The translations under genes were made by a program, and so were the position numbers. The notes below the pieces were generated by a model. The model saw nothing but the letters and a program-made list of their open reading frames with translations, had not been told where the DNA came from and did not search any database. From Rhodospirillales bacterium (GTDB lineage: Bacteria > Pseudomonadota > Alphaproteobacteria > Acetobacterales > Acetobacteraceae), in assembly GCA_025352565.1 (NCBI GenBank), contig JANXTF010000118.1, positions 1 to 64,000 of the forward strand: a stretch of DNA of 64,000 bases. Direction: 5' to 3'. Below are positions 1 to 64,000 of the stretch, piece by piece; position 1 is the stretch's first letter, and every line of letters starts with the position of its first letter.

Positions 1-36
1 CCGGTGAAACGGAACGGACCCCCCACCCCGGCCCTC

Positions 37-59
37 CCCACAAAAGGGGGAGGGGGAAG
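37..59 (+). repeat. Dispersed GC-rich repeat, copy 1
   Basis: A 23-base stretch (pyrimidine-run, ACAAAAG, purine-run) just upstream of urtB is found again, exactly, as its reverse complement at 26041-26063. Bases 32-39 and 47-54 form an 8-bp hairpin stem around a 7-base loop. It could be a terminator for an upstream gene or a short dispersed element; the sequence alone does not decide. Confidence 0.6.
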
Positions 60-71
60 AAAGCTAACGGC

Positions 72-1670
72 ATGGTAACCCGCCTCCTGATCCTGCTCCT
101 CCTGCTCGCGCCCCTCCCCCTCCCACTCCACGCACAGGACGCCCAGGACGCACAGCCCGATCCGCTGGCGTTGATCGCGTCCGACGATTTCGATCGCGTC
201 CAGCGAGGCATCGCGTTGCTCGCCACCTCCGGCAACCCGCACGCGGCCGCCATCCTGCGGGCGCTGACCGACGGGGAACTGTATGCCGGGCCCGACCAGC
301 ATCTGCTGATCCATCGCGGCGACGACTATCTCGACGCGGCCACCGAACAAAAAGTGCCCGACATCGCCGATGACGCGGTGAGCAATGTTCCGGTGAACAA
401 TGCCGTCCGCCGCGCGACCGCGGCCGCGATGGGCAGCCTCACTCTGTTCTCGCCCGACACCGCCACCCGCGCGCAGGCCGCCGAGGCGGTGTTCAAATCG
501 CGCGATCCGGCGGGGCTGGCGGCGCTGGACCGGGCACTCGCGCAGGAGCAGGACGCGAACGTGAAGCGCGTTATGCAGCAGGCGCGGGCCGCCGCGATCG
601 TGGCCTCGACCGACGCCGCCGAGGCCGATCGGCTGGCGGCTATCGCCACATTGAGCGCGCGCGGCGACAGCGAGGCGCGATCGCTGCTCGGCTCGCTGCG
701 CGACCAGTCGCCCTCCGCGGCCGCCGCCGCCGCCGCCGCCGTGGCGGCGATCGACCGGTCGCAGCAATTATGGAGTTTGGCGCAGGGCGTGTTCTATGGG
801 CTGAGTCTCGGCTCGGTGCTGCTGCTGGCCGCCGCCGGGCTGGCCATCACCTTCGGGGTGATGGGGGTCATCAACATGGCCCATGGCGAGATGGTGATGA
901 TCGGCGCCTACGTGACCTACTTGGTGCAGACCGAGTTGCGCGATTATGCGCCGCACCTGCTGGGGATGGGCGTGCTGTTCGCGGTCCCGCTGGCCTTCCT
1001 GGTGTCGGGCGGGGTGGGCGTGCTGATCGAGCGGTGCCTGATCCGCTTCCTGTACGGCCGCCCGCTGGAGACGTTGCTGGTCACCTGGGGGCTGTCGCTG
1101 GTGCTGCAACAGGCGGTGCGCTCGATCTTTGGGCCGACCAACCGCGAGGTCAGCACGCCCGGATGGATGAGCGGGGCGACGCAGTGGGGCGGGGTGACCA
1201 TCACCTATAACCGGCTGTACATCATCATCTTCGCGGTGATCGTGCTGGCCGCCCTGATGGCGGCGTTGCGGTTCACCTCGCTCGGCCTGCGGATGCGGGC
1301 GGTCACGCAGAACCGGCGGATGGCCGCCGCCATGGGCATTCGCACGCCCTGGATCGACGCGCTGACCTTCGGGCTCGGCTCGGGCGTCGCCGGCATGGCG
1401 GGCGTGGCCTTGAGCCAGATCGACAATGTCAGCCCCAATCTGGGCCAGGGCTACATCATCGACAGCTTCATGGTGGTGGTGTTCGGCGGCGTGGGCAATC
1501 TGTGGGGCACCATCGTGAGCGCGCTGACGCTGGGCATCGTGAACAAGTTCCTCGAACCCGTGGCGGGTGCCGTGCTGGGCAAGATCGTGGTGCTCGTGCT
1601 GCTGATCCTGTTCATCCAGCGCAAGCCGCGCGGCATGTTCCCGCTCAAGGGACGGGCGGTGGAGGCATGA
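72..1670 (+). CDS. urtB: Urea ABC transporter permease UrtB
   Basis: First membrane permease of the high-affinity urea ABC importer. The 532-residue protein has a cleavable signal-like segment (residues 1-21), a long alpha-helical extracytoplasmic N-terminal region to about residue 230, then a LivH-type permease domain with several membrane segments and the motif GVINMAHGEMVMIGAY. The N-terminal extension separates UrtB from ordinary LivH proteins. The ATG at 72 gives the signal peptide. Its stop overlaps the urtC start. The binding protein gene urtA, normally just upstream, is not in the window. The neighbouring urease genes support urea as the substrate. Confidence 0.95.
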   Translation: MVTRLLILLLLLAPLPLPLHAQDAQDAQPDPLALIASDDFDRVQRGIALLATSGNPHAAAILRALTDGELYAGPDQHLLIHRGDDYLDAATEQKVPDIADDAVSNVPVNNAVRRATAAAMGSLTLFSPDTATRAQAAEAVFKSRDPAGLAALDRALAQEQDANVKRVMQQARAAAIVASTDAAEADRLAAIATLSARGDSEARSLLGSLRDQSPSAAAAAAAAVAAIDRSQQLWSLAQGVFYGLSLGSVLLLAAAGLAITFGVMGVINMAHGEMVMIGAYVTYLVQTELRDYAPHLLGMGVLFAVPLAFLVSGGVGVLIERCLIRFLYGRPLETLLVTWGLSLVLQQAVRSIFGPTNREVSTPGWMSGATQWGGVTITYNRLYIIIFAVIVLAALMAALRFTSLGLRMRAVTQNRRMAAAMGIRTPWIDALTFGLGSGVAGMAGVALSQIDNVSPNLGQGYIIDSFMVVVFGGVGNLWGTIVSALTLGIVNKFLEPVAGAVLGKIVVLVLLILFIQRKPRGMFPLKGRAVEA

Positions 1671-2782
1671 GCCGCACATCGACCGCCATCTGCCTCGGGG
1701 TGGTGCTGGGCGGCGCCGCGCTGATGGCGGCGCTGAACCTGATGACGCCGGCGGACTCGGCGGTGCATGTGCCGACCTATGTGGTGTCGCTATTCGGCAA
1801 GTATCTGTGCTTCGCGATATTGGCCCTGGCGCTCGATCTGGTGTGGGGGTTCGCCGGCATATTAAGCCTGGGCCATGCCGCGTTCTTCGCGCTCGGCGGC
1901 TACGCCATGGGCATGTACCTGATGCGCGAGATCGGCACGCGGGGCGTGTATGGCAACCCGAATTTGCCGGATTTCATGGTGTTCCTGAACTGGAAGGAAC
2001 TGCCCTGGTATTGGTACGGCTTCGGCAACCCGGCCTTCGCGATGCTGATGGCGATGGTGGTGCCGGGGGTGCTGGCGCTGGTGTTCGGCTGGCTCGCGTT
2101 CCGCAGCCGGGTTTCCGGGGTCTATTTGTCGATCATCACGCAGGCGCTGACCTACGCGCTGCTGCTGGCGTTCTTTCGCAACGACATGGGATTTGGCGGC
2201 AATAACGGCATGACCGATTTCAAGGACATGTTCGGGCTGCCGTTGCAATCGGACGCCACGCGCTCGGGATTGCTGGTGGCGACCGCAATGTTCCTGGCGG
2301 CGGCGTTGCTGTTGTCGCGCGGCGTGGTGACCAGCCGGTTCGGCAAGGTGCTGATCGCGGTGCGCGACGCGGAGAGCCGCACGCGGTTCCTGGCCTACCG
2401 GCCGGAGAACTACAAGCTGTTCGTGTTCGTGCTGAGCGCGGTGATGGCCGGCATCGGCGGCGCGCTGTATGTGCCGCAGGTCGGCATCATCAATCCGAGC
2501 GAGTTCTCGCCGGCCAACTCGATCGAGGCGGTGATCTGGGTCGCGGTCGGCGGGCGCGGCACGCTGGTGGGGCCGATCATCGGCGCCGTGATGGTCAATC
2601 TGGGCAAGACGTATCTGACCGGCGCGTTGCCGGAGGTGTGGCTGTTCGCGCTGGGGTTCCTGTTCATCCTGGTGACGCTGCTGCTGCCAAAGGGCATCGT
2701 GGGCCTGTTCGCCAGGCGGCGCGCGAAACGCGAAATGTCGCCCACGCCCGGGATCGTGTTGCCAGCCGAGCCCGCGGAATGA
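1667..2782 (+). CDS. urtC: Urea ABC transporter permease UrtC
   Basis: Second permease of the urea importer, 371 residues, LivM-type. The frame is open further upstream, but the ATG at 1667 overlaps the urtB stop (ATGA) and gives the expected start of MSRTSTAICLGVVLGG with the first membrane helix. The motif GILSLGHAAFFALGGYAMGMY and the Trp/Tyr-rich loop ELPWYWYG near residue 110 are typical of UrtC. The last residues are basic, consistent with a cytoplasmic C terminus. It is coupled to urtD by another ATGA overlap. Confidence 0.95.
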   Translation: MSRTSTAICLGVVLGGAALMAALNLMTPADSAVHVPTYVVSLFGKYLCFAILALALDLVWGFAGILSLGHAAFFALGGYAMGMYLMREIGTRGVYGNPNLPDFMVFLNWKELPWYWYGFGNPAFAMLMAMVVPGVLALVFGWLAFRSRVSGVYLSIITQALTYALLLAFFRNDMGFGGNNGMTDFKDMFGLPLQSDATRSGLLVATAMFLAAALLLSRGVVTSRFGKVLIAVRDAESRTRFLAYRPENYKLFVFVLSAVMAGIGGALYVPQVGIINPSEFSPANSIEAVIWVAVGGRGTLVGPIIGAVMVNLGKTYLTGALPEVWLFALGFLFILVTLLLPKGIVGLFARRRAKREMSPTPGIVLPAEPAE

Positions 2783-3540
2783 GCGGCGTGGTGGGCAAGA
2801 ATGCCGAGACGCTGCTGTATCTCGATGGCGTGTCGGTCAGCTTCGATGGCTTCAAGGCGCTGAATTCCCTTTCGCTGGTGCTGGTTCCCGGCGAGATGCG
2901 GGCGGTGATCGGGCCGAACGGCGCGGGCAAGACGACCATGATGGACGTGATTACCGGCAAGACCCGGCCCGATGAGGGGCGCGTCGTGTTCGGGCGCGAT
3001 ACCGACCTGACCAGGCTGGACGAGCCGGCCATCGCCACGCTCGGGATCGGGCGGAAGTTCCAGAAACCGACGGTGTTCGAGCCGCACACCGTGTGGGACA
3101 ATCTGCTGCTGGCGCTGTCCGGCGACCGGCGGCCGCGCTTCACGCTATGGGCGCGCGAGAGCAGCGAGGAGCAGGACCGGATCGAGGCTATCCTCAAGAC
3201 CATCCGGCTTGGCGATGCGCGGAAGCGGCGGGCGAGCGAGCTCAGCCACGGGCAGAAGCAGTGGCTCGAGATCGGCATGTTGCTGGCGCAGGAACCGCAA
3301 TTGCTGCTGGTGGACGAACCCGTCGCGGGCATGACGGATTCCGAGACCGCACAGACCGCCGACCTGCTGCGCGAGATCAACCGCACCCGCAGCGTGGTGG
3401 TGGTGGAGCACGACATGGCGTTCGTCCGCGCGCTGGCGGTGAAGGTGACGGTGCTGCACGAGGGATCGGTGCTGTCGGAAGGCAGCATCGACCATGTGAG
3501 CGAGGACCCGCGCGTGGTGGAGGTGTATCTTGGCCGCTGA
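2779..3540 (+). CDS. urtD: Urea ABC transporter ATP-binding protein UrtD
   Basis: ATPase subunit of the urea importer, 253 residues. Walker A GPNGAGKTT is at residues 45-53, the signature is LSHGQKQ rather than the canonical LSGGQ, and Walker B is LLLVDEPVAGM; all three agree with LivG/UrtD proteins. The ATG at 2779 overlaps the urtC stop, so it is preferred over upstream in-frame starts. It is expected to dimerise with UrtE on the cytoplasmic face of UrtBC. Confidence 0.95.
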   Translation: MSGVVGKNAETLLYLDGVSVSFDGFKALNSLSLVLVPGEMRAVIGPNGAGKTTMMDVITGKTRPDEGRVVFGRDTDLTRLDEPAIATLGIGRKFQKPTVFEPHTVWDNLLLALSGDRRPRFTLWARESSEEQDRIEAILKTIRLGDARKRRASELSHGQKQWLEIGMLLAQEPQLLLVDEPVAGMTDSETAQTADLLREINRTRSVVVVEHDMAFVRALAVKVTVLHEGSVLSEGSIDHVSEDPRVVEVYLGR

Positions 3541-4240
3541 CGGAGTGCTCCAAATTCGCGAGGTCGATCTGCATTACGGGGCGGCGATCGCGCTGCGGAA
3601 GGTTTCGCTCACCGCCGGGACGGGCGCGGTGACGTGCCTGCTGGGGCGCAACGGGGTGGGCAAGACGAGTCTGCTGCGCGCGGTGACGGGGGTGCATTCC
3701 GTCTCGTCGGGGACGATCGTCTGGAACGGCGAGGACATCACGCGGCTGCCGACCTATGACCGTGCCAAGCGCGGGATCGCCTATGTGCCGCAGGGCCGCG
3801 ACGTGTTTCCGCTGCTGACGGTGCGGGAGAACATGGAGACCGGGTTCGCGGTGCTGCCGCGCAGCGAACGAAAAATTCCCGACGAGATGTTCGAGCTGTT
3901 CCCGATTCTGAAGACGATGATGCGGCGGCGGGGCGGCGACCTTTCAGGCGGCCAGCAACAGCAATTGGCTATTGCGCGGGCCTTGGTGACGCAGCCGCGC
4001 CTGCTGGTGCTCGATGAGCCGACCGAGGGCATCCAGCCGAGCATCATCAAGGATATCGGCCGGGTGATCGCGCTGCTGCGCGCGCGCGGGACGATGGCAA
4101 TTCTGCTGGTGGAGCAGTATTTCGACTTCGCGCGCGATCTGGCGCAGCGCATCGCCGTGATGGATCGCGGCGATATCGTGGTGAACAGCACCCGCGAGGA
4201 GCTTGACGAACAGGATGTCCGCCGCCGCCTCTCGGTCTGA
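3530..4240 (+). CDS. urtE: Urea ABC transporter ATP-binding protein UrtE
   Basis: Second ATPase of the urea importer, 236 residues from a TTG at 3530; a GTG at 3545 is an alternative start and would remove five residues. Walker A GRNGVGKTS is at residues 39-47, the signature is LSGGQQQQ and Walker B is LLVLDEPTEGIQPS, the last being typical of LivF/UrtE. It overlaps the end of urtD by 11 bases and runs into ureD, so transport and urease genes form one transcription unit. Confidence 0.93.
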   Translation: MAADGVLQIREVDLHYGAAIALRKVSLTAGTGAVTCLLGRNGVGKTSLLRAVTGVHSVSSGTIVWNGEDITRLPTYDRAKRGIAYVPQGRDVFPLLTVRENMETGFAVLPRSERKIPDEMFELFPILKTMMRRRGGDLSGGQQQQLAIARALVTQPRLLVLDEPTEGIQPSIIKDIGRVIALLRARGTMAILLVEQYFDFARDLAQRIAVMDRGDIVVNSTREELDEQDVRRRLSV

Positions 4241-5039
4241 GCATCAGCGCGCCACGGGCGAACTCCGCGTCACGATCAAGTCTCGCGACGGACGGGGCGC
4301 GCTGGAGGGGCTGCGGCAGGAGGGCTGCCTCAAGGCCCGCTTTCCCCGCCCGGTAGACTGGATGGAGGTCACCACGCTGAACACGTCGGGCGGCGTCGCG
4401 GGGGGAGATTTCCTGCGGACGTCGCTGTCCGTGCGGCAAGGCGCGCGGGCGAGCTTCACGTCGCAGACGGCCGAGCGGTTCTATCGGGCGCTGGATGCGG
4501 ATGCACCGGCCGATCTGCGCACGGATATCGTGGTGGAAGCCGGCGCCGCGTGCGAGTGGCTACCGCAGGAGAGCATCCTGTTCGACGGCTGCGCGATGGA
4601 CCGCACGCTTGCGGTGGATGTGGCCGGCGACGGCTGGTTCCTGGGCGTGGAGTCGCTGGTGCTGGGGCGGGCCGCGATGGGCGAGCGGGTACGGACCGCG
4701 CGGGTCCGCGACAAGTGGCGGGTGCGGCGGGATGGGCGCTGGGTGCTGCATGAGGCGATCCGGCTGGAGGGCGACGTGGCCCGCGTGCTGGCCGGTGCCG
4801 CGACCGCGCGGGGATTGGGGGCGATGGCGATGATCGTGCTGGTCTGCCCCGACGCCGCGGGCAAGCTGGATGCGCTGCGGGCGGCGTTCGGCGTTGCCGA
4901 GGCGGGAGCAAGTGCCTGGAACGGGATGCTCGTGGCCCGCATCGTGGCGCCGGATGGGGCGACTCTGCGGACGAGCGTGATCGCGGGGTTGAACTGCTTG
5001 CGCGACCCCCGCACTCTGCCGCGAGTCTGGCAATGCTGA
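4215..5039 (+). CDS. ureD: Urease accessory protein UreD
   Basis: Scaffold protein that binds the urease apoprotein and, with UreF and UreG, delivers nickel to the active site. It has 274 residues from the ATG at 4215; a TTG at 4203 is possible. Family features visible include the [11 protein letters not shown] segment near residue 57 and the QTAERFYRA segment near residue 82. It starts inside the last codons of urtE (26-base overlap) and ends 7 bases before ureA, the normal ureDABC order. Confidence 0.95.
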
Positions 5040-5046
5040 GGATGAC

Positions 5047-5349
5047 ATGCACCTGACGCCCCGCGAAAAGGACAAGCTGCTGATCGCGATGGCGGCGAAC
5101 GTGGCGCGGCGACGGCTCGAACGCGGGGTGAAGCTGAATTACCCCGAGGCCATCGCGCTGATCAGCGACGCGGTGGTGGAGGGCGCGCGGGACGGGCGAA
5201 CCGTGGCCGATCTGATGGAGGCCGGGGCGCATGTGCTGACGCGGGCGCAGGTCATGGACGGGATCGCGGAGATGATCGCCGACGTGCAGGTGGAGGCGAC
5301 ATTCCCGGACGGCACTAAACTGGTGACCGTGCATGAGCCGATCCGATGA
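5047..5349 (+). CDS. ureA: Urease gamma subunit UreA
   Basis: Smallest structural subunit of urease (urea + H2O to carbamate and ammonia), 100 residues, the usual length. The start [13 protein letters not shown] and the segment [20 protein letters not shown] are hallmarks of the gamma subunit. The three subunits are separate genes here, as in most bacteria. It ends before the ureB start at 5390, with no overlap when the internal ureB start is used. Confidence 0.97.
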
Positions 5350-5389
5350 GGGGGTGGGGGAATACAGCTTCCACTCCAGGAGCCACATC

Positions 5390-5698
5390 ATGATCCCCGG
5401 CGAGATCGACACGCTGCCCGGCGACATCGAGCTGAACGCGGGGTTGGCGCGCACCACGCTGGTGGTTGCCAACACCGGCGACCGGCCAATTCAGGTGGGA
5501 AGCCACTATCATTTCGCCGAGACCAACATGGCGCTGCAATTCGACCGCGCGGCCGCGCGCGGCCAGCGGCTGGACATCGCGGCGGGAACGGCGGTGCGGT
5601 TCGAGCCGGGGCAGACGCGGGAGGTGACGCTCGTGCCGTATCAGGGAACGCGTACGATCTACGGGTTCCGCGGCGACATCATGGGGAGCCTCGGCTGA
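5390..5698 (+). CDS. ureB: Urease beta subunit UreB
   Basis: Structural beta subunit, 102 residues. The frame is open from 5333, but the ATG at 5390 is chosen because it has an AGGAG site about 7 bases upstream and yields [16 protein letters not shown], the standard beta-subunit start and length. Typical segments [18 protein letters not shown] and the C-terminal YGFRGDIMG are present. Its stop codon overlaps the ureC start by one base. Confidence 0.96.
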
Positions 5699-7404
5699 TG
5701 GCCCGCATCACGCGCCGCGCCTATGCCGACATGTATGGACCCACCACCGGAGACCGGGTGCGGCTGGCCGATACCGAGTTGTGGGTGGAGGTCGAGCGCG
5801 ACCTGACCGTGTACGGCGACGAGGTGAAGTTCGGCGGCGGCAAGGTGATCCGCGACGGGATGGGGCAGTCCCAGGCGTCGCAGGCCGAGGGCGCGGTGGA
5901 CACCGTCATCACCAACGTGCTGATCGTGGACCATTGGGGCATCGTGAAGGCCGACGTGGCGATCACCAACGGGCGGATCGCGGCGATCGGCAAGGCGGGC
6001 AATCCCGACGTGCAACCGGGGGTCACGATCATCGTGGGCCCGGGCACCGAGGTGATCGCGGGGGAGGGCAAAATTCTTACGGCGGGCGGCGTGGACAGCC
6101 ACATCCACTTCATCTGTCCGCAGCAGGTGGACGAGGCGCTGGCCTCGGGCGTCACCACGCTGGTGGGCGGCGGCACCGGGCCGGCGACCGGCACCTCGGC
6201 CACCACCTGCACGCCGGGGCCGTGGCACCTCGCGCGCATGTTGCAGGCAGCCGAAAGCCTGCCGGTGAATCTCGCGTTCTCGGGCAAAGGCAATGCCAGC
6301 CGGCCGGCGGCGCTGGAGGAGATGCTGCGCGCGGGCGCGTCGTCGCTGAAGCTGCATGAGGATTGGGGCACCACGCCGGCCTCGATCGATTGCTGCCTGA
6401 CGGTGGCCGACAAATTGGACGTGCAGGTGATGATCCATACCGACACGCTGAACGAGAGCGGCTTCGTCGAGGACACCATCGCGGCGTTCAAGGGCCGCAC
6501 CATCCATGCGTTCCACACCGAAGGCGCGGGCGGCGGCCATGCGCCCGACATCATCCGGGTGGCGGGCTTGCCGAACGTGCTGCCGAGCAGCACCAACCCG
6601 ACGCGGCCCTACACGTCCAACACGCTGGACGAACATCTCGACATGCTGATGGTGTGCCACCATCTCGACCCGTCGATCCCCGAGGACGTGGCGTTCGCCG
6701 AAAGCCGCATCCGGCGCGAGACGATCGCCGCCGAGGATATCCTGCACGACATGGGTGCCTTGTCGATGATCTCGTCGGACAGCCAGGCGATGGGACGGGT
6801 GGGCGAGGTGATCATCCGCACGTGGCAGACGGCGCACAAGATGAAGCTGCAGCGCGGGTCTTTGCCTGGCGACGGGCGGGCGGACAATGCGCGGGTGAAG
6901 CGGTATATCGCGAAATACACGATCAACCCCGCCATCGCGCAAGGACTGGCGCGCGAGGTGGGCTCGATCGGCGTGGGCAAGCTGGCGGACCTCGTGCTGT
7001 GGTCGCCGATGTTCTTTGGCGTGAAGCCCGATCTGGTCATCAAGGGCGGCAGCATCGCGATGGCACCGATGGGCGACCCGAACGCCTCGATCCCGACGCC
7101 GCAGCCGGTGCATTACCGGCCGATGTTCGGGGTGCTCGGGGGCGCGCTGGCGGCAAGCTGCATCACCTTCGTTTCGGGCGTGGCGTTGGAGAGCGACATC
7201 GGCTCCCGGCTCGGCTTGCGGCGGCATCTGGCGGCGGTGTCGGACACGCGGGGCGGGATCGGCAAGCGCAGCATGATCCACAACGACGCGTTGCCGAACA
7301 TCGAGGTGGACGCGGAGACGTACGAGGTGCGCGCGGATGGCGTGCTGCTGACCTGCGAGCCGGCCACCGTGCTGCCGATGGCGCAGCGGTATTTCCTGTT
7401 CTGA
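5698..7404 (+). CDS. ureC: Urease alpha subunit UreC (catalytic)
   Basis: Catalytic subunit carrying the dinuclear nickel centre, 568 residues, full length. All key residues are present: metal ligands His135 and His137 in HIHF, the lysine that is carbamylated (Lys218) in [10 protein letters not shown], the [10 protein letters not shown] and [12 protein letters not shown] segments, the flap cysteine Cys320 with His321/His322 in MVCHHLDPS, and Asp361 in SSDSQAMGR. The enzyme should be active if nickel is supplied. No nickel transporter gene is seen nearby. Confidence 0.98.
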
Positions 7405-7877
7405 TGCGCGGCACATCCGTCCTGGCGAAAGGCGAGTGGGAGGCGGCGCGGGAGGTCGATTGCGTGCTGGTGGATTACGACCGGCGGCACCGACGGCGCA
7501 TTCTTTTGCCGACAGTGAGCGGTGCCGGGTTGCTGCTCGATCTGCCGCAAGCGGTGCGGCTGCGTGACGGCGATGGGGTGGTGCTGGAGGATGGCGGCGT
7601 GGTGCGCGTGCGGGCGCGGGCGGAGGCGCTGCTGGAAATCCATGCGCATGACGATGGGGATTTGATCCGCATTGCCTGGCACCTCGGCAATCGCCATCTG
7701 CCGGTGCAGCTTCTGGGCGAGTTCATCCGCATCCGGGCCGACCATGTTATCGAGGAGATGGTCGAGGGGTTGGGTGGGCATGTGGAGCATGTCGCGGCGC
7801 CGTTCGACCCCGAGGCGGGGGCTTATTCGGGCGGCGGCCATCATCACCATCACGGGGACGACGACCATGAGCATTAA
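7404..7877 (+). CDS. ureE: Urease accessory protein UreE (nickel metallochaperone)
   Basis: Nickel-binding chaperone that hands Ni(II) to UreG during urease maturation. The 157-residue protein starts at the ATG at 7404, overlapping the ureC stop by one base. The RIAWHLGNRHLPVQL segment carries the conserved metal-site histidine region. The C-terminal tail is a natural metal-binding stretch of five histidines followed by DDDHEH, as in many UreE proteins. Its last 11 bases overlap the Uma2 gene. Confidence 0.95.
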   Translation: MRGTSVLAKGEWEAAREVDCVLVDYDRRHRRRILLPTVSGAGLLLDLPQAVRLRDGDGVVLEDGGVVRVRARAEALLEIHAHDDGDLIRIAWHLGNRHLPVQLLGEFIRIRADHVIEEMVEGLGGHVEHVAAPFDPEAGAYSGGGHHHHHGDDDHEH

Positions 7878-8415
7878 TCCGCGGCCCCACATGGATGCCG
7901 ACACATTCATCGCCTGGGCAATGGAGCAGCCGGAGACCGAGCATTACGAGTTGTACGAAGGCGAGATCGTCGGCATGTCGCCCGAGCGATCGGCCCATGG
8001 GCTCGTCAAGGGCAATGTCTACGTGGGTGTGGCGAACGCGATCGCGCGGGCTGGCCTTCGTTGCTGGGCCTATATCGATGCCATGGCCGTCGTCATCGGC
8101 GCCAACAGCGTGTTCGAGCCGGATATCGTGGTGCGCTCCGGCAACAAGCTTCCAGACGATGCGCTCAAGATCACCGACCCGATGATCGTGGTCGAGGTGC
8201 TCTCGCCGTCCACCCGTGCGCGGGACTTCAACACCAAGCTGACCGGCTATCTCAGCATCCCGTCGCTGCGGCACTACCTCATTATCGACCCGGACACGCG
8301 CCGCATCGTGCATCAAGCGCGCAATGGCGCAGGCCGGTTCAGCACGACGATCCTGGGCGACCAGCCGATCGCGTTGGACCCGCCGGGGATCGTGCTGGAG
8401 AACATCTTCGCTTGA
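7867..8415 (+). CDS. Uma2 family (DUF820) restriction endonuclease-fold protein
   Basis: A 182-residue Uma2-type protein. The PD-(D/E)xK core is visible: Asp86 in FEPDIVV, Glu110 in IVVEVLSPST and Lys124 in NTKLTGYL, followed by HYLIIDPD. The cellular role of this family is poorly known. It lies inside the urease accessory block, overlapping ureE by 11 bases and sharing its stop with the TTG start of ureF, so it must be co-translated with them. Nothing in the sequence ties it to urease chemistry; it may be a passenger inserted between ureE and ureF. Confidence 0.88.
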   Translation: MSINPRPHMDADTFIAWAMEQPETEHYELYEGEIVGMSPERSAHGLVKGNVYVGVANAIARAGLRCWAYIDAMAVVIGANSVFEPDIVVRSGNKLPDDALKITDPMIVVEVLSPSTRARDFNTKLTGYLSIPSLRHYLIIDPDTRRIVHQARNGAGRFSTTILGDQPIALDPPGIVLENIFA

Positions 8416-9146
8416 GCGTCCTGCGGCTTCTCGCGTGGCTGTCGCCCGCGTTCCCCACCGGCGGCTATGCGTGGTCGCTTGGGGTGGAGTGGGCAGTCGA
8501 TGTGAACGAGATCACCGATGGGAAGAGCCTGTTCCCGTGGGTGGCGGATGTGTTGCGGCACGGAGCTGGGCGGAACGATGCGATTTTATTGCGGCACGCG
8601 CACAGACTTGTATCCACATCCCCGTCACGGTCGGCGCAGGCCGGCCATCCACGACTTTGCTGCGGCACTGAAGACATGGATGGTCGGCCTCCGCCGACCA
8701 TGACGGAGCGTTTGGGACACCTCGTCGAACTCGCCCTCGCCACCTCGCCCACCCGCGAAATCCATGCCGAATCCATCGGCCAGGGCAATGCCTTCCGCCT
8801 CGCCGCGTCTACCTGGAAACCCACAATCCTGCACGAGATCGAGGGCGATCTCCCCTATCCCATCGCTGTCGGGGCGCTGACCGGTGCCAGCGGCATTTCG
8901 GAGCAGGATGCGACGCTCGCGGTGTTGCAGGCCTTCGCGGCCAACATGATCTCGGCGGCGGTGCGGCTGGTGCCGCTGGGGCAATCGGCGGGGCTCGCGG
9001 TGCTGGCGGCCCTGGAACCCGTGATCGAGGAAGTGGCCCGCGAGACGCACGCGGCCACGCTCGACGATCTCGGCGCGGCATGCTTCCGCGCCGATCTGGC
9101 ATCCATGCGTCACGAGACGCAATACACGAGGCTGTTCCGCTCATGA
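8412..9146 (+). CDS. ureF: Urease accessory protein UreF, with in-frame insertion
   Basis: GTPase-regulating accessory protein that acts with UreD and UreG. The TTG at 8412 overlaps the Uma2 stop and gives the start [21 protein letters not shown] (first residue Met), typical of UreF. The C-terminal half ([25 protein letters not shown]) is normal. At 244 residues it is longer than usual because about 28 residues, from near residue 71 to 98, are encoded by a palindromic repeat at 8622-8706. The reading frame is kept. The insertion lies between helices, so function may survive. Confidence 0.93.
8622..8706. repeat. Palindromic element inserted in frame in ureF
   Basis: Bases 8622-8653 and 8675-8706 are inverted repeats matching at 28 of 32 positions around a 21-base spacer. 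Each arm also contains its own small hairpin (GGTCGGC...GCCGACC in the right arm). This nested palindrome resembles bacterial interspersed palindromic units. It is read through as about 28 extra UreF residues rich in Pro, Gly, Arg and Cys, which do not look like UreF. No second copy was found in the window. Confidence 0.8.
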
Positions 9147-9760
9147 GAAAATCCGAACACGGCCCTTTGCGCGTGGGCGTCGGCGGCCCAGTGGGCACTG
9201 GCAAGACGGCGCTGATGGACGCGTTGTGCAAGCGGTTCAGCCCGCGCTACGACATCGCGGCCATCACCAACGATATCTACACCAAGGAGGACGCGGAGTT
9301 TCTCACGCGCGCGGGCTCGCTCTCGCCCGGTCGCATTCTCGGCATCGAGACCGGCGGCTGTCCGCACACGGCGATCCGTGAGGATGCCAGCATCAACCTG
9401 GCCGGCGTGGCGGAAATGAACCGCCGATTTCCGCTGCTCGACATCATCCTGATCGAGAGCGGCGGCGATAATCTTTCGGCCACCTTCAGCCCGGAGCTTG
9501 CCGACCTCACCGTCTATGTCATCGACGTTTCGGCCGGCGACAAGATCCCGCGCAAGGGTGGGCCGGGGATTACGCGGAGCGACCTCCTGGTCATCAACAA
9601 GATCGACCTGGCGCCCTATGTGGGTGCCAGCCTCGACGTGATGGAACGTGACTCCAAGCGGATGCGCGGCGAGCGGCCATTCGTGTTCGCAAACATCCGA
9701 GCAGGCCAGGGCGTCGCCGAGATCGCCGCGTTTATCGAGAAAAGTGGCGGGTTGACCTAA
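9143..9760 (+). CDS. ureG: Urease accessory GTPase UreG
   Basis: SIMIBI-class GTPase that carries nickel to the urease apoprotein. The 205-residue protein has the P-loop [10 protein letters not shown] at residues 14-23, the nickel-binding Cys73-Pro-His75 in [11 protein letters not shown], the ESGGDNL switch segment and the NKIDLA guanine-specificity motif. The ATG at 9143 overlaps the ureF stop. It is the last gene of the operon and ends tail to tail with a minus-strand gene, overlapping by four bases. Confidence 0.97.
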
Positions 9761-10431
9761 CCGAACGCCTCGGCGATCGCGATCGGCGAGCCTTCGAGGC
9801 CGCCCAGCAACGCCGCATTGCTGCCGGGAATTCGCATCTCGAACACGCTCTCGATGGACGTATATTCGTAATATCCAAGCCGGGCGATCGGGCGGATCTT
9901 CACGAGGTCGACGCGGCCGTTGGCGTCGATGAACTCGTCGGCGATATGCACCGCCAGCACGCGGCCGATGACGATGTCGACCGTTCCCATCCGGCTGCCG
10001 GGCAGGCGCAGCGTCGCGTAATAGGCGCACTCGAACTGGATCGGGCTTTCGGCCACGCGCGGCGGCTTTACCAGGCGGGATGGCGCCTTCGTCACGCCCG
10101 CGAGCGCGAACTCGTCCACGTCGGCTGGCACTTCCTGGGCCGACAGGTTGACCGCCTCGCGCAAGGCATATGTCGCCATGTTCCAGACGAATTCGCCGGT
10201 ACGTTCGGCGTTGTTGGCGCTGTCCTTGCGCGCGCCGTCGGATGTCTGGTTGGCGGCGAACATCACGTAAGGCGGGTCGAAGGTGAGGTTCTGGAACTGG
10301 CTGTAGGGGGCGAGGTTGTCGACGCCGTCGCTGCTGGTGGTGGAGATCCAGCCGATCGGACGCGGCACCACGCAGGATTTGAAGGGGTCGAACGGCAGGC
10401 CGTGCGGCGTTTTGCCGGGCTCGTAGAACAT
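9757..10431 (-). CDS. Flavin reductase-like FMN-binding protein
   Basis: A 224-residue protein of the flavin reductase/DUF447-like split-barrel family, recognised by the [16 protein letters not shown] segment near residue 22, the following [20 protein letters not shown] and the [18 protein letters not shown] strand. Members bind FMN and often serve as reductases or in flavin-dependent ester chemistry; substrate is unknown. The ATG at 10431 is the first plausible start; the open frame runs further upstream without family similarity. It converges with ureG and is not part of the urease operon. Confidence 0.85.
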
Positions 10432-10445
10432 GGCTGTCGGTATAC

Positions 10446-11486
10446 CTAACGCAGGATCAGGACGTTGATCGCGGCTTCGCCTGTGGCGGCGGCGGTCTTG
10501 ATCGGCAGCTTGATCTGGCCGGTGTCGGACAGCCACCCCTGAAGCGCCATGGCGCGTTTGCGCGCGAGGTCGAGATCGGCGCGATCCTGCATCGTCACGA
10601 GCAGGCCGCTCGGATTGATCTGGCGGATCAACTCGATGAGCGGCACGAGTCGGCCGGGCGCGTCGTTGTGCAAGTTCGCGGTGATGGCGTCGAACAGCAT
10701 GTCCGCCTGGAAGATGACGAGCGTTCCCTCGGCCACCACGGTGGCGTTGAGCTCGTGCATCAGGACGGGCACGGTATCGGACGCGGGGATGGGAGCGAGT
10801 GGGAGAGGCGGCGGGGCGGGCCCGGACGTTGCCGCCGGCCACGCGGCTGCCGCCTGGGGTGGCGGGAGCGCGACATCGTTGGTACGGATCGCGGAACTGT
10901 TGATGCCGCGAATGACGAGTTGCGGCTCGCCGCCGGCCGGCATCGTATAGGTGAGCCCGGTGCCGTTGCCCTCGATCTCGACCGCGGCGCCCGGCATCAA
11001 TTCGGTCACCACGCCGTTGGCGTCGCCATGGACGACAACGGCCCGGCATCCGCCGCGCAGCACGTAGCGCGAGCGGTTGCCCGAGATCGAGACCGGGCGG
11101 TCGGTGCAATCCAGTTCGAGGCGCTGGCCATCCCCGGTCAGCGCGATCGCCTGGGCGGGGGCCTGGGGGGCGGGCGTTCCCGGTTCGGGCGCGACATCGG
11201 TGTCATTGCCCGAGATGCGCAAGGTGGGGGGCACCGAGCCCCCGGCCATGGTGTAGCGGATGCGGTTGCCGCTGCCCTCGATGTCGAGCGCGGCGCCGGA
11301 CGCAAACTGGATCGTGATGACATTGCCCCCTCCGCGCACGCGCAGTTCGCGGCAGATGCCGGAAAAGGTGATCTTGTTGCCGTTGCCCGACACCTCCGCC
11401 GGGCGACCGGCGCAATCGGCGGCGACGGTCTGCCCCTGCGCGCGGACGACGCCTTGTTGCGCCATCGCGAGACAGGGCGACAGCAT
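10446..11486 (-). CDS. Exported DUF3060 repeat protein
   Basis: A 346-residue protein with two DUF3060-like units (about residues 20-75 and 115-170, each with the pattern SGN...C...V.G..N and a beta-helical look), a Pro/Ala linker, and a C-terminal region resembling a degenerate OmpA-like fold. The ATG at 11486 leaves only a short, atypical leader. The upstream in-frame codons, back to a stop, encode a better signal peptide but contain no ATG, GTG or TTG; a CTG at 11522 would complete it. Likely periplasmic or surface-associated; function unknown. Confidence 0.72.
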   Translation of the reverse strand: MLSPCLAMAQQGVVRAQGQTVAADCAGRPAEVSGNGNKITFSGICRELRVRGGGNVITIQFASGAALDIEGSGNRIRYTMAGGSVPPTLRISGNDTDVAPEPGTPAPQAPAQAIALTGDGQRLELDCTDRPVSISGNRSRYVLRGGCRAVVVHGDANGVVTELMPGAAVEIEGNGTGLTYTMPAGGEPQLVIRGINSSAIRTNDVALPPPQAAAAWPAATSGPAPPPLPLAPIPASDTVPVLMHELNATVVAEGTLVIFQADMLFDAITANLHNDAPGRLVPLIELIRQINPSGLLVTMQDRADLDLARKRAMALQGWLSDTGQIKLPIKTAAATGEAAINVLILR

Positions 11487-11577
11487 CGCGGCGACAAGAA
11501 TGGGTAGCGTAAGCGCGTGCAGGGCGACTCTCCGGATCGGGATGCGAACAAGATCGGATCAGCCCTGGCGGGTCAAC

Positions 11578-12126
11578 CTAAACGCGCTTGCGCCGCAGCC
11601 GCCGCCGCCACGCCATAAAACGGGTGCGGGTGCGGCTGCGCGTGGTTCCGATGGCGCGGCGGAGGCGGACCATCACGGGTGCCAGGCGCGCCCTCGCCCA
11701 GTCCCGCAGGGTCTTGAGCCGGTGCATCGACCAGGCGAACCAGCGCAGCCGCATGAGGGCCGGCTCACAGGATTGGAAGATGAACAGCACGATGAGCGTG
11801 GCAACGGCGCGCACCACGACATAGGCCGCGACGCCGGCGACGACGTGATGGTGGTACAACAGGGCGAAGGCCCAAACCTCGCCGACGCGGCCAAGCAGTT
11901 CGGGAACGGCGAAAAACGGCAGCGCGGCCCAGCCGGGAAGCGTGCCAAGCCAGCCGGCGAGAAGGCGCAAGGGCGGCAGCGCCGACACTTGGCGAAGGAA
12001 GTCCCGCGCGGCAACCCAGACGACGTCTTCCAGCAGCACGACGAGCAGCGCCACCGGGAACAGGAGCACGTCGAGGACGCGCAGGTGCCAGGATCGGGAC
12101 CGAACAGCGCGATCGGCAGGCCTCAT
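11578..12126 (-). CDS. Hypothetical membrane protein
   Basis: I do not recognise a named family. The 182-residue product from the ATG at 12126 has a hydrophobic segment VLDVLLFPVALLVVLLEDVVW near residue 17 (21 residues, first omitted here as LDVLLFPVALLVVLLEDVVW), a second helix pair in the centre (YVVVRAVATLIVLFIFQS) and a strongly basic C-terminal tail rich in Arg. This fits an inner-membrane protein with a cytoplasmic positively charged end. It is divergent from the response regulator gene, 90 bases away. Confidence 0.6.
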   Translation of the reverse strand: MRPADRAVRSRSWHLRVLDVLLFPVALLVVLLEDVVWVAARDFLRQVSALPPLRLLAGWLGTLPGWAALPFFAVPELLGRVGEVWAFALLYHHHVVAGVAAYVVVRAVATLIVLFIFQSCEPALMRLRWFAWSMHRLKTLRDWARARLAPVMVRLRRAIGTTRSRTRTRFMAWRRRLRRKRV

Positions 12127-12216
12127 GGCGCGCACCTTTGCGTGAGCGGGCCGTTCCTTCCGCGCGCCGCGCGGGGCGGGACTTGCCTGAGCCGAGCGGA
12201 TGAACCAAGACCGATC

Positions 12217-12594
12217 ATGGCAACAAGTGTCTCCCCGGCGTGCGTGTTGATCGTCGAGGACGAGTTTCTCATCCGGCTGACGTTGTCGGAGGCGTTGGCC
12301 GACGAGGGCTACGTTGTCGTGGAGGCAGCGACGGGGGAAGAGGCGCTGGAGATGCTGCGGGCCGACCCCGCGGCGATCAGCCTCGTGTTGACCGACATCC
12401 AGCTTGGCCCGGCCATGAACGGGCGTGAATTGGTGGCCCAGATTCGCCAGATGGTACCGAACCTGCCGGTGATCTTCATGACCGGACGGCCGGAAGCCAT
12501 GGCGGACCTGCTTACCGCTCGCGACCGTTTCGTGGCCAAGCCCTACCTCCCCTCGGAGATCTGCGCCGTGGCACGCGACCTGCTGCGCTCGTGA
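12217..12594 (+). CDS. Single-domain response regulator (CheY-like receiver)
   Basis: A stand-alone receiver domain of 125 residues with no output domain. The acidic pair Glu14/Asp15, phosphoacceptor Asp60 in LVLTDIQLG, Thr89 in IFMTGRPE and Lys108 in FVAKPYLP are all in place, so it should be phosphorylated by a histidine kinase. No kinase gene is adjacent, making it an orphan regulator. The start at 12217 is the ATG immediately before the receiver; the longer open frame upstream has no similarity to the family. Confidence 0.9.
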   Translation: MATSVSPACVLIVEDEFLIRLTLSEALADEGYVVVEAATGEEALEMLRADPAAISLVLTDIQLGPAMNGRELVAQIRQMVPNLPVIFMTGRPEAMADLLTARDRFVAKPYLPSEICAVARDLLRS

Positions 12595-12622
12595 TCCGGG
12601 AGACCCGCCACCCACGGCCGCG

Positions 12623-15226
12623 TCATGGGTGCAGCGGGTCCGGCTTTTTACCCGGCGGCGGAGCCGCAGGAGGCGAGGCGGGGCGTGGCGGTGGCGGCGC
12701 CGCCTGAACCGGCGGAGGGGCCGGCCGGGCGACAGGCGGCGGCGCCTGCATCACGGGCGCGGGACGGGCGACCGGCGGCGGCGGCGCCTGAATCCCGGGC
12801 GCGGGCGATGCGCCGCTGGGCGGGATAGCCCTCGGCGCCGGAGGCGGGGCAACAAGGGGTGACGCAACCAAGGGAGCGGCCGGTGTCGCGGGTAAGGCGG
12901 GCGTGCGCGGCGCGCCGGGTGGCGGAAGCGACGCCGCGGGTGCGCCCGGCGCGGCTGCTGGCGGCGGCGCCAGGGGCGGCAATCCGCCCGGGCGGACCGC
13001 GCCAGGCGCCACGGGGGGCGCACCGGCGACGGGCGCGGCTGGCGCAGCATTCTGGCGTGGCGGGATTGCCGCTCCTGGCGCGGGGGCGGGAGAGGCTGGC
13101 GCGGCTGCTGGCGGCGGCGCCAGGGGCGGCAATCCGCCCGGGCGAACCGCGCCAGGCGCCACGGGGGGCGCACCGGCGACGGGCGCGGCTGGCGGTGACG
13201 CAGGTGGTGGCGATCCCGCAGGGCGGCCCAAGGCCGGTGCCATCGGGAGCGCTCCGCCAACAGGGGGGATGACCGCGGGAGTGGCCGTGGGCGGGACAGG
13301 CGCAAGCGAGTTTGGAACCGCGGGGTTGAGCCGGGGCGCGATGACCGGACCCGGTGCCACGCCCGCTGGCGTCGCTGGCGTCGCGGCGCCACCCACCCTC
13401 GGTCCACCGAGGGGCGGAAGACCGCCCGGACGCGGCGCGCCCAGGAGCGGAACGGCGGCATTCGGTTGTGGGGCAACAGTGACCGGAGCGCCGGGGACAG
13501 GAGCGCCGGGGACAGGAGAGCCGGGCGTTCCGGGGCGCGGCTGGTTGCGGTTCAGCAGGGCCGCACCCCCAAGGGCGGCGGCGCCACCGAGCGCGGCCCC
13601 GGCAGCGATCCCACCGGGGGAGATGCCGCCCGGAACCGCCGGTTGCACCGGGGCGGTCGCGGCTGGTGCCGCCGGGACGGTCCCGGCCGGCGCAACCGGG
13701 GCGGGGGGCACTTGGGCGGCAGCGCCGGGGCCGCGCAACGGCACCGTGCCGGCGGGTCGCGCCTGCAGGGCGGGGCCGGGGGCCGCCGGGCGTGGGGCCA
13801 CGGCCGGGCCGGGGGCGGGTTGCAGGTTCAGCGATCGGACCACGGCGGGGGTCACGCCGATCGTGGCCAAAGTGGGCTGGGCGGGGGCGACCTGCACAGG
13901 ACGAAGGGCGGCCACTTGCTGCGGCGCCAGCAGGCGGGCCTGTGGTGCCACCGGCTGGGAGCCCTGCACGATCGCGACCGGCACCACGGTCGCGGCCTCG
14001 CGGTTGGCGTAGTTGTTGATCGTGGTATTTCGGATGTCCGTGATGCTGGTCACGTTCGTCACATTGCCGCCGTTGACGCGGCTGAGATAGTCGGGGCTGG
14101 CGCGATAGGGCGGCACGTAGCGCTCGCGTGGCCCGAGCGGCACCCAGCCGAAGGACGCGGCCGCCGCTGCCCCGATCGCCACACCTGCCGCGAGGCCGAC
14201 GAAGCCGACCACGGCCGGGGCATAGACCGGATAGGCCTCCACGGGCGCATATTCGACCCGCGGGGTCCAGCCCCAGCGATGATCGACCTCCACCCAACGC
14301 CCATAATGCGACGGGGCAAATCCCCACGAGGCATTGTCCACCCAGGTCCAACCCCACGGCGCGACCCAGGCCCAGTGGCCCTCCCGATACGGCACCCAGC
14401 CGCGCTGGACCGGCGGATACCAGACCTCGCCGTATTGCGGCGTGGGCGCCCAGTCGCCGGTTTCCTCCAGCGCATCGATGCCGGTCATCTGCTGCACGCC
14501 CGCCGGCGGCGTGTAGCGCGCGGTGCGGGGGGGCGCGGCGCGGGCGGGCGCGGGGCGGGGGAGCGCCTCCCGGTCGAGCTGTTGACGCAGGAAAGGATCG
14601 TCTGTCTCGGGACCGATGCTGCCCGCGAAATTATCCGTCCCCGTGATGGTGGCGGTCTGGTGTGCGGCCACGTCGAGCGAGAGGTTCGGGCCTGAGATGC
14701 GGGCGGCGCCCTCGACCACGGTGACGGTGGTGGGATGCTCGGTGTCGCCGGCGACGATGCCGTAGCGGCCAGCCGCCGCCAGCGTCACCTCGCCGCGCGG
14801 GGTGCGGATGGTGGTGGTGTCGCCAACCGGCACGTTGCGCAGACGCAGATAGATCTCGCCTTGGACCTCGGTGGCCGTCATCGCGTGATCGACCAGGGTA
14901 TCGACGTCGAGCTCGGTGCTGTCGTTCAGCGCGATGTGGGTGGGGCCGACTTCGAGTTCCGCCTCGCCTCGGGGCTCGGTCCAGAACGAGTTGCCCGAGG
15001 TCACCGGGTAGTTGAGGCTCGCCGGCACCCATTGGGTCTGGTCGGCGGTGTGAAACGAGACCGTGCCGACGATGCGGGCCAGCCGGCCCACCCGCGCCGG
15101 CGGATCGCCCAGCGGAAGCGGCGCTCCGGGCGGCGGCGGCGGCGTCTGCGCGAAGGCGGGGGCAAACACCAGGCTCACGGCGGTGAGCGCCGTGGAAAAC
15201 CGGAAGGCGAGAGCCTGTCTGCGCAT
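12623..15226 (-). CDS. FecR-domain protein with DUF6600-like region and proline-rich tail
   Basis: An 867-residue exported protein. Residues 1-26 form a signal peptide ending FAPAFAQ. A FecR-like domain covers about 45-190 (GRLARIVGTVSF, TTTIRTPRGEVTL). A Trp/Tyr-rich DUF6600-like region at about 245-345 contains repeats such as WVPYREGHWAWVAPWGW. A short membrane-like helix near 345-370 is followed by a low-complexity Pro/Ala/Gly tail to the end. The tail holds a 50-codon internal duplication. Probably a cell-envelope protein; function unknown. Large open frames on the other strand here are composition artefacts. Confidence 0.85.
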   Translation of the reverse strand: MRRQALAFRFSTALTAVSLVFAPAFAQTPPPPPGAPLPLGDPPARVGRLARIVGTVSFHTADQTQWVPASLNYPVTSGNSFWTEPRGEAELEVGPTHIALNDSTELDVDTLVDHAMTATEVQGEIYLRLRNVPVGDTTTIRTPRGEVTLAAAGRYGIVAGDTEHPTTVTVVEGAARISGPNLSLDVAAHQTATITGTDNFAGSIGPETDDPFLRQQLDREALPRPAPARAAPPRTARYTPPAGVQQMTGIDALEETGDWAPTPQYGEVWYPPVQRGWVPYREGHWAWVAPWGWTWVDNASWGFAPSHYGRWVEVDHRWGWTPRVEYAPVEAYPVYAPAVVGFVGLAAGVAIGAAAAASFGWVPLGPRERYVPPYRASPDYLSRVNGGNVTNVTSITDIRNTTINNYANREAATVVPVAIVQGSQPVAPQARLLAPQQVAALRPVQVAPAQPTLATIGVTPAVVRSLNLQPAPGPAVAPRPAAPGPALQARPAGTVPLRGPGAAAQVPPAPVAPAGTVPAAPAATAPVQPAVPGGISPGGIAAGAALGGAAALGGAALLNRNQPRPGTPGSPVPGAPVPGAPVTVAPQPNAAVPLLGAPRPGGLPPLGGPRVGGAATPATPAGVAPGPVIAPRLNPAVPNSLAPVPPTATPAVIPPVGGALPMAPALGRPAGSPPPASPPAAPVAGAPPVAPGAVRPGGLPPLAPPPAAAPASPAPAPGAAIPPRQNAAPAAPVAGAPPVAPGAVRPGGLPPLAPPPAAAPGAPAASLPPPGAPRTPALPATPAAPLVASPLVAPPPAPRAIPPSGASPAPGIQAPPPPVARPAPVMQAPPPVARPAPPPVQAAPPPPRPASPPAAPPPGKKPDPLHP
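12948..13194. repeat. 150-base internal duplication in the proline-rich tail
   Basis: Bases 12948-13044 recur at 13098-13194 with a single difference (12995 versus 13145), an offset of exactly 150 bases or 50 codons. It encodes two copies of a segment reading PVAGAPPVAPGAVRPGGLPP in the minus-strand protein. Near identity at the DNA level implies a recent duplication or gene conversion. Confidence 0.9.
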
Positions 15227-15342
15227 GGACGCTGTCCTTCAAGTGCGGTGGCCAGGGTCGGCGTCGATCGTGGCGAAACCGCGACCGGACCATGACGCTC
15301 TACGTCACAAAGGTTTGAGAGTTGTGCGGCCCGCCGAAAACG

Positions 15343-15408
15343 TTTCACTCCGATGCCGCCCCAGTGTTGCCATCGTCGGATGGGAGGGGAGCGCCTCACG
15401 GAGTGAAA
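15343..15408 (+). promoter_or_regulatory. 10-bp inverted repeat spanning the glycosyltransferase leader
   Basis: TTTCACTCCG at 15343-15352 and its exact reverse complement CGGAGTGAAA at 15399-15408 flank 46 bases. The right arm contains the GGAG ribosome site of the glycosyltransferase gene (start 15417). It could be a paired operator or a long-range RNA hairpin that hides the ribosome site. It sits in the 190-base divergent region between the FecR-like gene and the glycosyltransferase. Confidence 0.45.
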
Positions 15409-15416
15409 GCAAAGCC

Positions 15417-16469
15417 ATGCGCATCGCCCAGATCGCCCCCTTGCACGAAGCCGTCCCGCCCAGGTTGTATGGCGGCACCGAGCGGATCGTGTCGTATCTG
15501 ACCGAGGAGTTGGTGACGCTCGGCCACGAGGTGACGCTGTTCGCCAGCGGCGATTCCGTCACCAATGCCGAACTTGTGAGCGCCTGGCCGCGCGCCCTGC
15601 GCCTGGATGCCTCGGTAAGGGACTCGAACGCGCTGCACGCGCTGCTGCTGGAGCGGGTGCGGGAGCGGGCGGAGGCGTTCGACGTGCTGCATTTCCACCT
15701 CGACTACCTGCCCTTCTCGCTGTTCGGCCGCCAGAAGGTGCCGTTTCTGACCACGCTGCACGGCCGGCTCGATTTGCCCGAGCTGCAGCCGGTGTTCGAC
15801 GCGTTTCCGCGGGCCGGCGTGGTATCCATATCGGACCGCCAGCGCCGGCCGCTGCCGCAGGCCAACTGGCTCGCCACCATCCATCACGGCCTGCCGATGG
15901 GGCTGCTGCAGCCGATCGACGTGGCCCCGGGCTATCTCGCCTTCCTGGGCCGCATCTGCCCGGAGAAATGCCCCGACCGTGCCATCCGCATCGCGCGCGC
16001 CTGCGGCATGCCGATCCGGCTGGCAGCCAAGGTGGATCGGGTGGACCAGGAGTATTTCGAGCAGGAAATCGCCCCCATGCTCGATGGCGAGCACGCCCGC
16101 CTGATCGGCGAGATCGGCGACGATGCTAAATCCGCGTTCCTGTCCGGCGCCCGCGCGCTGCTGCTGCCGATCGACTGGCCGGAGCCGTTCGGGCTGGTGA
16201 TGATCGAGGCGATGGCGTGCGGCACGCCAGTGATCGCGTTCAACCGGGGCTCGGTGCCCGAGGTGATCGAGGACGGGGTGACCGGATTCATCGTGGAGAG
16301 CGCGGCCGAGGCGGTGGCTGCGGTGGGGCGGCTCGGCGAGCTGGATCGCGCGGCGATCCGCGCGCGCTTCGAGGAGCGGTTCTCGGCGCAGCGCATGGCG
16401 GAGGATTATCTCGCGATCTACCGGCAATTGGCGCGGGTGGACATGGCGGCTCTCGGCGCGACCGCCTGA
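15417..16469 (+). CDS. Glycosyltransferase family 4 (GT-B fold)
   Basis: A 350-residue retaining GT4-type glycosyltransferase. The N-terminal Rossmann half begins MRIAQIAPLHEAVPPRLYGG, the glycine-rich acceptor loop typical of the family. The C-terminal donor-binding half contains FLGRICPEKCPDRAIRIA and, near residue 254, the EPFGLVMIEAMACGTPVIAF motif with its two glutamates. The sugar donor and acceptor cannot be told from sequence. A GGAG site precedes the ATG at 15417. It is followed 36 bases later by a binding-protein gene to which it is not obviously related. Confidence 0.9.
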   Translation: MRIAQIAPLHEAVPPRLYGGTERIVSYLTEELVTLGHEVTLFASGDSVTNAELVSAWPRALRLDASVRDSNALHALLLERVRERAEAFDVLHFHLDYLPFSLFGRQKVPFLTTLHGRLDLPELQPVFDAFPRAGVVSISDRQRRPLPQANWLATIHHGLPMGLLQPIDVAPGYLAFLGRICPEKCPDRAIRIARACGMPIRLAAKVDRVDQEYFEQEIAPMLDGEHARLIGEIGDDAKSAFLSGARALLLPIDWPEPFGLVMIEAMACGTPVIAFNRGSVPEVIEDGVTGFIVESAAEAVAAVGRLGELDRAAIRARFEERFSAQRMAEDYLAIYRQLARVDMAALGATA

Positions 16470-16505
16470 GCCGTGCATTGTGCCCCGGCATTCGGGGGAG
16501 CTTCC

Positions 16506-18080
16506 ATGCGGCGCATCTTGTTGGGCCTGCTGATCGCGGCGGCGTTCGGGTCAGGCGCTGCGGCGCGCGACCTCGCCATCGGGCGGGCGACGGAGCCTTC
16601 CTCGCTCGATCCGCAATTCGCGCTGACCGGCAACAACATCTCGACCTCGCTGCACATGTTCGACCAGTTGGTGATGTTCGACGCGAACCTGGCGATCCAT
16701 CCGGGGTTGGCCGCGTCATGGACGCTGGTGAACCCGCGGACATGGGATATCGCGGTGCGTCCCGGGGTCACGTTCCAGGATGGCTCCCCGTTCACCGCCG
16801 AGGATGTGGCGTTTTCGCTGGAGCGGGTGCGGCGCGTGCCGAACAGCCCGGCGCCGTGGACGCACGCGATCGCCAATGTGAAATCGGTGGAAGTCACGGG
16901 ACCGCTCGCCGTCCGGGTGCATACCAACGGGCCGGCGCCCTTGCTGATGGAGGAGATCGGCGCGGTGTTCATGGTCTCGGCGAAGGCGGCGCGCGACGCG
17001 ACGAGCGCCGATTTCAACAGCGGCCGGGCGGCGCTGGGCACCGGGCCGTACCGCTTCGACAATTGGGCGCGCGGCGACCGGCTGGGGATGACCGCCAATG
17101 CCGCCTATTGGCGTGGCAAGCCCGAGTTCGACCATGTGACGTTGCGCTTCATGGGCAGCGATGCCGCGCGGATGGCGGCGTTGCTGACCGGGGAGATCGA
17201 TGTCGCGGACAACGTGCCGCCGGCCGATGTGGCGCGGCTCGCGGCGAACCCGGACACGCGGGTGTTCGCCACCGCCTCGGTGCGGCTGATCTATGTCGGG
17301 CTCGACAGCGGGCGCGACGTGTCGCCGTTCATCACCGACGAGAACGGGGCGGCGATGACGAAAAACCCGCTGCGCGACGCGCGGGTGCGCCGCGCCATGT
17401 CGATGATGATCAACCGCACGGCCCTGGTGGAGCGCGTGGTGAGCGGCGCGGGCGTGCCGGCGGGACAGTTGGTGCCCGACGGGTCGGGCGGACATGACAC
17501 GATGTTGAAGCCGGACGCGCTCGATATCGCAGGGGCGAAGAAGCTGCTGGCGGAGGCGGGATATCCGAAGGGCTTCGGGCTGACGCTGCACACCTCGGCC
17601 GATCGGTTTCCCGGCGACGGGGCGATCGGGCAGGCGTTGGGGCAGATGTTCGCGCGCGGCGGGCTACGGGTGAACGGGGTGAATGCCGTGCCCTACAGCG
17701 TGTATGCGAGCGAGGCGACCCAGCGGAAATACAGCGCCTTCGTGTTCAGCTTCGGCGGTTTCGCGGGCAATTCAGCCGAGGGGCTGCGCGGCGTGCTGGC
17801 GACGTTCGACGCGGCCAAGGGGAGCGGGGCGCTGAACCGGGCGCGCTACTCCAATGCCGCGTTCGACGCGATGCTCGACAAGGCGCAGGTCACGTTCGAC
17901 GAGGGCGCGCGCAACGCATTGCTGCGGGAAGCGGCCGGCATCGCGTATGGCGAGAACGCGATGCTGCCGCTGTACTGGCTGAAGGTGAACTGGGCGACGC
18001 GCAAGGAGCTCAGCTACACGCCGGGCAAGGGGGAGGAGACGACCGCGATGGCTACGCATGTGGCGACCGGTTCCCGATAG
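16506..18080 (+). CDS. ABC transporter substrate-binding protein, family 5 (peptide/nickel type)
   Basis: Periplasmic solute-binding protein of the DppA/OppA/NikA family, 524 residues. The signal peptide covers about residues 1-20. Family segments include TEPSSLDPQFA, VTFQDGSPFTAEDVAFSLERV and LGTGPYRFDNW. The ATG at 16506 is preceded by GGGAG five bases upstream. No permease or ATPase follows, so it is an orphan that must use a transporter encoded elsewhere. Substrate could be a peptide, an opine or a metal complex; the sequence does not say which. Confidence 0.9.
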   Translation: MRRILLGLLIAAAFGSGAAARDLAIGRATEPSSLDPQFALTGNNISTSLHMFDQLVMFDANLAIHPGLAASWTLVNPRTWDIAVRPGVTFQDGSPFTAEDVAFSLERVRRVPNSPAPWTHAIANVKSVEVTGPLAVRVHTNGPAPLLMEEIGAVFMVSAKAARDATSADFNSGRAALGTGPYRFDNWARGDRLGMTANAAYWRGKPEFDHVTLRFMGSDAARMAALLTGEIDVADNVPPADVARLAANPDTRVFATASVRLIYVGLDSGRDVSPFITDENGAAMTKNPLRDARVRRAMSMMINRTALVERVVSGAGVPAGQLVPDGSGGHDTMLKPDALDIAGAKKLLAEAGYPKGFGLTLHTSADRFPGDGAIGQALGQMFARGGLRVNGVNAVPYSVYASEATQRKYSAFVFSFGGFAGNSAEGLRGVLATFDAAKGSGALNRARYSNAAFDAMLDKAQVTFDEGARNALLREAAGIAYGENAMLPLYWLKVNWATRKELSYTPGKGEETTAMATHVATGSR

Positions 18081-18163
18081 AACCGCCCGCATTCCACGCA
18101 CCGTCATGCCCGTTTACCGCTTGGGTCCGCTCGACAATGGCCGATCGGGGTCATGCCTCAGTT

Positions 18164-18206
18164 CGGCTGCAGGGTGGGATGCGCTTGGCATCCCACCCTG
18201 CAGCCG
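18164..18206. terminator. Perfect 19-bp hairpin between convergent genes
   Basis: Bases 18164-18182 pair perfectly with 18188-18206 around the 5-base loop GCTTG. It lies in the 154-base gap between the binding-protein gene (+) and the SDR gene (-), where a bidirectional terminator would be expected. There is no T-run on either side, so it may instead be a palindromic repeat unit acting as an RNA stabiliser. Confidence 0.6.
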
Positions 18207-18234
18207 ATTATCGGCCCGCGGAGCCGTGATCGTC

Positions 18235-19155
18235 TCAGATCGGCTCCCACCCGATCACATCCGAACTCCGGTCCAGCGCGACGAAACTGCCCATCATCGC
18301 CGGCATGCCGTGGGCGGCGATGGTTTGCGGGGTCCAGCCTTCGCTGCGCTGCACGCTGCGGATCGGGCGGGGCTGGCTGAACAGGAACAACTCGTTCATG
18401 CGCGCGGCGAACACCTGGCCGTTCACTTTCGCCGCCGCGTCGGAGGCGAGATACACCGCGAGCGGCGCGTTCTTGTCGGGCGTCATCTGCATCATGCGCT
18501 CGACGCGCATCTTCTGCTCCGGCGTCTCGGCCGGGATGCTCGATGTCATGCGACTCCAGGCGAAGGGGGCGATGCAGTTGGAGCGGACGTTGTAGCGCGC
18601 CATGTCGAGCGCGATGGATTTCGACAGGGCAACGATGCCGAGCTTGGCCGCCGAGTAGTTGGCCTGGCCGAAATTGCCGATCAGGCCGGACGTGCTGGTC
18701 ATATGGACATAGGCACCGCTTTCCTGCTTGCGGAAATGCTCGGCCGCCGCACGGCTGACGAAGAAGCTGCCGTTCAGATGCACGTTGATGACCGAGGTCC
18801 AGTCGCTCTCGGTCATGCGATGGAAGATCGTGTCGCGCAGGATGCCGGCGTTGTTGACCACGACGTCGATGCGGCCGAACGCGTCGATGGCGGTCTGCAC
18901 GATGCGCCGGGCACTGTCCCATTCCGACACGCTCTCGGTGCAGATCACGGCACGCCCGCCGCGCTGCTCGATGATCTGCCTGGTCTGTTCGGCGGGCGAG
19001 CCGGAGCCGCCCTCGCCGGTCAGCGACACGCCGATATCGGCGACCACGATGGCCGCACCCTCAAGCGCCATGGCGATCGCGATCTCGCGCCCAATCCCGC
19101 CGCCGGCCCCCGTGACGATCGCCACCTTGCCGGCCAGCATGCCTTCTTCAGCCAT
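18235..19155 (-). CDS. SDR family NAD(P)-dependent oxidoreductase
   Basis: A 306-residue short-chain dehydrogenase. The cofactor loop TGAGGGIG is at residues 15-22, NNAG at 101-104, and the catalytic Ser154, Tyr167 and Lys171 are present in HMTSTSG and NYSAAKLG. The long C-terminal part after residue 190 resembles the 3-hydroxyacyl-CoA dehydrogenase-like SDRs related to multifunctional beta-oxidation enzymes. With the crotonase gene just upstream on the same strand, a role in oxidation of an acyl-CoA is likely. The start is the ATG at 19155. Confidence 0.88.
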   Translation of the reverse strand: MAEEGMLAGKVAIVTGAGGGIGREIAIAMALEGAAIVVADIGVSLTGEGGSGSPAEQTRQIIEQRGGRAVICTESVSEWDSARRIVQTAIDAFGRIDVVVNNAGILRDTIFHRMTESDWTSVINVHLNGSFFVSRAAAEHFRKQESGAYVHMTSTSGLIGNFGQANYSAAKLGIVALSKSIALDMARYNVRSNCIAPFAWSRMTSSIPAETPEQKMRVERMMQMTPDKNAPLAVYLASDAAAKVNGQVFAARMNELFLFSQPRPIRSVQRSEGWTPQTIAAHGMPAMMGSFVALDRSSDVIGWEPI

Positions 19156-19199
19156 CGTAAGAATCTCCCTTTGCGCCGAGCCAGTCCGGCCGGCCGAAT

Positions 19200-20012
19200 T
19201 TAGACCGCGGAGCCGGGCGGGAATACAGGCGGCCGCTTTTCCTTGTGCGAGTCCAGCCCCTCGCGCGCCTCCGGGCCGGTGAAGCCGAGGAATTCCAGCG
19301 CCAGGGAGGCATCGAAGGTGGGGCCGGCCTGACGCAGCCAGTTGTTGAGCGCGTATTTGGTCCAGCGGATGGCGCTCTGGGCACCGTCGGCCAGTCGGGC
19401 GGCGATCTCCTCGGCGCGGCGGTCGAGATCGGCATCGTCGGCCAGCAGGCCGATCAGGCCGATGCGCTCGGCCTCGGCACCCAGCAATTGCTCGCAGGTG
19501 AGCAGGTGGTATTTGGCCTTCGCCATGCCGCACAGCAGCGGCCAGATTATCGCGGCATGGTCGCCGGCGGCCACGCCGAGACGGGTGTGCCCGTCGATGA
19601 TGCGGCAATCGGGTGTCGCGATCGACACGTCGGCCAGCAGGCCGCACACGAGGCCCGCGCCGACCGCCACGCCGCGCATGGCGCTGATGACGGGCTTGTT
19701 GCAGTTCACCATGCCATAGACGATGTCTCGTGCCTCTTTCCAGACGCGGGCGCGGGTGTCGAAATCGGCGATGATGCCCTCGATCATTGCGAAATCCCCG
19801 CCGGCGGAGAACATCCGGCCGGCGCCGGTGATGATGGCGGCGTTGACCGAGGAGTCCGCGTCGATGTCGCGCCAGATGGCGGCGAGTTCGGTGTGCATCG
19901 CGGAGTCGGTGGCGTTTACCTTGCCGTTGGCCATGGTGATGCGCAGCACGCGCGGATGCGGGCGGTCGAATTGCAGACGGGTGTAGCGGGAATAACGGTC
20001 GTCGCCGGGCAT
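19200..20012 (-). CDS. Enoyl-CoA hydratase/isomerase (crotonase) family protein
   Basis: A 270-residue crotonase-fold protein. The oxyanion-hole segments [15 protein letters not shown] and [17 protein letters not shown] are present. The two glutamates used by classical enoyl-CoA hydratase are not at their usual places: the GGGCELA position reads GAGLVCGL and the second reads [11 protein letters not shown]. It may therefore catalyse another crotonase reaction, with Asp or His of GDH in the active site. The ATG at 20012 was chosen over 20069 because family similarity begins there. It is co-oriented with the SDR gene, 44 bases apart. Confidence 0.87.
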
Positions 20013-20108
20013 GGACGGGGCCTCGTGTGGATACCGCGCGACGATAGGCCCCGCTTCGCCGCAGGTCACCCGCCGGCGCCCGCGGAATTGTTGTCAATCC
20101 GCGCGCGC

Positions 20109-20136
20109 GCCGGCACACTCGCACGCCGGCACACTC
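20109..20136. repeat. 12-base direct repeat, period 16
   Basis: GCCGGCACACTC occurs at 20109-20120 and 20125-20136, in the gap between the crotonase start and the small HNGGPPLD gene. It may be a regulatory site pair or one more of the short tandem duplications seen at gene ends in this window. Confidence 0.4.
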
Positions 20137-20169
20137 CGGTTCGGCTGCCATCGCGAAAGGCGGAACTCC

Positions 20170-20379
20170 GTGCCCGAGACCGGCCACAATGGCGGCCCGC
20201 CGCTGGACGAAGACGACGATCCCGCGCAATGGCGCCTGTGGTGCTGGAAGCGCGCGCGCAAGCGCGCATGGGCGGCGCCGCGCGAGATCGCGCTCCGGCG
20301 TCTCGAACGCGCCGAGCAACTCGGCATGAGCTACCGGGAATACACGCTCGAGATCATGGAGCGCGGGCGCTACCTCTAG
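20170..20379 (+). CDS. Small conserved protein with HNGGPPLD motif
   Basis: A 69-residue protein from a GTG at 20170. It begins VPETGHNGGPPLDEDDD (first residue Met), a motif I associate with small proteins of unknown function in Alphaproteobacteria, followed by a basic Trp/Arg-rich middle (RLWCWKRARKRAW) and a helical end MSYREYTLEIMERGRYL. A nucleic-acid or membrane interaction is conceivable from the charge, but no function is known to me. Its last codons and stop are part of a 27-base tandem repeat that continues downstream. Confidence 0.6.
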   Translation: MPETGHNGGPPLDEDDDPAQWRLWCWKRARKRAWAAPREIALRRLERAEQLGMSYREYTLEIMERGRYL

Positions 20380-20453
20380 ATCAAGGAGCGCGGGCGCCAC
20401 CTTTAGTCCAGGGAGCGCGGGCGCTACCTCTAGATCAGGGAGCGCGGGCGCTA
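20358..20453. repeat. 27-base tandem repeat, about 3.5 copies
   Basis: Units start at 20358, 20385, 20412 and 20439 (the last truncated after 15 bases). The unit carries the last codons of the small HNGGPPLD gene (ERGRYL) together with its TAG stop, so the duplication copied the gene's 3' end including the stop. It fills much of the gap before the next gene. Confidence 0.85.
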
Positions 20454-20531
20454 TGGCCGCCGGCCCGCCGGGTCGTTGCCACCGCCGCCGTCCCGGTTAA
20501 GGATGCGTCTCGTCTCGGGAGAGGAAAGACC

Positions 20532-21743
20532 ATGCTTCGTAAATCGCCGCTGCTGCCAGCCGCCGCTATCGCCGCCGCGTTCGCGTCGGTATTCGCGTTC
20601 GGGGGGCCGGCGGCCGCCCAGCCCAAGCCTGTCAAGGTGGCGCTGATCGAGGACACCACCGGACCGCTGGAGGCCTATGCCAAGCAATCGGTGACCGGCT
20701 TCAAGCTTGGCCTGGAATACGCCACCAAAGGCAGCATGACGGTTGGCGGGCGCAAGATCGTGCTGGTGGAGAAGGACAGCCAGGGCAAGCCGGATGTGGG
20801 GCGCACGCTGCTGGGCGAGGCGTTCGGCGACGATGACGCCGACATCGCGGTGGGGGGCACCAGTTCCGCCGTCGCGTTGGCGATGCTGCCGGTGGCGGCG
20901 GAATACAAGAAGGTGTTCCTGGTGGAGCCGGCGGTGGCCGACAGCATCACCGGAGACAAGTGGAACCGCTACATCTTCCGCACCAGCCGCAACTCGACCC
21001 AGGACGCGGTTTCCAACGCGCTGGCCATTGGCAAGCCGGGCACGGTGATCGCGACGCTGGGGCAGGATTACGCCTTCGGGCGCGACGGCGTGGCGGCGTT
21101 CAGGCGGGCGCTGGAGCCCACCGGGGCCAAGATCGTCGCCGAGGAATACGCGCCGCCGACCACGACCGACTTCACCGCGGTCGCGCAGCGCCTGTTCGAC
21201 GCGCTCGACAAGCAATCGGGCAAGAAGGTGATCTGGGTGATCTGGGCGGGCGCCGACCCGATGGCCAAGCTGATGGCGCTCGACCCGGCCAAGCACGGCA
21301 TCGCGTTGGCCACCGGCGGCAACATCCTGCCCGCGATGCAGGGCTGGAAGGGTCTCGTGGGCATGGAGGGCGCGACCTACTATTACTTCGCGATCCCCAA
21401 GAACCCGGTGAATGACTGGCTGGTGGCCGAGCATCAGAAGCGCTTCGGCGGACCGCCGGATTTCTTCACCGCCGGCGGCATGGCGGCGGGGGTCGCGTTG
21501 GTGGCGGCCCTGGAGAAGACGCAGGGCAAGGCCGACGCCGAAACGCTGATCGCGGCGATGGAGGGGCTGTCGTTCGAGACGCCGAAAGGCACGATGACGT
21601 TCCGGGCGGAGGACCATCAGGCGTTGCAGTCGATGTACGGGTTCAAGCTGACGGACGATCCGGCGATGAAGTGGGCGGTGCCGGTGCTGACGCATGAATT
21701 CGGCATCAAGGACATTGCCGTGCCCGTGACGAACAAACGGTGA
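20532..21743 (+). CDS. Branched-chain amino acid-type ABC substrate-binding protein
   Basis: Periplasmic binding protein of the LivJ/LivK (Peripla_BP_6) family, 403 residues. A signal peptide of about 30 residues ends GGPAAAQ. The mature start VKVALIEDTTGPLEAYAKQS and the segments VEKDSQGKPDVGRTL and TLGQDYAFGRDG are typical. The ATG at 20532 follows a GAGGAAAG ribosome site. It begins a five-gene Liv-type import operon that ends with a MaoC-like hydratase, so the ligand may be a carboxylic or aromatic acid and not an amino acid. Confidence 0.92.
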   Translation: MLRKSPLLPAAAIAAAFASVFAFGGPAAAQPKPVKVALIEDTTGPLEAYAKQSVTGFKLGLEYATKGSMTVGGRKIVLVEKDSQGKPDVGRTLLGEAFGDDDADIAVGGTSSAVALAMLPVAAEYKKVFLVEPAVADSITGDKWNRYIFRTSRNSTQDAVSNALAIGKPGTVIATLGQDYAFGRDGVAAFRRALEPTGAKIVAEEYAPPTTTDFTAVAQRLFDALDKQSGKKVIWVIWAGADPMAKLMALDPAKHGIALATGGNILPAMQGWKGLVGMEGATYYYFAIPKNPVNDWLVAEHQKRFGGPPDFFTAGGMAAGVALVAALEKTQGKADAETLIAAMEGLSFETPKGTMTFRAEDHQALQSMYGFKLTDDPAMKWAVPVLTHEFGIKDIAVPVTNKR

Positions 21744-21792
21744 GGCGACGGATGAACGAAATCCGCCGGGGAGGGCTGCGTGCCGGGGCGGG

Positions 21793-22557
21793 TTGAGTAA
21801 GGCGGTGGAACGCGTCCTGCTCACCCGCGACCTCACCATCCGGTTCGGCGGGCAGGTGGCGGTGGACCGGGTGAGCTGCGCGTTCCAGCCCGGCACGCTG
21901 ACGGCGATCGTCGGGCCGAACGGGGCGGGCAAGACGACCTACTTCAACCTGATCTCAGGCCAGTTGCGGCCGAGCGGGGGCGAGGTGTTCCTGGGCGGCG
22001 CCCGGCTCACCCACATGTCCGCCCCCGCGCGGGCGCGGCGGGGCCTGGGGCGGGCGTTCCAGTTGACCAACCTGTTCCCCGACCTGTCGGTGCTGGAGAA
22101 CGTGCGGCTTGCCGTGCAGGCCCAGGCCGGCACCGGGCTCGATTTCCTGAGCATGGCCGCCAGCCATGCCGATTTGCGGGATCGGGCGTGGGCGCAGCTT
22201 GAGCGTGTGGCGCTGACGGCGCGGGCGGCAACGCCGGCTTCCGTGCTCAGCCATGGCGACCAGCGCAAGCTGGAGGTGGCGATCCTGATGGCGCTGGAGC
22301 CGGACGTGTTCATGTTCGACGAGCCGACCGCCGGCATGAGCGTCGACGAGATGCCGGTGGTGCTCGATCTGATCGAGCGCCTGAAGGCCAGCGGCGACAA
22401 GATCATCCTGCTGGTGGAGCACAAGATGGACGTGGTGCGGCGCCTGGCCGACCGGGTGATCGTGCTGCACAACGGCGCGCTGGTGGCCGATGGGGAGCCG
22501 GCCGAGGTGGTGGCCTCGGCGATCGTGCGGGAGGCCTATCTGGGGGTTTCGGCATGA
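21793..22557 (+). CDS. Liv-type ABC transporter ATP-binding protein (LivG-like)
   Basis: ATPase subunit, 254 residues, from a TTG at 21793. Walker A GPNGAGKTT lies near residue 39; the signature reads LSHGDQRKLE, and Walker B VFMFDEPTAGMSVDE has the usual LivG form with Phe. The D-loop and H-loop (LLVEHKMDVV) are present. It overlaps livF by ATGA. It pairs with the next gene as the ATPase heterodimer. Confidence 0.93.
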   Translation: MSKAVERVLLTRDLTIRFGGQVAVDRVSCAFQPGTLTAIVGPNGAGKTTYFNLISGQLRPSGGEVFLGGARLTHMSAPARARRGLGRAFQLTNLFPDLSVLENVRLAVQAQAGTGLDFLSMAASHADLRDRAWAQLERVALTARAATPASVLSHGDQRKLEVAILMALEPDVFMFDEPTAGMSVDEMPVVLDLIERLKASGDKIILLVEHKMDVVRRLADRVIVLHNGALVADGEPAEVVASAIVREAYLGVSA

Positions 22558-23279
22558 CCGGGCCGCTGCTGCGGCTGTCCGGCGTGCAGACCCATATCGG
22601 GCGCTACCACATCCTGCACGGCGTCGATCTGGAGGTGCCCGAGGGGCGGACCACGGTGCTGCTGGGGCGCAACGGCGCCGGCAAGACCACGACGCTGCGG
22701 ACCATCATGGGCCTGTGGCGGGCGAGCGCGGGCGCGCTGCAATTCGGCGGGCGGGATATCACGCGGATGGAGACGCCCGACATCGCGCGGCTCGGCATCG
22801 CCTATGTGCCGGAGACCATGGGAGTGTTCACGCAACTGACGGTGCGGGAGAATTTCCTGCTCGCCACCGCCGGGGGGCGGTTCGATCAGCGGCGGCTGCA
22901 AGGCGTGTTCGGCCTGTTCCCGATCCTGGAGCAGAAATTCGATCAGACGGCGGGCGGCCTGTCCGGCGGGCAGAAGCAGATGCTGGCGGTGGCGCGCGCG
23001 ATGCTGGAGCCGTGCCGGCTGATGATCGTGGACGAGCCGACCAAGGGCTTGGCGCCTTCGATCATCACGACGCTGATCGAGGCGTTCCGGCTGCTGGCCG
23101 ATGCCGGTACGACCATCCTGCTGGTGGAGCAGAACTTTCATCTCGCCCGGTCGGTGGGGGACGGCGTGGCGGCGATGGATGACGGCCGCGTGGTCCATGC
23201 CGGGCGGATGGCCGATCTCGCGGCCGACGAGGCGCTCCAGGCGCGGTTGCTCGGTCTCAGCCTGGCCGCGCACCAATGA
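22554..23279 (+). CDS. Liv-type ABC transporter ATP-binding protein (LivF-like)
   Basis: Second ATPase of the import system, 241 residues. Walker A GRNGAGKTTTL is near residue 39, the signature LSGGQKQML near 138, and Walker B LMIVDEPTKGLAPSI is of LivF type. Short, without C-terminal regulatory domain, as usual for the family. Both ends are linked to neighbours by 4-base ATGA overlaps, implying strict co-translation. Confidence 0.93.
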   Translation: MTGPLLRLSGVQTHIGRYHILHGVDLEVPEGRTTVLLGRNGAGKTTTLRTIMGLWRASAGALQFGGRDITRMETPDIARLGIAYVPETMGVFTQLTVRENFLLATAGGRFDQRRLQGVFGLFPILEQKFDQTAGGLSGGQKQMLAVARAMLEPCRLMIVDEPTKGLAPSIITTLIEAFRLLADAGTTILLVEQNFHLARSVGDGVAAMDDGRVVHAGRMADLAADEALQARLLGLSLAAHQ

Positions 23280-24250
23280 AGCCGCCATCCTGGTCCCCGG
23301 TGCTGATCGTGCCGCTGCTGGCGCTGGCGGCTCTGCCGGCGATGGCGGGGGCGACCTGGATCACCCTGACGGTGGCCGGCGTCACCATGGGGGTGATGCT
23401 GTTCCTGATGGCGTCGGGGCTGACGCTCGTGTTCGGGCTGATGGACGTGCTGAATTTCGCGCACGGGGCGTTCGTGACACTGGGGGCGTTCGTGGCGGTG
23501 TCGGTCATGGGCGCGCTGGCCGGGCAGGCGGAGGCGGCTTCGTGGGGGGCGAACCTCGCGGCGTTGGGCGCGGCGGCGGCCGCTGCGGCGGCGGCGTGCG
23601 GGGCGGTCGGCTGGGTGTTCGAGCGGGTGATCGTGCGGCGGGTGTACGGCTCGCATCTGCGGCAGATCCTGATCACCGTGGGCGGGCTCATCATCGCCCA
23701 GCAACTGATTCTCGCGGGCTGGGGGGCGGCCCCACTTCATGTCGGCAAGCCTTTGATGTTGCGTGGAAGTATCAGCCTGGCGGGCGCCGCGATCGAAACC
23801 TACCGGCTGGCGGCGCTGGCGGTGGGGCTGGTGCTGTTCGCGCTTATGCTGGGGGTGCTGAACCGCACGCGGGTGGGGCTGCTGGTGCGGGCGGGGGTGG
23901 AGAACCGCGAGATGGTGGAAGCGCTCGGGTTCCGCATCCGCCGCCTGTTCGTGGGCGTGTTCGTGGCCGGCGCCGCGCTGGCCGGCGTGGGGGGCGCGAT
24001 GTGGGCGGTCTATCAGGAGACCGTCACGGTCGCGATCGGGGCCGAGATGACCATATTGGTGTTCATCGTGGTCATCATCGGAGGCTTGGGCTCGGTCGGC
24101 GGCTGCTTCGCGGGCGCGATCCTGGTGGGGCTCGCGGCGAACTACGTGGGGTTCCTGGCGCCGCGTCTGGCGCTCGGGACCAACATCGCGCTGATGGTGG
24201 CGATCCTGCTGTGGCGGCCGCGCGGCCTGCTGCCCGTGAGCAAGTCATGA
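23276..24250 (+). CDS. Liv-type ABC transporter permease (LivH-like)
   Basis: Inner-membrane permease, 324 residues with about eight hydrophobic segments. The motif FGLMDVLNFAHGAFVTLGAF near residue 50 is the LivH signature, and VIIGGLGSVGGCFAGAILVGL near the C terminus is the second conserved block. It overlaps both livF and livM by four bases. Confidence 0.93.
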   Translation: MKPPSWSPVLIVPLLALAALPAMAGATWITLTVAGVTMGVMLFLMASGLTLVFGLMDVLNFAHGAFVTLGAFVAVSVMGALAGQAEAASWGANLAALGAAAAAAAAACGAVGWVFERVIVRRVYGSHLRQILITVGGLIIAQQLILAGWGAAPLHVGKPLMLRGSISLAGAAIETYRLAALAVGLVLFALMLGVLNRTRVGLLVRAGVENREMVEALGFRIRRLFVGVFVAGAALAGVGGAMWAVYQETVTVAIGAEMTILVFIVVIIGGLGSVGGCFAGAILVGLAANYVGFLAPRLALGTNIALMVAILLWRPRGLLPVSKS

Positions 24251-25317
24251 AGCCGCTCTCCGGCGACCGGCCCGGCCATCCGGCAGCCACCGCGTTGATC
24301 TTGCTGCTGTTGGCAGCGTTGGTGGCGTTGCCTTTCGTGCTGCCCGGCGCGCGCGCGATGGGCACCGGCGGGCGCATCGCGATCTTCGTCGTGCTGGCGG
24401 CGAGCTACGACATCCTGCTCGGCTACACCGGCATCGTCTCGTTCGCCCACACCGTATTCTTCGCCATCGGCGCCTACGCGGTGGCGATCCCGCTCGCGCG
24501 CGGGTGGGGCGGATGGGAGTCGATCCTGCTCGGGACACTCGCGGGCGCGGTGTGCGCCGCGACGCTGTCCGCCGCCATCGCGCTGCTGAGCCTGCGGGTG
24601 CGGGCGATCTTCTTCTCGATGGTCACGCTCGCGGCGGCCAGTCTGGCACAACTTCTGGCGTCGCAGATGCGCGATGTCACCGGCGGAGAAGACGGCATCA
24701 CCTTCGCGCTGCCGCCGGCTCTCACCCCAGCGTTCCGCCTGTTGGCCGAGCCCCTGTTCGGCACCCGGGTCGATGGCCGGATGCTCACCTACTACCTCAT
24801 CCTCGCGGTGGCCCTCATCCTGTTCCTGGCCATGCTGCGGATCGTGAATTCGCCGTTCGGCCGGGTGTTGCAGGCGATCCGTGAGAACGCGTTCCGGGCC
24901 GAGGCTTTGGGCTACCGCGTGGTCACCTACCGGGCCTTGGCGAGCGGCCTCGCGGGGGGGTTCGCGGCCCTCGCAGGCTCGCTTTTTGCCCTCCAATTGC
25001 GTTACGTAGGGCCGGATTCGGTGCTGTCCTTCGACATTATGGTCGATATTCTGCTCATGGTGGTCATCGGCGGCATGGGAACTTTGTTCGGCCCGGCGCT
25101 CGGCGCGGCGCTGATTGTCATGTGCCATACCTATCTCCAGCTCGCCCTCCAATCCATGCCGCAAACGGTGCGCGACCTGCCCCTGATCGGCCCCCTGGTC
25201 GGCCCCCTGCTGGCCCCCGACCGCTGGCTGCTGTGGCTCGGCGTGCTGTTCGTGGCCATCGTCTATGCCTTCCCCGCCGGCATCGTCGGCACCCTGCGGC
25301 AGCGGAGGCGCGCGTGA
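24247..25317 (+). CDS. Liv-type ABC transporter permease (LivM-like)
   Basis: Second permease, 356 residues from the ATG at 24247, which overlaps the livH stop. Signature segments are LGYTGIVSFAHTVFFAIGAY near residue 62 and VIGGMGTLFGPALGAALIV near 280. The start is well fixed by the overlap, although the frame is open upstream. Its stop overlaps the GTG start of the MaoC-like gene. Confidence 0.93.
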   Translation: MKPLSGDRPGHPAATALILLLLAALVALPFVLPGARAMGTGGRIAIFVVLAASYDILLGYTGIVSFAHTVFFAIGAYAVAIPLARGWGGWESILLGTLAGAVCAATLSAAIALLSLRVRAIFFSMVTLAAASLAQLLASQMRDVTGGEDGITFALPPALTPAFRLLAEPLFGTRVDGRMLTYYLILAVALILFLAMLRIVNSPFGRVLQAIRENAFRAEALGYRVVTYRALASGLAGGFAALAGSLFALQLRYVGPDSVLSFDIMVDILLMVVIGGMGTLFGPALGAALIVMCHTYLQLALQSMPQTVRDLPLIGPLVGPLLAPDRWLLWLGVLFVAIVYAFPAGIVGTLRQRRRA

Positions 25318-25760
25318 CCGGCCTGCTTTATTTCGACGACCTTCCGGTCGGTCGCCGCTTCCGCTCGCTGCCGCGGCGCATCGAGGCCGCCGACATCGTC
25401 GCCTTCGCCGAACAATTCGACCCGCAGCCCTTCCATCTCGACGACGAAGCCGCGAAAGCCAGCATGTTCAAGGGCCTCGCCGCCAGCGGCTGGCACACCA
25501 TGGCGCTCACCATGCGCCTGATCGTGGATTGCCTGCCGGTCGCGGGCGGCGTGATCGGCTCCGGTGCCGACGAACTCCGCTGGCTCCGCCCGGTGCGGCC
25601 GGGCGACGAATTATGGGTGGAGTGCGAGGTGATCGACCGCGAACCCTCGAAATCCCGCCCGCAGGGCCGCGTGAAGATGCGCAACACCACGCGCGACTCG
25701 GATGGCGAGCCGGTGCAGGTGTTCACCGCCCACATGATCGTGCCCCGCCGATTGTCGTGA
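25314..25760 (+). CDS. MaoC family dehydratase (hot-dog fold)
   Basis: A 148-residue single hot-dog protein of the MaoC/(R)-specific enoyl-CoA hydratase family, from a GTG at 25314 that overlaps the livM stop. The hydratase motif is visible as FDPQPFHLDDEAAKAS near residue 41, with the catalytic Asp and His. Coupling to a Liv-type importer suggests it works on a CoA ester made from the imported acid, or that it was recruited to the operon. A 16-base tandem duplication covers its stop codon. Confidence 0.88.
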   Translation: MTGLLYFDDLPVGRRFRSLPRRIEAADIVAFAEQFDPQPFHLDDEAAKASMFKGLAASGWHTMALTMRLIVDCLPVAGGVIGSGADELRWLRPVRPGDELWVECEVIDREPSKSRPQGRVKMRNTTRDSDGEPVQVFTAHMIVPRRLS

Positions 25761-25777
25761 GGGCCGATTGTCGTGAG
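25747..25777. repeat. 15-base duplication at the MaoC stop codon, period 16
   Basis: GCCGATTGTCGTGAG occurs at 25747-25761 and again at 25763-25777. The first copy contains the TGA stop of the MaoC-like gene. It belongs to the set of short tandem duplications at gene ends in this window. Confidence 0.75.
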
Positions 25778-25781
25778 AGGC

Positions 25782-25855
25782 TGGAGGTCCGGGCCGGAAT
25801 CGAACCGGCATTCGAGGATTTGCAGTCCTCTGCATCACCACTCTGCCACCGGACC
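25782..25855 (-). tRNA. tRNA-Cys (GCA)
   Basis: On the minus strand the sequence folds as a tRNA: acceptor GGTCCGG pairs with CCGGACC, the anticodon loop is CTGCAAA with anticodon GCA at 25821-25823, and the T-loop is GGTTCGATTCC. The discriminator is U, as in tRNA-Cys, and the CCA end is encoded (25782-25784). No integrase or direct repeat next to it suggests an inserted island. Confidence 0.95.
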
Positions 25856-26040
25856 AACCGATGCGTGGGGACGGGGTTTTGGGCGAGAGGCGGGCCTGGG
25901 TCAAGGGGGGAACCGCCCGGTAGCCGGCCAGGCATGATGGCCGTCGTCCGCGCCTTCGGCCGCGCTCGTGCGATAACGCCCGCGCGCGTTGCTCCCTGCG
26001 AATACCCTGTTGCGGGCCACCGGACTCACACTCCCGCTTC

Positions 26041-26086
26041 CTTCCCCCTCCCCCTTTTGTGGGACCCCCGTTGTGGGGAGGGGGAA
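26041..26086. repeat. Dispersed GC-rich repeat, copy 2, inside a 12-bp hairpin
   Basis: Bases 26041-26063 are the reverse complement of 37-59. Bases 26042-26053 pair with 26075-26086 as a 12-bp stem. It lies just past the stop of the minus-strand esterase gene (26095), where a terminator for that gene would be expected. Confidence 0.6.
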
Positions 26087-26094
26087 AGCGGCCG

Positions 26095-27105
26095 CTATCC
26101 CGCTTTCGGATGCTCCAGGAAAAACCGCAGCATTTCCCGCGACGCATCCGGCCCACGGGCATCGGTGTAAGACCCGGCCGGGCTGCCGCCGAACCACGCA
26201 TGGCCCGCGCCATGAACCACCCATTGCTCGATCATGCAGCGTCCGTCGCGGTCCACATGCAGCGTGCGGGTGTACGAATGGCCACCCGGCACCTGCCCGT
26301 TCTGGGTGCTCGTGTGCAGCCCACCGCCATTGGACTGCGCCACCACGGCATCGCCGTTTCGCGGATTGACCGTGCCGTCCCGGTCGCCATGGAACACGAT
26401 CGCCGGGAGAAGCGCGCGGCCATTTTTATGCCCGGCCCCGCCACGCTGCATCGCCGCGAAAGCCGACGGCATGTCGCGCGCGGCCCCGCAGGCCAGCCCC
26501 GAATGCACCCCGATCGCGGCATACAGATCGGGATAGGCCGCACCCATGATCGACGCCGCCGCCCCGCCCGCCGACAGCCCCGCGACATAAACCCGCCTCG
26601 GGTCGATCCCATAGGCGCCCATCACCTCCCGCGTGATGCCCGCGATCAGGCAAGGCTCGCCCGCGTCGCGGTTCTGGTCGCCCTCGTTGAACCAGTTCCA
26701 GCATTTCTGCGCGTTGGCCCCGCTGGTCTGCCCCGGATAGGCGACGAGGCAGCCATGGTCCTCCGCCGCGTCGTTCATCCGCGTGCCGGCGGCGAAATCT
26801 GCCGGCGATTGCGAGCAGCCATGCAGCATCACCACCAGCGGCGACGGCCGCCCGTCATGGCGGGTCGGCACATACAATTTGTAGGGCCGCGTGCCGGCCG
26901 CGTTGCCAAAATGCGCGTCGAGGAAGCGCCCCGGCGCTTGCCGCGGCGACGCGGCGGCCGGCCGCATGGTGGCCGGCGACGCGGTGGCCGGCGACACGGT
27001 GAGAGGGGCATGCGGCTGGCGCAACGCCGCCATCGCCTCGTCCAGCCGTCCCGCCTTGGTCAGCCGCGTGGCCTCCAGAATGCCCGCCGGGAGAGACCGC
27101 CTCAT
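26095..27105 (-). CDS. PHB depolymerase family esterase (LpqC-like)
   Basis: An alpha/beta-hydrolase of 336 residues related to type 1 extracellular poly(3-hydroxybutyrate) depolymerases and feruloyl esterases. The lipase box GLSAGG lies near residue 178, the oxyanion region LVVMLHGCSQSPADFAAGT near 91, an Asp in FHGDRDGTVNP and a late His in VVHGAGHAWFGG. No clear signal peptide is seen; the N-terminal 60 residues are basic and Pro/Ala-rich with a 5-residue repeat. It overlaps the upstream regulator gene by ATGA. Substrate may be an ester of a plant polymer or a short polyester. Confidence 0.87.
   Translation of the reverse strand: MRRSLPAGILEATRLTKAGRLDEAMAALRQPHAPLTVSPATASPATMRPAAASPRQAPGRFLDAHFGNAAGTRPYKLYVPTRHDGRPSPLVVMLHGCSQSPADFAAGTRMNDAAEDHGCLVAYPGQTSGANAQKCWNWFNEGDQNRDAGEPCLIAGITREVMGAYGIDPRRVYVAGLSAGGAAASIMGAAYPDLYAAIGVHSGLACGAARDMPSAFAAMQRGGAGHKNGRALLPAIVFHGDRDGTVNPRNGDAVVAQSNGGGLHTSTQNGQVPGGHSYTRTLHVDRDGRCMIEQWVVHGAGHAWFGGSPAGSYTDARGPDASREMLRFFLEHPKAG
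26968..26997. repeat. 15-base tandem repeat near the esterase N terminus
   Basis: Two 15-base units (26968-26982 and 26983-26997, one difference) encode consecutive ATASP/ATVSP-like pentapeptides in the N-terminal linker of the esterase. Confidence 0.7.
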
Positions 27106-27515
27106 CGGGTGCGATCCGCGAGCGCGGCCTTCACCTCGGGGCTTGCATGCAGCGCCCCCAGCACGGTCACGGACTCGATCGCCGCGCGCGCCAGTTCCGG
27201 GGTCACGTCGGCCGCGATGCTTGCCAGCCCCAGCACGTTGATCCGCAACCTGGCACCGCTGTCCCGCGCCGCCTCCAGATCCACCCGTCCGAAATGCCGC
27301 AGCCCGAGGTCGAGCGTCCGCCGCGTCACCGCCCGCCGCAGCGTGTCCGCATGTTGGCCGATCTGGTTGCGGATCGCCGTGCGGATGAAATCCGTCCGGT
27401 TGGCGTAGAAGCCATCCTGCACCAGCAGATCGACATGGCCGAGATCGACGAAGCCAAGATTGACCGTGATCTTTTCGCTATCGGCCACCTTCGGCCGCAA
27501 ATCGTGAACCGCCAT
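27102..27515 (-). CDS. CopG/ribbon-helix-helix family regulator
   Basis: A 137-residue protein whose first half fits a ribbon-helix-helix DNA-binding domain: the strand KITVNLGFVDLGHVDLLV followed by helices with DGFYANRTDFIRTAIRNQI. The second half is of unknown function. The ATG at 27515 has GTGAGG six bases upstream; ATG 27521 is an alternative. It lies directly upstream of, and overlaps, the esterase gene, so it probably regulates that pair and itself. A clear inverted repeat covers its start region. Confidence 0.75.
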   Translation of the reverse strand: MAVHDLRPKVADSEKITVNLGFVDLGHVDLLVQDGFYANRTDFIRTAIRNQIGQHADTLRRAVTRRTLDLGLRHFGRVDLEAARDSGARLRINVLGLASIAADVTPELARAAIESVTVLGALHASPEVKAALADRTR

Positions 27516-27516
27516 T

Positions 27517-27545
27517 ACCATCCTCACACCATCCGTGTGGATGGT
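27517..27545 (-). promoter_or_regulatory. Candidate operator for the ribbon-helix-helix regulator
   Basis: ACCATCC occurs at 27517-27523 and 27528-27534, and its complement GGATGGT at 27539-27545. The last two form the palindrome CCATCCGTGTGGATGG. The sites overlap the start codon and leader of the regulator gene, the normal place for autorepression by this family, whose dimers bind short repeated half-sites. Confidence 0.5.
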
Positions 27546-27734
27546 AAATGGCGATGCGGAGTTAGGTTTCAACGCCCCGGCCCCATTTGGCCGGCGCATC
27601 CACGCCCTCGGCGTTCGCCGAGGAAGCCGGTTTGTGGTGGGTGGAGCACGCTACGCCAGACCGAGCGACGCCCCCGCCTCGGCCGGAGTTGCCGGGCGGT
27701 CAGTTCGTTGCGGTCGGACGCGAATGCGCCCGGA

Positions 27735-28643
27735 TCAACCCGCGACGATGAACGGCTTCGCCGCCGTGTCGTAATCCGCATAGCCCAATGTCGCGCGCAG
27801 CTCGGCCACCGACAGCGCGCCAGCGGTCTCGGTCCCCCCCGCCGCCATAGCCGCCAGTCCCGCCTTCATCGCGGCCGCCACGGGCGACAGCATGCCGGTG
27901 GGAAAGGTGCCAATCTTGAAGCCGAGCGAAGCCGCCTCGGCCTGGGTGGGGGTGGCGCGCGCGCCGCCCGGTGACAGCACCGCGAAAGACGGCCGCCCCC
28001 CCGCCGCCGCCACCGCGCGCCGGATCTCCGCGTCATCGGCCGGCGAATCGAGGAACAGGATATCGGCCCCCTCCGCCACATACATCTCGATACGCGCCAC
28101 CGCCTCGTCGATTCCCTGGGTGGGGCGGCAATCGGTTCGTGCGAGCACCAATATGCCGGACTCCTTCGCAGCTTCCACCGCCGCGCGGATCTTCATGCGC
28201 GCCTCGTCGCGCGACAGGCATGGCTTGCCAGAGGCGGTCAGCGCGCGTGGCGTGATCTTGTCCTCGATCAGGATCGCCGCCGCCCCCGCGCGGCCATAGG
28301 CACGCACGGTGCGCTGGACGTTCATCGCGTTGCCGTAGCCATGGTCGCAATCCGCCAGCACCAGCGTCCCAGGCGCCGCGCCGCGCACCATGTTGAACGA
28401 GTCCATCATCTCGCCGAACGACACCAGATCGAGGTCTGGCCCCCCCAGCCGGCTCGCGGCCACGCAGGAGCCCGACAGAAACGCGGTCGCGAACCCGGCA
28501 CCCGCCGCAAGCTTGGCGCTCAACCCGTCCCAGACCGCCGGCATCACGACGAAGCCGGGCACGGCCAGCAAGGCGCGCAGCCGATCAGGTGGGTTCCGAT
28601 CAGGTGGGTTCCGATCAGGTGGGTTCCGATCAGGTAGGTTCAT
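27735..28643 (-). CDS. Isocitrate lyase/phosphoenolpyruvate mutase family protein
   Basis: A 302-residue PEP mutase/isocitrate lyase superfamily enzyme (cleavage or formation of C-C or P-C bonds next to a carboxylate, Mg-dependent). Visible motifs: the substrate loop FLSGSCVAAS, the metal-binding DCDHGYGNAMNVQRTV, IEDKITPR and VLARTDCRP. The exact reaction (methylisocitrate lyase, oxaloacetate decarboxylase or other) cannot be assigned. The N terminus carries three NPPDR pentapeptide repeats from a 15-base DNA repeat, absent from normal family members. Confidence 0.85.
   Translation of the reverse strand: MNLPDRNPPDRNPPDRNPPDRLRALLAVPGFVVMPAVWDGLSAKLAAGAGFATAFLSGSCVAASRLGGPDLDLVSFGEMMDSFNMVRGAAPGTLVLADCDHGYGNAMNVQRTVRAYGRAGAAAILIEDKITPRALTASGKPCLSRDEARMKIRAAVEAAKESGILVLARTDCRPTQGIDEAVARIEMYVAEGADILFLDSPADDAEIRRAVAAAGGRPSFAVLSPGGARATPTQAEAASLGFKIGTFPTGMLSPVAAAMKAGLAAMAAGGTETAGALSVAELRATLGYADYDTAAKPFIVAG
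28583..28641. repeat. 15-base tandem repeat at the start of the PEP mutase-like gene
   Basis: Three exact units (28583-28597, 28598-28612, 28613-28627) and a fourth imperfect one to 28641 extend right up to the ATG at 28643. They encode the repeated pentapeptide NPPDR on the minus strand. The copy number is likely to be unstable. Confidence 0.9.
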
Positions 28644-28795
28644 GGTTCGCTCTCCCCATCGCCCTCACAGGCGGTTTAATCTCAGCCAATAGGCCGCGCG
28701 CACCGCAATGCCAAGAACGCGACTTTCACCCGCCGGCAACCGCGCCGGCGACGCAACCACAGACCGAGGGCCGAGGCATGGTGCGCCATCACCCT

Positions 28796-29932
28796 TCAGC
28801 GAACCGTTCCCCATTTCCGGAAAAGCGCGGTGAGTTCGTCCAGATCGGGCAGCTCTCCGACATTCCAGAGCATGTCGAGCAACCGGCCCACCTCCGCCTG
28901 AGGCAGGATTTTCGGCGCCATCGTGAGAAACTTCGCGCTGAAGTCGTCCTCTGTCATCGGCCGGTCCGGCTTGCCCCGCGAGGTGTACGCGCCCTCCTCA
29001 AGCACAGCGCCATCATGAAGGCGGATCACGATCCGCGAGGCCATCTGCCGATCCTGCCGGAACCGACGCTCCATGTCGTCGTCGATCCGCACCGCGATCC
29101 GGTCCATCAGCGCAGGCAAGCGTGGATCCGCGATCCGTTCGGGCTCGAAACTGTCGAGGCCGACATCGCCGTCGAGCAGCGCAATGGCGACGAGGTATGG
29201 CAGGCTGTGATCGGCGGTCTCCCGGGTCTTGGGCGCCCATTTTTCGTGGGCGTCGCCCGCGCCGCCGCCGATTGCCTTCCAGGCCACCTCGTAGGTGAGA
29301 ATGTCGATTGCCGCGATGTCATCGAGCGATACGCGTCCGCGGAGGCGCATCACCCCCTCGACAGGCGCCAGGGCATGCCCGCACGCCGGGAGCGCCTTCG
29401 TGAAAACACGCTCGAGCCCGAGCCGGCCCTCGATCGGCTGCCCCAGCCGCTCGAGGGTGGCCGGCGCCACCGCGTCAAAGAAGCCTCGTACGCCGTCGAA
29501 TGGGCGGGCCGGCCCCGTCATCCCCGCCTTTGCCAGTCGTACCGCCCACATTGCGTTCATGGCGGCCTGCGGACCAGCGCAGCCCTTCCAGTGCGACAAC
29601 TCCCCCGTTCGCGCGACGTGGAGTGGCATTTTCGGCGTGATGGACATCGCGATCGCGTTGGCCTGCGATCGTCGGGTGGCGACGCTGTTCGCGAAAGTCG
29701 CGTATTCCGGCGTGGTGCGGTGGGCGAGGCCAAACGCCGATGCGCCGTCCAAGCAGTGGGCCGTGGCCGCGACCTGCCGCGCGATCCGCGCCGGTGCGGC
29801 CGCAAAAGCGCCGGCGGCGCAACCGACGCTGTCGAGATAGCGACAGGTTGCCGCCCGGACAACGCGAGGCGGCAGCGTGCCCAGCTCGGCGCCGAGAGCG
29901 AAGTCAACCAGCCTCTCAAGCGTCCGATCCAC
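28796..29932 (-). CDS. MmgE/PrpD family protein, internally deleted
   Basis: Related to 2-methylcitrate dehydratase PrpD, cis-aconitate decarboxylase and MmgE. The reading frame is open (378 residues) but shorter than the full-length paralogue at 58885-60246 (453). The N-terminal part runs normally to FANSVATRR near residue 88 and then jumps to ANAIAMSITPKMPLHVARTG, skipping about 100 residues that hold the conserved D..D...HP region of the active site. The C-terminal lid domain is normal. The protein is probably inactive, a gene in decay. It is divergent from the CitE-like gene. Confidence 0.8.
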   Translation of the reverse strand: MDRTLERLVDFALGAELGTLPPRVVRAATCRYLDSVGCAAGAFAAAPARIARQVAATAHCLDGASAFGLAHRTTPEYATFANSVATRRSQANAIAMSITPKMPLHVARTGELSHWKGCAGPQAAMNAMWAVRLAKAGMTGPARPFDGVRGFFDAVAPATLERLGQPIEGRLGLERVFTKALPACGHALAPVEGVMRLRGRVSLDDIAAIDILTYEVAWKAIGGGAGDAHEKWAPKTRETADHSLPYLVAIALLDGDVGLDSFEPERIADPRLPALMDRIAVRIDDDMERRFRQDRQMASRIVIRLHDGAVLEEGAYTSRGKPDRPMTEDDFSAKFLTMAPKILPQAEVGRLLDMLWNVGELPDLDELTALFRKWGTVR

Positions 29933-30232
29933 GAAACGAGCCTCCCCAGCGCGGCACCTTGTTCGGCCGCGACCAATGTTTTTGCCTGGGTCAGCCTAGA
30001 AACACGCCCCGGCATGTCAAGCGGAACTCGAAATACCGTCGGGATCTGGAAAGCGCTCTGAGCCCGTTCCATAGACAGTTGACATTTTGGCCGGCCAGTG
30101 TGGACTGTGCAAAAGCCGAAATGAGTTCTGTTATCCTGGAGGGGGAATGTCGAGAGATTTGCTGGGTTCGAGGGTGGGCATCGCGCGCCATGCGGCGAGT
30201 AGCCTCGGTGGGCAAGGCGTCGGGGTCCGCTC
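29933..30232. other. Divergent intergenic region, MmgE/PrpD and CitE-like genes
   Basis: This 300-base gap should hold promoters for both neighbours. A TTGACA at 30079-30084 is a possible -35 element for the plus-strand gene, but I see no good -10 at the right distance. No convincing small gene is present. The AT content is higher than in neighbouring genes. Confidence 0.4.
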
Positions 30233-31090
30233 ATGACTGGCCTTTCGAGCGTCAGAAGCATTCTTGAGACGCCCATTCTCGACGACCGAAAATGGTCGAA
30301 AATGAAAACGATAGACTGCGACGCGGTTCTGCTCGACCTCGAAGACAGCGTCGCGCCACAGCGCAAGTTGGAAGCCCGTCAGCGGGTTCTCGATGAACTC
30401 AAGTGTCCGGGATCGCTCGGACGCCGTGTCGGGCTCCCCCGCGTGAACGCGCTCGACACCGAGTGGGGTGCCGATGACCTGCGCGCGCTCGCGGATGCCG
30501 GTGTGGGGCTCCTGATCTATCCGAAGCTCAGCACCGTGCAGGAACTCGCGGAGGTGCGCCGGCTGTCGGGCGGTGCCGAGGTGATCGTGATCGTTGAAAC
30601 GGCGCGCGCGGTGTTGAATCTCGAGGCGATTGCCCAGGCGGGCGTCGCGGGTTTCATCAACGGTCCGGCCGATCTCGCGATCGATGTCGGCTGGGACATG
30701 TTCGTCGATGGCGCGCTCAACGCGTCCGCCTACGGCTATATCGCCTCGAAGCTCGTGCTGGTGCAGGCCGCCTTTGGCACGCCAGCCTTCGATACGGTGT
30801 TCGTCGAAGACCTGCGGGACGCGGCCCAGGTCAGGATTGCGGTTCAGCGATCGTGCCGCATGGGGTTCAGCGGAGTGGCGACCTTCTACCCTCCCCACGT
30901 CACCGTCATCAACGAGGTGTTTACGCCCTCTGCCGCGGACGTGAGCCGCGCCACGCGAACCGTCGAGGCCTATGAACAGGCTTTGGCGCGGGGCGACGCC
31001 GCGGTGCGGATCGGAGGCGAGGCCGTGATCGTCCAGTACTACAAGGGCGCGATGAATGTGCTGGCACGCGCCGCCCTTCGCCGTGACTAG
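30233..31090 (+). CDS. HpcH/HpaI aldolase/citrate lyase (CitE-like) family protein
   Basis: A 285-residue TIM-barrel lyase of the CitE/malyl-CoA lyase group. Features: start MTGLSSVRSILETPILDDRK, the metal-site segment AVLLDLEDSVAP, the Arg region RVGLPRVNALDTEWG, IVIVETARAVLNLEAI and GFSGVATFYPPHV. The reaction is probably cleavage or hydrolysis of a beta-hydroxyacyl-CoA such as malyl-CoA. It appears intact, unlike its neighbours, and is followed 51 bases later by a broken binding-protein gene. Confidence 0.85.
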   Translation: MTGLSSVRSILETPILDDRKWSKMKTIDCDAVLLDLEDSVAPQRKLEARQRVLDELKCPGSLGRRVGLPRVNALDTEWGADDLRALADAGVGLLIYPKLSTVQELAEVRRLSGGAEVIVIVETARAVLNLEAIAQAGVAGFINGPADLAIDVGWDMFVDGALNASAYGYIASKLVLVQAAFGTPAFDTVFVEDLRDAAQVRIAVQRSCRMGFSGVATFYPPHVTVINEVFTPSAADVSRATRTVEAYEQALARGDAAVRIGGEAVIVQYYKGAMNVLARAALRRD

Positions 31091-31141
31091 CACGACCAAT
31101 TCAATGGCCGATCGAACCTTAACAAGAAGAGGACGACCCAA

Positions 31142-31989
31142 GTGAAAGAAGCTCTTGCGCTGCTGATGACCCTTTAAGCGTCAACGGCTTTTGCACAGGT
31201 GCAGCCGCCACCTGTGAAGCTCGGGATGATCGCGGATTTCGCGTCCGTCTATTCCGACGCGGTCGGAAAAGGCACGGCCTCGGCCATCGAGATGGCCATC
31301 GACGATTTCGCGGGCTCGGTCCTCGGATGCAAGATCGTGCTTCTCCAAGCGGATCATCAAAACAAGCCCGGCATCGCGCGAACATCGCGCGACAATGGAT
31401 CGACGACGAAAAGCTCGATGCCTTCGTCGAAACGCAAATTTCTTCGGTGACGCTCGCCGTGCTCGACCTCGCACGGCGAGCGAACAAGGCAGCCCTCCTG
31501 GTATCCGCCGGATCGAGCGATTTCACCGGCAAGTCCTGCACCCCGATCACGGTCCACTGGAGCTGGGATACCTACATGGCCGTCAACGCGACCGTCAGGC
31601 CGCTGACGGCGAAGGGCCTCAAGAACTGGTGCTACATTATTCCCGATGCCAATTTCGGTCGCGCGCTCGCGGCCGATGCGAAAAAGATCCTGCCCTCGGC
31701 CGGGGGCACCTTCCTTGGCGAGACCGCGGTCCCGACAGGCACGGTCGATTTCTCGTACCACACCGTGCCGTATTCGATGATGGTGAAATGGATCGTCGCC
31801 CATTTCGGACTGGAGGGGATCGGCAACCTGGCTGAACAGCGACAGCAGCGTGCCTGGCATCGGGGCAACCCTTCGGGATGGTTGCTCGCTATAGATTCAG
31901 ACAAAACGCGCCGCGGGAAACGCCCCGGCCGATCTTGCAGCAACAATCTTGATCACATTGGCGTTAGCGGTGCACAGCCCTGGTCGTGA
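31142..31989 (+). pseudogene. Broken ABC substrate-binding protein (Liv-type)
   Basis: From a GTG at 31142, behind an AAGAGGACG ribosome site, the first codons encode a signal peptide (VKEALALLMTL, stop, ASTAFAQ) in which codon 12 is TAA (31175-31177). The frame then continues as a mature Peripla_BP_6 protein, LGMIADFASVYSDAVGKG. Near 31379 one base is missing: the match passes from NKPGIA into another frame at NIARQWIDDEKLDAFVET and runs to about KILPSAGGTFLGETAVP. After about 31770 family similarity fades. Nonsense, frameshift and truncation together make this a pseudogene. Confidence 0.85.
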
Positions 31990-32048
31990 CCCGCCTCTCA
32001 TTTTGGATCTCGTGCGTTTACTTCGAGCGACGTTTCCCCGCTGACGGG

Positions 32049-33224
32049 CTAGATCACGCCTCTGCTTTTGAGCGCCTCGATCCACTCGCGAGAAAGGCCG
32101 AGGAGTCCGGAATAGATGTCCTCGTTGCTTGAACCGAGGACCGGGCCGAGATGATCGACACGGCCCTGGGTCTCCGATAGGCGCGCTGCCGGCGCCTGCA
32201 CCCGCATTGGCCCAAGCTCCGGGTCATCGATGTTGAGGAACGTCTCGCGCGCCACGATATGCGGATCGCTCATCACCTGCGCGATGTCGTAGACGGGGCT
32301 GACCGCCACTTCTGCATCTTCCAGTATTCGCAGAACGTCGGCCTGCGAATGGCGGCCCACCCACTCGGCGACCATCGCGTCGATCTCGTCAGCCCGTCGC
32401 AAGCGGGCTTGCGCATCGCCGAATTCGGGATGAGTCGCAAGTTTCTCACGTCCGATCGCCTTGTAAATCCGCGCGGCGACGGTCGGCGATGACCCCGACG
32501 TGACGATCCATTCTCCATCGGAGGTCTTGTATGTATTGCGAGGCACGCTGACTTTCCAGCGGTTCGCCTTTCGGCCGGTGTGCGTGCCGAGCTGATCGTA
32601 ATCGAGATACATGTGCTCAAGCAGCCGCATGAGCGGTTCGATCAGATTGAGGTCGATGAACTGGCCGGTGCCGCCATGCACGTCGCGGTGATAGAGCGCA
32701 AACATGATGGCCGAGACGGCGTTCAGCGATGCGACACCGTCCGCCAGCATGAAAGGCGGAAGGGTGGGCGGCCCGTCCGCCGGTCCGGTCGTGTGGGCGG
32801 AGCCACTCAGAGCTTCGCCAAGCGTGCCAAGCGTGCCGAAGCCGGGTCTGGAGGAATAAGGCCCCGTGTAGCCGAACCCCGTGATTTGCGACATGGTCAG
32901 CTTGGGATTGATCGCACGCAGTTGCTCCCAGCCGATGTTCCATTTCTCGGGACGGCCCGGACGAAAATTCACGATCAAGACATCGGCCTGCTTCACCAGC
33001 TCACGCAGGAGTTCCTGACCTTCAGGCAAATGAAAGTCGAGGGTGATCGAACGCTTGTTCCGGCTGATACTTTTCCAAAGCAGGCCGATGCCGTTTTTCT
33101 TGGCGCCCCAATCGCGAAGAGGGTCGCCCTTTTTGGGATGCTCGACCTTGATCACGCCGGCACCGAATTCTGCCATCATGGCCGCGGCGGGCGGCGCCGC
33201 GCCGAGGGTGGCCGCATCGATCAC
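32049..33224 (-). CDS. CaiB/BaiF family CoA-transferase, 5' end possibly damaged
   Basis: Family III CoA-transferase, 391 residues from a GTG at 33224: moves CoA between carboxylic acids through an aspartyl-CoA thioester. Typical blocks are VIKVEHPKKGDPLRDWG, LVNFRPG-like VLIVNFRPGRPEKW and LADGVASLNAVSAIMFALYH, with the catalytic Asp in the last. The family's usual first strand (ALAGVRVIDAA) is encoded upstream in frame of the GTG, back to an ATG at 33284 that has a GGGGAG site, but the codon after that ATG is TAG (33279-33281). Either translation starts at 33224 or the gene carries a nonsense mutation. Confidence 0.8.
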   Translation of the reverse strand: MIDAATLGAAPPAAAMMAEFGAGVIKVEHPKKGDPLRDWGAKKNGIGLLWKSISRNKRSITLDFHLPEGQELLRELVKQADVLIVNFRPGRPEKWNIGWEQLRAINPKLTMSQITGFGYTGPYSSRPGFGTLGTLGEALSGSAHTTGPADGPPTLPPFMLADGVASLNAVSAIMFALYHRDVHGGTGQFIDLNLIEPLMRLLEHMYLDYDQLGTHTGRKANRWKVSVPRNTYKTSDGEWIVTSGSSPTVAARIYKAIGREKLATHPEFGDAQARLRRADEIDAMVAEWVGRHSQADVLRILEDAEVAVSPVYDIAQVMSDPHIVARETFLNIDDPELGPMRVQAPAARLSETQGRVDHLGPVLGSSNEDIYSGLLGLSREWIEALKSRGVI

Positions 33225-33516
33225 GCGGACTCCCGCGAGGGCCTGCTTCGAGGGCGTTCCGCTTGCGATGCGCTGCTGCTACATGACTCCCCCTGGTGGT
33301 CCAAACCTCGCGCTCACGACCCGAGCGTCAGGAAATTTGGCCCATAAAGTCAACGCTCGTAAATCAGAGCTTGCGAGCGGCATAGCCGCTGCGCCCGCAG
33401 GGGTCATTAAATACGAATAGCATTCGGGTTTCGCATCAGGCGGGCATTGAGCCTGGCTCGGACGATCGCGTGAAACGAGGCCGCATTGTGTTAGGTTCTT
33501 TCCGATAGGCTGCGTG
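33225..33516. other. Intergenic region between CaiB and agmatinase genes
   Basis: Apart from the lost CaiB 5' codons (33225-33284) this stretch has no convincing gene on either strand. It is less GC-rich than its surroundings and should contain the divergent promoters of the CaiB gene and of the agmatinase gene. I see no clear operator or terminator. Confidence 0.4.
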
Positions 33517-33560
33517 CCCGAGGAGAACGCCCCGAGGGAGCACGCCCCGAGGAGAACGCC
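33517..33560. repeat. 14-15-base tandem repeat duplicating the agmatinase ribosome site
   Basis: Three units (33517-33530, 33531-33545, 33546-33560) based on CCCGAGGAGAACGCC end directly at the ATG at 33561. Each carries a GAGGAGA or GAGGGAG Shine-Dalgarno-like core, so the ribosome-binding site is present in triplicate. Confidence 0.8.
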
Positions 33561-34586
33561 ATGGACCCGTCCGCGAAGCTCGAAGCCCTGCGCGCCCGCT
33601 ACCCGCGCGGCGGCGAGGACATTATCCAGGACCCCGATTTCCGCCGTGCCTGCGCGGTCGCCTTCACCGCCGGCCAGCGCCGCAAGCCCTATGCCGGGGT
33701 CTCCACCTTCCTCGACCTGCCCTACCGGGCGGATCAGTCGCTCGCCGATCTCGACGTGGCGGTGATCGGCGTCCCGATGGATCTGGGCGTCACCAACCGC
33801 GCGGGTGCGCGGCTCGGGCCACGCGCGGTGCGGGCAATCGAGCGGATCGGGCCTTACAACCACGCGCAGCGCGTGACCCCCGCGGCCGATTGCCGCGCCG
33901 CCGATATCGGCGACGTGCCGTTTCGCAGCCGCTACAGCCTCGAGCACAGCATCGAGGACATCGAGGCGTTCCTGGGCGGCGTGCGCGCGGCGGGCGTCAT
34001 CCCGCTTTGTGTCGGTGGCGACCATTCCATGACCTATCCTATCCTGCGCGCGCTGGGCCGGGATCGGCCGCTCGGCCTCGTGCATATCGACGCCCATTGC
34101 GACACCGCCAACGAAAGCGAGGGCAGCCGCTTCCACCATGGCGGCCCGTTCCGCCAGGCGGTGCTCGACGGCGTGCTCGACCCGGAGCGCACCATCCAGA
34201 TCGGCATCCGGGGCTCGGCCGAGATGCTTTACGAGTTCTCCTCCGAAAGCGGCATGACGGTGATCCATGCCGAGGAAATCGACACGATGGGCATGCCCGC
34301 CGTGATCGCCCGTGCCCGCGCGGTGGTGGGTGGCGGGCCGTTCTACGTGACGTTCGATGTGGACGGCATCGACCCCGCCTTCACCCCCGGCACCGGCACG
34401 CCCGAGGTCGGAGGCCTCACGCCCCGCGAGGCGCTCGCGCTGTTGCGCGGCCTGCGCGGGCTCGACATCGTGGGCGGGGACGTGGTGGAGGTGGCACCGC
34501 AATACGACACCACCAGCGTCACGGCCCAAGTGGCGGCGCAGATGCTGTTCGAGCTGTTCAGCCTGGTGGCCTTGCGGAAGCGTTGA
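33561..34586 (+). CDS. Agmatinase-family ureohydrolase
   Basis: A 341-residue binuclear manganese hydrolase of the arginase/agmatinase family (guanidino compound + H2O to amine + urea). Metal ligands are in place: His155 in GGDHS, Asp177, His179 and Asp181 in DAHCD, Asp266 and Asp268 in DVDGIDPAF. The substrate could be agmatine, guanidinobutyrate or another guanidino acid. The urea formed could feed the urease encoded in the same window, but the operons are 24 kb apart. Paired with the M20 hydrolase gene 51 bases downstream. Confidence 0.9.
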   Translation: MDPSAKLEALRARYPRGGEDIIQDPDFRRACAVAFTAGQRRKPYAGVSTFLDLPYRADQSLADLDVAVIGVPMDLGVTNRAGARLGPRAVRAIERIGPYNHAQRVTPAADCRAADIGDVPFRSRYSLEHSIEDIEAFLGGVRAAGVIPLCVGGDHSMTYPILRALGRDRPLGLVHIDAHCDTANESEGSRFHHGGPFRQAVLDGVLDPERTIQIGIRGSAEMLYEFSSESGMTVIHAEEIDTMGMPAVIARARAVVGGGPFYVTFDVDGIDPAFTPGTGTPEVGGLTPREALALLRGLRGLDIVGGDVVEVAPQYDTTSVTAQVAAQMLFELFSLVALRKR

Positions 34587-34637
34587 CTTTCGTCCCCCCT
34601 CCCATAACAGGAGGCGGGAAGATCAAAGGGGACCCCC

Positions 34638-36062
34638 ATGCAGAACAGTGAACGCATCTGGCAGCTGATCGATGGCCACAAGACCGAGTTCGAGGCGCTG
34701 AGCGACCGCGTCTGGGGCATCCCCGAGATCGCCTACAACGAATACAGGTCGGTGGCCGAGCACACCGCGATGCTGCGGGAGCAAGGCTTCCGCGTGACGG
34801 AGAACGTCGCCGGCATCCCGACCGCCGTATTGGGCGAGGCCGGCGAGGGCGGCCCGGTCATCGCGATCCTGGGCGAATACGACGCGCTGCCAGGTTTGAG
34901 CCAGGAGGCCGGGGTGGCTGAACCGCGCCCGATCCCCGGCGACGGCATGGGACATGGCTGCGGCCACAACCTGCTCGGCTCGGCGGCCCTTCTGGCGGCC
35001 ACGGCGGTGAAGGAATGGCTGGCCGAGACCGGCACCCCCGGCCGCGTGCGCTATTACGGCTGCCCGGCCGAGGAAGGCGGGGCGGCGAAAAGCTTCATGG
35101 TGCGGGCGGGCGCGTTCAGGGACGTGGATATCGCCATCTCGTGGCACCCCGCCTCGTTCTCGGGTGTGAACGACGCCATGTCGCTCGCCAACACCCGTAT
35201 CGACTTCACATTTACCGGCCGCGCGTCCCACGCCGCGGCCGCCCCGCATCTGGGGCGCAGCGCGCTCGATGCGGTCGAGCTGATGAACGTGGGGGTCAAC
35301 TACATGCGCGAACATATGCCAAGCGATGCGCGTATCCACTACGCCATGCTCGACGGGGGCGGGGTGGCGCCCAACGTGGTGCAGGCGCGCGCCAAGGTGC
35401 GCTATGCGGTCCGCGCCCGCGAGCTGGGCGAGCTGTGGCCGCTGATCGAGCGGGTGCGCAAGGTGGCCCAGGGGGCGGCCCTGATGACCGAGACCACGGT
35501 CGAGACGAAGGTGGTGAGCGCCGTCTCCAACCTGTTGGCCAATGTGCCGCTGGAAAAGGCCATGTACGGCGCGCTGGAACGCCTTGGCCCGCCGCCCTTC
35601 GACGACGCGGACCGCGCCTTCGCCACTGAAATCCAGAAGACGCTGTCGGCCGAGGACATCGCCTCGGCCTTCCGCCGCGTGGGCCAGCCCGAGACCCTTT
35701 CGCCGCTGTGCGACGCCGTGGTGCCGCTCGACGCGAAGGGGGCGCCGATGATGGGCAGCACCGACGTGGGCGACGTGAGCTGGGTGGTGCCCACCGTGCA
35801 GGCGCGCGGCGCCACTTACGCCATCGGCACGCCCGGCCATTCCTGGCAGCTGACCGCCCAGGGCAAGACCCCGGCCGCGCACAAGGGCATGGTGCATGTG
35901 GCCAAGGTGATGGCGTCCACCGCCGTAAGCGCGCTGGAGGACGAGACGCTGATCCCGCGCGCGAAGCAGGATTTCGCGGCCCGCACGGCGAAGGTGCCGT
36001 ATGTCTGCCCGCTACCCGACGACGTGATGCCGCCGCTGGTCAAGCGACCGGAAGCCGCCTGA
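34638..36062 (+). CDS. M20 family amidohydrolase (AbgB/aminobenzoyl-glutamate hydrolase-like)
   Basis: A 474-residue zinc-dependent M20 amidohydrolase. The metal-site motifs are ILGEYDALPGLSQEAG near residue 76, GHGCGHNLLGSAAL near 103, YYGCPAEEGGAAKSFM near 136 and the late STDVGDVSWVVP near 373; the dimerisation domain between them contains TGRASHAAAAPHLG. This resembles AbgB-type enzymes that cleave N-acyl or p-aminobenzoyl amides. A good GGGGACC leader precedes the ATG at 34638. Grouping with the agmatinase suggests nitrogen release from amides and guanidines. Confidence 0.88.
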   Translation: MQNSERIWQLIDGHKTEFEALSDRVWGIPEIAYNEYRSVAEHTAMLREQGFRVTENVAGIPTAVLGEAGEGGPVIAILGEYDALPGLSQEAGVAEPRPIPGDGMGHGCGHNLLGSAALLAATAVKEWLAETGTPGRVRYYGCPAEEGGAAKSFMVRAGAFRDVDIAISWHPASFSGVNDAMSLANTRIDFTFTGRASHAAAAPHLGRSALDAVELMNVGVNYMREHMPSDARIHYAMLDGGGVAPNVVQARAKVRYAVRARELGELWPLIERVRKVAQGAALMTETTVETKVVSAVSNLLANVPLEKAMYGALERLGPPPFDDADRAFATEIQKTLSAEDIASAFRRVGQPETLSPLCDAVVPLDAKGAPMMGSTDVGDVSWVVPTVQARGATYAIGTPGHSWQLTAQGKTPAAHKGMVHVAKVMASTAVSALEDETLIPRAKQDFAARTAKVPYVCPLPDDVMPPLVKRPEAA

Positions 36063-36063
36063 G

Positions 36064-36834
36064 GTGGCCCGACCGGCAAAACCCCGACTGGCAAAACCCC
36101 GACTGGCAAAGCTCGGTGTCGCCATCGGCCTGACCGCGGGGCTTGTCGGATGCGGGCCGGATTACTCGCCCAACACCTACGCCTCGTCGGCGGTGCAACA
36201 GGCCAACAAGGTCGAACAGGGCGTGGTGGTCGGCATTCGCCTCGTGGACGTGTCCGCGAGCGGAGCCACGGGTGCTGTCGCGGGCGGGGCGGCCGGCGGC
36301 ATCGCCGGGTCGCAATTGCCCGGCAGCACAGTGACCACCGCCATCGGCGCCCTCGGCGGCACGCTGATCGGCGGGCTGGTGGGCAGCGGGGTCGACAAAA
36401 GCCTGAACGACACCTCGGCCTACGAATACATTGTCCGCAAGCCGAACAACGAACTGGTCTCGGTGACCCAGCGCGACGCGGCCCCGATCGCGATCGGGGC
36501 GCATGTCCTGGTGATCGCCGGCAATCAGGCGCGGATCGTCCCCGACTACACGGTGCCCCCCGAGCCGAAGCCGGAACCGAAGGTGGAAGCAGCGCCCGTC
36601 ACCTTCCTGCCGCCGGCCGTCCCGGTAGCGTCCGAACCTCTTTTCGTCCCGAGGGCGCTTGATCCAGAACCGCCGAAGGCGCGCGATGCTGAACCGCCGA
36701 AGGCGATCGAGCCGATCGCGGCGAAGCTGCCGGACGCAGCGCCCCAGCAGGCTCCCGCGCCGCCGATCGCCCCGGCCCCGATCGCCCCGGCCCCGATCGC
36801 CCGCCAGCCTACGCCACCCACCCCGCTGCCATGA
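36064..36834 (+). CDS. Outer-membrane lipoprotein with glycine-zipper domain
   Basis: A 256-residue lipoprotein from a GTG at 36064. The lipobox GLVGC places the lipidated cysteine at residue 30. Residues 55-105 form a Gly/Ala-rich glycine-zipper segment (GAVAGGAAGGIAGSQLPG, GGTLIGGLVGSGV) as in SlyB/PcP and 17-kDa surface antigens, followed by a beta-rich YEYIVRKPNNELVSVTQ part. The last 90 residues are Pro/Ala-rich with short repeats. The N terminus before the lipobox is lengthened by a 15-base tandem repeat. Confidence 0.8.
   Translation: MARPAKPRLAKPRLAKLGVAIGLTAGLVGCGPDYSPNTYASSAVQQANKVEQGVVVGIRLVDVSASGATGAVAGGAAGGIAGSQLPGSTVTTAIGALGGTLIGGLVGSGVDKSLNDTSAYEYIVRKPNNELVSVTQRDAAPIAIGAHVLVIAGNQARIVPDYTVPPEPKPEPKVEAAPVTFLPPAVPVASEPLFVPRALDPEPPKARDAEPPKAIEPIAAKLPDAAPQQAPAPPIAPAPIAPAPIARQPTPPTPLP
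36071..36115. repeat. 15-base tandem repeat at the lipoprotein gene start
   Basis: Three units (36071-36085, 36086-36100, 36101-36115), the second a near copy of the first and the third diverged at its end, encode KPRLA-type pentapeptides in front of the signal peptide helix. Confidence 0.85.
36763..36807. repeat. 15-base tandem repeat at the lipoprotein gene end
   Basis: CCGATCGCCCCGGCC at 36763-36777 and 36778-36792, then a partial third unit, encode PIAPA repeats in the C-terminal tail of the lipoprotein, close to the stop codon and the next gene's start. Confidence 0.8.
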
Positions 36835-37829
36835 ACCGGCGCTGGACGCAGCGGCCGCCTGGCTCGACATGGGGCGATTTCGGGCCGGATGACGAACGTG
36901 GCCGGCTCAACCTGCTGACCCGCGAAAAGGTGCTGCAAGGCATCGCCGAGGTTCGCCAAGGCCGCGCGTTCTGTCTCAGCCTGCCGCTCGACTATCCCGG
37001 CGGCGCCCTGCTCAACCCGCGCCGCGGCCCGCCCGAGCTGATGCCGACATTGCGCAACGGCAAGCCCAACATGAACTACCGCATGCGCTGCGACGACCCG
37101 ACCGCCACCGACATCATCTGCGACGACCGCGTGCTGCTGACGCTGCAATATTCGACGCAGTGGGACAGCCTCGCCCATGTCGGCCAGATGTTCGACGTCG
37201 ATGGCGACGGGGTGATGGAGGACGTCTACTACAACGGCTTTCGCGCCGACCTCGACGTGACGCCGACGGGCGCGCGCCATCTGGGCGTCGAGAACATGGC
37301 CACCGCCTGCATCCAGGGGCGGGGCGTGATGGTCGACCTCGAAGCCCATTACGGCCGGACCGGCACATTGGTCGGCTACGAGGAACTCATGACGGTGCTC
37401 ACGCGGGACCGCGTCGTGATCGAGCCCGGCGACATGCTGTGCCTGCGCACCGGCTTCGCCCAGATGCTGCTGGAGATGAACCGCCAGCCCGACCCCGCAA
37501 AACTCCACGCCAGTACCTGTGCGCTGAACGGCCGCGACGCGCGCCTCCAGCAATGGATCACCGACAGCGGCATCGTGGCGCTGATTGCCGATAATTACGG
37601 TGTCGAGGCGGTGCCTGCCGTCCCGTGCGCGGACGATCTCTGCGCCACGCTCCCGCTGCACGCGCATTGCCTGTTCCGCCTCGGCGTGTATCTGGGCGAG
37701 ATGTGGCTGCTGACCGAACTCGCCGACTGGCTGCGGGCGAATAACCGTTCCCGCTTCCTGCTGACCGCCCCGCCGCTCCGTCTGCCCGGCGCGGTCGGCT
37801 CGCCGGTGACCCCGGTGGCGACGGTGTGA
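36831..37829 (+). CDS. Cyclase family protein (kynurenine formamidase-like fold)
   Basis: A 332-residue member of the cyclase/kynurenine formamidase superfamily (metal-dependent hydrolases of amides or lactones). The metal motif appears as STQWDSLAHVG near residue 106, the long-branch variant of the HxGTHxD motif, with YYNG following near 130. The later EPGDMLCLRTGF and a C-terminal HAHCLFRLG also fit. The ATG overlaps the lipoprotein stop (ATGA). Substrate unknown. Confidence 0.85.
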   Translation: MNRRWTQRPPGSTWGDFGPDDERGRLNLLTREKVLQGIAEVRQGRAFCLSLPLDYPGGALLNPRRGPPELMPTLRNGKPNMNYRMRCDDPTATDIICDDRVLLTLQYSTQWDSLAHVGQMFDVDGDGVMEDVYYNGFRADLDVTPTGARHLGVENMATACIQGRGVMVDLEAHYGRTGTLVGYEELMTVLTRDRVVIEPGDMLCLRTGFAQMLLEMNRQPDPAKLHASTCALNGRDARLQQWITDSGIVALIADNYGVEAVPAVPCADDLCATLPLHAHCLFRLGVYLGEMWLLTELADWLRANNRSRFLLTAPPLRLPGAVGSPVTPVATV

Positions 37830-38218
37830 TGCGGTTCGCGGCGCTGCTGCTGGCGGCGGCGCTGGCCGGCTGCGCCGCGAATGGCTGCCGCGCGGGAGAG
37901 CCCGCGATGCTGGCGCAGCTCTATTTCGGCCGCACCATGCACGGACAGCCGATCGACGACGCCGCGTGGCGCGATTTCCTGGCCGCGAGCGTGACCCCGC
38001 GCTTCCCCGACGGATTGACGGTGCTGGACGGTTACGGCCAATGGCGCAGCCGGGCGACCGGCGCGATTGGCCGCGAGGTGTCGACGGTGGTGATGATCGC
38101 GACCGATGCCGGGGCGGAGACGGCGGCCAGGCTGGCGGCCATCCGGGCGGAGTACCGGGCGCGGTTCATGCAGGATTCGGTCGGGTTGGTAACGGGTGCC
38201 GCGTGCAGCTCGTTTTGA
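37829..38218 (+). CDS. DUF3574 domain lipoprotein
   Basis: A 129-residue lipoprotein. The signal peptide ends in the lipobox ALAGC with the lipidated cysteine at residue 15. The body YFGRTMHGQPIDDAAWRDFL followed by TPRFPDGLTVLDGYGQW is the DUF3574 pattern, a small alpha/beta domain of unknown function. The ATG at 37829 overlaps the cyclase stop by one base, so it is co-expressed with it. Confidence 0.82.
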   Translation: MRFAALLLAAALAGCAANGCRAGEPAMLAQLYFGRTMHGQPIDDAAWRDFLAASVTPRFPDGLTVLDGYGQWRSRATGAIGREVSTVVMIATDAGAETAARLAAIRAEYRARFMQDSVGLVTGAACSSF

Positions 38219-38408
38219 CCGGCGGAGGGCTGATCTGCCTCGGCGGCGATATCGTCCGGGAAGTGCGGCTGAAGGCCCGACCAAGCCAGCGGTCAACCGT
38301 TCGCGGCGAGTGGCGACGTTCGGAGCGATCCAGTATATTGCGCGGGCAACGTGGCCTTGATCGCCGCCGTTCGGCCATGCGCGATCCTTCCGGAGGTGAC
38401 GAAATCCA

Positions 38409-39782
38409 ATGAGAAACGTCGGTCTTTATCTCGCGCTTTCCACATGCCTGGTCGGGCTCGGAGCAGGTTACGCGCGTGCCCAGCCAGCGCCGCCTCCGGC
38501 CAGGCCCGGGCTCGACAAGATCGGGCACGTCATCGTGCTCTACCTCGAGAACCGGAGTTTCGATAATCTGTACGGGTTGTTCCCCGGCGCGGAAGGCTTG
38601 GCGCAAGCCGGGACCGCCGCGCCCCAGGTGGATCGGGACGGCAAACCCTACGCGGTTTTACCCGCGGTGGTGAACACGAATGCCAAGCCGCCCGCTGTCG
38701 ACGGGCGCTTCCCCAACGACCTGCCCAACAGGCCGTTCCGCATCGAGCAATACGTCCCGCTGGACCAGCCGACCGGCGATCTCGTGCATCGCTGGTATCA
38801 GGAGCAGCAACAGATCGACGATGGGCGGATGGACAAGTTCGCCGCGGTCTCCGACGCCCAGGGGCTCGCGATGGGCTATTATGACGGGAGCGCCCTGCCC
38901 ATGTGGCAGATCGCGAAAGAGTATGTCCTCGCCGACCATTTCTTTCACGCGGCCTTCGGGGGCTCGTTCCTGAACCACTTCTGGCTCACTTGCGCCTGTT
39001 CGCCCCGCTACGACGAAGCGCCGGAGGCCATGGTTGCGCGCGAGGACGCGCAGGGGCGCATGGTCAGGGATGGCGTCGTCACGCCCGACGGGTTCGCGGT
39101 CAACACCGTCCAGTCCGCCAACATGCCGCACGCTCCGACGATTACCGACAGGTCTAAACTCTTGCCTCCCCAGACCGCGACCACGATCGGAGATCGGCTG
39201 TCGGACAAGGGCGTGAGCTGGGCTTGGTACTCTGGCGGCTGGAACGATGCCATCGCCGGTCATCCCGACAAGCTGTTCCAGTTCCATCACCAGCCATTCG
39301 CCTATTTCGCCCAGTTCGGCGACAACACCTCGGCGCGGGCCGAGCACCTCAAGGACGAGGCCGATTTCCTGAAGGCGATCGACGACGGCACGCTGCCGCA
39401 AGTGGTTTTCTACAAGCCTTACGGATCGGATAACGAGCACCCCGGCTATGCGGATGTGCTCACCGGGGACCAGCACACGGCGGCGCTGATCCGCAAGATC
39501 CAGGCGAGCCCGGTATGGAGGGACAGCGTGATCCTCGTGACCTACGACGAGAACGGTGGCACGTGGGACCATGTGGCGCCACCCAAGGTCGACAAATGGG
39601 GGCCGGGCACCCGCGTGCCGACGATCATCGTCTCACCATTCGCCAAGCGCGGCTACGTCGACCACACGACCTACGATACCACGTCGGTACTCAAGCTGAT
39701 CGAAACCCGCTTCCAGCTCGCGCCGCTTACGTCGCGTGACGCCCAGGCGAACGACCTTACGAACGCCTTGCAACTGCCATAG
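38409..39782 (+). CDS. Secreted acid phosphatase/phospholipase C-like phosphoesterase
   Basis: A 457-residue exported enzyme of the AcpA/phospholipase C family (alkaline phosphatase superfamily). The signal peptide covers residues 1-24 (GAGYARA). The metal/nucleophile motif YLENRSFDN has Glu47, Asn48, Ser50 and Asp52, and the second site motif is YDENGGTWDHV with Asp380 and Glu381. It probably scavenges phosphate from phosphomonoesters or phospholipids in the periplasm or outside. The ATG at 38409 follows a GGAGG site. No phosphate-regulation box was identified by eye. Confidence 0.88.
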   Translation: MRNVGLYLALSTCLVGLGAGYARAQPAPPPARPGLDKIGHVIVLYLENRSFDNLYGLFPGAEGLAQAGTAAPQVDRDGKPYAVLPAVVNTNAKPPAVDGRFPNDLPNRPFRIEQYVPLDQPTGDLVHRWYQEQQQIDDGRMDKFAAVSDAQGLAMGYYDGSALPMWQIAKEYVLADHFFHAAFGGSFLNHFWLTCACSPRYDEAPEAMVAREDAQGRMVRDGVVTPDGFAVNTVQSANMPHAPTITDRSKLLPPQTATTIGDRLSDKGVSWAWYSGGWNDAIAGHPDKLFQFHHQPFAYFAQFGDNTSARAEHLKDEADFLKAIDDGTLPQVVFYKPYGSDNEHPGYADVLTGDQHTAALIRKIQASPVWRDSVILVTYDENGGTWDHVAPPKVDKWGPGTRVPTIIVSPFAKRGYVDHTTYDTTSVLKLIETRFQLAPLTSRDAQANDLTNALQLP

Positions 39783-39889
39783 GCAGGGTTGCCCGTAGGC
39801 CCCGCATCAGCGCCGGACGGCGCATCAGAACCTCCTCGCGGCAACCCCGCCATCTTGCTCGCCTGTCGTTCGGGGTCCATCGTGCGGCG

Positions 39890-41305
39890 GTGGATACAAA
39901 CGCCGCATTTGGCCGCCCGTCTACCGGCGCGGCGATACTTGAGGAGCTGCGGCTCGACACGGACCGTCTTTCCGTGTCGCCATCCGGCATGCTCCAGGTG
40001 GATGGCCACGACGTGGACGACCTGTTGCGCCGGTTCGGGTCACCGTTGAATGTTTTGGTCGAGACGACGGTGCGGGCCAATTACCGCCGCGTGGCAAACG
40101 CATTTCGCGCGGGCTGGCCGGGTTCCTCGCGCGTGCTTTACGCAATCAAGGCCAACAGCACACTGGCGGTGCGTGCGATCCTGAGCCAGGAGGGTGCGGG
40201 TGGCGACTGTTTCGGCCTCGGCGAGTTGCACGCGACGCTTGCGGCCGGAGCCGATCCCGCACTCGTGGCGATGAATGGCAGCGATAAGACGGCCGAGGAA
40301 ATCGACGCCGCGATCGCGGCAGGCATCACGATCAACATCGATGGCGCCGATGAACTCGATCTCATCGCGCAGGCGTGCCGCACCGGCCGACGGGCGCGCG
40401 TCAATCTGCGCCTCAAGGTTCTCCCGCCTGACCTCGACCGCTACGTGGAACCTCGGCACCCAGTGCCCGGCGGGTATGTCGACGGGGTTCGCCGGGCCAA
40501 ATGGGGCCACACGGTTTCTGCGGCGCTTCCGCTGCTCCAGGCGGCGCGGGCGATGCCGGAAATCGATGTTCACGGTTTCACGTGCCATATCGGCCATTTG
40601 TCGCATCGGACCGAAGCATTCGTGGCGGTCGCGGCCGCCCTGGCCGCCGCCGTCCGCGATCTGCATGCGGCCTGCGGGTTCGTGCCCTCGGTGCTGGATC
40701 TGGGTGGCGGCTGGGCGCCCGAGCGCGATCCATCGTTCCGCGGGCACGGACGGGTAAGCCCGCCGATTGAAACGGTTGCCGCCGCGTCCGCCAAGGCGCT
40801 GCTTGCCGGCCTGCCGCCCGGCATGCTGCCAGCGTTGTGGGTCGAACCCGGACGGTTCATCGTGTCGAACGCGGTGGTGCTGTTGGCGCGCGGCGGAGCG
40901 GTGAAGCGCGACGCCGGGCATTGCTGGATGCATGTCGATGCCAGCACCAACAACCTGCCCCGCATCGAGTCCGGCGATTTCCACTACACGATCCTGCCCG
41001 CGAGCCGGATGCACGACCCGATGGACGAGACTGTCGACATCGTCGGCGGCACCTGCTTCCGCTCCGTCCTGGGGGCCGGACGTGCCATGCCGGCCCCGCG
41101 GCGGGGCGATCTCGTGGCCATCCTGGATGCCGGGATGTACGCCGAGGCGTTCGCCAACCAGTTCAACAGCGTGCCGCGTCCGGCAACCGTGTTGGTGTCG
41201 TCGCATGGCGCGGAGGTGGTCAAGGCGCGCGAGACGATCGCGGACCTGTTCCGCAACCAGCATGTCCCCTGCTGGCTCGAAAGCGCCGGAGAGGGTGCGG
41301 CATGA
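39890..41305 (+). CDS. LysA-like fold type III PLP-dependent enzyme, first of a pair
   Basis: A 471-residue enzyme related to diaminopimelate/ornithine decarboxylases, from a GTG at 39890. The Schiff-base lysine is Lys87 in YAIKANSTLAV; the PLP phosphate loop is DLGGGW; EPGRFIVSNAVVLL is present; the catalytic cysteine is Cys389 in GGTCFRSVLGAGRAMP. The acidic residue that normally follows this cysteine in LysA and ornithine decarboxylase is missing, and the usual NDL.RPALY block reads STNNLPRIE. Substrate is therefore probably not diaminopimelate. It overlaps its paralogue by ATGA. Confidence 0.85.
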   Translation: MDTNAAFGRPSTGAAILEELRLDTDRLSVSPSGMLQVDGHDVDDLLRRFGSPLNVLVETTVRANYRRVANAFRAGWPGSSRVLYAIKANSTLAVRAILSQEGAGGDCFGLGELHATLAAGADPALVAMNGSDKTAEEIDAAIAAGITINIDGADELDLIAQACRTGRRARVNLRLKVLPPDLDRYVEPRHPVPGGYVDGVRRAKWGHTVSAALPLLQAARAMPEIDVHGFTCHIGHLSHRTEAFVAVAAALAAAVRDLHAACGFVPSVLDLGGGWAPERDPSFRGHGRVSPPIETVAAASAKALLAGLPPGMLPALWVEPGRFIVSNAVVLLARGGAVKRDAGHCWMHVDASTNNLPRIESGDFHYTILPASRMHDPMDETVDIVGGTCFRSVLGAGRAMPAPRRGDLVAILDAGMYAEAFANQFNSVPRPATVLVSSHGAEVVKARETIADLFRNQHVPCWLESAGEGAA

Positions 41306-42702
41306 CGGGCAGCGACCAACTCCGGGCCATCCTCACGCCGTCCGACCGGCTGACGGTCCGGGACGGACGCCTCGCCGTCGCATGCCACGACGCCGCCGGG
41401 CTGCTGCGGCAGCATGGCTCACCGCTCTATGTCGCGATCGAGGATACGATCCGGGTCAATTATCGCCGCATCCGCGACGCCTTCGCCGCGTGCTGGCAGG
41501 CTCCGGTCGTCGTGATGTTCGCCGTGAAGGCCAACAACACGCTGGCGATCCGCGCGGTGCTGAGCCAGGAGGGCGCGGGCGGGGATTGTTTCGGCCTGGG
41601 CGAAGTGCATGCCTGCCTCACCGGTGGCACCGATCCCGAACGGATGGTGATGAACGGCAGCAACAAGACGCCGGACGAGATCACCGCCGCCATCGGCCAC
41701 GACATCCGCATCAACATCGATTCCGAGGCGGAGATCGAGATGATCGAGGCGCTGGCGCTCACCGGCCGTCCGGTGCGCGTCAACCTGCGGCTCAAGCCGC
41801 TGCCGCCGGGGATCGACGCCTTCGGCGCGGCGTTCTTCAAAAGCACGGGCGGGATGCTGGACGCGGTACGCCGGACCAAATGGGGCTTTTCATGCGCCGA
41901 GGCGTCTCGCCTCGTGCGCCGGATCCTGGCATCCTCTCGGCTGAACCTCGAAGGCTATAGCTGCCATGTCGGTCGCTTCTCCAATGAACCGGGCGCGTTC
42001 GCAATCGTCGCGGAGGAGTTTGGCCGCGACATCGTCCGCTTGTTCGACGAGACCGGCTTCTGGCCCGCAATGCTGGATCTGGGGGGCGGCTGGCCACGGC
42101 AGCGCGAACCCGAGTCGCGGGAGCCTGCCATGAATCCCCACGCCATCGAGGCCTACGCCGCCTCGGCCTGCGCCGCGCTGCAAGCGGGCCTGGCGCCCGC
42201 CGGCCAGAAATTACCCAGCCTGTGGCTGGAGCCCGGCCGCTATTTGGTGGGAAATGCGGTGGTGCTGCTCGCGGAGATCGGCGCCATCAAGCGCGACCTG
42301 GGGCATGTCTGGATGCACGTCGATGCCAGCACGAACAACCTCATGCGTGTCGAGACGAGCGGTGCATGGCACCACATCCTGCCGGCCACGCGCATGGATG
42401 CGCCGATGACGCAGCTTGTGGACGTGGTAGGGGGCACCTGCATTCCGTCCGTGCTGGGTGCCCAGCGCGAGATGCCGGAATTGGCGCGCGGGGACGCCGT
42501 TGCCGTGCTGGACGCGGGAATGTACGCCGAAGTGCTGGCCAACGAGTTCAATTCGGTCGGCCGTCCGGCAACCGTCATGGTCTCGGCGTCCGGCGTGCAC
42601 GTCGTGCGGCGGCGCGGCACGGTGGCCGACGTCTTCGCCTCGCATCAGGTGCCGGTCCACCTCCGACCGCGCGTGGATGCCGGCGAGGCCAGCACCGCAT
42701 GA
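41302..42702 (+). CDS. LysA-like fold type III PLP-dependent enzyme, second of a pair
   Basis: A 466-residue paralogue of the preceding gene, collinear along its whole length. Lys76 in FAVKANNTLAI is the PLP lysine, DLGGGW and EPGRYLVGNAVVLLAE are present, and Cys380 lies in GGTCIPSVLGAQREMP with the same loss of the acidic partner. It also has DASTNNLMRVE. The two may form a heterodimer: in this fold the cysteine of one subunit completes the active site of the other. The start ATG at 41302 overlaps the previous stop, and the stop overlaps the next start. Confidence 0.85.
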   Translation: MTGSDQLRAILTPSDRLTVRDGRLAVACHDAAGLLRQHGSPLYVAIEDTIRVNYRRIRDAFAACWQAPVVVMFAVKANNTLAIRAVLSQEGAGGDCFGLGEVHACLTGGTDPERMVMNGSNKTPDEITAAIGHDIRINIDSEAEIEMIEALALTGRPVRVNLRLKPLPPGIDAFGAAFFKSTGGMLDAVRRTKWGFSCAEASRLVRRILASSRLNLEGYSCHVGRFSNEPGAFAIVAEEFGRDIVRLFDETGFWPAMLDLGGGWPRQREPESREPAMNPHAIEAYAASACAALQAGLAPAGQKLPSLWLEPGRYLVGNAVVLLAEIGAIKRDLGHVWMHVDASTNNLMRVETSGAWHHILPATRMDAPMTQLVDVVGGTCIPSVLGAQREMPELARGDAVAVLDAGMYAEVLANEFNSVGRPATVMVSASGVHVVRRRGTVADVFASHQVPVHLRPRVDAGEASTA

Positions 42703-42929
42703 CCGAGCAGGCGCCCACGCCCGAGCAGGTGTTTTTCGCCGATCCTGCCATGGATCGGATGATGGGGATGATCATGGCGCTTGCGGCTGAAGTGTTCGTT
42801 CTGCGCAGTCGCGTCCGCCAACTCGATCCGGACCAGACCGGCGGCGACGAAGCCGCCGACGTCGATGCGTTCGTTCGTCACCTGCTGCAACCGGCCCTTG
42901 GCGAGCGGCCCGCCGCGGATCGCCCATGA
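42699..42929 (+). CDS. Small protein of unknown function coupled to PLP enzymes and methyltransferase
   Basis: A 76-residue protein that I do not recognise. Residues 13-45 are predicted helical with a methionine-rich hydrophobic face (DRMMGMIMALAAEVFVLRSR), possibly a dimerising or membrane-touching helix; the second half is acidic. It has 4-base ATGA overlaps with both neighbours, so it is translated together with them and is likely a subunit or partner of the PLP enzymes or the methyltransferase. Confidence 0.7.
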   Translation: MTEQAPTPEQVFFADPAMDRMMGMIMALAAEVFVLRSRVRQLDPDQTGGDEAADVDAFVRHLLQPALGERPAADRP

Positions 42930-43990
42930 TCGACGAAGCCGCCGCCTATGCGAGGTTTCTGGCGGCCTGCCGCGGATTTTGGGCAGGGCCGATGTTCCGG
43001 GCATTGCAGCGCCAGGTGGCGACCGACGCCGCCACGCAGCGCATCGACTCCTCCGTCGACCAGGAGGCGTTCCACGCATTGGTCGCACGGCATCCCACGC
43101 ACGCGATGTTCGGGTGGATGGAACGGCATCTGCAACACCTGAAATATTCGGGGCGCTGGGGTCTCGTGCCGATGGTGAACAGCCAGCGTGACGCCCTGCT
43201 GGCTGGGAGCGCGCCGGACGACGCAATTCTGACGCTCGACTCCGCGCTTCAGCCACCCGCCTATTGGCTGGAGCACGACATCCACCAACACCCGGGGGGG
43301 CTCAGCGGCGCGTTGGCGGGCTTCGTCTACAAGGCGGCCACCGACCAGGGCGGCGTGGTCGGCCGGCCGGAACTGCACGATCTTTTTGCCCGGGCGGCGC
43401 TTGACGGCCGGGCACCGCGCCGCATCCTCGACCTCGGCTGCGGCTTCGGCCGCAGCACGGTCGCCTTCGCCGCCGCCGCACCGAATGCGAGCGTTGTCGG
43501 CGCCGATCTTTCCGAGTCGTGCCTGCGGCTTGCGGCGGCACAGGCGCCGGCGGCCTTGCGGGGGCGGCTGCATTATCGCCAGATGGATGCGGCTGCGGAA
43601 TCGACCGCGGCCGAAGCGAGCTACGACCTCGTCACGTCCACCATGCTGCTGCACGAATTGCCTGCGGCGGCGCTGGAGGCGGTCATCGCGCAAACCGGGC
43701 GTTGGCTGCGCCCCGGCGGCGTCTCCGTCCATCTCGACTTCCTGCCGCCCGCCGACCCATTGCTGCGCATCCTTTACGACGGGCACAGCCTGCGCAACAA
43801 CGAACCGTTCATGCGCGACCTTGCGAACGCCGATCTGGCTGATGCCCACCGCCGCGCCGGCTTCGACGGGGTGGAGATCGTGCCGTTCGCCGAGGCGGAG
43901 GGTGCGCTCGACATGCCCGCCGCGCGGTGGCGCCTTCCCTGGACTATGATCGTTGCAACGAAGCGGACCTCACAACCGGAGCTCTCATGA
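42926..43990 (+). CDS. Class I SAM-dependent methyltransferase
   Basis: A 354-residue protein with an N-terminal helical domain of about 150 residues and a C-terminal Rossmann methyltransferase. The SAM loop ILDLGCGFGRS is near residue 166, the acidic residue after the second strand is in VVGADLSES, and YDLVTSTMLLHEL and LRPGGVSVHLDFLPP mark the later strands. The N-terminal domain is not one I recognise. It is coupled by overlaps to the small protein and to the binding-protein gene, so it probably acts on the same small molecule. Confidence 0.85.
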   Translation: MIDEAAAYARFLAACRGFWAGPMFRALQRQVATDAATQRIDSSVDQEAFHALVARHPTHAMFGWMERHLQHLKYSGRWGLVPMVNSQRDALLAGSAPDDAILTLDSALQPPAYWLEHDIHQHPGGLSGALAGFVYKAATDQGGVVGRPELHDLFARAALDGRAPRRILDLGCGFGRSTVAFAAAAPNASVVGADLSESCLRLAAAQAPAALRGRLHYRQMDAAAESTAAEASYDLVTSTMLLHELPAAALEAVIAQTGRWLRPGGVSVHLDFLPPADPLLRILYDGHSLRNNEPFMRDLANADLADAHRRAGFDGVEIVPFAEAEGALDMPAARWRLPWTMIVATKRTSQPELS

Positions 43991-45018
43991 CCGCAACACG
44001 TCGGAATATCGTTCTCGCAGGGCTTGCCGCGGGTGCCGTACCCCTCCTGGCCAGGCCCGCCATCGCGCAAAGCCGCCCCGTCCTGCGCGTGCAGTGCATC
44101 GGCGGCCTGGTGGAGCAGACCATCAGGGAGCAGATCATTCCAGGCTTCGAGAAGGAGCACGGCATGGACGTGTCCCTGATCGTCGAGGACGACGTGACGA
44201 TCCTGCCGAAGCTGCAGGTGGCACGCAACCGCGCGCCTTACGACGTCTGCATGATGGACAACGACAAGGCCATCCTGGGTGTCGACATGGGGGTATGGGC
44301 GCCCGACCAGTCGGCGAAGATGAAGAATTTCGGCGCGATCTACGAAAGCTGCAAGCCGCCGGCCACCGCTAACTTCGCCACCATGATCTACGAATACGCA
44401 CTGGTGTACAATACGGACAAGTTCAAGACGCCTCCCACGTCCTGGAACGATCTGTGGAAGCCGGGAGTGGTCGCGGCGGTGCCGCATATCAGCCAGTCCT
44501 ATGGCCTCACATTCCTATATGTGGCCGCGGTGCTGAATGGCGGCAGCGCCACCAACCTCGATCCCGGCTTCGCCGCGATCAAGCGGCTCGGCAACTTCAA
44601 GGTCTACAAGAACGTCAGCCAGGGATTGTCGCTGTTCCAGCAGAAAGAGGTCGATGCCGCGCTGTTCTATGGCCATCGCGCGCAGCAGATGATCGAGGCC
44701 GGGCTGCCGGTCGCGAAAACCGTCCCGAAGGAGGGCACCTGGGGCCAGCGGACGGGCATGCAAATCCCGAAGCTGACCGCCAATCTCGAAGGTGCGGTCG
44801 CCTGGGTGGACACCGCGCTCGGCGTGCCGTGGCAGACGGCGTTCGCGAAGAATCTGTACAGCCCGACCAACCGGAATTGCAGCTTTCCGCCGGACCAGGA
44901 GAAGCGGCTGGTGGTGGGCGAGGCCCACGTCAACGCCATCCGCGAGGCTCCGTGGAAAGAGCTGCTGCCGCAGCGCGACGCCATCCTCGACCGCTGGACG
45001 CGCGAATTCGGAAGCTGA
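43987..45018 (+). CDS. Polyamine-type ABC substrate-binding protein (PotD/PotF-like)
   Basis: A 343-residue periplasmic binding protein of the spermidine/putrescine group. The N terminus TATRRNIVLAGLAAGAVPLL followed by ARPAIAQ looks like a twin-arginine-type signal. Typical segments are IIPGFEKEHGMDV, YDVCMMDN, YNTDKFKTPPTSWNDLWKP and FAKNLYSPTNRN. It overlaps the methyltransferase stop (ATGA). Its ATPase and permease genes follow only after an inverted insertion of about 1.1 kb. A polyamine or amino acid derivative linked to the PLP enzymes is the likely ligand. Confidence 0.9.
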   Translation: MTATRRNIVLAGLAAGAVPLLARPAIAQSRPVLRVQCIGGLVEQTIREQIIPGFEKEHGMDVSLIVEDDVTILPKLQVARNRAPYDVCMMDNDKAILGVDMGVWAPDQSAKMKNFGAIYESCKPPATANFATMIYEYALVYNTDKFKTPPTSWNDLWKPGVVAAVPHISQSYGLTFLYVAAVLNGGSATNLDPGFAAIKRLGNFKVYKNVSQGLSLFQQKEVDAALFYGHRAQQMIEAGLPVAKTVPKEGTWGQRTGMQIPKLTANLEGAVAWVDTALGVPWQTAFAKNLYSPTNRNCSFPPDQEKRLVVGEAHVNAIREAPWKELLPQRDAILDRWTREFGS

Positions 45019-45034
45019 GCAGCCTTGCCGCGAT

Positions 45035-45877
45035 CTATGCCGCGTCCAGGAACGCGGCGTAGATCCCGGCGGCGATCGCGGCGCCATCCTCGGTCTCCGG
45101 GTCCGCCACCACCGCGCGCCGCGCGCCCGGCACCAGCGCCGCCATCTCGTCGAGGAACTGGATCAGCATGTCGGTCGGCGAGGACGTGACCAGCGTGGGG
45201 ACGGTGATGAGGGGCAGACGGTCGCGCTTGGGGTGCCGGGCGGCGGCGCGGTAGGACATGTGATAGGTGCCGAGCGCCTTCAGCACCTCGACCACGAAAT
45301 CATGCAGGATTTCCGGCGCCGGCAGCCCGGTTTCACGCCTGGCGGCGGCGGTGCGTTCGTACCAGGGCCAGAACAGGTACTGGTCGCGGCAGTAGTTGAA
45401 CGCCCAGTTGAACTGGCTGCCCATCAGGTCGGGCGCCACGACCGGCGAGTTGCGCGCCAGGTAATCCTCGCGCCGCTGCGGGCTCCACAGCCCCATGCTG
45501 TCCAGGATCAGCCGCCGCACGCGGGTCGGCGCCTGGATCGCGGTTTCCATCGCGATGCTGGCGCCGGTGTGCGAGCCGAACAGGTCGAATTCGTGGATGC
45601 CCAAGGCGTCCAGCGCGTCCAGGGTCGCGAACGCGAAATCCGCGATGCCGGGATCGGGGATATCGAGTGGTGTGGAATCGCCATTCCCCCTGGTATCCAG
45701 CGCCAGCGTCCGCCTGCCTTGTGCCATCCGCCGCAGCAAGGGCAGCAGCATCTTGCCGGAACCGGGGGACGGATGCAGCAGCACCAGCGGCGGTGCCGTA
45801 CCCTGGCCCGCTTGCCGGTAATGCACCTGCCCGCCGGGCACATCGACGAAGCCGCGCCTTGGCGTGGGCAGGGTCAT
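45035..45877 (-). CDS. Alpha/beta hydrolase
   Basis: A 280-residue alpha/beta-hydrolase. The HG-type oxyanion segment is LVLLHPSPGSGKM near residue 31 (Pro in place of Gly after His), followed by LALDTRGNGDS; the nucleophile-elbow position reads LFGSHTGASIAME, where the usual Ser is replaced by His in GSHTG, so the catalytic centre is unusual. The ATG at 45877 overlaps the stop of the amidase remnant upstream. It lies on the opposite strand to the ABC operon it interrupts. Confidence 0.82.
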   Translation of the reverse strand: MTLPTPRRGFVDVPGGQVHYRQAGQGTAPPLVLLHPSPGSGKMLLPLLRRMAQGRRTLALDTRGNGDSTPLDIPDPGIADFAFATLDALDALGIHEFDLFGSHTGASIAMETAIQAPTRVRRLILDSMGLWSPQRREDYLARNSPVVAPDLMGSQFNWAFNYCRDQYLFWPWYERTAAARRETGLPAPEILHDFVVEVLKALGTYHMSYRAAARHPKRDRLPLITVPTLVTSSPTDMLIQFLDEMAALVPGARRAVVADPETEDGAAIAAGIYAAFLDAA

Positions 45878-46065
45878 CCCTTCCGCACGTTCCGTTGTCG
45901 CGCGCTCGCGAGAGCGGCGGCGGCATCGACCGTGCGGAACGCGTTGACCTCGCGGTCGCGCGCGGCGATGCGGTCCAGCGCCGCCTGCGTCGCCGCCACG
46001 GATGACAGCGTCTTCCGCCGGTACTGCCGCGGAAGCGTCGCGGCCGAGAGCGTCGCGAGGTCCAA
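45874..46065 (-). pseudogene. N-terminal remnant of an amidase (GatA/AmiE signature family)
   Basis: Reading from a TTG at 46065, the first 63 residues match the N terminus of amidase-signature enzymes: LSAATLPRQYRRKTLSSVAA then ALDRIAARDREVNAF. The open frame then ends after RQRNVRKG with a TGA that overlaps the hydrolase ATG. The Ser-Ser-Lys catalytic core of about 400 residues is absent. It is a relic left by a deletion that joined it to the hydrolase gene, where it may now serve only as a leader. Confidence 0.65.
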
Positions 46066-46180
46066 TTGCCACCCATTGCGCGGTTCACGCGAAGGCTATC
46101 GGCCGATCCACGCAGGGGCAAGGACGGCATGGGCGGAACTGGCGTTGACAGGTGCCGAACCACCACGCAGCCTGTCCGGC

Positions 46181-47239
46181 ATGCACAATCCGTCGCTCGA
46201 CGTATCGGGCGTCCATGTCCAGTACGGCGGTTTCACCGCGTTGCGCGGGATCGACCTGCGTGTCGCGCGCGGCGAGTTCGTCGCACTTCTGGGTCCGTCC
46301 GGCTGCGGCAAGACGTCGTTGTTGCGCGTGATCGCCGGCTTCGTGGAGCCGTCGCAGGGCGCCGTTCGCCTGAACGGCCGCGACGTGGTCGGACTGCCGG
46401 CGCGCGACCGCAACATCGGCATGGTGTTCCAATCCTACGCGCTGTTCCCGCACATGACCGTGCTGGACAACGTCCTGTTCGGGCTGGAATGCCGCAAGAT
46501 CGGCCGGGCTGCTTCCATCAGGCGCGCAACCGAGGCGCTGGAACTGGTCGGTCTCGCGACCCTCGGCGACCGCCGCCCGAAGCAGCTTTCGGGCGGCCAA
46601 CAGCAACGTGTCGCCCTCGCCCGCGCGCTCGTCATCGAACCTGACCTGCTGCTGCTGGACGAGCCCCTCGGGGCGCTCGACAAGCAGCTTCGGGTGCAGA
46701 TGCAGACCGAGCTGAAGTCGCTCCAGCGGCGCCTGGGCGTCACCGCCGTGTTCGTGACGCACGACCAGGAGGAAGCCATGTCGATGGCCGATCGGATCGT
46801 GGTCATGCGCGATGGCCTGATCGTGCAGCAGGACACGCCGGAGCAACTATTCGGCTTGCCCGGTTCGGCCTGGGTTTGCGATTTCGTCGGCGCCGGCAAC
46901 CTGCTGCGCGGCGAGCTCTCTGCGCTCGGCGACGGGCTGTTGCGGCTCGATGTCGCCCCTGGTTCGGCGATCCATGTAATGCGGGCTTCGACCTCGGACA
47001 CCGGCCGGATCGTGCAGGTGCCATTCCACAAGCTGCGGCTGAAGCCCTGCGACAGCGAAGCCGGCCTGCTGGTGACGGGACGGCGCTTCCTCGGCTCCAT
47101 CGTGGAGTTGCATCTGGCCTCGCCCGCCGGCGCCGTGCGCGCCCACATGCCTCTCGCCGAGGCAGTCGCGTTCCCGGTGGGTGCCCGCGCGACCATCCAT
47201 GCCGATGCCGCGGATTGCCGATTATTGCCCGAACAATGA
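46181..47239 (+). CDS. Polyamine-type ABC transporter ATP-binding protein (PotA-like)
   Basis: ATPase of 352 residues. Walker A GPSGCGKTS is near residue 38, the signature LSGGQQQRVALARAL near 136, Walker B LLLLDEPLGALDKQLR, and the H-loop VTHDQEEAMSMADRI. The C-terminal 110 residues form a TOBE domain as in PotA. The ATG at 46181 is preferred; the frame is open for a long way upstream without similarity. It overlaps the first permease gene by ATGA. Confidence 0.92.
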   Translation: MHNPSLDVSGVHVQYGGFTALRGIDLRVARGEFVALLGPSGCGKTSLLRVIAGFVEPSQGAVRLNGRDVVGLPARDRNIGMVFQSYALFPHMTVLDNVLFGLECRKIGRAASIRRATEALELVGLATLGDRRPKQLSGGQQQRVALARALVIEPDLLLLDEPLGALDKQLRVQMQTELKSLQRRLGVTAVFVTHDQEEAMSMADRIVVMRDGLIVQQDTPEQLFGLPGSAWVCDFVGAGNLLRGELSALGDGLLRLDVAPGSAIHVMRASTSDTGRIVQVPFHKLRLKPCDSEAGLLVTGRRFLGSIVELHLASPAGAVRAHMPLAEAVAFPVGARATIHADAADCRLLPEQ

Positions 47240-48090
47240 GCACGGCGGTCATATCCCGCCGCGGCATGGAACTGCTGCTGTATCTCGCACCGGTCACGCT
47301 GTTCTACGTCGTCTTCCTGATCCTGCCCTACCTGATGGTGCTGCGGCTGAGCTTTTTCCAGTTCAGCCCGATGCATCTGTACATCCCCGAATTCACCTGG
47401 GCCAACTATGCCGCCGTGCTGACGGATCGCTTCTATCTTGGATTGCTGGCACGCACGATCGGGCTCGGCTTGCTGGTGACGCTCGTGTCGCTGATGCTCG
47501 GCTATCCGCTGGCGCTGAAGATCTCGCGAGCAGGACCAGCGATGAAAAGCGTTTTGCTGGCCATCACATTGTCTCCGCTGCTGATCAATCTCGTGGTGCG
47601 CACCTATGCCTGGCTGGTGCTGCTGGGCGACACGGGCGTGGTCAACCACTGGCTCCAGGCCCTCGGGGTAACCGCGGGGCCACTGCCACTCGGTGGCAAC
47701 ATGTTTTCAGTGATCGTTGGTCTGGTGCATATCTGCCTGCCGCTCATGGCGCTGAGCCTCGTGGGTGTGCTGGAACGCATCGACCCGGCGCTGTTCGATG
47801 CGGCCGAGAGCCTGGGTGCCTCGCGCGGGCGCGTGTTGCGGCGCATCGTCCTGCCGTTGTCGATGCCCGGTATCGGCGCCGGCTCGCTTCTGGTGTTCAG
47901 CTTCACCATCAGCGCGTTCGTCACCCCCGCGCTGCTGGGCGGCAACCGGGTCACCACCATCAGCACGCTGATCTACGAGAAGTTCACCTTCTCATCGAAC
48001 TGGCCGGTCGGCGCCACACTCGTGGTGTTCCTGCTGGTGATAAACATCGCGGTCGTCATTTTGCACGGCCGCCTGTTCCGGGAGGATTGA
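47236..48090 (+). CDS. Polyamine-type ABC transporter permease (PotB-like)
   Basis: Inner-membrane permease of 284 residues with six hydrophobic segments. The cytoplasmic EAA loop is visible as DAAESLGASRGRVLRRIVLP near residue 191. The N-terminal periplasmic region and the FSFTISAFVTPALLGG stretch match PotB/PotH proteins. The start overlaps the ATPase stop by four bases. Confidence 0.92.
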   Translation: MSTAVISRRGMELLLYLAPVTLFYVVFLILPYLMVLRLSFFQFSPMHLYIPEFTWANYAAVLTDRFYLGLLARTIGLGLLVTLVSLMLGYPLALKISRAGPAMKSVLLAITLSPLLINLVVRTYAWLVLLGDTGVVNHWLQALGVTAGPLPLGGNMFSVIVGLVHICLPLMALSLVGVLERIDPALFDAAESLGASRGRVLRRIVLPLSMPGIGAGSLLVFSFTISAFVTPALLGGNRVTTISTLIYEKFTFSSNWPVGATLVVFLLVINIAVVILHGRLFRED

Positions 48091-48096
48091 GCGCAT

Positions 48097-48882
48097 ATGC
48101 TGGACAAGGCGATCGACCTCGCGGGCTGGCTGGTGGTGCTGTTCATCCTCGGCCCGCTCGTCATCATCGTGGGCGGCTCGTTCACCGAGACGCCGTATGT
48201 GGCATTTCCGCCGACCGGTTTCACGCTGCGCTGGTACGCGCAACTGATGCATCGGCGCGACTTCCTGAACTCCTTCGTCTTCAGTCTCGCGCTCGCCGCA
48301 TTGTGCAGCCTCGTCGCGATGCTGCTCGGGGTTGCGGCCGTCATCGGGCTGCACCGTCATGGCTTTACGGGACGCCAGGTGTTCCGCGCCTTCCTGATGT
48401 CGCCGCTCGTGCTGCCGACGATCGTCACCGGCGTCGCGTTGCTCCAGTTCTACTATTTGATCGACATGGACGCCCCGGTGACGGGTCTGCTGGTTGGCCA
48501 CGTGCTGATCACCATCCCCTATGTCCTGCGCACCGTCGGTGCCGGGCTGGTTGGGCTCGATCCCGCCATCGAGGAAGCCGCCAACAGCCTCGGCGCCGGG
48601 GGCTTGCGCACCCTGCTGAGAGTGACCTTGCCCGCCATCGCGCCCTCTATCATGGCCGCCGTCATCTTCGTGTTCATCACCTCGTTCGACCAGGCGACGG
48701 TATCGATCTTCCTCTCCGGGCCCGACATGATGCCGCTGCCGGTCCGGATCTACTCGTACATCGATTTCGCCGTCGATCCGATGGTGGCGGCGGTTTCGAC
48801 CCTGCTGATCCTTTTCGCCTTCGGCATCATCGCGCTGCTACAGAAGTTGCTCGGACTCGAGCGGGCGATGGGGGTGGGCTGA
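48097..48882 (+). CDS. Polyamine-type ABC transporter permease (PotC-like)
   Basis: Second permease, 261 residues. The EAA loop reads EEAANSLGAGGLRTLLRVTL near residue 160 and FVFITSFDQATVSIFLSG follows, as in PotC. The start is six bases after the previous stop. It ends the transporter operon; 88 bases separate it from the convergent dehydrogenase gene. Confidence 0.92.
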   Translation: MLDKAIDLAGWLVVLFILGPLVIIVGGSFTETPYVAFPPTGFTLRWYAQLMHRRDFLNSFVFSLALAALCSLVAMLLGVAAVIGLHRHGFTGRQVFRAFLMSPLVLPTIVTGVALLQFYYLIDMDAPVTGLLVGHVLITIPYVLRTVGAGLVGLDPAIEEAANSLGAGGLRTLLRVTLPAIAPSIMAAVIFVFITSFDQATVSIFLSGPDMMPLPVRIYSYIDFAVDPMVAAVSTLLILFAFGIIALLQKLLGLERAMGVG

Positions 48883-48970
48883 GAAACGCCGCCGCGCACG
48901 ATGCCGCTTCCAATCCGATCGGCGATCCGGCGCTGGACGTTGCGCGGCATCGTTGCGCCGGTCCCGAACA

Positions 48971-49963
48971 TCAGGAACCCCTGGCGGCCCAGCGATACGC
49001 CGCCTGCGCGTTGACACTGCCTTGCGGAAGCCTGCCGGCCACCAGCGACGCCACTTGGCGCACCGTGTCGAATGCCTGATGCTCGATCGCTTCGGTGGTG
49101 AGCCCGCCAATGTGCGGCGTGGCCACGACGTCCCGTCGTGCTGCCAGACGCCGCATCGGCTTTTGGTCGGGCGCGCTCCCCACATCCATGGCGGCACCCG
49201 CCAAATGCCCGCGCGCCAGAGCCTGTTCAAGTGCGGTTTCGTCCACCAGCTCGCCGCGTGACAGGTTGATGAAATACGCCCCTTGCCGCATCGCAGCGAA
49301 CGCGGCCGCGTTCATCAGCCTGAACGTTTCGGGCACCGACGTGGCAAGGCAGACCACATAATCCGAACCGGCGAGCAACGCCTCCAGCAACACCCGGCGC
49401 GGCCCCGGAGACGTCACCTCCCGGTGCGGATCGCTGACGAGCACATGCATCCCCAGCGCCACAGCCAGTTCGGCCAAACGCTGACCGATGACGCCGTAGC
49501 CGATGATCCCCAGCGTCGCGCCCTGCAACTGGCGGCCACGCCGCATCGACGGCTCCAACCCGGCCCGGTAGGCGGCGACCGATCCGGAGATCCCGCGCGA
49601 GAGATCGACCAGCATGCCAAGCGCCAGTTCCACCACGGCCGTGACGAATCCTGGCGTCGCCTGAGTCACCAGCACGCCATGGCGACTGGCGGCGGCAACG
49701 TCGATGGTGCTGATGTCGACGGCCACCCGACAAACGGCCAGCAAATCGGGCAACGCCATGAATACGGCCTCCGGCACGGGCGTCCGGCGATCCGCAACGA
49801 GGATCTGCGCGTCGCGGGCAGCGTCGATCAGGGCGGCCGGATCATCCAGCACCTGCCCGGTGTTGTTCAGCCGAACCAGCGCATGTCCACGCAAGGCCGC
49901 GAGCGCGTTCGAGCCATAGAAACTCTCCAGCATCTCCGGGGAATGGGTGAGGAAAACGCGCAT
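48971..49963 (-). CDS. D-2-hydroxyacid dehydrogenase family protein
   Basis: A 330-residue NAD-dependent D-isomer-specific 2-hydroxyacid dehydrogenase. The dinucleotide loop GIIGYGVIGQRLAE is near residue 151, the substrate Arg lies in INLSRGELVDE and the catalytic His in ATPHIGG. The Glu usually found in the DVxExEP stretch is absent: here it is MDVGSAPDQKP. Activity may be altered. The gene is the last of the TRAP operon, three bases after the fused permease gene, so it probably reduces or oxidises the imported acid. Confidence 0.87.
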   Translation of the reverse strand: MRVFLTHSPEMLESFYGSNALAALRGHALVRLNNTGQVLDDPAALIDAARDAQILVADRRTPVPEAVFMALPDLLAVCRVAVDISTIDVAAASRHGVLVTQATPGFVTAVVELALGMLVDLSRGISGSVAAYRAGLEPSMRRGRQLQGATLGIIGYGVIGQRLAELAVALGMHVLVSDPHREVTSPGPRRVLLEALLAGSDYVVCLATSVPETFRLMNAAAFAAMRQGAYFINLSRGELVDETALEQALARGHLAGAAMDVGSAPDQKPMRRLAARRDVVATPHIGGLTTEAIEHQAFDTVRQVASLVAGRLPQGSVNAQAAYRWAARGS

Positions 49964-49966
49964 GGC

Positions 49967-51826
49967 TCAATAGCCGAATGCGACCGGCAAGGCCGTGCTG
50001 ATGGCGGGCACGAAGGCGATCGCCAGCAGGCACAACAGCAAGACGCCGAGATAGCCGAGAATGGGGCGTACCGTGACCTCGATCGGCACGTTGCCGATCA
50101 GGCAAGCACCGTACAGACCCAGCCCAAGGGGCGGTGCAAACAGGCCGATGCCCATGGAGATCACCAGCACGACGCCGAAATGCAGCGGCGCGATTCCGAG
50201 CAACGTCGCCACCGGCACCAGCAACGGGCCGAAGATGATGAGTGCCGCGGCACCTTCCAGCACCGAGCCCATCAGGATGAGAATCCCGATCGACAGCAGC
50301 ATGAACAGCCAGGTGCCGCTGTCGCGCGACAGGTCGATCATCATCTCCGCGACCGCGTGCGGAATCTGCTGGAGCGTCAGTGTGAACGCCAGCGCCTGCG
50401 CCGAGGCCACGATAAACAACACCAGACCGGACCGGCGCGCGGCCTGCACGAAGCACGCGATCCCCGCTCTCCCATCGAGTTCACGGAAGACCAGGCTTCC
50501 GGCCACGATCGCATACAGCGCCGCGAAGGCCGAGATTTCGGTGGCCGTGGCGAAGCCGCTTTTGAAGCCGAAGAAGATCATGCCGATCAGCCCGAACGAC
50601 ACCGCGGCGCCGCCCCAAAGCTTGGCAAGGGGCTCTTGCACCGCGTCCACCACCGGCGCCGGCGCATTCTTCGTGCCGCGGATCATGCACACCGCGATGA
50701 GCGCGACCGCCATCAGAAGCGACGGCAAAAGGCCGGCCATGAACAACCCGCCAATCGACAAATTGGCCACGAAGCCCAGAATGATGAGATTGATGCAGGG
50801 CGGGATGGTCTCCGCCATTACCGCCGACGCCGCGAGCAAAGCGACCGCATTGCCCGGGTTCTGGCCAGCGCGCCGCGAGGCCGGGATCAGCACCGCGCCG
50901 ACGGCCGCGACATCGGCCATCTTCGAGCCGGAAATCCCCGAAAACAGCACCATCGACAGTACCATGACCACGTTCAGGCCGCCCCGCACCCGGCCGACGC
51001 CACGCTGCAGCAGCGCGATCAGGCGCACGGACATCCCGTTCGCTTCCATCAGGTAGCCGACGAGGATGAAGAACGGGATTGCGAGCAAGACGAAATTGTC
51101 AATTCCGCGTGCCATCTGCTGGGCGAAGATCACACCTGGCAGGCTGCCTTCGACCCAGATGAACACCAGCGCGGCCAGTGCCAGGGCAAAGCCGATCGGC
51201 AATCCGCCCGCGAGGGTGACGAGAAATCCCAGAAGCATGAACATGCCGGAGGACGGCATGAGGGACGGCGCCCAGGCATCGCCCGCCAGATAGACCAGCG
51301 CCACCGCCCCCGTCACCAGGACGGCGCGGAGAACCTGGCCGAAGGGCCGGCGCAAAAACAGTTCGAGCGCGAAGATTGCCATGAACACCGCGCCCAGGCC
51401 CATCGGATAGAACGTCAACTCCAGCGGCAGGCCCGACCCGGTGGTCTGCCCCGTGGTCAACGCACCGAGGCGGATCGCGTATAATGCAACCAGGCCAGAG
51501 ACGATCAACACGAGCAACGCACCGATCGCATCGATCAGATAGCGCGCATGGGGTCCAAGACGGTTGACCACGAACGCCACGCCGGGATTTTCGGCCCGCG
51601 CCAGCGCGCTTGCCGCGCCGAAGAAACTGGAACCCACCATCAGCCCGCGCGCCACATCGTCGGCCCATTCGACCGGCGCGTTGAGCAAAGAGCGCATGAG
51701 CACCGAGAAGACGACCACGGCAAGGTCCGCAAGCAGCAGGGTGGCCGCGATTGCGTCGGACGCATGCAGCACCGGCACGACCCAGCGCGCGGATCGGCGC
51801 GCGGCCGACCCGGCCGCAATCTCCAT
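49967..51826 (-). CDS. TRAP transporter fused permease (DctQM)
   Basis: A 619-residue fusion of the two membrane subunits of a tripartite ATP-independent periplasmic transporter. Residues 1 to about 180 are the small DctQ-like domain (four membrane helices, VFSVLMRSLLNAPVEWADDV); from about 190 on is the large DctM-like channel with the segments LAIPFFILVGYLMEANGM and SGISGSKMADVAAVG. Sodium-coupled import of a carboxylic acid is the family role. It lies between the dctP-like gene (4-base gap) and the dehydrogenase gene (3-base gap). Confidence 0.92.
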   Translation of the reverse strand: MEIAAGSAARRSARWVVPVLHASDAIAATLLLADLAVVVFSVLMRSLLNAPVEWADDVARGLMVGSSFFGAASALARAENPGVAFVVNRLGPHARYLIDAIGALLVLIVSGLVALYAIRLGALTTGQTTGSGLPLELTFYPMGLGAVFMAIFALELFLRRPFGQVLRAVLVTGAVALVYLAGDAWAPSLMPSSGMFMLLGFLVTLAGGLPIGFALALAALVFIWVEGSLPGVIFAQQMARGIDNFVLLAIPFFILVGYLMEANGMSVRLIALLQRGVGRVRGGLNVVMVLSMVLFSGISGSKMADVAAVGAVLIPASRRAGQNPGNAVALLAASAVMAETIPPCINLIILGFVANLSIGGLFMAGLLPSLLMAVALIAVCMIRGTKNAPAPVVDAVQEPLAKLWGGAAVSFGLIGMIFFGFKSGFATATEISAFAALYAIVAGSLVFRELDGRAGIACFVQAARRSGLVLFIVASAQALAFTLTLQQIPHAVAEMMIDLSRDSGTWLFMLLSIGILILMGSVLEGAAALIIFGPLLVPVATLLGIAPLHFGVVLVISMGIGLFAPPLGLGLYGACLIGNVPIEVTVRPILGYLGVLLLCLLAIAFVPAISTALPVAFGY

Positions 51827-51830
51827 CGCG

Positions 51831-52850
51831 CTAGACCGTTGTCGCCTGGATCAATTCCACGACGGGCCTCGCCTGCGGCATCGCGGTCAGAAAATTCGTC
51901 GTCTGCGGCATGACCCGTGCGCGGAAGGCCGCCTTGTCGCAGGCGATGACGGTGACGCCCTTCTGCCCCAGCACATCGAGCGCCTCCTTCTCCACAGCGA
52001 GTCCGTGGGTGCGCGTGTCCGCACCGGCCAGACTGGCGGCGGCGAGAAAGCCCTCGCGCAGTTTCGGCTCCATGCGCTGATAGGTCGCGTCGGAGAAATA
52101 CGTCGCCAGCGGCGAGAAATTGTGTTGCGTCAGCGAATAGAATTTCGCTGCCTCATAGAACTTGCTGGCCAGGATGGTCGGTGGATCATGCTCCAACCCG
52201 TCGAGCACGCCGGCCTGCAAGGCGGTATAGACCTCACCGAACGCGAGCGGCGTGGCGGCGGCGCCCATCAGACGGAGACATTCGGTGATGACCGGGTTGG
52301 GCAGCGTGCGGATTTTCAGGCCGCGCAGATCGTCGGGCGTGTTGACGGCTTTGCGGGCCAGCACGCTGCGGGCGCCGAAATTATACGCCCATGAGATGAT
52401 CCGGATATTGGCGGCCTTGAGCAGCGCGGCCTCGATCGGCTTGGCGGCACCGGCGTCGAACGCCTTGGTCTGCTGGGGAAAGCTGGAGAACAGATACCCC
52501 AGGTCGAACGTGCCGACGAGAGGCACGATATTGGCGGAAATCGACGAGCCGGACACCATCATGTCTATGACGCCGAGCTTGACCGAATTGATGACGTCGA
52601 TCTCCTGGCCGAGCTGGTTATCCGGGAAGAACGCGACCTCGATCTGTTCGCCCAACCCGGCGGATTTGAGGCGCTTGACCAGAAAGTCGTAGTACACCCG
52701 GCCATTGGCGTATTTCGGATCGTTCGCCTGCGATGATGACAGCTTGAGCTTCAGCGTCGCGGCTCGCGCGCGTCCAATGATGGCAGGGGCAACCGCAAAC
52801 CCCGCCGCGGCACGCAGCCATTGCCGGCGGCCGAGATGATCCAGATGCAT
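51831..52850 (-). CDS. TRAP transporter substrate-binding protein (DctP-like)
   Basis: A 339-residue periplasmic binding protein. The N terminus GRRQWLRAAAGFAVAPAIIG followed by RARA suggests a twin-arginine-type export signal. Family segments are AFFPDNQLGQEIDVINSVKLG, in part, LGYLFSSFPQQTKAFD and LRGLKIRTLPNPVITE with the conserved Arg that binds the ligand carboxylate. It is the first gene of the TRAP operon. The ligand may be a hydroxy or keto acid given the dehydrogenase gene. Confidence 0.9.
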   Translation of the reverse strand: MHLDHLGRRQWLRAAAGFAVAPAIIGRARAATLKLKLSSSQANDPKYANGRVYYDFLVKRLKSAGLGEQIEVAFFPDNQLGQEIDVINSVKLGVIDMMVSGSSISANIVPLVGTFDLGYLFSSFPQQTKAFDAGAAKPIEAALLKAANIRIISWAYNFGARSVLARKAVNTPDDLRGLKIRTLPNPVITECLRLMGAAATPLAFGEVYTALQAGVLDGLEHDPPTILASKFYEAAKFYSLTQHNFSPLATYFSDATYQRMEPKLREGFLAAASLAGADTRTHGLAVEKEALDVLGQKGVTVIACDKAAFRARVMPQTTNFLTAMPQARPVVELIQATTV

Positions 52851-53299
52851 GGCGCGTCTCCCTGGCCTGGGTCGTTCGATGCCCAGTTATTTTCAATCCA
52901 CCACCAAGCAGCGATGTAGCAAAACAGTATGACCGGATCGCGCGCCTTGCAATTGGTTTTCACTGCTCGAATTGCGCGGGAGTCGCGGTGATCCCCGCAT
53001 CGTCATATCGCCGCGCGCGAGGTCGCGGGCGCCGACGTGTACGCCGCAAGCCCCCCGAACGACCAAGCCTCGCAAGCGGACACAGTGGACGGGCTTCCGG
53101 GCGTAGGCTACGCATGCCTGACCTGTAGGCCACGCGGTCGCAAATTGGGCATCACCGCCATGTCGGGGCGCACCGAGCAGATCATCAACGACCGCGCCGA
53201 GGCCATGCGTCTGGTGGCGGAACGCGAAGCGATCGGCCGGGTTGGCATGACAACGCGACAAGCCGAAATCGGCAAACGGCCCGAAATCGGCAAGCGGCA
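52851..53299. other. Intergenic region upstream of the TRAP operon and cytochrome gene
   Basis: This 449-base divergent gap has no gene I can support. A 47-codon open frame at 53160-53303 (starting MSGRTEQIINDRAEAMRL) has a protein-like composition but no recognised family and its end lies in a short tandem repeat. Promoters for the dctP-like gene (-) and the cytochrome gene (+) should be here. Confidence 0.4.
53263..53298. repeat. 18-base tandem repeat before the cytochrome gene
   Basis: Units 53263-53280 and 53281-53298 differ at one base and end directly at the TTG start (53300) of the cytochrome b561 fusion gene. Confidence 0.8.
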
Positions 53300-54454
53300 T
53301 TGAACGTGGACAGATCGGCCGCGCCTCGCTTCGTCCCGGTCTGGGACATCGGAGTCCGTGGCTTCCACTGGATGCTGGTCACCGCCGTACTGGTCGCCAT
53401 GTCGACCGGCTTGGTTTTTGGCCGCACGTCCCTGGCCTGGCATCTTGGCGCCGGCGTGGCGGTCGTGGTGCTGGTCGCCTGGCGGGTGATCTGGGGATTG
53501 CTCGGGCCGCGTTACGCGCGTTTCGCCAGCTTCGCCTACCGCCCCGCCGCCGTGATCGCCCATTTGCGGGACATGCTCCACGGCCGGCATCGACGCCATC
53601 TCGGCCACAATCCGCTCGGCGCCATGATGGTGTTCGCATTGCTCGCGGCGCTGACCGCGCTCGGATTAAGCGGCGCCATCAGCCTTGGCGGCATGCTCAA
53701 ACAAGGCCCGCTGCGCGCGTTCCTGTCGTATGCGACAGGGGTGCAGGTCTTGGATCTGCATTATTTGATGGCCCTGCTGCTGCTGGCGATGATCGGCGCT
53801 CACCTCGGCGGCGTGGCCTTCGAGAGCTGGCGCGGTCAGGAGAACCTGGTCGCCGCCATGCTGACCGGCGACAAATTGGCCCAGTTCCCCGAAGATGCCG
53901 CGCCGCCTGCCCGCGCCCACCCCCGCCTGGCGCTGGTGCTGTTGCTGGCCGTGCTGGCCACGGCCGCCGCGGCGACCGTGGCCCTGACGGCGCTGCCCGG
54001 CCGCGGCGCGCCGCCTGCGGCGCTCGACCCGGTTTTCGCCGAACAATGCGGCGCGTGCCATCTCGCCTTCCCCCCCAGCCTGGCGCCAAAATCCACCTGG
54101 AACGGCATTTTGGCCGACCTTGAACATCATTTCGGTGCGGACGCGACCCTGTCGCCCGGGCAGGTTACCCAGATCCGTAATTGGCTCGGCGCGAACGCCG
54201 CCGACCACTGGGACAATTTGCCATCGCACGTGCTGCGCCTCCCGGCGGCCGACGGATCGCGGCGCATCACCGACGCGCCAGGCTGGCGCCAGCGACACCA
54301 CGCTATCGCGGACACCGTGTTCGCGGCCAAACCCGTCTATCGCCGGAGCAATTGCATTGCCTGCCATGCCGACGCGGCAACCGGCCAGTTCGCGCCACAG
54401 GACATCGCGATCCCTGATGCAGCCGCGCCCCTCCGCGCCGCCGCCCCACCCTGA
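53300..54454 (+). CDS. Cytochrome b561 family protein fused to a diheme c domain
   Basis: A 384-residue membrane cytochrome from a TTG at 53300 (GTG 53306 is an alternative). Residues 15-190 form a four-helix b561-type domain with haem-ligand histidine candidates in RGFHWML, LAWHLGAG, DLHYLMA and IGAHLGG. A further helix near 215-235 leads to a periplasmic domain with two c-type haem sites, Cys250-Gly-Ala-Cys253-His254 and Cys352-Ile-Ala-Cys355-His356. It would pass electrons between quinol and a periplasmic partner. The DUF302 gene, convergent and 21 bases away, may be unrelated. Confidence 0.88.
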   Translation: MNVDRSAAPRFVPVWDIGVRGFHWMLVTAVLVAMSTGLVFGRTSLAWHLGAGVAVVVLVAWRVIWGLLGPRYARFASFAYRPAAVIAHLRDMLHGRHRRHLGHNPLGAMMVFALLAALTALGLSGAISLGGMLKQGPLRAFLSYATGVQVLDLHYLMALLLLAMIGAHLGGVAFESWRGQENLVAAMLTGDKLAQFPEDAAPPARAHPRLALVLLLAVLATAAAATVALTALPGRGAPPAALDPVFAEQCGACHLAFPPSLAPKSTWNGILADLEHHFGADATLSPGQVTQIRNWLGANAADHWDNLPSHVLRLPAADGSRRITDAPGWRQRHHAIADTVFAAKPVYRRSNCIACHADAATGQFAPQDIAIPDAAAPLRAAAPP

Positions 54455-54475
54455 CACGGGATCGCGGAGCGGCGC

Positions 54476-54925
54476 CTATCCCTTCGTGGCGCTGTCCAGC
54501 AGTCCGCGCACGACGCCCTGCATGGCCGCGATCGGCGCGTCACAGGTGGCGGGCAGGCCGTAACGCGCCTTCAACACCGCCGGGTCCGCCATGCCAAGCC
54601 AGACCTGACCCGCCTCGTCCTGCCAGGCGAGCGCCTTCAGCGGCAGGTCGATCCCGGTCCGCTGGTCGCAGACCATCAGCGGCGTGCCGCCCTGCGGCTT
54701 GCCGAAGACCGACAGCGCGGTGGGACGCAGCTTCAGTCCCACTCCTTGCGCGGCGCCGGCATGATCGACGCGCGCCACGATGAAGAAGCCGCCGGCCTTC
54801 GCCGCGGCCTCCACGCGGTCCAGCGTCTCCATGACGGTGCGGCTGCTTTTGACGGTCAACAGCTCTTCGGCCCGGGCCGCATGGGCCGACAGCAGAACGG
54901 CACAGACGATGGCAAAAAGCTTCAT
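54476..54925 (-). CDS. DUF302 domain exported protein
   Basis: A 149-residue protein with a signal peptide (MKLFAIVCAVLLSAHAARA) and a DUF302 domain: TVMETLDRVEAAAKAGGFFI, LRPTALSVFGKPQGGTPLM and LPLKALAWQDEAGQVWLG. The domain is common in periplasmic proteins but its role is not established. The ATG at 54925 gives the signal peptide, and a GGAG site lies upstream. It is 112 bases downstream of the sugar-type binding-protein gene on the same strand. Confidence 0.88.
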   Translation of the reverse strand: MKLFAIVCAVLLSAHAARAEELLTVKSSRTVMETLDRVEAAAKAGGFFIVARVDHAGAAQGVGLKLRPTALSVFGKPQGGTPLMVCDQRTGIDLPLKALAWQDEAGQVWLGMADPAVLKARYGLPATCDAPIAAMQGVVRGLLDSATKG

Positions 54926-55037
54926 GACGGGTCTCCTGGAAGGTTGGTGATCTTGGTTGTGCCATCGAAGCCGGTCGGCTTGAAGTGGATGCGGGGGCCA
55001 CGCACGCGGCACCCGCGACCGTCCATGCCTTCCGCCC

Positions 55038-56330
55038 CTATGCCTTCTGCGCCCGCTTGAGTTCCTGATCCGCGCGTGGCGCGGCTTTCGCCAAGGCGTC
55101 CTTCGGCAACTCGCCGCCCAGCACGCACGCCTGCACCATCTCCGATACGATCTGAACCACCGCTGGAAGCCCGATCACGCCAGGGAAAGGCTTCGCGAAC
55201 GGGATCGTATCGATGAACGCCTGGCCGAGCGGGTTCTTCGCCAGAAATTCCTTGAAGCCCGGATCGTCGATTGCCGCCTGCGAGTTGGGGATGGCACCGG
55301 TCTCGCCCGCCCAGCGCCCGCTGATGCCCGGCTGCACCCACCATTGGCAGAACTTCGCCGCAGCCTCCTTGTTCTTGCTCGAACTCGAGATCGTCCAGTA
55401 ATTGCCGGCGAAATGCGCCCCGCGCGTCACCCGCTTCGGTGGCGGCGCCGAGGCGGTGCGCACCTTCGAGGCCAGGATGTTGGCGGTAAAGACCGGGTAA
55501 AGCAGGACCGATCCGACTTTGTGCGTCGCCCAATCGTTCCAACTCTGTGCATCGGTATAGGCCTTACGCGGCGAGATCTTGTGTTTGTTAACGGCGTCCG
55601 CAAAGAACGAAAGCGTGTCGAGGCCGGCCGCGGAGTTGAACGCGGATGCCTTTCCGTCAGGCGTGACGAGATCGCCCCCGGCGGCAACCATGAAGCTCCA
55701 GAACGCCTGCGCCGTGCCGAATCCTGGCTGGTTGCCCAGTTCGAGGCCCCAGCTACCTTCCGCCGCGTTGGTCATCTTCCCGGCGGCCGCGATCAGGTCG
55801 TCCCAGGTCTCTGGCAGCTTGCTCGGATCGAGGCCGGCCTTCTCGAACAGTTCGAGGTTGTAGCACATGGCGCCAAGGCCGGCATTGACCGGAACGCCAT
55901 AGCGCTGACCGTCGTAGATCGTGATCGGATCGAAGTTTTTCAGCGTCGTCGGGTGTAGTTTGACCAAGTCGTCAAGTGGAATGATCACCTTGTTGCGTGC
56001 GAAATCGGGCGGCACGTAGCCGGGCGCGTGAAAAATATCCGGGGCGGCACCCGCCGCCACCGCGGCGAGGTATTTCGGCAGTATATCGGACGGTCCAAAC
56101 GAACTCGCCTTCACCTCGATGTCCGGGTTCGCCTCTTGGAACGTCGCGATGAACCGCTTCAGTATCTCGAAATTGACGCCGGCGAAATGCGACCAGACCG
56201 TGACCGTGTGCTTCGTCGTCTGCGCCGGTGCGCGCGACGGCAGCCCGGTTATGGCCAAGCCGGTCGCGGTTCCCGCCGCCGTCTTGAGAAACGTCCGTCT
56301 GCCGGTTGTGCCGATGTGCCGCTGCGCCAT
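55038..56330 (-). CDS. Sugar-type ABC transporter substrate-binding protein (UgpB-like, family 1)
   Basis: A 430-residue binding protein with a twin-arginine signal (TGRRTFLKTAAG, Arg11-Arg12) and cleavage after SRAPAQ. The mature start VTVWSHFAGVNFEILKRF and the segments APDIFHAPGYVPPDFA, YGVPVNAGLGAMCYN and WDDLIAAAGKMT fit family 1 binding proteins for sugars or glycerol phosphate. The two permease genes are upstream on the same strand. No ATPase is encoded in this cluster, so a shared MsmK/UgpC-type ATPase from elsewhere is expected. Confidence 0.9.
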   Translation of the reverse strand: MAQRHIGTTGRRTFLKTAAGTATGLAITGLPSRAPAQTTKHTVTVWSHFAGVNFEILKRFIATFQEANPDIEVKASSFGPSDILPKYLAAVAAGAAPDIFHAPGYVPPDFARNKVIIPLDDLVKLHPTTLKNFDPITIYDGQRYGVPVNAGLGAMCYNLELFEKAGLDPSKLPETWDDLIAAAGKMTNAAEGSWGLELGNQPGFGTAQAFWSFMVAAGGDLVTPDGKASAFNSAAGLDTLSFFADAVNKHKISPRKAYTDAQSWNDWATHKVGSVLLYPVFTANILASKVRTASAPPPKRVTRGAHFAGNYWTISSSSKNKEAAAKFCQWWVQPGISGRWAGETGAIPNSQAAIDDPGFKEFLAKNPLGQAFIDTIPFAKPFPGVIGLPAVVQIVSEMVQACVLGGELPKDALAKAAPRADQELKRAQKA

Positions 56331-56384
56331 GGTTTATCCCTCCCCGTTTTTCGATGGCCTGTCTTGGTGGAAACCCCGAAATCC

Positions 56385-57260
56385 TTACCCCTTCATCCCG
56401 CTCATCGCGACGCCCTTCACGAAGTAGCGCTGCAGGAGAAGGTAGATCGCGACTGTCGGAAACACCGAAAGCGTGATGATGGCCATGATCACTCCCCAAT
56501 CCGCCGCCTCCGCCTGCTTCATCGCGGCGATCAGCATCTGAATGGTCTGCATGTCCTCGGACTGCACCACGATCAGCGGCCAGAAGAACTCGTTCCAGGA
56601 CGTCGTGAAGGTGAAGATGGCCAAGGTCGCCGCCGCCGGACCGAGATGCGGCAGGCAGACCTGCAACAGGATGCGGAGCCGCCCGCAGCCGTCGATCAAT
56701 GCAGCCTCCTCCAACTCGCGCGGCAAGCTCAGCATGAACTGGCGCATCATGAAAATGCCGAGCGGCGTGACCGCGCGCGGCACGATCAATCCCTGATAGG
56801 TGTTGATCCAACCAAGCCACTTCATCAGGATGAAGGTCGGGATCATGGTGACCTGGCTCGGGATCATCATGGCACCCAGCACCAGAAGGAACACGGTGTC
56901 GCGCCCTCTGAAGCGCAATCGCGCGAACGGGTAGGCGGTGAAGATGCTGGTGACGACGACCGCGATCGTCTCGCCACCGGCCATGATGATGCTGTTCAGG
57001 ATCGCCGGCAGCACCGGCGTGCTCGTCAGCGTCGTGGCGTAGTTGCTCAGGGTCGCATGGGCGGGGATCAGCTGGATCGAGGACGAGAAGATGTCGGCAT
57101 TCGACTTCAGCGATGCCGATACCATCCAGACGTAGGGCAGCAGCGTAATGAGCGCGGCGACGATCAGCATTGCCTGCAACAGCAGCAACATCAGGCGCGA
57201 GTGGTCGTCGCCCGTGCGCGTCTGAAGCCAGCCGATCCGTTTCGCGCCAATCCGGTTCAT
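56385..57260 (-). CDS. Sugar-type ABC transporter permease (UgpE/MalG-like)
   Basis: A 291-residue permease from the ATG at 57260, which overlaps the stop of the upstream permease gene. Six hydrophobic segments are visible. The EAA loop reads EEAALIDGCGRLRILLQVCL near residue 193 and FTTSWNEFFWPLIV follows, both diagnostic of MalG-type subunits. The open frame continues upstream without similarity. Confidence 0.92.
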   Translation of the reverse strand: MNRIGAKRIGWLQTRTGDDHSRLMLLLLQAMLIVAALITLLPYVWMVSASLKSNADIFSSSIQLIPAHATLSNYATTLTSTPVLPAILNSIIMAGGETIAVVVTSIFTAYPFARLRFRGRDTVFLLVLGAMMIPSQVTMIPTFILMKWLGWINTYQGLIVPRAVTPLGIFMMRQFMLSLPRELEEAALIDGCGRLRILLQVCLPHLGPAAATLAIFTFTTSWNEFFWPLIVVQSEDMQTIQMLIAAMKQAEAADWGVIMAIITLSVFPTVAIYLLLQRYFVKGVAMSGMKG

Positions 57261-58159
57261 GCGTCGGCCTGCTTGCCGAACAGTTTGAACTGCGCCAGCG
57301 TCAGCACGAAGATGATGAAGAACAGCACGTATCCGACAGCACTGGCGTAACCCATGCGGAAATACGTGAACGCCTGCTGATACAGATAGAACACGATCAC
57401 GGACGTCGATCCCGCCGGACCGCCGCCGGTCATGACATAGACGAGCGCGAAGACCTGGAATGACAGGATCACCGACATCACGGTGACGAACAGGATCGTC
57501 GGCCGCAGCATCGGCAGAGTGATCCTCCAAAAGCAATCCGCTGCGGTCGCGCCATCGATCCGCGCGGCCTCGTAGTAACTGATGTCGATGCCTTGCAGCC
57601 CAGCCAGGAAGATCGTGGCGAAATAGCCGACATTTCGCCACGCCGCGGTTATCACGAGCGCCGGCAACGCCATTTGCGGGTCCGCCAGCCAAAGCGGGCC
57701 CTCGATCCCGATACCGCGCAGAAGCTGGTTAATCAGGCCGTATTGCGGATCGAACAACCAGACCCAGACGATCCCGATTGCGACCAGCGAGGTTACCGCG
57801 GGCAGATAGAGGATCGTCCGATACAGCTTGATGAACTTCAGCTTCAGATCGAGCAGCATGGCTGCGACCAGCGAGAACACCAGGATGCAGACGGTGATCG
57901 AGATGGTGAAGATCGTGGTCTGCAGCAGGCTTCGGACGAATGTTTCATCGTCGAGCAGCGCTTCGTAGTTCGCCATCCCGACCCACTCAGCCGTCGCGGA
58001 TGTCAAGTTCCAGTCTCGGAAGCTGAGCATAAAAGAATAGACGACCGGGAAGCCGACGAAGAGCGCAAAGAAGACTGTTGCCGGCAGCAGCGACAACCAC
58101 GCGAAGCGGGCTTCCGCCGCCCGCATCGCGCCGGCACGCGGCCGCCGCGTGCGCGGCAT
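57257..58159 (-). CDS. Sugar-type ABC transporter permease (UgpA/MalF-like)
   Basis: A 300-residue permease; ATG 58159 is used, and a GTG at 58204 would add 15 residues. Segments LPATVFFALFVGFPVVYSFM, WVGMANYEALLDDETFVRSL, the EAA loop YYEAARIDGATAADCFWRIT near residue 207 and FALVYVMTGGGPAGST are typical of MalF/UgpA. It is the first gene of the sugar-type cluster. The 275 bases upstream, to the lipocalin-like gene, hold no gene that I can support and probably the promoter. Confidence 0.9.
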   Translation of the reverse strand: MPRTRRPRAGAMRAAEARFAWLSLLPATVFFALFVGFPVVYSFMLSFRDWNLTSATAEWVGMANYEALLDDETFVRSLLQTTIFTISITVCILVFSLVAAMLLDLKLKFIKLYRTILYLPAVTSLVAIGIVWVWLFDPQYGLINQLLRGIGIEGPLWLADPQMALPALVITAAWRNVGYFATIFLAGLQGIDISYYEAARIDGATAADCFWRITLPMLRPTILFVTVMSVILSFQVFALVYVMTGGGPAGSTSVIVFYLYQQAFTYFRMGYASAVGYVLFFIIFVLTLAQFKLFGKQADA

Positions 58160-58479
58160 GCCCGTGTAGACGGGCGACCGCGTGGTTTCCGCGGCGCCGC
58201 TCACGCCCCGACGCCTGCTGGTTCGCGCTTGGCTGTCGCGCGTAACGTCGTCATGTACGGCGGCGCGCAAGGGTCGGCGCACCAGCGCGACGCTCGTTGC
58301 CCAAGAATCGTGCCATCCATACCCAGCTTCCGAACCCCCGGGGCAACTTTGACCGTTTCTTGGGATAACCGTCCCATACTTCCACGACCAAGGCAATTTC
58401 CCCGAATCAGGCGGCGACCGCTGGGGAGTTATCGACCCGCTGATTTGGATACCCTACCCATTGTCCATGCCGTGAGACG

Positions 58480-58872
58480 CTAGCCGATCTTCTCCCAAAC
58501 CAATTGCCGATGCTGCATCAGCCCCCGCCACGGCCGCGGCGGTGGGCGGAGCACCATGCGGCTCCCCTCCATGCTCACCGCACGCACCTGGTCCGACCCC
58601 ATCCGCGCCGGCTCCGCGGTCGCATCGACCCGCGTCACAAGCGTGACGCCATCGAAATTATAGGTGCCGCAGTAGGAGGTGTATTCGCGCCGCTCGGTCG
58701 CAGGCACCTCGCCTCCCTGGCACAGCACCGCGACCATGCGGCCGGTGGTGTCGAAGCTGACCACCCCCAGACCTGTGCCGCCATAAGGGGGTGGCAGGAC
58801 GGTGCCGTCGGCGGCGTGCGCGCGCGTTTCCACCAGTTTCCAGGTGCCGATCAGCAGGGCGGGATCAATCAT
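58480..58872 (-). CDS. Lipocalin-like domain protein
   Basis: A 130-residue small beta-barrel protein of the lipocalin-like (PF13924-type) group. Typical features are the start LLIGTWKLVETRAHAADGTV, GVVSFDTTGRMVAVL and SYCGTYNFDG. No signal peptide, so probably cytoplasmic. Family members are often found next to catabolic or CoA genes and may bind small hydrophobic ligands. It begins 12 bases after the MmgE/PrpD gene. Confidence 0.82.
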   Translation of the reverse strand: MIDPALLIGTWKLVETRAHAADGTVLPPPYGGTGLGVVSFDTTGRMVAVLCQGGEVPATERREYTSYCGTYNFDGVTLVTRVDATAEPARMGSDQVRAVSMEGSRMVLRPPPRPWRGLMQHRQLVWEKIG

Positions 58873-58884
58873 CTCAACTCTCCT

Positions 58885-60246
58885 TCACGCGACGAGGCCC
58901 AGCAACTCCTGCAACGCCGCGCCTTGCCGGTTCAGCGTTGCCAGCACCCGATCCGCCGCCACGCGGCCTTGCGCGCACATGGCGAACTTCGCCAGCTGAT
59001 CCGCCTCGGTCGCTGGATTTTGCGGCATGCCGCGATGGTGGTCCATCGTCGCCTGTGCCTCGCTTCCATCCCGCAGGCGCACCCACACCGTCACCGGCAG
59101 TTCCAACGCCCGCTCGCGCACGCCCGGCACGTGCTCGTCATACTCTGGCGGCACCACGAAGCGGCTGCACTCCATCAGCCGGCGTACCGGCGGGCGCATC
59201 ACCGCCGCGTCGGTGAACGACGAGAGCTTCGGGCCGTCATCCACGAAGGTCGCCGCGACGCAGTAGTGCATGGACGGCTTGGCCTGCAGCGCGTTGGTTG
59301 GCCGCGTGTGGATCAAGGTACGCGGCAGGATGTAGCTGACGCGAAATTCCATTTCGACGATGGCATCGGCCGTCACGCCGTGGTCGCGCATCAGCGCCAG
59401 CGCGCAATCCACGCCATACAGGGTCGGCTGGCCACAGGGGTAGAGCTTCAGGATCGGGCCAGGATCGACGATCGCCGGGGGCGCGCCAATTTGAGCGATC
59501 ATGGCGAGGAAGGCGGGCTCGCTCCATTCGCGGCTCAGCGCCTCGCCATAGGAGTTGGGCTGGCCGAAAATATCGGGATGCGCGGTGAAGCCCGCCTGCG
59601 CCAGGCGAGCGGCACGCACGGCGTTGGCCGCCGCCTCGCCGCAATGCAGCGACATCGTCATGGAGCCGAAATTACGCCGAAGCCCGCCCGCCAGGGAAGC
59701 CGCGATGCCGACCGCGATGCAGGTCCGGGTCTCGTCGAGTTCCAGCAGCAGGGCACAGGCGATGACGGCGCCGATGGTGCCTTGCGTGTTGGTGGCGTGC
59801 CAGCCGGCTTCGTAAGCGGACGGGTTGAGCACGCGCCCAAGGCGGCACTCCACCTCATAGCCGACCACGAAGGCGCTCAACGCGTCGGTGATGCTGGCGC
59901 CCAGGCTTTCGGCGATGGCGAACACCGCGGGCATCAGGGGCGCCGTGGGGTGGCCCCACATCGGCCCGCTATTGTCGTCGAACAGCAAGAGGGCCGTCAT
60001 CATGCCGTTGACGCGGGCCGCCGCCTCCTCGGGCAGCCGGCCGCCCCCGATGACGCTGCTGCCGCCGGCCGGCGCGGGCGGCACGGTGACGTGCTTGAGA
60101 ATGCCAATCGCCTCGTCTCCGGCTGCCGCCAGCGCCACGGCAAGACCGTCGAACACGCAGCGCCGCGCCTGGGCCAGCGCCGCCTCCGTGACGCCGGTGG
60201 CATAAAAGCGGCGGCACGCCCGCACCAGGCTCAGCGTAACGCTCAC
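58885..60246 (-). CDS. MmgE/PrpD family protein, full length
   Basis: A 453-residue member of the 2-methylcitrate dehydratase/cis-aconitate decarboxylase-like family. The start is a GTG at 60246 that overlaps the permease stop. The central helical domain is complete: MMTALLLFDDNSGPMWGHPT near residue 81 carries the D..D...HP residues, and GYEVECRLGRVLNPSAYEAG follows. The C-terminal lid domain begins near 270. It serves as a direct reference for the internally deleted paralogue at 28796-29932. The coupled Ssu/Tau-type importer probably supplies its substrate. Confidence 0.9.
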   Translation of the reverse strand: MSVTLSLVRACRRFYATGVTEAALAQARRCVFDGLAVALAAAGDEAIGILKHVTVPPAPAGGSSVIGGGRLPEEAAARVNGMMTALLLFDDNSGPMWGHPTAPLMPAVFAIAESLGASITDALSAFVVGYEVECRLGRVLNPSAYEAGWHATNTQGTIGAVIACALLLELDETRTCIAVGIAASLAGGLRRNFGSMTMSLHCGEAAANAVRAARLAQAGFTAHPDIFGQPNSYGEALSREWSEPAFLAMIAQIGAPPAIVDPGPILKLYPCGQPTLYGVDCALALMRDHGVTADAIVEMEFRVSYILPRTLIHTRPTNALQAKPSMHYCVAATFVDDGPKLSSFTDAAVMRPPVRRLMECSRFVVPPEYDEHVPGVRERALELPVTVWVRLRDGSEAQATMDHHRGMPQNPATEADQLAKFAMCAQGRVAADRVLATLNRQGAALQELLGLVA

Positions 60247-61016
60247 AGCCGCATTTCCCCGCCGCGCCAGCGCCATCCGGCGCGCGCCACGCGGCGCAGG
60301 CCAACATCGAGGCAGCCGACGATCAGGATCACCACGGCCAGCCCGGCGAACACCTGGGTCATGTCCAGCATCTCCTTGCCATAAACGATGAGGTAGCCGA
60401 GCCCGCGATCGGCGCCGAGATATTCGCCGATGACCGCGGCGGCGAAGGCATAGCCGACCGACAGCCGCAGCCCGGCGATGATCCACAGGAAGGCTTGCGG
60501 CAGATGCACATGCCACAGCAGCGCCAAACCACGTCCGCCCATCACCCTGGCATTGGCGATCAGCATCTGGTTCCCGGCGCGCATGCCCGAATAGACGCCG
60601 AAGAAGATGAAGAAGAACACCACCGAGGCGGCTAGCGCGATCTTGGACGACATGCCGAAACCGAACCAGGCGATCAGCAATGGCGCGAAGGCGAGGCGGG
60701 GCAGCGCGTTGCCAACCGTCATCAGCGGCAGCAGCGCGCGCTGCGCCGTCGCCCACAGCCCGCACAGCAGCCCGAAACCGGCTCCCAGCACCGCGCCGAT
60801 CACCAGCCCCGCGAGCGCCTCGGTGCCGGTGACCAGCACATGGCCCGGCAGTTCGCCATCGGCGATCCACTCCCAGACCCGCTGCCCCACCAGAGAAGGG
60901 CTGCTGATAAAGAACGGATCGGCCCAACCGACCAGCGGCAGCCCCTGCCACAGCAGCAGCAGACCCAGGACCACTGCCAGACGCTCGATCGCGACGCGCG
61001 TCAGAACACCCGCCAA
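60243..61016 (-). CDS. Ssu/Tau-type ABC transporter permease 2
   Basis: A 257-residue permease of the SsuC/TauC family from a TTG at 61016 that lies inside the end of the preceding permease gene (16-base overlap). About six hydrophobic segments; the EAA-type loop is ANARVMGGRGLALLWHVHLP near residue 152, followed by GYAFAAAVIGEYLGADRGLG. The presence of two different permeases suggests a heterodimeric channel, as in some pyrimidine or thiamine-precursor importers. Confidence 0.88.
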   Translation of the reverse strand: MAGVLTRVAIERLAVVLGLLLLWQGLPLVGWADPFFISSPSLVGQRVWEWIADGELPGHVLVTGTEALAGLVIGAVLGAGFGLLCGLWATAQRALLPLMTVGNALPRLAFAPLLIAWFGFGMSSKIALAASVVFFFIFFGVYSGMRAGNQMLIANARVMGGRGLALLWHVHLPQAFLWIIAGLRLSVGYAFAAAVIGEYLGADRGLGYLIVYGKEMLDMTQVFAGLAVVILIVGCLDVGLRRVARAGWRWRGGEMRL

Positions 61017-61762
61017 TGCGATCCACGACGTTCCAGCGGCGCGAGGATCGCGACATCGATCAGCACCACGATCACGGCGGCGAAGAACAGCCCGGCCATG
61101 ATCCAGTCCGGCTTTACCGCCGACTGGCCGGCGGCGACGATCCAACCCAGCCCCTTGGTGGCACCCAGCAATTCGCAGACGATCGCCGCGGTAAACGCCT
61201 GGCCGATGCTGATGCGCATGGCGCTGACCACCCAGACCAGGGCTGCCGGCAGATAGACATGCCGTGTCAGGTCGCTCGTGCCCGCCCCCATCACCCTTGC
61301 ATTATCGACGATGGTGCGATCGACCTCCTTCAGTCCGGCGGAAAGGCTGAGCAGGGTGATGGTGAACACCACCAGGGTCACCAGCATGACCTTGGACGCG
61401 AGGTCGATGCCGAACATCAGCACGGCGAAGGGGGCGAGGATGGCGCGCGGGGCGGCGTTGAGCAGCACCACCAGCGGATCGCACAACTCGGCCAGGCGCG
61501 GGCGGAAGAAGAACAGGAAGGCGACCGCCATTCCGGCCACGGTGCCGCAAACATAGCCCAACCCAACCTCGACGAAGGTGGCCGCCACATGCGGCAGGAT
61601 GTAGCCCGAGCGGGTCCACTCCCAGATCAACGCCGCCACGACCCATGGCCGGCTCAGGTAGCGCGGATCGGCCAGGCCAAACCGGGTCGCTCCGTCCCAG
61701 GCGAGCAGGAGCGTCGCCACCACCAGGAACGGACTCGCGGCGCCCAGCCAGCGCCTAGCCAT
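61001..61762 (-). CDS. Ssu/Tau-type ABC transporter permease 1
   Basis: A 253-residue permease of the same family, from the ATG at 61762 (upstream open codons show no similarity). Key segments are LLNAAPRAILAPFAVLMFGI near residue 101, DNARVMGAGTSDLTRHVYLP near 155 and GQAFTAAIVCELLGATKGLG near 187. It overlaps the ATPase gene end by eight bases. Confidence 0.88.
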   Translation of the reverse strand: MARRWLGAASPFLVVATLLLAWDGATRFGLADPRYLSRPWVVAALIWEWTRSGYILPHVAATFVEVGLGYVCGTVAGMAVAFLFFFRPRLAELCDPLVVLLNAAPRAILAPFAVLMFGIDLASKVMLVTLVVFTITLLSLSAGLKEVDRTIVDNARVMGAGTSDLTRHVYLPAALVWVVSAMRISIGQAFTAAIVCELLGATKGLGWIVAAGQSAVKPDWIMAGLFFAAVIVVLIDVAILAPLERRGSHWRVF

Positions 61763-62567
61763 GCACCAATTGCCGCTGCAGCGCGTAACTGCGCGCCACC
61801 TCCTCGCGCAACGCCTCCCAGATTTCGGCATGCAGATCGCGAAACCTGTCGTCGAAGCGGATGTCGTTGACGTTGCGCGGACGATCCAGCGTGACCCGGA
61901 ACTGTTTCTTCACCCGCCCCGGATTGGCGGTCAGCACCACCACATGGTCGGCAAGCGCGATCGCCTCCTCCAGGTCATGGGTCACGAACACCACGGTCTT
62001 GTTGTTCTGCTGCCAAAGGTCCAGCAGCTCGTTTTCCATCATGTTGCGCGTCTGCACGTCCAGCGCCGAAAACGGCTCGTCCATCAGCAGGATGCGCGGG
62101 CCGTAGACGAAGGTGGCTGCCAGCGCCACGCGCTTGCGCATGCCGCCCGACAATTGGTGCGGGAAGTTGCCCTCGAACCCGGCCAGCCCGACGCGGGCCA
62201 GCCACTCGCGGGCGATCCTGCCGTGGTCGCCCGGCATGCGGCGGAAAACCAGCGGCAGCTCCACATTGGCTTGCACGGTCTTCCAGGGCAGCAGCGCGTC
62301 TTTCTGGAAAAGATAGCCGACATCGTCGCGCAGCCGGCCCGCCACGATCTCCCGCGCCACGGTGATCCGCCCCTCGCTCGGCGCGTCGAGGCCCGCGATC
62401 ATGTTGAGCAGGGTCGATTTGCCGCAGCCGGAGGGACCGACGACGGCGACGAAGCTGCCTTCCGCGATATCGAGGGTGATGTCCTGGACCGCCGTGAAGG
62501 TGGGCCGCCCGCCCTGGGCCGGATAGCGCCTGGCGACGTCGCGCAGGGCGATCAGCGTGTCGCTCAC
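61755..62567 (-). CDS. Ssu/Tau-type ABC transporter ATP-binding protein
   Basis: ATPase of 270 residues. Walker A GPSGCGKST is near residue 43, the signature is LSGGMRKRVALAATFV, Walker B ILLMDEPFSALDVQTR and the H-loop VTHDLEEAIALADHV; the combination is typical of SsuB/TauB/NrtD. It overlaps the binding-protein gene by four bases. Confidence 0.92.
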   Translation of the reverse strand: MSDTLIALRDVARRYPAQGGRPTFTAVQDITLDIAEGSFVAVVGPSGCGKSTLLNMIAGLDAPSEGRITVAREIVAGRLRDDVGYLFQKDALLPWKTVQANVELPLVFRRMPGDHGRIAREWLARVGLAGFEGNFPHQLSGGMRKRVALAATFVYGPRILLMDEPFSALDVQTRNMMENELLDLWQQNNKTVVFVTHDLEEAIALADHVVVLTANPGRVKKQFRVTLDRPRNVNDIRFDDRFRDLHAEIWEALREEVARSYALQRQLVHG

Positions 62568-63631
62568 GCGCCACTCTTGATGGCGCGGATGAACCGGTTG
62601 TCGAACGTGTCGGCCGGCTCCATGCCGCGGCCCAGCTTCAGGTCGCTCATGTCGGCGATCATGGCCGTGGCGGCGGCGAGCGACACCTCGCCGTCGGTGG
62701 CGAAGGCGCCGGCAGTGACGCGGATCGCGTCCACCAGGCTGCCCGTCTGGAACTCGGCCGGCAGCAGTTTCGCGACCTCATCGGCCGGCGTGCTCTTCAG
62801 CTTGGTGATGGCGGCGCGGATCGCCTTCGCCACCTGGAACACCGCGAACGGCTCCCTGTCGCAATAGGCCTTCGAACCCAGCAGGCCGAGACCCAGGAAA
62901 GGATGGCCGTAGATCTCGCTCACGATCTGCTCGGGGACGAGATCGACCAGCAGCTTGGCGCTCCCTTCCTGAATCAGCTGAAGGGCCGCGATCAGCGTGC
63001 TGGACAGCACGTCGACCCGCTTTTCGCGGATCGACGGGAGCAGCCCCGTGGTGCCGCCGACGCCGACCCATTTCACGGCGGTCTGCGACGTGCCGTAGAA
63101 CTTCGTCACGCGCAGGGCCACGGCATGAGTGGCGGAACCGAAACTGGTGACACCCCAGGTGAGACCGGCCGTGTCCTTCACCGAGCGGACACGGTCGGCC
63201 AGATCGGCCCGCACGACGATCATCAGGCCAGGGGTCGCCATCATATTGTCGAGCAGGATCACGTCGCGGCCCTGGCTGCGGGCGCGCACGCCGTTCTCGT
63301 AATAGCCATGCGCCAGATCCACCCGCCCGCTGGTCAGCGCCAGCAGCCAGTCGCTGCCGCCGCCGAACGGCACCACCTCGACATCGATGCCCTGCGGCTT
63401 CAAGGCGTCGAACAAGCCGGCGAATTTGGCGTACCAGACGGCCACATGGGTGATGTCCGCCACCCCGCCGACGGCGAGGCGCACGGTGCGGGTCTCACCG
63501 GCAGGCAGCGGCAGCGGGCGGAACTCGTCGGCGAAAGCCGCGTGCGGCAGCAGAGCCGCCGGCAGCAGGCCCATCAACGCGCGACGCCGGAATGTTCCTG
63601 CCGGGCTCGACGGCTCGTCACGATTGGCCAT
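62564..63631 (-). CDS. Ssu/Tau/NMT1-type ABC substrate-binding protein
   Basis: A 355-residue periplasmic binding protein of the SsuA/THI5 family. The N terminus FRRRALMGLLPAALLPHAAF followed by ADE is an export signal with several arginines. Mature segments include RLAVGGVADITHVAVWYAKF, FGGGSDWLLALTSGRVDLAH and TWGVTSFGSATHAVAL. The ligand is unknown; MmgE/PrpD as the operon's enzyme suggests an organic acid. It is the first gene of the operon. Confidence 0.9.
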   Translation of the reverse strand: MANRDEPSSPAGTFRRRALMGLLPAALLPHAAFADEFRPLPLPAGETRTVRLAVGGVADITHVAVWYAKFAGLFDALKPQGIDVEVVPFGGGSDWLLALTSGRVDLAHGYYENGVRARSQGRDVILLDNMMATPGLMIVVRADLADRVRSVKDTAGLTWGVTSFGSATHAVALRVTKFYGTSQTAVKWVGVGGTTGLLPSIREKRVDVLSSTLIAALQLIQEGSAKLLVDLVPEQIVSEIYGHPFLGLGLLGSKAYCDREPFAVFQVAKAIRAAITKLKSTPADEVAKLLPAEFQTGSLVDAIRVTAGAFATDGEVSLAAATAMIADMSDLKLGRGMEPADTFDNRFIRAIKSGA

Positions 63632-63742
63632 GGCGTCGCCTCCGATGGCGCGGCTCGTGCCACGCCGATTGGTATGCCGCGACGGTAGGCGCGCGTCGTC
63701 ATGATGGAAAGGTGCCGGAGAAAGGTGCCCGGTTCGACCGGA

Positions 63743-64000
63743 TCAGGTCACGCGGTCATGCGGCGGCGGCGCTCCGCCGCGCACGGCGCGCAGATTGTCG
63801 TAGATCGCGCCAACCTCGTCGAGCAGCCCGAGCCGCGAACCACCGGCGACGTGTGGCGTGAGGATGACGTTCGGAAGGGCGCAGAACCGATCATCCCTGG
63901 GGCGCGGCTCGGTAGCGTGCACGTCGAGCCCGGCCCCGGCGATCCGGCCCGCCGCAAGCGCGTCATACAATGCGTCCTCGTCCAGAATTGGGCCACGCGC
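63743..64000 (-). CDS. D-2-hydroxyacid dehydrogenase family protein, C-terminal part
   Basis: Only the last 85 codons are in the window; the 5' part lies beyond base 64000. The visible reading ARGPILDEDALYDALAAGRI then AGAGLDVHATEP, followed by NVILTPHVAGGSRLG, matches the end of the NAD-binding domain with the catalytic Glu (ATEP) and His (TPHVAG). Unlike the homologue at 48971-49963 it keeps the Glu. It is co-oriented with the importer operon 111 bases downstream and may be part of the same unit. Confidence 0.8.
   Translation of the reverse strand, partial: ARGPILDEDALYDALAAGRIAGAGLDVHATEPRPRDDRFCALPNVILTPHVAGGSRLGLLDEVGAIYDNLRAVRGGAPPPHDRVT

Follow-up and report, generated by a model that had tools for sequence, protein, structure and literature searches.

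The closest described systems are the CGTC-tagged REPs and the REPINs, the latter being of the GTAG type. In the parts of Di Nocera et al. (2013, PMC3733652) on which we draw throughout, CGTC-tagged REPs carry a CGTC tag, a stem of 8-9 bp, a loop of 4-5 nt and a CCA tail, and complementary A-T in the first two stem positions is almost invariable. They occur mostly as head-to-head dimers with spacers mostly of 20-100 bp, are mostly extragenic, are found mostly in alpha-Proteobacteria and have no dedicated transposase; some dimers are nested within longer palindromes, and truB is a recurrent target in several species. More than half of the intragenic insertions consist of dimers or groups and encode 20-30 residues, and the R. 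conorii repeats RPE-6 and RPE-4, both located in frame in genes, are equated with CGTC-1 and CGTC-4, respectively. CGTC repeats are stated there to be missing from Acetobacteraceae (PMC3733652). REPINs, as presented in the parts of Bertels and Rainey (2011, PMC3116915) used here, are inverted REP doublets in extragenic space. No earlier report of such repeats in ureF or in Acetobacteraceae was found among the open-access papers searched.

The palindromic element in ureF

The element lies in the urease maturation gene ureF, within a window of 64,000 nucleotides, which is the whole stretch of DNA that was analysed. An earlier note, made from the sequence alone, had described 32-base inverted arms, 28 of 32 matching, with inner hairpins, and this anatomy was borne out by sequence comparison and folding. 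The arms at 8622-8653 and 8675-8706 were identical at 28/32 positions, and the RNA fold of 8600-8730 reached -69.7 kcal/mol (z -6.15; 0/200 shuffles equally stable), with each arm, as read by eye, forming its own hairpin of 9 stem positions and a 4-nt loop. The span of 8622-8706 proposed there holds for the repeat itself, but the limits, taken from CGTC to GACG, lie one base further in on each side (Table 1).

Table 1. Coordinates of the repeat and of the gene that contains it, in the window
Feature	Position	Strand	Remarks
CGTC-tagged REP dimer, head-to-head, 83 nt	8623..8705		net insertion 84 nt compared with the congener G010
Left REP unit	8623..8651	+	CGTC tag, imperfect 9-bp stem, loop GCAG, tail CCA; by eye; pattern site with 2 mismatches
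Spacer, 25 nt	8652..8676		resembles a degenerate version of the CGACTT...AAGTCG spacer of G078 dimers (by eye)
Right REP unit	8677..8705	-	CGTC tag, perfect 9-bp stem, loop GGAG, tail CCA; by eye; pattern site with 1 mismatch
ureF with in-frame insert	8412..9146	+	open frame, TTG start assumed; Pfam PF01730, E 7.4e-32

Both units begin with the tag, at 8623 on the forward and 8705 on the reverse strand, and end in CCA (8649-8651 and 8679-8677, respectively), so that the two tags point outward in a head-to-head arrangement around the spacer. Stem and loop lengths fall within 8-9 bp and 4-5 nt, the left stem having one mismatch and one G-T among its 9 positions. The complementary A-T of the first two stem positions is present in the right unit, and the left unit has AC there with the second position unpaired. 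The repeat is dispersed in multiple copies in its own genome, where the tyrosine transposase family PF01797 was without a match. Judged from these features, the ureF element fits the definition of a CGTC-tagged REP dimer, with which it shares the outward CGTC tags, the stem of 9, the loop of 4, the CCA tail and the head-to-head order; the repeat family as a whole is likewise mostly extragenic and, by the PF01797 search, has no dedicated transposase (PMC3733652, in the parts used). It differs in that its 9-bp stem and 4-nt loop mix the values of four published families, and in that its host belongs to the Acetobacteraceae, a family stated to lack them (PMC3733652).

The resemblance to the palindromic elements of Rickettsia, which the earlier note had suggested, gained substance because RPE-4 and RPE-6 belong to the CGTC superfamily whose definition the ureF element fits, and like it lie in frame in genes, a likeness drawn through PMC3733652 and by description only. 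Unlike those elements, in the ureF genome one gene alone was found interrupted inside a domain. The REPINs also resemble the ureF dimer as inverted REP pairs around a short spacer that could form one long hairpin, but they accompany a RAYT gene in the parts of PMC3116915 used here, whereas the ureF genome had no Y1 transposase match. A RAYT-driven REPIN was rejected as the identity of the ureF element on this ground. Rfam gave no match at the ureF repeat at the gathering threshold, and a known RNA family was thereby ruled out at this site.

Copies in the genome and in Acetobacteraceae

The earlier note had asked for a genome-wide search for the arm sequence and had held that arms without other copies would speak against a mobile palindromic unit; the search revealed a repeated family. 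A 31-nt unit pattern with at most 3 mismatches found 29 sites in the own genome and none with the reversed control, and a 95-nt query gave 38 matches at E <= 0.01, located at at least 27 loci of the 4.5-Mb genome; the matches outnumber the loci because palindromic copies were often matched on both strands. Within the 64-kb window, the mismatch limits applied yielded no copy but that in ureF. Among the other full-length copies, the closest is 84-85% identical and lies between rbfA and truB (L002 1503-1585). Of the ten full-length copies, eight sit inside a longer repeat, about 180 bp by our count, that has conserved flanks. These flanks are missing from the ureF copy and from that on contig C130, and on this ground a copying of the entire longer repeat into ureF was ruled out. 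The longer repeat around the CGTC-REP dimer is MITE-like and was seen at L004, L005, L007, L008, L009, L010, L012 and L017, with possible short duplications near CTNAG-like targets as read by eye. REP copies also lie close to the ends of contigs C31, C115, C116 and C122, and such repeats may break the draft assembly there.

Among the 27 loci of the own genome, the ureF copy was the sole one found within a Pfam domain in the frames scanned. For 15 other loci, 19 repeat-spanning stop-to-stop frames were scanned at a Pfam E of 0.01; three matched (truB, an ABC transporter and an acyl-CoA dehydrogenase), each time with the repeat upstream of the first domain. Four further loci have no repeat-spanning frame of at least 80 aa, and the scan leaves out seven of the 27 loci, whose spanning frames are of 90 to 174 aa, as well as second frames at several loci. 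In G078, a genome with 86 exact-pattern sites in total, 20 regions holding 30 units (10 dimers) by a looser pattern were sampled. Twenty spanning frames in 15 of these regions were scanned and gave one Pfam match, with the repeat outside the domain; in four others no frame of 90 aa spanned the repeat, and the scan did not include one 103-aa frame. Open frames through the repeat are nothing unusual: of the 120 frames in 20 dimers, 69 were stop-free (two of the 20 slices had one extra base), compared with a proportion of 0.54 among shuffled ureF inserts in a given frame.

Across the family, the strict unit pattern without mismatches was found in 19 of 120 genomes, own included, and the reversed control gave 0 in all; this pattern misses the ureF copy itself, and many of its sites have a 5-nt loop, so they are not exactly units of the ureF type. 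Ten of the 19 genomes hold at least four sites and the others one to three. The richest was G078, with 41 plus 45 pattern sites and dimers laid out as at ureF around a similar spacer, and the congener G010 had none. DNA similarity to the ureF copy was detected in 5/60 genomes, own included, with at least about 20 matches each in G002 and G014 and one weak partial match each in G120 and G130.

The Y1 transposase family PF01797 gave no match in the own genome (G000), and as a control 5/14 other genomes matched. It was absent from G010, G002, G014, G027, G113, G084, G055 and G130, and also from G078, G052, G015, G051 and G105; it was present in G120, and G049 and G076 had one match each, barely above the cut-off. 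The lineage-specific insertion in ureF, together with the absence of a Y1 transposase match in the own genome and in the copy-rich G078, leads to the tentative and rather doubtful suggestion that CGTC-tagged REP dimers are mobile, now or until recently, through a non-RAYT enzyme. Repeat-bearing genomes without a Y1 transposase bear on what moves CGTC-type REPs, and if the suggestion were true, they would be the place to seek the mobilising enzyme.

The insert and the state of UreF

The ureF frame is stop-free across the whole element. UreF matches occur in 76 of the 120 genomes of the family, own included, and an NCBIfam search of the window UreF protein gave no match at E 0.01. Counted from a shared start motif, the window UreF has 242 residues and that of the congener G010 has 214, which makes the former longer by 28 residues or 84 nt; this congener is the only one compared, and each species is represented by one genome. 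Most of the listed UreF alignments break off near query residue 67 and restart near 100, leaving the insert without a partner, and the remaining own-genome matches to this part of the query are repeat DNA, including the C130 copy. Thus the addition of about 28 in-frame residues unlike UreF, as the earlier note had it, agrees with our comparison, and the same residues without the palindromic DNA, which that note would have counted against a mobile unit, were seen in none of the relatives examined.

The insert is absent from all 29 ureF loci aligned (the congener and 28 others). It is likewise absent from 77/77 named loci, these being the ones that could be aligned from the start motif among 80 taken from GTDB genomes, after three without the motif had been dropped. 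In the DNA alignment with nine relatives, the gap lies directly after the HAHR helix. The repeat, at 83 nt, is one base shorter than the net gain, and no clear target duplication was seen when the flanks were compared with the empty site and inverted flanks were scored, the flanks being too diverged. The alignment of relatives called for by the earlier note thus located the insertion but not a base-exact border, which, because the flanks have diverged, can be placed only to within a few bases.

The linker stretch has 37 residues in the window and 2 to 11 in 74 of the 77 named loci (58 with 9 or 11). The other three, L131, L135 and L137, have 23, 25 and 29 residues, which is 14-20 above the commonest length, and their extra residues are by eye unrelated to the repeat; the L131 linker contains CGTCATGG. 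These expansions speak against an otherwise invariant linker and for one that tolerates changes in length.

The core of the protein is kept. In an alignment of 44 UreF sequences (the window and 43 of the 80 named loci), 38 columns show no variation among the other 43, and the window UreF conforms at all of them, as it does at 31 of the 33 nearly invariant columns. Its residue 23 is Leu, against 37 His, 5 Ser and 1 Gln among the 43 relatives, and this could hint at relaxed constraint. Over the 203 codons compared with G010 outside the insert, 44, 26 and 99 differences fall at codon positions 1, 2 and 3, and 52 residues are changed; the bias looks like purifying selection over a period that includes the time before the insertion. 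UreD, UreA, UreB, UreC, UreE and UreG are present and match nearly full Pfam models.

The AlphaFold2 model of the window UreF (mean pLDDT 84.9, pTM 0.85) shows the UreF fold, and its PDB structure matches at E <= 0.001 were ten, all UreF, the best being 4hi0_A with a TM of 0.79 by query. Residues 71-90 have a pLDDT of about 60 and lie between the helices 52-68 and 97-110, and confidence is likewise low at residues 11-20 and in the last 14 residues. The insert looks like a surface loop. UreF probably tolerates it, because all the invariant columns are kept and the insert falls in a low-confidence loop. Of the H. pylori complex, the parts of PMC3792862 used here state that the F-tail loops are where UreG touches UreF, and that UreF helices 1 and 8 mediate dimerisation of the UreF/UreH complex; the insert seems to lie outside both regions, judged by its position along the sequence alone.

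Origin of the insertion and neighbouring genes

Very probably, a non-autonomous head-to-head pair of CGTC-REPs entered ureF once, after the lineage had split from the congener G010, stayed in frame and was tolerated in the linker. The alternative history, an exact loss of the insert in the congener and in all other relatives, would be less likely. The gene would have stayed open because the net gain is 84 nt and the frame used is stop-free, so that about 28 residues would have been gained in the linker between two helices. Transposition, or copying of a similar kind, would have spread the family, and insertions that broke genes would have been removed by selection.

That the insertion inactivated UreF, leaving an early pseudogene whose frame is open by chance, is rather unlikely. 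Partner binding could suffer from 28 extra residues in a protein of about 214, the stop-free proportion among shuffled inserts makes the open frame weak evidence, and the Leu at residue 23 is unique among the 44 sequences; however, the net length is divisible by three, the gene shows no other lesion, the invariant columns and the rest of the urease cluster are retained, and the length of the linker varies in relatives too. The same in-frame state, and the longer linkers of three relatives, would also agree with a peptide put to use, for example in tuning the contacts of UreF with UreD or UreG, but the peptide is a low-confidence loop in the model and is found in one genome, which affords no measure of conservation, and we regard such a role as quite improbable.

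Misplacement of a repeat inside ureF during assembly is very improbable: several copies do lie close to contig ends in this draft of 164 contigs, and repeats may disturb assembly, but the insert lies inside a 96.7-kb contig, in frame and among ureE, Uma2, ureF and ureG in order, and the best other full-length copy is divergent enough for reads to be placed. Ordinary variation of the UreF linker, with the hairpin a coincidence, is hardly credible. It could appeal to the 14-20 extra residues of L131, L135 and L137, which by eye look unrelated to the repeat, but the inserted DNA matches a dispersed family for which the reversed control gave 0, and the UreF protein, when searched against the own genome, matched the C130 repeat copy. 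Native UreF variation was rejected because copies of the repeat occur elsewhere in the own genome.

The in-frame insertion is ordinary in kind, as the class of repeat is known; it is extended by ureF as the target and Acetobacteraceae as the host. A metallochaperone gene is thereby added to the genes with in-frame REP insertions, and Acetobacteraceae are included as a host family of CGTC-tagged REP units. Since urease is easy to assay and structures of UreF have been solved, ureF is a convenient case for testing the neutrality of a REP-derived peptide.

The gene order on the contig is ureE, Uma2, ureF and ureG. The Uma2-family gene (PF05685) occupies 7867-8415, between ureE and ureF; it had no match at E 1e-5 in 52 named loci, and the congener has a shortened remnant, 27% identical, at this position. 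Another relative has a different small ORF in the interval from ureE to ureF, at L108 1556-1969, and Pfam gave no match for it. An Rfam match to 5_ureB_sRNA (80.6 bits) was found at 5868-6126 on the reverse strand, antisense to ureC, and may merely reflect conserved coding sequence.
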